DNA from: Salminus brasiliensis
Taxonomy: Eukaryota; Chordata; Actinopteri; Characiformes; Bryconidae
DNA: 64,000 nt
NCBI RefSeq assembly: GCF_030463535.1
Contig: NC_132900.1
Location: 32,546,516-32,610,515 of the forward strand
Direction of reading: 5' to 3'
Every line of letters begins with the position of its first letter. Position 1 is the stretch's first letter. Positions 1 to 64,000 of the stretch are shown here, one piece after another. The translations under genes and the position numbers were made by a program. Below the pieces are notes generated by a model. It saw only the letters and a program-made list of their open reading frames with translations. It had not been told where the DNA came from and searched no databases.

Positions 1-2877
1 ACCACTAACCTCTAATCATACGGAGCTCCTGACATCATCATCATCATCATCATCATCATCTAAACACAGAAATCACAGATCTGATCTCTGTTCCCCTGAT
101 CAGACTCACCGTGATCTCTGGTCTAATCTTTGCTCATCAGTGTCGACTTGACTAGACTGAACTACTGAACTACTGAAATATTTACTTAAAATAACTGAAC
201 TGATTTTCATGTTGAGGTTTAATCGTGTTACTGTATTTATATGTGTCCATCATACATGTTCAGAATAAAATAATAACGTTAGGATTATTCCCAAAGGAAC
301 TCAATATTTAGTCAATAATTGCCTGGAAATTATGCAAATGATGCAAATGATGCAAATGTAAATTCAGTGCACCACAGAGTGAAAAGGGGAACAACATCCT
401 CCTCTGGTTAAAACCAGACCACAAAACAAGAACCAAACAACAGCAATGAGAACAAAGAATGGAGAAATGATGGATGCTTATGACCAACAGAACCCAACTG
501 TACCTGATACTGGGGTACTGGAAATAACCGATTCTCCGCTTCAGTCAGGTACGATCCAAATCTCATAGGCCTGTCCTTGTGACCCTGACCTGGTTTTCAA
601 GACTGTGTACTGGAACAGGGAGGTCAGTACTAAAACACAGCCTTGATCAGAAGATACTAAAGGAGCTTATTGATTTAATTAGTGCTGCACTGTTCTGAGA
701 CCAGGCCTAAATCCTGAAAATGTGCGGGACTGTTGAGCCACAGCTTCCTCCAAGATCTGAGATAGTGACACACATAAACTACACGGCAGATTAGAGACGT
801 AAACATCTTTATTTAAAATAGTGAATTACATTAAAGATCAGGGCCGAAGTTGATGAAGTGTTTCTGAGGATTTAACTGCAGTCTATCATCATCATCACCT
901 CTACAGTTTAGCTCAGGTCACGTAGTTCTGCAGTTTATTATCTGAGTGGAATTAAACCAACGTTAGTAACGTCTAGAGAAGCAGCAGCTGACTGATGCAG
1001 TGACCAGGGTCGAGACGTAGCGCTGCAGTTTTAGCTGTGGTCCAGTGGTGCACCCAGTCATACATATTAAGCTCCATACCTGCATGCTTGACAGAAATAT
1101 GCAGACGGCAGGGGACAGTTATGAAAGTATGTACTCTAACAAAGTGCAGCACTGAACTTTAAATAACCTAAAGCTTCTGCAAGAGCTGATCACACACTGT
1201 ATTCCCCACGGCCCTTTAACCTGCCTATCATTTAGTTAAGGAACCTTTTTAAGTCTGTAGAACCTGTGAGACGGCTGCTGGTGTTATCTGATGTTATTCT
1301 GTATGTCTTATAATAGAGGTGCATGGTGTTTGGGCTGCATGTAAGGCGGGCCGCTCTGACCCAGCGTGCAGAAGTAAGCTGTAATGGATGATTTGGACGG
1401 CTCAGTCCCAGGACACTTCAGCCAGCTGAGCGGCAGAGAGCATGCAGCTAGTCTAGAAATGCTTGTGAAGGAAGGTGAAAATACTGTGAGGCCTCATGTG
1501 TGACACTACCTCCATATTAGTACCAGGAGGTCAGGCTCAGGTGACTGAAGGAGAAAGACACTCCAGTTGGGTCCGCAGCAGGAACAACAGTGAGTATTCA
1601 GTCAGATGATCTCTTCAGGTTAGGACTAAAAATGATTTGACAGGACAAGACCAGCACTAGGAATTACACACTGAGGTAGAGGAAACCCATGAGCAGAAAG
1701 AGTCTGGTCATGATGGGACCTTCCCAAGAGGTTTAAAAAGGTGAGCTGACCTACAGAGGCTGGAGCCGATCTACATGTTTGTGTCTACTGCAAAAAAACC
1801 TTCTAATGACAAACACAAGAAAGAAAGACGCTTATCTGTGTAGTGTTTATTTCCCATTCTGCTGTTCATCTAAGGCATTACCTCAGGGAGAATACAACAG
1901 CAGTATTCTTAAAGTAATGCTGCAGGTTGCACAGAATACGCCATACAGATACAGAACATGCCAAGAGAAACTGAAAATGTGGGGCTTTAATGAGCAGCCG
2001 TCTCACAGCGGCGACTGGTGTTTTATATATATTACTGTAGGAATACAGGAAGGCCTTAATAGAAGAACTTTAAAAGCAAATCAGTGATATAAAAGGATGA
2101 GACTCCGTGCATCCCCTCAGTTCTAGCTTTCATACCACTGTAAGCATTCACACACATTAATGCCAACAGCTGTGAAAAAGCACATTCAGCTCCTCAATCA
2201 GGTTAGTAAACAGCTGCATGTGCAAAAGAAACTATTTCACCTGGGACTGACACTAAGCACAACCAATCATGAAAAACAAAAAGCTGATTGAATGACAGCT
2301 GATGTTAAAATCATTTTCATAATTAGGTTTAATTACAGTGAACGATTCGGGATCAGTGGAGTAAATGGTTCTGTATCTGCTGTCCTTTGCCTCTCCGTAC
2401 TCTGTGAGGTTTAGTACAGTTCACAGCGTAGATGGTGTCTATTGCTAACAGCTCTGGGCCTGCTTTCCCTACAGAGTCGTCAGACGATGGTTCTGAGATA
2501 CTAGGAATGCACAACGTAGAGCTTTGATTGGATTCATCTGGTTACAGAGATGTACTAAAATGAATGATGGTGTCATTTTAGCTCAGCGCTGCCAAACTTC
2601 TCCAAACCTCAATGACCACGTCATCAATCACTGGTTAAAATGATCCAATAAATCGCAGCACTGGACCAGCGGCGATTCTGATCCGACTGCCTTCTCCATG
2701 TGCATCCCTAGAGAACACCTCTATCTTCCTCAATATCTTTAGGAAATCAAGCCTCAAAGTCAAAGTAATGGTGTACAAACTTCACTAACAGAGAGAGAGA
2801 AGGGGAAACAGTAGACCCAAAAAGCCACATGACCACTGGCGGAGCCGTATGGGCAGTCCCTGACTTCATGGTGATGG
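1..2877. other. Gene-free 3' flank of sirt2
   Basis: I recognise no coding gene here; the short open frames have no family resemblance. A (CAT)n run lies at about 33-60. This stretch is directly downstream of the sirt2 stop codon on the minus strand, so part of it should be sirt2 3' UTR. A minus-strand AATAAA near 809-814 is one possible poly(A) signal, about 2 kb past the stop; I cannot say whether it is used. Confidence 0.5.
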
Positions 2878-8528
<5,651 letters not shown>

Positions 8529-8689
8529 CTATCCGCCTTCACTAACTCTGCAAACACCTGCGAACGGCCTCAACTCACAGCCTGAACCGCTTCACTCCGA
8601 CACTGACTTCTGCTTTAAAAGGACTTGTTGTTGTGCATCGGGGTAATCCGCCCGGGTGGAAACACAGGCAGGGCTCCTGTGACTGAGGA

Positions 8690-8795
8690 GAACTGACCGC
8701 GTCCACTGCAGACACTACAGACACTGCAGACACTGCAGACTCTACAGACTCTACAGACACTGCAGACTCTACAGACTCTACAGACACTGCAGAGT
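8690..8795. repeat. Short minisatellite upstream of sirt2
   Basis: About eight alternating units of the forms GACACTGCA and GACTCTACA with ACAGAC links. It lies about 160-270 bp upstream of the sirt2 start codon, so it may be in the promoter or 5' UTR. It rules out the open frame at 8575-8820 as a real gene. Confidence 0.85.
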
Positions 8796-9242
8796 TATTA
8801 TTAATATTATTACATTTCATATCGCATAAAATAGTTTAATCAAAGTAAAAATAAATATAATAGTCAGTTCAGATTCAGAAGACCCACTTAAAACACCCAG
8901 ATAATCAACCACCCCCGGTACACTACTGAACACGAACCTCTAGGAGCTGAGGGAACAAGCCACGTGGATTTCAGTACCCAGTACCATCAAGCTCACTTCA
9001 GTACCTGGATTTTATAGGAAGAGAAAGCCTCTGATGGTTTGACTAAATCTATGCTGTATAATTCAGGATATCAGCAAAATGAAACCTCACATTAGTCTGA
9101 GGAAGCCAATCTAAACACTGTACCTCTCATCTCCCGCCTCATGGTCTGCTCTGTACCGGATCCAGCTCACACACACCTCTATAATAAGGATTATAGGATT
9201 AACCACTCTCTCTCAACTAGATTTGACACATGCATTTATTCC

Positions 9243-9500
9243 AGCCAGCCATAACATTAGCACCACTGCAAAATGAAGTGAAGAACATTCCTGTCCAGTA
9301 GTGGAGATATTAGTCAGCAGGTAAACGGTCAGATCTTTAGGGTGATGAAGGTGCTGAAGCAGCAAAAATGGACAAGTGTAAGAATCAGAGACACTCTGAC
9401 AAGAACCAAAGGGGTGCTGCCCACCTCACAACTTACTGGACAAGGATCTGCTGCTGACGTTAGTCTTGGTACACAAGGGGGAACCACTTAATATTAGGCA
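9243..9500 (+). mobile_element. Internally deleted Tc1-family remnant
   Basis: The left end CCATAACATTAGCACCACTG and the following stretch (GCAGCAAAAATGGACAAGTG, then AAGAATCAGAGAC) resemble the 5' end of the common fish Tc1 element with GATCAGCCATAACATT termini. After about 170 bp it jumps to a sequence like the 3' end of the same element (GGATCTGCTGCTGACGTTAG). The whole transposase core is missing. Confidence 0.6.
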
Positions 9501-9811
9501 TATTAATATTAATGCTGCACACATACCAAAACACAGATACCCTTATCTTCTGACAAATAAAAGACACAGAAAAGGCAGTCACGTCTTTATGCCACAATTA
9601 ACCATTTACTCCAGAAGTGTACAATAATAAATACTCCAGGTATGAAAATGCATGTGCCCTGGCATCTGAGCTATCACACAATTTCAGCTCGCTCTGAAGA
9701 CAAACACAATGCATCACAAACTGCATGACTGTGTGGTGAGGACTGATGCCATCAGCTAGGGTAATTTAGATCCCCAAGCATTGTGATTCAGGTCCAGTAT
9801 CCACAGTCCCA

Positions 9812-13188
<3,377 letters not shown>

Positions 13189-14172
13189 ACTGGACAATGA
13201 CCACAGACGCAGAAGGACAAACTTCATTCGTTTGGCGTTTCTCTGCACAGGGTTTGCCTCTCCAGCAGGGGGCGCCACAACAACACGGACGAGTGACTGC
13301 AGCGCCTTAAACCGGAAGAAGCGGCGGTGTTTTCTTATGATGATCAAATTTAATACGAAACTATTTATTATTATTTATATTCTTCTTTTTCATTCTTACA
13401 GTAACTCAAACAATTCTACCTTAAATATTTACACATATTGGAACAATATTAGTATTTTATACAATAAAATAAAAGACCATCACCTCTAATTCTAACAAAA
13501 CCCTTTATTTTGACAATTAATTGAAAATGAATTTGAGGCCAAATAATAAAAAATATCTAATGTAAGGGTGTCTGATTCAGATTTCCTCCAGAGCTCTGCA
13601 GGCGTCAGCACTGTCTCTCAGGTGCGTGTGCGGAGCTGCGGAGCTGCGGAGCTGAGGCCTGGGAGGGACTGAGTTTGACGCCGCTTCCCTGAATTTAGCC
13701 ACCCAGTGAAACAGCTGTCCACTGAACTCACAGAACTGCAGATCCTCGGCTAAGATTCGCTGTAGGTTGTTTTTTAATCTTCATTAACATTCACACGTCC
13801 GTTCAGTCGAGGGTTTTACTGCAGGCTCTAGTTCAGTGGAACACTGCAGGAGCACTACAGTGCAGAATGTCTGTGCAATTTAGCATGCAGTATATTCCCT
13901 TTTTTATTAAATATTCATCCCAAATAAAGGTCTTTGGCTTTATTTGATATGAAACAGACACATCAGCACATCCACCTGCATATGATTGTCAGGGATGTTA
14001 TTAATTAATTCAGTATTCATTAATTCATTTGAAAATGTATGTTTAGGTTTATCTCACCTTGTGCGTCTTGTCTGAAACCACTCCAGGCTTCCAATTGGCT
14101 TTTACTTTATATTTTTAATGAAAAAAAGTAACAAAATTACTGATCTGTAAAACATCACTAAAAAAATACTTG

Positions 14173-14213
<41 letters not shown>

Positions 14214-15784
14214 TTGCTGTATGGGGCCAATTCCATTTGTATCCTACACTAATGAAATGGATGCATGGATAAATGCATTTTTTTTTTGTTATTTATTGTT
14301 GCTCATATTTGACAGTTATTACTGTTCGTTCTAATGACGGCCTGTTTGGTTACTGTAGGCTTTGGTTCAACATGCATAGCTTGCACCCAGGTTTCACACT
14401 TGCACCCCTTTACTAATAAGATCACCTCTGGGACAGGTATACACACACTCAGCAGCAGCAAAGTAGATTCTCAGGGTTTGAATTACTGCGAGCTCTTACA
14501 GGAATTAGCCCCGCGCTCCTCCGGGCTCTGCTCTAGTTGAGTTGCCAAACTGCAGCCAGGCCTTCACTGAGTGGGTAGGACATGTGTAAAAGCCTCGAGG
14601 GGAACTGGTGGGCTGTTTCTGAACTGTCCCCCCAGCCGTGTTCCAGCAGTGAATGATGAAAATTCAGGTCACCACAGGCTGTGAACGGGCACCGGAGCAG
14701 GGTCACATGATACTATAATAAATCAGCAGCTATTGTTTTGTGTTGAGGTTCTTTAAATGTTAAAGAGGTTCTTCATATCCAAGCGTGGCAGAAACAAAAA
14801 CGGAGTCAGACCTGGGTCTTTTATGGGTAAAGAACCTCCACATCGATCAGGACGGGGTTCTCACCAAGCATCACATCCATCCCTCACTCCCACTTCAGAT
14901 GATCCTAACACTAAGATGCCTTTGGGAAACTGGGTCCCGGTTCTAGCACCTCTGTCACCATTTAATGTTCGACTTTCATGTGATTGAAAGAATACTTTGG
15001 ACACCTGGTTTCTTTCACCACTGTGAACAATACTGACTCAAAACACCAGGAGCTTCATGCAGGTCCGCAGTGCTGCAGGTGTGAAGGAGCTGTTTTTTTA
15101 TATATGTGGCTTTTTTCGGAAAAAAGAAAAAAAAAGGTAAAAAAATAAATGTATGAATATCAGAGAACAGAACACTAAGCTCGGCTTCCTAACAGCAGGA
15201 ATATGTTTATTCTGGTTGAACACGACAGTTTCCTCCCACTGTAACCAACTGTGGAAATGCTGCCAGCTGGGAGAGATGAAGAGAGCATGAATTATGAATT
15301 TAGAATAAAATTAGACTGAAAACAGCAGAGTCGAGGCACCGCCGACCCGTTTGGACCCGACTATTTAATCCTAATCCAACTCTGAGTCATTGGAGGCATC
15401 AGATCAGATCAGGAGGCAAAATATCCTGACCGAGGAATCCCTAGTTCTAGGTGATCGTCAGTAATGTGAGCGGGACGCAGTCCAGTTGTCAGGTGGTTGG
15501 GTTACTTGGTGTGAGCAGCTGTAGGAGATCATCTGAGAGATAAAACAACAATGAATTATTTATTAAAGAGGAGGAGGAGGAGGAGGAGGATTGGAGGGGA
15601 GAAGTGAATAAATGGGAAAGGGTTGGGGGTATTGTTGACCTTCTCCTCAAAAAGTCAGAAACTGATGCTTCCAGTTTCTCTGTAGGAAGATATGAGCAGA
15701 TAGTTCAGCTGAGAAGTAAGATATTAATTCATAACGTCCTAAAGAACTCATCATCATCAGCTGCTACTGAACGGCAGCAGAGAA

Positions 15785-16090
15785 TATAGGAGGACAGGCT
15801 GTACACCTGCATTTCTGGACAAGCTGAGAGAGCTGCAGAAGCGTCACTGAAAGGTAGAGCAGCATGTGGACTGAGGGGGTAGAGTAATACTACAGGATTG
15901 GACACTAATATGACTCTATGGGTTACGCAGCGTTACGCTCACAGTTCTGGAGAGCGCCGTCCTGCTCGCTTCACCAGAGCTCCATAGTGCAGTTAGCAGC
16001 GCTCCGAGCCCGGAGTAGCAGCGCTAGAGACGCTGTCCTCCCTGATACAGTCAGTGGAGCAGCACCGTGATCCTGAAGCTGCTGATTTTA
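15785..16090 (-). repeat. Interspersed repeat family B, copy 1
   Basis: Near-identical, in reverse, to 27695-28075 and 43478-43885. Shared landmarks are CTCTATGGGTTACGCAGC, TTCTGGAGAGCGCC, CACCAGAGCTCCATAGTGCA and CTGTCCTCCCTGATACAGTC. No coding frame and no inverted termini were seen. Confidence 0.85.
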
Positions 16091-16363
16091 AAGGTACAGA
16101 TTGCGGTTTTAAGATTATATAAGACTAGTGTTTTAAATACATTCGAATGTAAATAATATTTCTTCTGCTATCTGTCCTTTTATGGATGGAGATTAACTCA
16201 TCAAAGCAGAGAGAAAGGAAGTCTTACAGATTACCTGCAGATCTTTACGGACAGCACCAGAACCTGCACCAGTGATTCTATCAGCTAATATTCTTCCTTT
16301 TTATCTGTTCTCCTCTCTGAATGTCACTCCTCACCCCTGGCACCCTGTCACTCTCTGTCTTAG

Positions 16364-16400
<37 letters not shown>

Positions 16401-19142
16401 TCCATGGTGACATAATCATAGCATCCTTTCCCTGTCCTCAACCCCATCCCCCTACCATTTCATATTCAGTGAGGGAGGACAGCATCGTTACTCCAGCTGA
16501 AGGTTCATTATGCTGGTGGAGGAGAGCGATGATGGGCTTTAAAGGCTGTGTGTTTTCATGCACTAGCTCTGCTCATCAGTCAGCCGCCTTCCTCCCGTCC
16601 TCACCCGAGGCAGAGTCGCTGTGGGTGATGACCCACTGCAACGTAATCAAAACACTGACATAAATATCTGTAACCTATTAAATGAGGGGTGTGGGGTGAT
16701 GCTGCTGTATTCCTGGACACGTTTCACTGGGTGAGATGTTTCCTAGCCATCATTAGCTCTTCCGGTGCTAGCTCACAGACGTGTTTCAGGCCCAAACACA
16801 CAGGTTAACCTCCTGACCCCTGTAGGGTTTTTATTACGTTTTTAATCCGAACACACAAACCATTTGAAGGCAGGCAGCATGTACCACCAGCCACCAGCAG
16901 AGGGCCTGGCCAGCATAGTAGGGCAGCTGGTGGATCTGGGGTAAAGAACTCCAAGTCCCAGAATCCCCAGCGGTAATCAACGCTGACCAGACCCACCTGT
17001 GTGGCAGGTTATATATACACCCAGCCAAACACACTCCCCCGTCGCACCTTTGTAGAGGGGCGGCCAGTAGCGGTGGGCTGAGGGCGGTGGGCTGTGGGGA
17101 AAAGCTCCGCTTGTGGAGGAGCCGGTGTGCCCGGCCCTGCCCGGCCCAGCCCGGCCGCGGAGAGTCCTCCCGGGAAGCGGAGACTGCGGTCCGAGCTTCC
17201 CTTCGACTGTTCGGAGCTTCCTTTGTTACGCGCTGGGTCACGTAGTGTCAGCAAGCACCAATCATATCTTCACTTAAAACGTTCAGCTTTTGTCTCAGGC
17301 ATGATATAAAAGCCCCCAAATATGATACCCCCCAAAATAACATAAATAAATAAACTGTGCACTTGAGTCCAAACCCAAACTCCACCCCACACCGTCCCAT
17401 ACCCCACTCCACACCGTAACACGGGTCAGAGTCTAAGGGGTTAAACAGGCATGCGGTTGTAGTTCAGTGGAATATTCTCAGGTGATAAATAGCTTTGTTG
17501 CAGCTCTGGGTGGTGATTTATGATTTAAACTTGATATATTGATAATAGTCAATATATTTAATGTGCTGTAAGAAAGCCTGGAACACAGTGACTGTTTTTA
17601 CTGTTTTACCTTCCAGGCTTCAGGCTCTTAAGTGTTTGTGTTTCCAGCATCAGCAGATAGACCCAGAGGTGGATGGGTTCCCCTTTTGAGTCTTTTGAGT
17701 CTTGGTTCCTCCTAGGGTTCCTCTCTCAGTTCAGACCTGGATTACACTCCTCTGAGCTTGATGTTGGAAAGCCTTCCTCTCTGCGTTCCTCATTATGCTG
17801 GGGATCTGCAGTGGATGAACAGGCGTAGTTGTTCAGTGTTAAAATGTTCAAATGTTTTGAGAGGTTTGTCTTCTTTAATAAATCTGTCAACTGGAATTCA
17901 CCATGTAGGGTCTACTGGCCAAATGGTGCTACTGGCAGAAGCTCAAAAATGTTCTAAATGTAAATTGATTGAGGTTCACTGCAGTAACTGTGGCCTCGAC
18001 TTAACCAGGGTCTCACACAAGCAGCCTTCCTTTACCGGCCTTCTTTCTATAAACACTCGAAATACCTGTTTGCAGGGAAGGTGCACGGCCAGGGCCGGAG
18101 GGCCCGGCCCCTGTGATGCAGAGTGACTCGGGGGGGCTAATTTCAGCACTTCAGCAGGATTAGCAGTTTTATGTATCCCGCCAGTACTGGAGCAGATTCA
18201 CATTCTGTGGCAGGTCTGGATCATTTAGCAGATCTTTCAAATCTTTACGTTTACAGTGAATAATTCTCTACTGTTGAATATCTGAAGGTCTCTGTGAATA
18301 TTATTGGAGGAGCCTGTTGGCGGTCCGGTGACCAGTCCAGTTAGAAAGGATGAAGACTATTACACTGAACCTGTTAGTGGGATCCGGGAGTTCGGCACGA
18401 CCAATCGCTTTTCACTGCATTTGATAGATACGGGTTTCAGATGCAAATAAACAGACACATATCCGTTACAGTACAACACCTCTTTATTCAGAACCCCAGC
18501 CTAGAAATCTAGAGTCAGGGTGTGACCAAAAATAGATTTGATTAAATTAACCTCTTTTTTAAATATTAATTATTGCCTTTGTCCCATATTCTCTGGATCA
18601 GTTGTGATGTCAGTCTGAAGCTGGTGAGGCGCGGCTGAACGTCCCGCTGAGAGAAAGTGAATAACCCTGTCGTAGGAGAACACTGACCACGGCCAGGACT
18701 CACAGCCAACTTAAAAAGTACATACTGTGAGTGGAGTGATTACATAACTCCGCCTGTGTGTGTGTGTGTGTGTGTGTTCGGAGTCCTTCCCTTAGGAGTG
18801 CTTGTGTTTCCTGTCTAATTGTCAGGATGCTTCAGGAGAGGGTTGAGGCGGACGGAGACGTGTGTGAATGAGCCCTGGCTCTGCTCCAAGTATGTTTCTG
18901 CCTGTGTGTGTGTGTGTGTGTGAGAGAGAGCGAGAGAGAGAGAGAGAGAGTGAGGCTGTAGTGTGGTGTCGTGCTGCAGTAGTGGTGCCAAATGCCTGAC
19001 GTGTGGTGGGGAGGGCGTGGGTGCTGCACCAGGCTGGTGGCTGATTGGTGTGTGCCGCAAAAATCTGCTACAACCTATTAGCACACACTTCACTGAGCCC
19101 CAGCCAGCCCACAGCTATCGCCCGTCTGTCGGCATTGCAGTG

Positions 19143-19211
<69 letters not shown>

Positions 19212-21159
19212 ATGTCTCGTCCCTTTGACCCGTACCCTTATTCCTTTTTACATTAGTGGCATGACTCAGTCCCCCTTTGACTGTATAAAGTACTGAATTT
19301 CCCTGATTCAGATGATTCAGATGCGAATGTTTGGACACTGGTTTTTTTAATTAATAAGAAATAAACAGAGCCTCTGCAGCATTAGAAAGGCTTTCCACAA
19401 ACGTTTGGACACAGATAAAATAACGAACCTCAGCAAGAGATTTCTGGCCCTGGCTGTAATTGGACTGATGTGGAAATGATTGGTATCAAGTCGATTCAGT
19501 GTAACACGTTTGAATCACACGAAGCCTGTGTCACTATCTATGTCTCTCTCTCCTGCTCTCGCGCTCTCTCCCGAGCTCATACTGTTCTACATGACCTGGG
19601 TGCTCTCCTTGCTGGTACATTGGGCCAGAAATTGCTCTTTATCTGCTGCCCTGAAGACTAGTGACGAGCAACCAGGCAGAAGAGCCGGCCCGCTACTTCA
19701 GCATGAGCTGCAAATCCACTGCTAACAAAACCCTGAACACTGCCCCATTCAGAGAGGCGGAGTCCCCCCGCCGGCAGGGGTCGGCTGTATAATCCAGCGC
19801 ACTGTGATTCTGCCTCAGTCATGATGTTTGATCACTGTTTAATAGCAGGAGCAGTAATTATGAGTAAGTGGTGCCTGTTTACAGTATCAATAATGAGCAA
19901 TCGATTTGATGAATGTTTATTGGAGATCCCTGTTAGCAATCCGCCAGGCTGCTCAGCAGATTCCGAGATTAACCAAACTGCCATTAGCTTCAGAAACACT
20001 CAACGCGTGACTGTACACACTGTTAGCCTTCATGAAGATTGTAGATTAAACGCTGGTTTAAAGTTGCACTCAAATATTCTAAAGGAACAGATTTTATTTC
20101 TGTTGAATTCACTCAAATCACAAATCAGTTACATTCATTTACATTGATTACATGATTTTGTATTTTTTTGTTTTCTGTTTTTGTACAACAGTGTTTATTC
20201 ATTCCTACTACATCTGCTGTTTCAGACACTGAAGTATAATCATACTAAGAGCATTTTGTAATATTTGTATATTTGAATTGCTGTATTAATATAATGGATC
20301 AGATCAGATGGATCAGCCCTGCTTGTTCGTCTCTGAAAGTCTTACTGTTTATTAATAATGCTGATCTCACCAACTTACAAGGAACGATCGAGCCCTCACA
20401 CAGCTTTGGCTCCTGGCTTTGGTCCTCCAATAGGAGTGCGTGCTGGAAAACCAACTTTCCAAAAACACAAACATTACCTTCATTTATGCTAATTATTATC
20501 TATAATTGGATATTAATCATAGCAAATTCACTGTCGAGATTTCTCTGAGGTTTTTCACGTGGTTGCAGCGGCGGTTGTGAATGTGAGGTGGCGTGTTCAG
20601 GCCCGCAGGTGGTGACAGTGGTGATCTCGCTTGTGTTGGGGGAAAAAGATCCCTGCCTCTCTCTCAGGAAGTGACGTGCTCCTCTGGCCATCTGTCTACA
20701 CATTAATCCCTGCAGCGCTTAGCGATATTACCGCCTGGCTTATCGCCATGGCAACAGGCCTTCAATCCCAACCCGGCACTGCTCCCATGTGACTAGTGGG
20801 GGTGGGAGTATGGAGACATAGAGAGGTGGGTTTGATGTAAGTGTGCAGAAGCGCACACACACACACACACACAATCATTCACCATTCTCCACACTGACTC
20901 CTGACTCTGGCAGAACAGCGTGAATGAAAGGCAGAGCAGTGATTCTGATCCACATCAGTTCTAATCCTCAGCCGAACCCATCAGTCCCGCACCGCTCCTG
21001 ATCACCCTGCTGATTGCTGTTGGCTCCAGGCAGCTCTATCAGGACGCTGCAGCAGCTGGTCCTTTTATCATGGAGCGGTCAGACAGTACTGAGAATAGAC
21101 AGCTCTTCCCATACACACAGATTTAACCCAATATGACACTAACAATACAACATCTTGTC

Positions 21160-21680
21160 TTTTACACTACATGCCCAAATGTTTGTGGACACCCCTTCTA
21201 ATGAATGCATTCAGCCACTTCAAGTGGCACCCATTACTGACACAGCTTGTCTAGTCCCTGTAGAGAAGAAGTACTGCCAATAGAATAGGACTCTCTGGAG
21301 CAGATAAACGTCATGACCCTATTGGCTCCATGCTGCCTAATGCAGGGCTAGTTGAGGTGTATAAAGCTGTGGAGCAGTGGAAGAGCTGTGCTCTCTGGAA
21401 TGATGGCGGTGGAGCTCCATCCAGTACTTTTGGGATGAGTTGGGTAGTTGGGAATGAGTTGGGGTGGTGATCATCAATTAAATTTTCACAGCAATGCTCC
21501 TCCTAAATCTAGTAGAAAGTCTTCTTCTCTGGACAGTAGAGACAGTTACTCCAACAGAAGCAGGAGAAACTCTTTAATACCCTTGATTTCAGAAGAAGCA
21601 GTGAACGAGCAGGTGTCCCAATACTTTTGTCTATATATTGTAACTTGTGTTATATGTAATGTTTTTATTTTAAATCCTTT
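21160..21680 (+). mobile_element. Family A inverted-repeat element, copy 2
   Basis: Begins with ACACTACATGCCCAAATGTT and GTGGACACCCC, and ends with CCAATACTTTTGTCTATATA. The interior matches the 7086 and 45220 copies, including GACTCTCTGGAGCAGAT and CTCCTCCTAAATCTAGTAG. It has no transposase frame. Confidence 0.8.
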
Positions 21681-21713
21681 AAGTAAATAAATTAATAAAT
21701 AAGTGTACAAAAA

Positions 21714-21762
<49 letters not shown>

Positions 21763-23209
21763 CGGAGCTCAGTCTCTGCTCATACAACATTCAAGGTGTT
21801 TAATTTGGCCATCATGTACAGTACACAGTCAGAAACATACAGAAACCAAACCTTCAACAAATATCAGTCAGATATATAAAAATCAGCAGATTTTCTTTTA
21901 AAAATAAGAAACGAGATCAGGAAGTTTGAAGAAACCTAGCAAAGACTATCAAAGATAGGTTGTGGACCTTTCGGTCGAGCTTAGGGGGAAGAGTGACTTC
22001 TGCAGAGTCGAGACTCGAGGCCTGCCGGATCACTCTGCAGACCCGTCCCTGAATGTTCCTCTATGTGTGACAACAAGTCGAGCGGCGCTGCGGATGAATT
22101 AACCAGTACAGCAGATGGTGTCGGGTTTGCAGCTGAAAGTGAAAATTTCAGGCTTTTTTTGATCTTTCTGCTAAAGATAGAATCTTGCTGATTTAACGGG
22201 GCATTGATGCCTCAGAAGTCTTCATCTATGGTGGTTGGAGATGAATGGATTTGGAGTGCTGAAATAAAGATGAAACTAAATACAAATAGATAAAAATACC
22301 TTCAATATCCAAATACCCTTGTTTCCCCTCTCAGCACTTATAATAATTAATGAAGTAAGTCATTCTTCTGCTAATAGCACAACATCATGGATTAAAGGGT
22401 TGCAGATTGACCTCATTAAAGCTAAATGTGCCTAATCCCTAATAGGTCCTGGTCCAAGCACTGAGCTTCAGTCAGCAGAGAGTGTTGATGCTGAAAACAC
22501 CTCCGATTTAGAACAGGCTGCTCTTCCTTTCGTGGCAGTGTGCAGGTTCCTGTTTAGAGGGCAGTTTAATGCCAGTGCAATAAGTCGCATATACAAAAGG
22601 TAACAGATAGATCCTGATATGGCTTTTAGATCCAAGTTCAGCTCCTGGATTCTTCAACGTCGGCCTCTTCTTCTACTTTAATAAAATGCTGTTAGGATTG
22701 CATTAGAGCATTAGCACTAGCATTAGCACTAGCATTCATGGAGATTTATGGGTGGCATTGAACAGCTTCCTCTGGACCACAATAGAAATCAGAGGTGGCA
22801 AATCCAGGTCCTGGAAGTAAAAATCTGTGTTTTTTAACGATCTAAGTGATATCGGACCTAAGCTAGGTGGTGTTGCAGTGAAAATCTCCCCTTTCTTTTG
22901 AAGCAGTTTCTAACTACTAACTGATCAGCAGCCCAAACGCAGGCCATGGACCCCGGGATGAACTCGGTTAAAAAAATGAAACCTCTGTCCTATATAAGTC
23001 AGAACATGTGCTGTATTCCAGGCCCTGTTGAACCCATGGTAGCAGTAGGAATGGCTCAGTGATGGTACACAGTATAGCCGTATGCTGCAGTACCATCAAT
23101 TTAATAAACTGCTGTTTCAGTTGCTATGGAACTAGTTGTAAAGGTAGTGTTGTTACCCTGGTTCCTGAAACATACCCTGACCCTGTTTCTCTCTGTGCAT
23201 AGAACAGCA

Positions 23210-23260
23210 TCAATAATAATAATAATAATAGTAATAATAATAATAATAATAATAATAGGC
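23210..23260. repeat. (AAT)n microsatellite
   Basis: About 16 AAT/AATAGT units in the gene-free region. Confidence 0.95.
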
Positions 23261-23741
23261 AGTATAATTATAACTGTATCTTGTCGTCATTATTTATTTA
23301 TTTGTACACTGTTTGAATACGCCAGCTGCCCGTTCCACTGTCCACTGTTTATAATCAGTGGTCTAAAAAGGATGTGCTGAGTAGAAATGCTACATGAACT
23401 TGCGCTAAAGTGAATTCAGAGATGTGAGGCTTCATCACAACAGTGACCGTGTTGGCAGATCCTGAGTCAGTGCGGCTCATTTGCTGATGTTATTAGTTCT
23501 CGTGGAAGAATGGGCTGGTTGTTCTTTCACCTTCGCCAAATTATAGACCAGTGTTTATACAAGCTTTCAGGAGTTACTAGGAAACCGTTCATAGCAACTA
23601 CAGTGGTCCATGCGGTTAGTGTCGACCACTGCGGCCTTCTGGGTGAAAATAACTCCGGGCCATGTTGACAACGGTTCTGGTAGGAGCTGCTCTGTGCTCT
23701 CTGATGCTGATCTGTGGCCAGTGTTTACAGTGGTTTGGAAA

Positions 23742-24060
23742 TCTGGTCCTGGATCAGTTTGACCCTCCTGTTACCCAGGTTTTAAAAAATGGGCATGAAA
23801 CATTTTCTGCTGGACTTAATTAGTAATTAGAGTAATGAGCGCATAAAAACGGACAATTACAGAATGAATACAGTGTTTATATTATGTATGTTAATATACT
23901 GTATGTTTATATTACACACTTCTGGTCCTGGTCAGTTTGACCCAGTAGCGACAATAGAGGCTGCAAAAAGTAAAAATATCAGATTTGGACCAAAACTGAA
24001 GCTAAATTATTATTATTGAATTAATTAGTGAATTATTATGATGAGTACATAAACCATGAT
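23742..24060 (+). repeat. Two diverged direct copies of a ~130-bp sequence
   Basis: Both copies start with TCTGGTCCTGG followed by TCAGTTTGACCC and end in an AT-rich stretch with AATTAGT then TAATGAG or TGATGAG and CATAAA. They lie at about 23740-23880 and 23928-24060. This is an old tandem duplication or two insertions of one repeat. Confidence 0.5.
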
Positions 24061-25562
24061 CTGCATAATTTAATTGCATGATTTATATAATTATTTATAG
24101 TAATTGCATGATTATAGAATTCATTATATTTATATGAATTCAGCTAAAGATAATGTTTAAGAAGAACTATTTATTTGACTATTTACTGGTTAAATACGGG
24201 TCTGCTGTTGCTGGAGTGTGGCGCAACAGATAACTGTAAATGTAAATGTTCATAAGCCGTAGGCCTCTGACCTCAGGTCAACTCAGCAAAAGTAAACGAT
24301 TAAAGGAAAAGTCAGGGTCTTTGCTTGTATAAATTCGAGGGTACTTTAAGTGAGAGGTGTGAAAGGGGCGAGAGCTGCTGTGGGTGAACAGACTAGGACC
24401 TGGCAGGCACAGAGGGGGCGCATTAAGACACAGCGATGGCTCTTATAAAGGGATTCATGCGTGGCATTGTAATCCGAGATTTCGCACTAGCTAGATTTGA
24501 GCGCTGATTAAACACTGTCGTTAAAAAAAAAGAAAAAGTCCATAATCAGTGTTCCTTGGCTTGGTAGAGGAGCACAAGACAAGCACAATATTTCTGTTCA
24601 CAAAACAGTACCTCCTCATCAAATATTAAAACTGTGGTAATACATGTCGCACAACATGGTCGTTACAAGGTTTACAACTTTTATCCTTTATAAAAACGCT
24701 CCCAAATCCCAAATGGCTTTTTACTAAGTTACAATTGAGTATTAATTGTAGAAACAGTAGAAACAAGGTTACTCCAAATGTCAGATAAAAAGAATTTGAA
24801 ATAGCTGAGACATCTCGTGTGTGTGTGTGCGGTAGACAGGAGTGCTTCACTGACATTACGACCTTCAGAAATATCAATAGAAAACCAATCCTCACCTCAA
24901 GAGTGAGAGATTAGACCAGTGGCAGTGGATTAGGTCTTATTGTCAATGGAGAGCTCAGATGATGCTTACACACACACACACACACACACATCAGTTACAT
25001 CTCCAAAAGTAAAAAAAAAACAACGTAAAAAAACAGGGTTTGTTAAAACAACCAACATCTCCTATAAAATTTTGTGGCAGTGATGGGCTGTTTGTATGTG
25101 TGGTGTATCATTTTCACAATTTTAAGAAAAATAAAAAATTTAAAAAGCCTTGTGCAGTAGATCAAGCATACAGTGCATACATTTAGTTTCCAATAATAGT
25201 CCAGAGGGTCGAGATAATATATATCCTAATAATTATAATAATAAGTCATTTTTCTATTAGTTCGTATGTTTGGATAACAAAGAGGCTGTGGGTGAGCGGT
25301 TGCTGTCAAATACCACCAAGGATCACGTATATAAAGGTTGGTTTTGGGGGAAAAAGTCTAGAATTTTCTTTCTTTCCTTTACAAAAGTACAAAACATGCT
25401 TATTCCAACCACATATCACTGATGCATGCACAAACCCAAGTCTTTAAGTGTCTTTGAAAACCCACTTATGAACTCATGAAGTTGCATATTACAGTACTTT
25501 GGCAGGGGAGTTCTCATAGTTTTGCTCCCCAGGCAAACGACCCTATTTCCTAGAGATGGCAA

Positions 25563-25604
25563 AGTCAGGTCCAGAAAGTAAAAATCCGCTTTCTGGACCT
25601 GACT
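25563..25604. repeat. Foldback repeat with perfect 16-bp arms
   Basis: Arm AGTCAGGTCCAGAAAG at 25563-25578, exact reverse complement at 25589-25604, 10-nt loop. The sequence leading into it (GAGATGGCAAA, then AAAATCCG) resembles the flank of the hairpin at 32963 and a stretch near 22790. Confidence 0.85.
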
Positions 25605-26540
25605 GTGTATCACCAGAACTACTACTATTTTCTCAATGCAAATGCTCCAAAGCTCTGAACGTGACTCTTCATGTTACAGCACTGTACAAAGAAGCAACAC
25701 ACACAAATGCGATCCACAGTTTAAAAGAAAAACAAAAATAAATTTGCATAAATAGTGTTGAAAACACTGCTGAAATGGTACAAACTACAGACGAGACTGG
25801 GGAGGACAGGGGGCTCTCTCAGGACTCTCCTTCTGACGATCAGTTAAAGAAAAGCTCTCTTAGGCTTCGTTCACATGGGAGGTAAAAGTGGCCCAAATCC
25901 ATCATCAATCCATGTGACAGCGACGACTTCTCTATTCAAAACAGGTGGAATCGGACCTATTCAGTTCCAAAATCAATTCCATATGTGGTACTAAATTCTG
26001 AGACATATCCGAGTGTGAACGTGAATAACGTGAGTGCGAACTGCTCAGACGGATGCCGGTATGATATAGGATACGTTAAAAAGATCAGATTCGGGCCACT
26101 TTACCGACTGTTTGAACGTAGCCTTAGAGTTATTAGGACTTGTGCAAGATCACTGTTAACCCCTTTAGCATTAGCCTTTAAAAAAGTTTTCGTCTTAAAT
26201 AAAGAGAAAAATTCAGATTTGATGAGAAATCCAGATTCCCCTGCTGTGTGAATATAGCCTTAGAGAAGGAGGTGGAGTGCTAACTGCCACTTTAAGGGCT
26301 GAGGTCAGTTTTACTGTCTCCTAATTGAAGCGAATGGCTTGAGCTTAACAGTCTAAAAAAGACAATGCAGTAATTTAAGAGCTAAGAGAGAACAAACGTC
26401 GTTAGGGTGATCAGGACATTATGCAAATGTTAGCTGCTTAGTACGATCTCCTGTACCTGCTCTGCAAGGTCACAGCTTAGCCCATTCCTCATAGGTAACA
26501 TGAGGGAAGAAGCGGCAAGCTCTAACTGCAGTTTGAGCAC

Positions 26541-26545
<5 letters not shown>

Positions 26546-26596
<51 letters not shown>
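26546..26596. repeat. (TA)n microsatellite beside a Tc1 terminus
   Basis: About 25 TA units ending 16 bp before the left terminus of the Tc1 remnant. Tc1/mariner elements insert at TA. Confidence 0.95.
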
Positions 26597-26600
<4 letters not shown>

Positions 26601-26612
26601 TACATTTCATAT

Positions 26613-27022
26613 ATACCGATCAGCCATAACATTCAAATATTGTGTAGGTCTCCCTTAGGCCTCCAAAATAGCTGTGATGCCTCAAGGCAAGGGCAACTTC
26701 TAAAGGTGTCCTGTGGTATGTCCTTCCTTTGAACACTTTTAGTAGGTACTGACCACTGCATACTGGAAACACCCCACAAGACCTGCCTGATGTTCTGACC
26801 CAGTCGTCTAGTTCTGGTCTGGTTTGGTTCTGGTGTCACAGATTCTTACGCTTACGTCCATTTTTCCTGCTTCAGCCCCTTCATCACCTTCAAGAACAGA
26901 TTGTTCACCTGCTGCTGACTAATAGATGGACCCCTGGACAGGAGACACAGTAGATGAAGATCATCAATGTTAGATCACCACTTGACCTGGCAGTGGTTTT
27001 ATTGTTATGGCTGATTGGTGTA
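26613..27022. mobile_element. Non-autonomous Tc1-family element with both termini
   Basis: Left terminus ATACCGATCAGCCATAACAT and right terminus GTTATGGCTGATTGGTGT are inverted repeats of each other. One end of the interior resembles the 3' part of a fish Tc1 transposase gene in reverse (region 26640-26830) and the rest resembles its 5' part (GTTCACCTGCTGCTGACTAA region). The central transposase region is absent, so it is an internally deleted copy of about 410 bp. Confidence 0.8.
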
Positions 27023-27694
27023 GACTTTTCTCACGGTTCTTTTGTGGTTCCTCAGTACGCTCTCCAAGCCAAAACACTTCCATATCTTGGGCTCTCTACC
27101 TTAATCTACCTCAGTAACTCAGTTGATGGACAGTGTTAGGCTAACGCTGGAAGTGAGTTATGGCTTTTGTCGTTCCAAATCTAAACAGTTCCTTTCCTTG
27201 AAGGACTTTGTGTACAAGGCCTGCTGGAGAAAGAACACGTGTCTATCTGAATGTCTCTCTCCCTCTCTCTCCCTCTGTCTGTCTTTCTCCTGGTCTGTGG
27301 TTTGTCTAAGGGCCTGTCCGCACTAGCTGCACTGGCTTGTCTCTGTGCTGTTTCAGTGGGGTCTGTCACAGCTCTGCACGTGGCGATCAGGGTGGAGGAA
27401 GTGTGCAGGCTCAAGCACTTACGCTGAAGTGCACCAAGTGTGTGTCTGTGCCTCGCACCGGAGACCTTACACCCTGCTCTTACCCAAGGGGTGAAGCAGA
27501 GGCACAGACGGGATTGACAACAGATGACACTGACTCAGACACAGTGACACTCAGCACTCAGCAAGCTCACTGGGCCTCATCCTCCAACATCCTCCTAAGA
27601 ATGTTCTTGATGATGAGAAAAGTCCTAACAGAGAGTCCAGATCAGACTCAGGACGTGTTTAAAAAGCAGAACTGTTCACAGTGACGATCCCACT

Positions 27695-28075
27695 TCAGAA
27701 TCAGCTTCAGGATCACGGTGCTGCTCCACTGACTGTATCAGGGAGGACAGCGTCTCTAGCGCTGCTACTCCGGGCTCGGAGCGCTGCTAACTGCACTATG
27801 GAGCTCTGGTGAAGCGAGCAGGATGGCGCTCTCCAGAACTGTGAGCGTAGCGCTGCGTAACCCATAGAGTCATATTAGTGTCCAATCCTGTAGTATTACT
27901 CTACCCCCTCAGTCCACATGCTGCTCTACCTTTCAGTGACGCTTCTGCAGCTCTCAGCTTGTCCAGAAATGCATGTGTACAGCCTGTCCATTCCTCAAAG
28001 CATGAATTACACTTTTGGACTGTAGGGGGAGCAAGAAATACCAACTCTCCATACTGCTGCTTTAAGAGGGGACGC
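27695..28075 (+). repeat. Interspersed repeat family B, copy 2
   Basis: Matches 43478-43885 in the same orientation and 15785-16090 in reverse. It starts at CAGCTTCAGGATCACGGTGC and ends at ACTGCTGCTTTAAG, the longest of the clean copies. Confidence 0.85.
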
Positions 28076-29592
28076 TGAATGGAACGGTGAGTACTGTGTT
28101 GAGTTCTGTCAGTCGTTTGATCTCTATTTCCACTGAAGGCCAAAAGTAAGTTTCAGTGAAGAGTCTGAGTCAGAGTGAAGTTTGCTTCTTTCTCTCTACG
28201 GCCTCCTTCTCCAGTGAACCTCAATGTGCCTACCTGTAAAAGCCTCATCAGTGAGCCCCTCCCACAGCGAGTCCCCTCCGCCTCTTTCCCAGTCTCTCTC
28301 ATAAACAGGGTGCAGTTCATACATGCAAACAGACACACACGGTTCCCATCGCCATCTTTTCTGTTCTTCCTCATAAAGGCATGCAGACGAACACCACAAA
28401 GAAAAGAAAGCAGGCTAATAAAACCGATCCATATCTTCAGTTCTGGTTCTGAAAAGACTTACAATAAAGAACGTGTCTCATCCGGTCAACACGCAGTGCT
28501 TTGTAAACATGCCTTCAAATACCTTTATATCTTCTCCTTTTCTCATTACGTCAGTGTTATTAGAAAGAAATGCTTTGAAATAAACAATAGTTTTATGTAA
28601 ATTTATGTAAATCTCTAAATAAATAATTCTCTCGAGCCTTTCCCCATCTCCCAATAAAGATAAATGAATCTACTTCTATAATGATTTAGTAACTAAATAT
28701 GATATAGAATTGAAAAAGAACAGTCCTTTTTAAACGATGGCACAGTCAGCTCACAGAACGCAGAGTCTCTGGATTCTCTCTTATCTCCTCTTCATGGACA
28801 CACTCGCACTCTATCGCTTTCTCAGCAACGCAGGATGGAGGAGGAGGGTTGCTAGATAAAAAACAGAGGTGGGGTCTTGTGGAATGGCACCGTCAAGCTG
28901 AGGTATAGTCCTGTGTGCCATCATGAAGTGTACAGTAGAAAGGGAGAAGAAGCGAGCATCCATTAAATCATGCGTCCGAGTGGAGGTGCTCCCGGAGCTG
29001 TGGTGTTTTCTTCATGGTGATTCATTGACAGGAGACCAAGCATAAACAGTCATTTTCTTCTGGCACCAGATCCATGACCGTGATTCATGGAAGGAGTGGA
29101 GGAGGAGGATGAGGAGGAGGAGGAGGAGAAAGTGGGGGCTGTTGTGATGCTCCTCTACTCCCCCTGACTCCCTCTCTCGGGCACCATCTCTCTCTCATTG
29201 GTGGGAGACAGGACTCCTTGCACGTTGTCTTGGATATCCGTCACCTTTCCTGACGGCTCTTCCGCTCCTCTGGTCCTCATCTCTCTCTTGATCCTCTCCA
29301 GAACCAAGACTCTACTAAAATGTCTTTGCTGCATCTCTTTTACTCCTTCATTGCCCCCCAACACCCCCCCCCCATCCCCTCCCCTCCAAAAGCACAACAT
29401 CATACTTATTTCCTTCCCTTTTTCCCAATCATTCTTTACACTTGGCAGTCAGAGGGAGGGAGTGGCTTATAGGAAATTGATAGAGCCAATCCCTCTCCCT
29501 TACTTTAAACATTCATACATGGACTGCACCAGCCCCGCCCACATTCTGCCTGCAGAGCCCAAATTCACCTCCAGGGGTGAGTAAAGGGAGGA

Positions 29593-44300
<14,708 letters not shown>

Positions 44301-45219
44301 TCATCACATTCATCTTCAGCCGGGCCGGTTCTTCTCAACCAGGCAGTGGTGAAAGTGTGAGGAGAAGAGGGAGGTAGAGGGAGCTGAGTCCTCCTGGCGC
44401 TGTCTTGTCCTGGGATGCCCCTTTACACCCCCTCCTCCCGTCTGCCTCACGTGAGTATCCTTGGGCGCTTCACCTGCACCACCCCGGCCTGACCTCACCC
44501 TCACCTGCTTGACCCCTCAACTGTCCACTCAACACACAGACACACGCTCACACACCAACCCGCAGCACGCTGCCTGTCTCTTCACCATTACCCACACACA
44601 CACACAAATATACACACTCAAACACACACAGTCATCCGCTCTCCTTTATCTGTTATAATCCAGCAGGCACGTTTACCAGACAGCACCAGCACTGCATAAT
44701 CAACCGCTTACACACACACATACACACACACACACTTACACTTACACACTGGAGATCTAACCAGGACGTTGTCAATTATGCATCATACACACATCTGCAC
44801 GATCTCTCACACAGACACACAGACACACACACACACACACACTCCGCTGATCTTCCTCATCTGACCGTCTTTAACAGCGTCTATCAGACCTGCCTTCTGT
44901 CCTCTTCTCCATCCTGCACCTCCCTCTCTCTCTCTCTCTCTCTCTCTATTCTTCTTGCCTCCGGGTGCCTCCTCTCTCTCTCTCCCTGCCTTCTTCCTTC
45001 TGATCCTGCTGCACGAGCCTCTCTCTTCACCACGCTCGCGTGGCCTCGTGCTCCCGCCTCCCTCCCTCTCACTCTCTCCCTCTCTCTCTCTCTCTCTCTC
45101 ACTCTGCCCCTCCTTCTCTGGTCCACTCAGCTCTCTCTATCTCTCTCTCTCTCTCTCTCTCTGTCTTTGTGAGCATGACTGTAAGAAGAACAATATAACC
45201 AAAACAACAGCTACAAAGA

Positions 45220-45746
45220 GCACTATATGGACAAAAGTATTGGGACAAGGGTATTAAAGAGCTGATCCTGCTTTTGTTGGAGTAACTGTCTCTACTGTCC
45301 AGATCTAGACTTTCTAAGAGATTTTGGAAGAGCATTGCTGTGAGGATTTGATTGCAATACGAGACAATAGCATTAGTGAGGTCAGGATGTTGGATGATGA
45401 TCACCACCCCACCTCATCATCCCCAACTCCCCAACTCATCCGTAAAGTACTGGATGGAGCTCCTCCACAGAACACAGTTCTTCCGCTGCTCCACAGCTCC
45501 TCAATGCTGGGGGGCTTTATACCCCTCTAGCCCACGCCTGGCATTAGGCAGCATGGAGCCAATAGGGTCATGATGTGTATCTGCTCCAGAGAGTCCTATT
45601 CTATTGGCAGTACTTCTTCTCTACAGGGACTAGACAAGCTGTGTGTGTGTGCATTTGCACATCTGTGTCAGCAATGGGTGCAGCTTAAAGTAGCAGAATG
45701 CATTCATTAGAAAAGGAGTGTCCACAAACATTTGGACATGTAGTGT
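45220..45746 (-). mobile_element. Family A inverted-repeat element, best-preserved copy
   Basis: Starts ACTATATGGACAAAAGTATT and ends CATTTGGACATGTAGTGTAA. The ends are imperfect inverted repeats of the Tc1/mariner type. At about 525 bp with no transposase frame it serves as a reference for the other copies. Confidence 0.85.
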
Positions 45747-48535
45747 AACTGTGTCTCTTCCCTCCATTCTTTTCCTGCCTCATCAAAAACGTCCCTCCTT
45801 TCCTTTGCAGTCTCTCTCTCCTCCTGTCTGCCTCTCCGTGTCTGCAGGGCGGTTGTGAGGGAGCTCTCGGAGAACCGTGTGCTGTGTTTTCATGGCTCTG
45901 GTGATGGATTTGAACATTGGTGGCTGTATCTCCTCGGGGACGACTCCACTCTTATCTCCCAGTGCTCAGATACGTCCAGAATTTCCAAAGTGGAGACCCT
46001 GCACAACCAGCATTCCTGCACACCCAGAGCCAAACTGTACCCTCACAGACCCACAGGGCCTCGCTATACCACAGCGTGCAGAAGTATGAGCACCCCTGGA
46101 GAACAGAAATAACTACCAGTTGTTCAGTTCCTGTTTGGGTAAGAAGGTTCTTAGGCCGTCTTGCTGCTCTGCGCTTTTGAGGTCCATTCACAGATGTGTG
46201 ATGATGGGTAGGTCGGGGGACTGTGAGGATAATGGCAGAACCTTCTGCTTGCTCCTCTTGAGGTGGTCCAGTGTGGATGTTGAGGAGTGTTTGGGATAAT
46301 TGTCCTGCTGTAGAAGCTCCTCCTCTTTTCATCTGCAGCTGTTTATAGACTTCATCACGCAACAGAACATGTTTCCAAAACATGCAGTACGGGTCGGCAA
46401 GGCAAACAACGGACTCCCTCGCCCCTCACATCACTCCATCATCACCAAGCCAAATCCAGCTGCTCTGCCATAAATGACGGCAAAATTGGACCAATTCACA
46501 AACTCCAGACACGCAGAAATGAGAGCATGGCATGAAATTGCATGATTAGCATGTTTGATGGATCTGAACGACCAGATCTCACATAAGATCATGACTCTCA
46601 AAAAAAAACCACCATTAAAAGCCTGGATTCTAAGAAAAGGAACTGAACCTGACCCGAGCTGAGAGCTGAACCCTCCACCAGCCTAACTGCTCAGCCAGAG
46701 GACTGGACATCATGAGCTAGAAATAATATTGCTGTACTGTTTCTTATTCTGACCACCTGAACTCTGAACAGCCAGATCAGACAGTGAACCAGCTCTCCCA
46801 CCTGCTTGAAGTTTGTCCTGCATCTCCCTGTTTATCTGATTGCTAACTCAGCCGGTACGCTAAATCCAACATTGCTAACAAGCGGCTGCTTTTATTATTG
46901 ATACAGTAGAATACAGTAGAATACAGTAGCACACTGCGAACAGGGTTACGGCTGCCAGCCCCACAAAACAGCTTTGGGAGAATCCATTGAGAGGAACCAG
47001 GAGTCAAAAGGGCACTCTCTTCCTCTGGTCAACATTGGGGAGCAACATTAGAACCCAGTAGAAGAGAGCACCTTCTCCAGAGCCTGCTAAAGGTCCCTGA
47101 AGTTCTTTGTAAGCTAAATAAATATGAGCCACTGAATAAAAATAAAATAATAAAAAGTTTAGTTTTCCTGATTCCTGGTCTGGAAAGCTGCAGCAGGTCT
47201 GGAAGAGATGCAGCGTGTATGTGAAGTGTATGGAGTTTGGAGAGCGGAACAGTGTGATAGTGGAGATTTACAGATATTGTTCCAGCTGGATCTGGACCGG
47301 CGGGCTTTGAGCTGGACTTGGAGCAGGCCGAAAGGACGCCAAGTCACACGGAATGCAGTTTGTGTACATTACCCAAGTCTGTTCATCATCCAGTACGACA
47401 CCAGCGCTGACCAACAGCCCCCAGCGTGTCTCCACACTTGAGAGCTCTGTGGCACCATGACCGCACGGTTTCAGGTCACTTCTGAACAAAAACGCAGCTC
47501 AAACAAACTGTACCGGTGGTTCCCAACTCTGGTTCTAGATTACTCCTGCCCTGATTCTTCTTTATATTGATCCTGATCCGACTAACCAGCTTAGTAACAA
47601 GCCTGCCCTGAGATAAAGTAGGGGAGACAGTCAAAGAGGCAGGGGCAGGGGCAGGGCACTCCGGGACCGGGCTCTCGTTTCTTAATCAGGTGTGGAACAG
47701 TAGAACAACTAAGAGACAAACAAACTCCCCCATCAGACACATCAGCACTACTGACAGAAAGATTGGCTCAGATTTAAAGATATAAAGGTTCTTTACACTC
47801 ATTTCTTAGTCTTGGTTCTTCTATGGCATCACTCAACAAAGTCATTCACTTCTATTCACGCAGACCCAACAGCTTATTAACAGAGTTCTGGCCGCGTGGT
47901 GAGAACTTTGATTATCAGACTGGGTTGGATTTCTTGGTTTGGGGTGATGGACTGAAAGACTCTCTTTAGGTAAAAGATTAAACCCTGCCCGCCCCCTCCC
48001 CTCCCCCGGTTACATGATAATCAGCTTTGCCTCCTCTCTCTGTCCGGACTCACACGCTGGCAGAGGTAATTAAAGCTTAAGTTAATGGCTCAGAATCAAT
48101 TACCCAGTCACTCAATAAACCCACTCCTGCTGGGTGGTACTGGACCCTAGAGTTCAATCAGCCAATCAGAAAAGCAGTGCTTAACCTTTAGAAAATCTGC
48201 TTCCTTTACAATCTGAAACCAAGTTCCAAACCTACTGACATTAATAACAGACGTATGGACGGCTCGTAGACGTCTGAGTCACCTGCACTCTGCTGTTGGT
48301 GTTCTTGATAAGAGGATGAGAAACAGGTCAGGAACACACCACTGCGTGAGGTGACTGAGGTGTATGTAAACCTTTGATCCACTGAAGATCTTATGTTTTT
48401 GAAATGACCTCCGTTAATCATGTTCTTTTTTGTGTATCTGAGAAAAGCTGGATACAAAAAAGCTGATCCTCTCCACACAGACACACAGGAGCACCAGGAC
48501 TGCTCCTAAACATTCACACAAAGTTAATGGAGCTA

Positions 48536-48897
48536 CTTACACTACATGTCCAAATGTTTGTGGACACCCCTTCAAAAGAATGCATGCTGCTAGATTGCTG
48601 ACACAGATGTGCAAATTCCTCAGCATTGAGGAGCTGTGGAAGAACTGTGTTCTCTGGAAGGATGGTGGAGGAGCTCCATCCAGTACTTTTGGGATGAGTT
48701 GGGGGAGATCATCCAACATCCTATTCTCACTAAGGCCTTTGGTGCTAAATACAGTCAAAGTCTCACAGCAATGCTCCTCCAAAACCTAGTAGAAAGTTGT
48801 CTTCTCTGGCCAGCAGACACAAACTCTTAATACTCTTGATTTCAGAAGAAACTGTGACAGAGTAGCTGTCCCAATACTTTTGTCTACATAGTGTAGG
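48536..48897 (+). mobile_element. Family A element, shortened copy with both ends
   Basis: Starts TTACACTACATGTCCAAATG and ends ATACTTTTGTCTACATAGTG then TAG. It lacks about 160 bp of the middle (the TACTGCCAATAGAATAGG block) compared with the 45220 copy. Confidence 0.85.
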
Positions 48898-49783
48898 TCA
48901 CTGAGAAACAGCATTTTATTAGAATGATTTATAAGAGAGCACATGTTCATGAGCTTGAATACGAACAGTTGGGAGGAGAGGATTCATTTACTGAACAGGT
49001 CGTTTCCTTGATGGGGTCTGTGTGCAGCTCCAGCTGGAGAGCGTTTACCTCCTCCACTTCTGAGCAGATAATGGAATATTGATCTCCAGATACAATGAAG
49101 GGGCACGAGAATAATATGGGACGGATTTGACTGATTAAAGCAGCAGAGAGAATGACAGGCAAAACATCTGCAAAACACTGTATCAGAACTTTGTAATTAT
49201 TATTAATATGCACATACATTTATTATCTGTGTTTCAGATCTGGTGAACAGGCAGCTGCACAGCCACTTTTCATCAGTGGTCTGCAGGTAAGGAATTTACC
49301 ATATAGAAGTCCTGAAGTGTGAAAATACTCCACTGTATTAATGACCATTTCAAAACAAAGTGAAAATCGTAAGCGACTCTCAGAAGAGTCCGACCCGGAC
49401 GTACAGAATTAGATATCAGACGTTAATCTCCTCCTGTATTGTGGTAGGCCATTTCCACACTGATGCACGTCGGCCACAATCTGCAGCTTTTAGTGAAAAG
49501 GATCAAAGCCACAGACCGGCCGGGTTCAAGGGCTGGGGCACTTAGCTTTGACACAGGCTTTTTAAACTGAAGAGCAAGACCGGCAAATCTGTTCCCGACC
49601 GTACCGATCTCATATCACTGTACAATGATTCAGATCACAGGAGGCAGCTGGGAGAAGAGAGACTGAGGTGTTCCTGAAGGTTGAAGGCTTTCTGAAACGG
49701 GTAAGGCAGTTCGGTCCCGAGTGCCTTGTGCATTTGTACTTTACTGCAGGACGTCTCCATATCCACTCATACACTGATACCAG

Positions 49784-49825
49784 CACAAAAACACAGAAGG
49801 GGCCGATCACCCTCATCACTTTATT
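49784..49825 (-). terminator. Poly(A) signal overlapping the nop53 C-terminal codons
   Basis: AATAAA at 49825-49820 on the minus strand spans the codons just before the TGA stop at 49818-49816. A U/GU-rich TGTGTTTTTGTG at 49795-49784 follows 25 nt later, the usual place for a downstream element. If used, the 3' UTR would be only some 5-20 nt. Confidence 0.55.
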
Positions 49826-52800
49826 TCTTTAAAGGCTCTCTTCTCCACATATTTCACCTTGTGTTTCCTCTTGAACCTGTAACCAAAAAAACAACTTTTA
49901 AACTAAACAGATTTATAAAAAATATATATATCCTAACATCTCTACAGTATATTGAACATAAATATAGCGTGCTGAGATCTACTTTAAAGGGGAAGAGTCT
50001 TACTTGGCTCGCTCTCTGGGTTCAATGAGGTTCCTCTTCTGTAGGCTCTTAAACCGATCTTTGAGAACACTGCCCTCTGGCTGCAGGACAAAGATTATTA
50101 ATTAGACACCAAAATGAAAGACATGCCATAGACTTAAACATTATTTAATTACCAAATAATCAAATTATACACAGCAAATAATTACACATGTAAAATGTAG
50201 ATTCTTAAAATATTCTAAACTGAACAGCTGTCTGTCAGAAGGGTCGTTTGTGGTACAACAATTTCAGGCAGATAATGGTAACCTCTGCATCAGACATTTG
50301 GTGCTTGAGGGTACTGATCTGTTTAACGAGTGTTGATACTGGAGTACAGTACAGTCAGTGCTAATGTTGAAATCAGTCCTTCCTTCTCTACACTAAAACA
50401 GTGTCTGTGGTTGTTTTTCTGTGGAGTTTTGGGGTTTTCCTGTTCAAGCACACCCAATTCAACTCCCCTACTAAACCGTTTAATTCACAGGAGAGTGGAA
50501 TCAGGTGTGCTCGAGCAGGGAAAGCGTGAAAGGATGCAGACATCCAGTCCTCCATGAGCAGAACTGCCCAGCACTACCTAGCGCACCTCCCACAATGTAA
50601 GGAGTGTGTCAGCAGCACAGACAGACCTTGAGTGTGCGGAGAGACCCTGCAAGCTCATCGCTCAGCTGCACGTCGAGATCAGGGGCTTGAAACCTGCAAA
50701 AAGCACACCCCCCACGTCAGGATGGACAAAACACTTCAGCCAAAACGTTCCAGAGAGCATCCAGATACTTTAAGGTGAACCCAATGCAGACATTAGCAAA
50801 TCCAGTGCTCCCACATCTCTATAGCAACGCTGAGGAACAGGAGCGCCACACCAATTTAAAAATCAAGCTTTGGGACAAAGGCGTAAGAGGCGCCAGCACC
50901 AGGCTGTGGAACCGTTCTCTACAGTAGAACCTGTTACTGCAGCATATAAACACAGTTCGTTCCTCTGCAGGTGCCCCCAGACTTTTGGAGGCAGAACTAC
51001 GGTTCCCAAAACTCGTTAATTACCAAATCTAAAGACACCTGCTGGTGTTTCGTTAAATTTGTATACATTTTAATTCCCTGTTGCTGTCGACAACTTCATA
51101 TAATAAAGTGACTCCAAAAACCTGAACGGCACCAAAAGATGAGCAAAAGCACAGATACTGACTTCAGCCTGCCCAGGCGACGAGGCAGCGCTTTCTGAGC
51201 CTCCTGCCGGGTCTTGCGTTGGATCTGCCTCATCTTGGTCTTCTGCTCCCTTTTCTTCAGCTCCAAATCAATAGAACGCAGCTTGAAAAGCTGCTGCCGG
51301 CTGTCAATCATCTTCCGCGCCGCTGCCTTCTGCAGTTCCTGTTGTAGCAACAAACATCACCAAATTCAGACCGAGGAGCTGCAGAGACGGTTCGCCTGCG
51401 CTTACTCTCTCTGCCTCATTACCTTTATCCTTTCGTCCTTCTCCCTCTTCCTCTGTCGCTCAGTTTTCTTGTCCTGCTGCGCCGTTGGGCCGACAGCTTC
51501 ATCTTCAGCATCTTCTACCAGACCCGCCGTTTCCTGTACTGGCTCCTCCTCTTCCTCAACCAGCCCTTCAATCTGCTCTTTAAAGGTGCTCTCCTGCACA
51601 CAAACATACACAATGAGAAAGAGAGCACTAGAAAGCTGCCATCTCTGCCTTACGAGAGATGAAAGTGCGAGTCTGGAAAGCTGTACAGCTCGATGGAAAG
51701 ACGATGAGATGAATCCACAAGCTTCTCCAGGTTCCAGACATTAAGGAATGTTTAACATTCCCTTTACTATCAATAGAACCTCATAACATCCTTTAATATA
51801 TTAGGATATGTATGGGGTCACAGTAACATGTAGCAGCCAATAAGAAGGAAGGTGAACTGCTGGAGGCTGAAGTTTCTTCAAGAAAGTGAAGGAATCATTC
51901 AAACCACACCAGTTCTACAGTGCAGGAGCTCACTGCTCAACTACAGCTAAAACCAGACACTGTACACATGTGTAAGAGTCAGACCCAGGAGTCAGATTCA
52001 GGAGTCAGGGGACTGGATCTTTAGCGTTGGAGTTTATTCATGTGCAGACAGAACTTCATGCATAGTTTAGCTGATCACGGTCAGTCTAGTCCACAGAATG
52101 CATATGGTCAGGGTTTAAGTACACTGAGGTTAGGAGGAGATTAAGGACGGGTAAGTGGGGGATGAAGGTGATGGTACTTGGCCCATCAACATTAGGGGGT
52201 TGACTGTCATCACCTTGGGGGGGGTGATTGTATCACCTTACAGTTGAGACTTCAAAGGATCATACAAACAAGGGGGTGGGGGGGGGGGGGGGGGGGTGTC
52301 TACCCTCTGCAAAGAGTAATCTCCATAGAGACAATAGGACTAAGATGACCATTTGCTGACTCTATATGGCCGAGACCAACATTTACATTTAGGGCGTTTA
52401 GCAGACGCTCTTCTCCAGAGTGACTTACAGAAGAGCTTCACCGTTTACTGAAGAACCTCAGCTAGTTTAAAATTCAAAGATCCTCTAATCTTAGACTCTA
52501 CTAAAGAAAGTAAGGAAGTAAAATGTTAGAAAGGGGCACATTTTCCCTCAAATGCACTCACTTGTTGGGAAAGTGTTTACAGTCTCGGGTTTACCTGAGT
52601 CGCAAGCTCCCGCTTATTAACTGCAAGCTTTCTATCCAGCTTCTGCTCTGCCTTCAGCTTCGTCACCTCAACCTCATGGGCCTCCAGAAGCAAAGCCTAA
52701 AAGAACACAGCACAAACCCGTTACACACCAGTTCTAAACACTCAAACACAGCCGACTGACCAGCAGCGAGGGAGCTAGCAAGCTGGTCTCTTCCAATATA

Positions 52801-55181
52801 ACACCAGGTTACCTGGTGGGAAAAGAAGTCAGGATTGTAGGAGCCTCCTGGGCCGATGACTTCAACAGCAGGAAGAACTGAAGGCTTCTCGTTCATCTTC
52901 TCTGGTCTCTGCAGGAGAAAATACTGGTCTGAACTGTGGTACAGAGTTGATGCTTGTAGGAGATGAAATCCTGAGCATTTACCAACAAATCTACTTTAGT
53001 CAAACTAAATATGGCAGCTTTCTACGTTTTAACATTTCGATTAAATCCAAAAGGCTATTCTGACAGACTGTAGCCACAGGAGGTGCAGGGAGGCTCAATA
53101 TGGCTTCTGTATTGTTGCTGGATTATTTTTTAGATAAGTACTAAAGTTTTTGCTTATTAGAAAGTTTCCCCACAGTTCTCACCTTAACCAGCTTCTTCTT
53201 GGTCTGTTCAAGGTAGTAAGGGTCTGCGGTCTCTGGGCCTGTAAGACACGCTGTTCGTCACCTTCAGATCAACTAAAGAGCTAAACTACGGTTTACTGAT
53301 TAAAGACAAGCTCCTCAAGCTAAATTAGAGTTACTCACTGCCTGCACTCCAGAGGTCATAGAAGTTCCTGTCTGGGTCTTTACTGACTGCCGGCTTCTCC
53401 TTCACAGGCGCCTTTTGGAGACGTTTCCCTCGCCGTGGCAAAATGCCCATGTCTGCCAGCTTCTGGGCCTTCTGGGCCATTCGACGTTCTTTCTTGGCAT
53501 TGGGACGCTGATAGGCCAGGATACTGGACAGGAGAGGAGACCGAATAAGGACATGTATTAGATACTAAAACACGTCACTAAACCTTAGTCCTGGATCCGG
53601 TTAAGATTTGCCTGCGCTACACTTTTCCACTCCAAGCACCCGTAACCCAGCCGATTTTCAGATGGACAGGATTAAGCTCAGTAGCAGTACAGAGCAGGAA
53701 GACAAATCCAACACTGATCGATTGGATCTTATAATCAATATTACAGGTATGGGACTTCCTGCTTTTAGTCACCAATTAACTGAAAAATATAACAGCATGA
53801 GATCGCCCTCAGATCCTAAAGAACCGTTCACACAACAGTCCTCCAGGTCCCAAAATGTTGTCTTCACATTCCCAAAGAAATACTGGGAGCGCAAGGATGA
53901 GATCATCACCGGGCACAAACCTCCCAACAAACCCCAGTTCAAATATTGAGCCTTTCCACTCTGCAGCACGGTGCGGCACAGGGCTGGGACTGGGTTCGGG
54001 CTATTGGCTGTGTTTGAGGGATAAAACCACGTTGACACCCAACATGGGTCTGATCAGTCAAATCTGCTGCAGCCCAACAGCAGAGCCTTTTCAAAAGCTC
54101 TTAATCAGACATTACAGCTTCATATTAGAACTCAGCTCTGAACCGGACTGGTTATCGGTCCGGTCGTCTATGACGCTGCCACGCTCTGCCCAGTGGAAAG
54201 TGCTGCTGGTGTACATGAAGGGCTGCTTACTCTTTAGGTGGTGCAACATTGGAACTAGGCTGTAGAATTAAATCTATCCGAAGCGGCTTGGCGTCTTTAC
54301 CCTTCTTTCGGCTGGGACCTAGAGAGAGAGAAGACCAGACACTGATGACCAGGTGATTCGCAGTTAAATATCAAGACTGTTTCTGTGTCCCTCCTGAAAC
54401 ACACACCTGGCTCGAGAACACTTTCCTTATTCCCAGTGTCCACAAAGAAGAGGCTGTCGTCTGTTTTGTCCGCTATCAGACCTCTGTGGAAAAAGATGGG
54501 AAAGTACCAACAATTAAAAAGACTGTTCTGACCTTCACACGTTAATTACATCATTAATATAGTCAGCATAGCTGGTGTATTACACTGACATTGACTGTAT
54601 AAGGAAGTAGGTATGAGGAATGTGCTGAGTGCAGCAATGTTTTGAATATGCAGCCAAAAGGCAAATTAATTAATAGAGTAATAAGTGGTTCGTATGAGAT
54701 ATCTAATGCAAGGACACAGTAATAGCAATGTTATTATTAATTATTATTACTGTATAATAATAAATAGAAAAGGCTAAAAGCTCCCACAGGCTTTTTAAAA
54801 CCACGTGACCAACAGACCCCTAACGCACGTGGCACGTCGCTTGAACGTCTCTTCCTCTAAATGCTAATAATTCCTATCTATCTATCTAACCTTCATTAAA
54901 CACTGCTGTGTAAGACTCCAGGCTGGGTTTTATCTTCTAGAGAAAACTCTGCAGCTGTGAGGAAGGTCTGCTCACCCCGCGGCTCTCTCTTGGAGCCTCA
55001 CGTCGTCCAGAAACTCCTCCACCTCGGTAATGTCGCTGAATTTGTTCCAGTTCTTCTTCTTGTTTTTGTTTACCCGCTTTCTGCGGCCGACGGCTGAACT
55101 CCGACCGTCCGAATCCGCCTTTAGGGGAATGAAGCCCGGCTGGGAAGCCGCCACACGCCTGTGTCTCCTCGCGGCCGCCAT
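49816..55181 (-). CDS. nop53: NOP53 (GLTSCR2), ribosome biogenesis factor, 12 coding exons
   Basis: NOP53 is a nucleolar protein for 60S ribosome assembly; in mammals it also binds 5S RNP parts and stabilises p53. Coding exons, high to low: 54976-55181, 54407-54483, 54231-54318, 53339-53523, 53183-53238, 52813-52908, 52595-52696, 51423-51593, 51163-51338, 50627-50693, 50004-50080, 49816-49876. All junctions are GT-AG and phases join to 453 codons; human NOP53 has 478. Family landmarks: [64 protein letters not shown] and [20 protein letters not shown]. An acidic block of about ten Glu/Asp lies in exon 8, followed by basic, probably helical stretches. An in-frame ATG lies 32 codons upstream; I chose 55181 (MAAARRHRR) by likeness to the family start. 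Confidence 0.94.
52272..52296. repeat. Poly-G tract in nop53 intron 7
   Basis: Five G, a T, then about 19 G in a row, in the intron between exons 8 and 7. Such runs are length-unstable and hard to sequence. Confidence 0.95.
52380..52450. repeat. Fish SINE/LINE tail-type motif
   Basis: CATTTACATTTAGGGCGTTT then AGCAGACGCTCTTCTCCAGA and GTGACTTACA resembles a very common short repeat core of fish genomes. The exact family is from memory and unsure. Confidence 0.5.
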
Positions 55182-56370
55182 GTTCTCGCCCGGGAGAAGG
55201 CGGGGCGACGAGGTGTGTGGGCGGACCTTCGCTCTGAGCCCCGCCTTTATATCGGAGACGTCACGGCCGTTTCCCACATAACCCGCTAAACCCTTTAAAC
55301 CCTTCAGTTAGTCCTGACTGTCTGAAAGCTGGATTTCTCTGCAGTAAATCCTGCACCTGACTGTATTTTCTCATTTATGTAGTAAATAATTATTTATTTA
55401 ATGTTTTATAGATTCATGTGATTTTTTTAAAACTGTTGTTGTTATTATTTAGGACTGATGTTGCCGAGGGCTTACTCTACTGCTAAGTGCTGAACATGAG
55501 ATTACTAATGTACAGTTTTCTGTGTTTGTGGAGTAAAATAAAGAGTCAAATGTTTAGCGAATAAAAATCTACACCAAGTAATATTTCACCAAATTGTTAA
55601 TAACCGCTAAATGAATATCCCAGTTTATATTTGATCACCTACATAAAGCTGTATAAGAAAATAAACAGTAAAGTCCCTGACCCTTCAGACCTGCTCACTG
55701 AAGCTCCTGCAGGCAGGGGGCGCTGAGGGGGCGCTGAGGGGGCGTCTGATTCAGTCAGACCTGAAGACGAAGAGGAGGGGAGGGGGGATCCGCCATCACA
55801 CACATGTCCGGAAGTGGAGAAGTTGAGAGTGGAGTTTAATGAAAGCGGAGAATAAACAGAGAGTGTTTCACTGTTCCTGCAGCCTTACCTCACTCCTGCT
55901 CCGGCTTCTATTCCGAGAAATACCAGAGACATTTCCCACAGTGGAGCTCCGGCAGACCCTCTGTTTACACTAGAGATGCTAGCTGGCTAACTGGGTAGCT
56001 AACTACTGCAGCACCAGTCTCAGATACTGGAGGACCAGTCTCTCCAGTTTAACCAGTTAATCTAAGAGTTATTGCAGCTATGATGTTATTTTGAAGAATC
56101 ATTTCTGTCCAGGATCCTTTAATAGTTATAATAAGCCATCAACACAACAACCTGCAGTGCCTTTATTTATCTAAATACTTTTAAAGTGCATGCATTTTAA
56201 GCTGCATTTGTATTTGAATAAGATGTCAGATGTTTCATATTTCTACAGATGTACTTTGTCCACCCTTGGGTGTGTGTGAATTACCTGCAGCGTTGACCTA
56301 AAATAGTGTCTTCTTCCTGACAGCTGTGCAGCAGAGTGTGTGGAGGCCAGTGGACTTCAGCTGAAGCACA
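55182..56370. promoter_or_regulatory. Head-to-head nop53/atm promoter region
   Basis: The start codons of nop53 (minus) and atm (plus) face each other across 1.2 kb. The nop53 end is CG-rich (GCGGCCGCCATG context, GGGCGGACC at about 55210). 55720-55800 has GGGGGCGCTGAGG repeats and a GGGGAGGGGGG run. The atm mRNA probably starts near 55800 and may have a non-coding exon spliced to sequence around 56330-56370, but I cannot fix these sites. Confidence 0.55.
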
Positions 56371-59300
56371 ATGAGCCTCTCAGTGCATGAGCTGCTCCTC
56401 TGCTGCCGGGGGTTAGAGAATGATAAGGCCACAGAACGGAAGGTATTGGTTTACTGATTTCTCTGCTCCAAACAGTGGAGTGATAAACATGAGCTGTCTA
56501 GTTTAGTGAAGCTCAGACTGACACCCCTGCACTTTTCGTATTGATCTATTAATCTGAAAGAACCCGAAGAAAGATTACTGATCATTGAACGCTCCATTAC
56601 AGAAAGAGATTGATCGCTTCAAGAGGCTTCTTCGAGACCCTGAGACGGTCAGGGAACTCGACCGTACTTCTTGTAGAACCTCTAGGAACAACACCCAGCT
56701 CACTTGGGACGCTGTGTTCAGGTTAGCAGTAATGATACTGGTCAGCTGTCAGTTCTGCACAATCTGTCTGTCTGTCAGATAAAGTCCTGATGTGTTCTTT
56801 TCTAAATGACTTGACTCCAGGTTCTTGAAGAAATACCTTCAGAAGGAGACGGAGCTCCTGCAGTCCAGCAAAGCCAATGTGTCGGCCACCACGCAAGCGA
56901 ACCGGCGGAAAAAGATGCAGGAGATCAGCAGCCTGATCAAATACTTTGTGCGATGTGCCAACAAACGTGAGGCTTGAGTTTCTTCAGTTTTCAAGACGTG
57001 TGTTCCTGTAAAGAGCTTCTGTTTCAGAGAACAGAAATCTGCCCGTGATCTGTTGCAGAACCTGATCGTATTTGTTGGCCTGTTTTTTCATACTCTACAG
57101 TTTTTTTTCCTATTCTACAGTTTCTGTTGGTATTCATGTGGCTGTATCCTGGTTTTCCTTCAGGAGGTCCGAAGCTGAAGTGCGCAGATCTCCTGGCTCA
57201 TGTGGTGGAGGTTCTACAGAGCTCCTTCAGCTGTGCTGCTTATGGAGAAGATTATAGCAGCATGCTGCTGAAGAACATCCTCTCCGTCCGCAAGTACTGG
57301 TGTGAGATCTCCCAACAACAGTGGCACAGTGAGTGCGCCGAGTCATGGTTTCTTTCAGACACACACACACAAACGTACAGTGAACTCTGTAATGATTGGA
57401 TAGACAGTTTTTGCTCTACAGCTAACATTATTTATTTTTTATTTTAAGTGAATTTGGTGAAAATGAACTTGTGAATAAAGGAAAGATTACATTTATATTA
57501 TTTAAGAAGACCCAGTGTGTCTTCTTAAATAAATAAAAAATAAACATTTAATTATTTTTTTAAAATAATAATAAAAGATAAAAATACATTAAAATTCATA
57601 TTTCTGCATCTGAAGGTAACTTTGGAAATGATGTAGCTTTATGTGGTTTAAGCCTTTCTATTAGCTTCTCCATTTCTGATGTTGTCTAGGCCTGTTGGAG
57701 TTGTATTGTGGACTCTTCACTGGGTCCTCTAAGCCCATCAACCGGGTTCTAGTCAGCAGAATTATCCACACTGTGGTTCAAGGATGTTGTCTTCAAACCG
57801 AGGGATTAACACACACACTCTTCAACTTCTTCTCAGCAGCTCTGAGTAACACCAGGTACTGAAGCGGCGTTTTAACTTTTTTAAAATTGTTTTTATTGTG
57901 ATAAATTTTAGTATCTTCAGTATTTCTGCAGGGGTTATAAGGTCACATTTAAACTCCAGTTCTTCATAATTTCATTTATTTATGTGTTTTCTTTATGTTT
58001 TGTTTGCATTTTTCACTTTTTTCAATGTAGCTGCTTTTTTTGTTTTGGATGTTCAGAAGTTCTCGATTGAACATTTATAAACTCAAGTGAAAGTGTTAGT
58101 TTAGGGTTAGAGCTAAGGTCTGCAGGGTGTCTGTGATCCAGGACCAGGATGGAGAAGCCCTGCATTGTGCCGTTACCCTGACCAGAAACGTGTGGGCTTT
58201 TCACAGGGAGGAGAGGCAGCTGACTGTGCTGGAGCACCTGATCTCCGCACTGAATGTGTTCCTGCGCTCGGTGGCCATAAATTGTAGGAGACGGGTGTGT
58301 AGACTGGGAGAGGAGCTGCTGCCCTCTATTCTTTATGTGTGGAGCCAAAAGAGACCCAGTTCCACTCTGAAGGAGGAGATGGTGGAGTTCTTTAACTTGC
58401 AGATGTGTGTTCATCATCCTAAAGGAGCCAAGACCCTGGAGACGGGTAATGATGCTGCTGAATAATATCTTGATGAGATGCGGAGTTTGTTGGTGTTGAA
58501 TAGAGTTTGACATTTTTGTAGTTAACGCCACAAATACTGAGACCATGAGAAGCAAAACCACTGATCACCAGCCGTGCGCTTTAGTATAACGAAGAACAGT
58601 GCCACAGCACGTTCTGAAGCAGGGGTCAAGTGGCTGCAGGTCTTTTTTCCAGTCAGGCTGAAGAACAGTTGGTTGATCAGACAGATGATCAGTCGCAGTT
58701 TTTAAACTGTTCTTTCTCATTGGTAATGGAAGCCTGCAGCTGCGCTGGCCCTCTCTGAATAAGATCCCTGAGACTAGAGTGTTCATGTCGCTATTTAGCT
58801 TCGTGAAGGCCTTTCTCGTTAACTGCTGAATTAAAGCTCTGTATTGTGCTCTGAAGTCTGCAGTGATGTGATGTGTCTCTTGTCTGTGCTGGTGCAGGTG
58901 CTCATGCAGAAGACTGGTCAAAATGGCAGAGTCTCCTCTACAACCTCTATGATGCTCTAGTAAGTGAGATTAATCAGATCGGCAGTCGAGGAAAGTACGC
59001 CACAGGAGCTCGTCACATTGCCGTTAAAGAAAACCTTGTTGAGCTGACTGCGGACATTTGCCACCAGGTGAGCAGTGGCTTCCCCATCTCAGTCCCGCAC
59101 CTCCAGTGCCACACGAATCCACCACTGTGTCAAATTCAGTGAAGCACCTTGTGACTCTTCATACAGGTGGAAAGTTGTGTTCAGTCAGCAGGGTGGTCTT
59201 TACCGCTGTCGGTGGGTTTAGTGCCATGTGTTAAGACTGTATCTCTAACTGTTTCCAGCTGTTCAGTCAGGACTTGCACATTGTGGAGGTACGAGGCCTA

Positions 59301-60029
59301 CAGAGAGACAGCCCGCAGAGCAGCAAGCGCAGACGCGTGGAGCTGGGGTGGGAGGTCCTCAGAGACCGTCTGCAGCCCCATCACAGTGACTTTGACATGA
59401 TTCCATGGTAACGTTTCAAAATGAGACGATGAGACTTTTGGTTTTGAGGGGGAACAGGGGTGTTGAATTCGACTCCCGGGGTGAGGCCTAAAGACATCGC
59501 TCTCTGCAAACATGTTGACCCCAAGCTTCAGGTTCCGTCCCTGAATTCCTCTGTCTTCTGCGTCCGTAGGCTACAGGTGACTGCTGCTCTGACCTCCAGG
59601 TACCCCTCCATGCTTCCAGCTCATGAGCTGCTTCCTCTGCTCTCCCTGCTGTGTCAGCTGCTGGGTGAGCAGCAGCGGCGTGGAGAGAGGGGACCCTATG
59701 TGCTCCGTTGTCTGAAGCAGGTGGCCCTCTGCCAGGCCGCTAGCTCCGGAAGCTCTGAGACTCAACAGGGTGAGCTCGACCGGCTGTGGAGCAGAGTGTG
59801 GGCCATGGGCGTGCGGGGGGTCAGCTCAGCTCAGACTGAGGGCCTCTGTCTGGAGCTTCTGCGCACCATGGTGCAGTGTTCTCTAGTTCCTGTGGATAGA
59901 GAGTTCTGGAAGCTCTTCTCTGCTGCTGTCTGCAAGCCTTCCATGTGGGTCCTTTTGTTGGCACCATTTTCCTTCATCACATTTGGATATAAGTCATTTT
60001 AAAATCCAGTCTGGAACTGGAGGAACTGT

Positions 60030-60080
<51 letters not shown>

Positions 60081-63000
60081 GACGAGTAGGCAATAAGAAA
60101 CACTTTTGGATTTTCTTTTTCTTTTTTAAAGTTAAGTGGATTTTGATTATAGAGATTATTGATCATATTCTGTTTTAACATTTAAGACTCAGTTCTGTCA
60201 TTAGATTCATTTAAAAAATCATCTTCACATTTGTTTGTTGGTGTTTAGTAAAATTTGATTTGTTAACATTAAAGTGTTTTCCTGCTTTGCTCTCTTCTGT
60301 TGTCCTCCAGTCTTTCTACCCTCAGCCTTGCGCAGGCCTTGAGTAAGTGCTCAGTCCCCAAGAGTTTGCACAACAGCAAGCTTTCCTCGCCTCTGCTGCT
60401 CGAGGCTGGAAGACCTCAGTGTCTGAAGGAGAGCATCATCGACTGGCTTCTGATGAACGAACAGAGTGATGATGTAGAGGATGTCAGGCATCACCCTGCC
60501 ATCTGCAGGTCCATACTTCTAACTTCACCCTGAAATGATTAATTATGAGCAGTTTGTACTGAGAGCTTTCTTCTTTCTGGTTGAGATGAAACTCATGAAC
60601 AGCTGAGACCCCTTAAACCCTAGGTTTATGTGGGAACAGTTTGGTTTACCTTGTGGAGTCCCACAGGGTTCTAATGTAGGACCCATTCAACTGATGTTAA
60701 ATATGCAGTTACAAGAGTGAAGAACTGAAGTGTACATACAACCCCTTCATTTCTGTAGTCCACCTCCTCGAAACACCACATTATTGTAAAACAACATTCA
60801 TTTATAGGATTTTGTCATTTGTGGTGTGTGGGGTTTTGTTTATTGTTTATTTATTTACTTTTTTTGTCTTTGTTAGAGATTTCCCACTAAACCTTATTCC
60901 AAGAATTCTTGTGGCTTTGACCCTGAAGGACACCATGGGAGGAATGGTATTTTTGATGGACTCTCTTCAGCTTCAGTGGTGAGTGTTTCTTTTTATCAGT
61001 GCAGGACAACATGTAGTGGTCTTTGACTTCTTTGGTCCTATTACTCTGTATATAAAGATTTAAGACCAGGTGTGATCCAGTTCAATACAGTCAAGACTTT
61101 GACCTTTTCTCTTTGGTCTGTTCTCCAGCCTCTGTCCTCCAGAGCAGCCAGTAGCAGCAGAGTCGAAAAGGATCTTGCGTGAAATCGAGGCTCTTTACCT
61201 GCAGTTCAGTTTTGATGACCCGGCCTCCCTCACTGCGATCAGAGCAGGCAGGACCTGCAGGAGAACGGCTCACGGTCCATCGGTGCTCTGAAGACTCGTC
61301 TGGAGCAGAGCCTTCTGTCTGTCGCAGACCACCTGCTGAACTCCTACTCTCCTGATGTGAGTTGAGTAAAATGACATTTTTTAATATTTAACACAGATCC
61401 AGCAAAACTGCTGAATAAGAGACTGGATTTCAGAACCCAAAGCTGTTAATGATATAAATAAAGATATATTATAGTAATTTCTGTTTGATAAAGAATTTGA
61501 AACTGGTAGCTGTATTTAACTGTGTCCTTGCTTCCTGTAGGCTGATGAGAGTGTGTTTAAAAGTATTTCAGATTTTAAATAAATAAATTTAATTAAAAGA
61601 TTTCTTTATTTATATTTTTAAATGATGAATCTGTTATTGATTTCTATACTACCCAATCATTCAATAAAACTTTGTTCAAACATAAAGTTTCCAAAGAAGG
61701 TTTAAAGACTGAGGCACTAATATATGATGCGTTAGCCTGAGACAGCCAGCGTTCCCCAAGGCAGTCCGGATAGGTCTGATTCTGCATGCGGTTGATATAG
61801 CTCCTCTTCTTCTGGACTTCTGGACAAAGCCTACTCCATCACATATTGTTGTCCAATGTGTTTGATTGAGTTCTGCTTCTATCCAATCAAAACAGTACTT
61901 TTAGTTGACATACCCACATCCAAATCTGCTTCGATGGCATTTTAAAAAATCTGCTCACATCCTCAAACCTAAGATATCGACATGCTCTTGCCAAGCACTC
62001 GCCTCTCTTTCACCCCCGGTTGCTCGTGCAATTTTTAAATGCTTTTATATAAATCTATCAGAATTTCTGCTTCTCTGTGTAAGGCTGATTGATTCTGTGT
62101 TGGTTTCCGTAGAGCTCGGTCACTCCTCCTGCATACATGGTGCACTGTTTAGGGCTGCTTACTGGAGTCCTGGGTGCCTTTGTCTGTGCTGGAGTGGTCA
62201 CTGAGGAAGATGCCGCCCATAGCTCTCTGTTTCACAAAGCAAGGTAAGACCAGCTCAAACCGCCAGCGTCCTCCTCTACCTCTGCCTTATCTGTGCTGTT
62301 GGAGTCGAGTAAAGGGTAACTTCACTGCCTTCTGCTTGGCAGACTGGGGTTTAACTCCACACCTGGGTAAACAAAAATAAACTATTCGTTTTGCTCCCTC
62401 TTCTACATTCAGAAATGCCTTCAAAAATCTCCAGAAGTTTCATCACTGGAACTCTGTTGTGTGTCGCAGGGTTCTGCGATGATTTTTAAAGCTTTCTCCA
62501 TTACTTGCAGGCTTTAGCCCAGGACTTCACGAGTATGTGTCCTCTGCTAAGAGCAGGTTTTCTGAGGATGAGACTCTTTCCACTCTTAAATCTGTGACGC
62601 TGTTATGCTCAGGAAGTATTACCATGAGCATTAAGGTAAAGCTCAAATATCACTTTTATAACAATATCAAAATCAGTATGTTGTTAATTCTAAAGAGGAG
62701 GGGCTTAAAAAGTCTGTTTCTCTCTGGCAGGACAGCGTCTCTACCGTTTCTCGCAGTTTGTTCATAAAGGCTTTACCTGGTAGGCTTCTCACGAACTGTC
62801 GGACATATGCAAGCTCATGGTAAGTCACTGCAGGTAGGTTTGATTGAGTTTAGGGCTGCAGCATTTATTTAATTATGCCTGTTGTTTGATAATAAATATA
62901 ATTGATGTTAATTAACCTCCTCGATTAAATATATTCCATATGTAAGTAGCAGCGTGCACGTCTGTAAATTTCACAACTCGTATTAGTTGTATTTCCTGTG

Positions 63001-64000
63001 TGATAGTGTGTGTATAGAGAATGTTAATGTGTGTATAGTGTATATTTTGTTTAGAATTTTATTCTGAGCTATGCTGGTGTTAAAATGCTGTTTAATGGCT
63101 TGGATATGATGACGGCTTTAATAGTGCTGTCACACTGCTCACCTTAAAGGATCAGAATCAGATGCTGGTTGTAGATTCTGTTGCAGAGTTATGGAAGGGA
63201 GTGAACGTGTTCCTCTTAAACCTACAATAGAAGTCGTTCAGGTCGTCAGCCGGGAGGGGGGGGTATTCCGTAATTACCGTGTTGAAGACCTCTCCACACT
63301 GATCAGGGACGTTGGCTGAGAGCTGATTTTTGGTGTTCCTGGCCTTTTTATACAGATTCCTGTCTGCATTTCTGTAGGCCTCTGCTTTAGTCTGATGTAG
63401 ACTTAGTTCAGTTGTGAACCAGGGCTTAATTACTGCATGCATGTGCAGAAGTCCTGGTTGCCACACACAGTCTCTCACCAAAGCTGATGTAAGAGTGTCA
63501 CAGTGTCAGTCAGTACCTCCAGGTTGTCCGCAGCAGTCCCGTCGCGTGTTTTGTTGATGTATGGATTTGCTGCTCTCTGTAGCTGAATAACTCTGGGAGA
63601 AGAGAGAGTGAGAGTGATCCCACTGATGACCCTGGAGATGACCAGAACCACCCCACCTAAACAGAGGAGAACCCTCAGGAGGACTTTGATCTGCTTGGTG
63701 ATAGTGAAGAGCTCATCACAGCACAACGGAACACAGAAGCCTAACGGGGACTCCGCTGATTTCCAGCAGGGCTTAGGTAAGTGTTCTACTCTCAGATTAC
63801 AGATGTGATGATTTCAGAAATCCGTTATCTTTAATATTCAGTGTCGAGTTCAGATTCAGGATTCTGTGGGATATTTGAATGATTCAGATTTTCTTATTTT
63901 AATTTTGTTTTTATTAATATTAAATTAATATTCGTTACTAAAATGTTAAACATGTTTATTTAGAAGCGAAGAGTTCTCTCTCCTCGGACCTGCTGACCGA
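56371..64000 (+). CDS. atm: ATM serine/threonine kinase, 5' part (runs off the window)
   Basis: ATM is the PI3K-like kinase that signals DNA double-strand breaks. Coding exons: 56371-56442, 56603-56721, 56821-56966, 57164-57328, 57690-57855, 58207-58445, 58898-59067, 59259-59407, 59570-59944, 60311-60508, 60877-60978; these eleven join in phase to about 634 codons. The start [20 protein letters not shown], then [56 protein letters not shown], NEIxHIGSRGKY-like [11 protein letters not shown] and VDREFWKLF match vertebrate ATM. Further exons: 61129-61356, 62113-62243, 62511-62635 (or from 62518), 62731-62819, a doubtful one at 63665-63776, and one from 63964. From 61.2 kb on the frame is broken in several exons (see findings). 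Only N-terminal helical repeats are encoded; the kinase domain lies beyond the window. Confidence 0.93.
60031..60076. repeat. (CA)n microsatellite in atm intron 9
   Basis: About 22 uninterrupted CA units, 87 bp after the exon 9 donor. Confidence 0.95.
63150..63600 (-). mobile_element. Fragment of a non-LTR retrotransposon (L2/CR1/Jockey-like)
   Basis: Minus-strand translation gives, with frame breaks, [30 protein letters not shown] and LNDFYCRF, typical of the linker between endonuclease and reverse transcriptase in fish LINE polyproteins. No catalytic domain is present. It sits in the atm intron after exon 15 and its edge comes close to the next coding segment. Confidence 0.75.

Follow-up and report, generated by a model that had tools for sequence, protein, structure and literature searches.

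The atm locus and its neighbours

The window analysed here, a stretch of 64,000 nucleotides from Salminus brasiliensis (C27:32546516-32610515), contains sirt2, dmac2, nop53 and, at its right-hand end, the beginning of an atm gene. The first-pass annotation of this DNA had counted 34 coding exons of the three neighbouring genes as free of frame breaks; those of their exons that could be matched by tblastn contain no intra-exon change of frame; weakly conserved parts (e.g. DMAC2 residues 1-98) went unmatched. A minus-strand frame of 310 residues at 29593-30525, which we take to be connexin-like, is a further coding stretch of the window that runs without interruption.

The atm gene lies on the plus strand. 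Its coding exons 1-11 (56371..60978; 11 exons, 1,901 nt) are all in frame, as had been claimed, and join to give 633 stop-free residues that match human ATM (Protein Data Bank) from residue 1 and in which Pfam detects the TAN domain (PF11640). Five exons with disturbed frames follow: exon 12 (61129..61356), exon 13 (62113..62243), exon 14 (62511..62635), exon 15 (62731..62819) and exon 16 (63583..63776), all on the plus strand. The initial 37 nt of exon 17 (63964..64000, plus strand) close the window, the exon being truncated where a run of N begins (C27:32610516). These 37 nt resemble human ATM in two frames as we read them by eye (SEEF.. and ..LSSDLL), such that exon 17 may be broken too, a piece of this length being too short for judgement.

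Intron 15 contains a fragment at 63161-63536 that we assume to be an L2-like LINE, with an uninterrupted open frame of 115 codons on the minus strand (63158-63505) in which Pfam gives no match. Among the 40 of 134 candidate relatives that were scored, identity is 72-76% over most of the length and 80-84% in two short pieces. The relatives at 72-76% include five copies on contig C20 (28.54-28.58 Mb) spaced about 10.8 kb apart, a regularity that suggests a tandem array, with others on contig C6 (16.1-17.5 Mb).

Frame breaks in exons 12-16

We compared each atm exon with its human counterpart in a frame-aware manner, using presumed human ATM exon boundaries, and hence lengths and phases. Variant names in one ATM paper (c.2250, c.496+5, c.2639-22, c.5763-1050; PMC10371869) are consistent with these edges. 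By this comparison the lengths of exons 12-16 break the frame in five of five cases. On rebuilding the gene we recovered the coordinates and lengths that the first-pass annotation had given for these exons (228, 131, 125, 89 and 194 nt), and what it had said about their frames was borne out. Specifically, exon 12 (228 nt versus 226 in human) had been described as shifting frame at about 61241-61255, and we place the change just after 61246, where ATM-family-like peptide resumes in another frame while the old frame terminates at the stop 61289-61291. Exon 15 (89 nt versus 90) is one base short, with its frame change at about 62789-62796, again as proposed. Exon 13 (131 nt versus 126) amounts to whole codons minus one base and exon 14 (125 nt versus 126) is likewise out of step, but the suggested inner acceptor of exon 14 (AG at 62516-62517), 7 nt into the exon, does keep the frame across the pair (131 + 118 = 249 nt); depending on whether it is used, exons 13 and 14 may represent two breaks or none. 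Exon 16 (194 nt versus 172) had been reported to hold conflicting frames, and it does: all three frames contain stops, including an in-frame TAA at 63658-63660, a frame change follows further on, and in one frame the sole stop is the second codon.

Despite these breaks the AG and GT splice sites of all five exons are intact, and their peptides align with human ATM across the breaks. At the least, three exons (12, 15 and 16) are certainly broken. Exons 12-15 are compatible with a doublet having lost one base at each break. Exon 16 is at odds with one single-base loss, as it would need two losses or one added base, and has its in-frame TAA besides.

Outside the cluster the agreement is complete. 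Modulo 3, exon length agrees with human for all 11 exons that precede the cluster, for none of the five inside it, and for all 44 internal exons that follow, the latter lying on another contig (see below). The 55 outside exons are internal or first exons, the terminal exon 62 and the 37-nt piece of exon 17 being left out of the count, and the comparison covers 8,859 nt, of which 767 nt are in exons 12-16 and 8,092 nt elsewhere. By simple arithmetic, random placement of five broken exons among 60 would produce a cluster of this kind (five of five inside, none of 55 outside) with a probability of about 2e-7.

The N run and the remainder of atm

The N run occupies C27:32610516-32652172 (41,657 N), starting at the base right after the window; the 5 kb upstream of the window contain no N. 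Beyond it the contig continues for exactly 140,000 bases to the end of C27, a number that may perhaps reflect a round cut made in scaffolding, or an N run that is not a gap. The far edge of the run opens in GA, TA and GT microsatellites, and no atm exons were found in the 34 kb read downstream of it. Near the other end of this tail, the last 5 kb of C27 include 26 copies of TTAGGG, and positions 1901-3060 of that piece consist of degenerate TTAGGG-like tracts alternating with a repeated unit; the terminal bases are not clean telomere.

The missing part of the gene lies elsewhere in the assembly. When human ATM from about residue 1046 was searched against the whole genome (1,066,335,885 bases in 103 contigs), 29 matches were returned: 26 on contig C78, two on C12 and one at 765 kb on C27, the last three being weaker than those on C78 and presumably other kinases of the ATM-related family. 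C78, which is unplaced, measures 34,645 bases, less than the N run, and carries atm on its minus strand. In gene orientation it opens with (TC)13, directly followed by exon 18, and exons 18-23 lie cleanly within its first 2.1 kb, such that its gap-side end is free of breaks. Its 45 exons (18-62) join to encode 2,123 stop-free residues, which match human ATM 947-3056 over their entire length and contain GLGDRHIQNILI and HIDLG. In drawing the edges of these exons we required an AG..GT stretch to be open when read in the entry phase of the human exon and left the exit phase free, a procedure that biases towards agreement on the entry side, and the edges of four of the 45 (exons 18, 20, 37 and 42) were re-chosen by eye ahead of the exon test. 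The product scores 2,760 bits against human ATM, as compared with at most 455 bits against Tel1, ATR, mTOR, SMG1 and DNA-PK chains. With a TAN domain at its N-terminus and kinase and FATC regions at its C-terminus, the gene is, as judged from its predicted protein, an ATM-type PIKK kinase.

On the minus strand of C78, the intron that separates exons 47 and 48 harbours an incomplete second copy of atm exon 41 and of the intron preceding it (12862-13023 versus 10451-10612 of the reverse complement, 154 of 162 nt identical). The copy retains the acceptor but stops after base 57 of the 103 in the exon.

The fish gene resembles human ATM (PDB 6k9k and others) in the protein sequence that corresponds to human residues 1-862 and 947-3056, and, by the presumed human boundaries, in the phases and lengths modulo 3 of 55 exons; it differs in that exons 12-16 as assembled break the frame and exon 17 is absent but for its 37 nt. 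Comparison of C78 with the last 14 kb of the window and with 34,343 bases that follow the N run revealed no overlap except one 51-nt repeat match. The simplest reading, and a very likely one, is that C78 fits into the gap in C27, and that the assembly lacks no more than the greater part of exon 17 and adjacent sequence.

Origin of the breaks

The first-pass annotation had left two alternatives: that polishing was poor at this end of the assembly, or that this allele of atm is damaged. We strongly favour the former over the latter because the window ends at an N run and the rest of atm is intact on an unplaced contig, and we consider it very probable that the breaks in exons 12-16 are errors of assembly or consensus and that the gene itself is sound. 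The affected sequence directly adjoins the N run, and the short indels are confined to it, none of the five exons inside and all 55 outside being clean. The suspected low-quality stretch (60979..64000) would measure about 2.8-3.0 kb, its left edge falling somewhere between 60978, the clean end of exon 11, and the first break at about 61247. Short indels that occur only in the final 2.75 kb ahead of a gap have the look of unpolished or raw-read sequence.

It is plausible that such a stretch arose as follows. The N run would be an assembly gap that cuts atm within exon 17, and read depth may have fallen around a GA/TC-rich intron 17, leaving a contig end, or an extension of raw reads into the gap, that rested on few reads. 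A thinly covered end of this kind would probably have escaped polishing and thus retained its short indels, atm itself being an ordinary, functional gene. There are precedents. The VGP paper describes short indels as the commonest errors of its CLR contigs and a cause of frameshifts, and presents a TLK1 locus that was left unpolished for want of mapped reads and so kept frameshift errors (PMC8081667). As far as the legend to Extended Data Fig. 11a of that paper describes it, TLK1 in the Anna's hummingbird assembly resembles our case in that short indels, clustered locally, disrupt the frame of a conserved gene that is intact elsewhere, but differs in that there the other haplotype had attracted the polishing reads, whereas the fish stretch adjoins an N run. 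With regard to base composition, a passage on the human T2T assembly reports that HiFi coverage was lacking at GA-rich sequence (PMC9186530).

Several observations count against this reading. A repeat copy at 61664-62005 has no private one-base deletions in 332 nt when set against seven other copies (seven of the 39 other genome matches, blastn with default settings), against an expectation of about two at the rate seen in the coding exons (Poisson P about 0.11); the comparison has low power and lends the artefact no support. Intron 15 holds the uninterrupted frame noted above, the clean gap-side end of C78 demonstrates that sequence ends in this region are not always noisy, and the loss of single bases does not account for the TAA of exon 16. 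The profile of homopolymer lengths at 61-64 kb showed nothing unusual, 3 kb being too little sequence for such a profile. None of these points is strong, yet they lend no support to an error rate that is even throughout the stretch.

Three points would speak for a pseudogene or null allele in which exons 12-16 have decayed: the breaks are present in the assembled sequence, the TAA of exon 16 goes beyond any single one-base loss, and the repeat within the zone has no excess of deletions. We nevertheless regard this second alternative of the first-pass annotation as very unlikely. Several disabling lesions need a long time of neutral drift, so the other 8,092 nt of tested coding sequence would have been hit as well, and they were not: all 55 other tested exons keep the frame, and 44 of these follow the breaks. 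Were the changes random, five would all fall within 767 of 8,859 nt with a probability of about 5e-6, and the three sure ones with about 6e-4 (simple arithmetic). A unitary pseudogene is rejected on the same evidence, as the lesions are not spread over the gene and an open frame of 2,123 residues persists downstream. A non-functional duplicate is rejected as well, for no intact parent copy was found elsewhere in the genome: genome searches with exons 1-11 and with exons 12-16 returned 11 and six matches, respectively, all in the window's own gene, and thus no second atm copy. A very young null haplotype, created by a single clustered mutation event that produced several one-base deletions and a stop in exons 12-16 and left the rest untouched, is extremely improbable in our estimation. 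Among the papers listed by a literature search, none has a title on atm loss in fish.

Splicing might instead rescue the gene, the breaks being an illusion of annotation if the frame is kept in vivo by the acceptor inside exon 14, by very small introns or by exon skipping. Use of the acceptor at 62516-62517 does preserve the frame from exon 13 into exon 14, and an inner acceptor in exon 16 could make use of the one frame that is open past its second codon. Exons 12 and 15, however, shift in mid-peptide with alignment to human ATM on both sides, so that mending them would cost aligned residues, and the open frame of exon 16 appears by eye unlike the acidic ATM segment encoded in its other frame. 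With the frame changes sitting inside aligned peptide we reject this explanation, to which we would grant a barely appreciable chance.

The remaining question concerns the form that an assembly artefact would take, and its probability is a share of that reading rather than an addition to the alternatives. The N run might hide sequence instead of marking a gap, with C78 an alternate-haplotype contig and the breaks local consensus errors within a continuous contig; in its favour, the run starts just where the window stops, and precisely 140,000 bases of contig follow it. Against this, the far edge of the run lies in microsatellite and resembles a contig end, C78 lacks exon 17, opens in (TC)13 at exon 18 and is shorter than the run, and N are absent from the 5 kb before the window, all of which leaves this version unlikely. 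Even if the N run is not a gap, an intact 3' half of atm exists in the genome.

We thus see in exons 12-16 no new biological feature and, most likely, an artefact of assembly. The assembly alone already narrows the question: one can locate the gap, find the missing half of the gene on an unplaced contig and check its frame, and in doing so a placement is suggested for that contig, C78. As the sequence stands, automatic annotation may label atm as broken or report two partial genes in its place, and surveys of DNA-repair gene loss could count Salminus brasiliensis as a case of atm loss, a false report against which the present observation guards.
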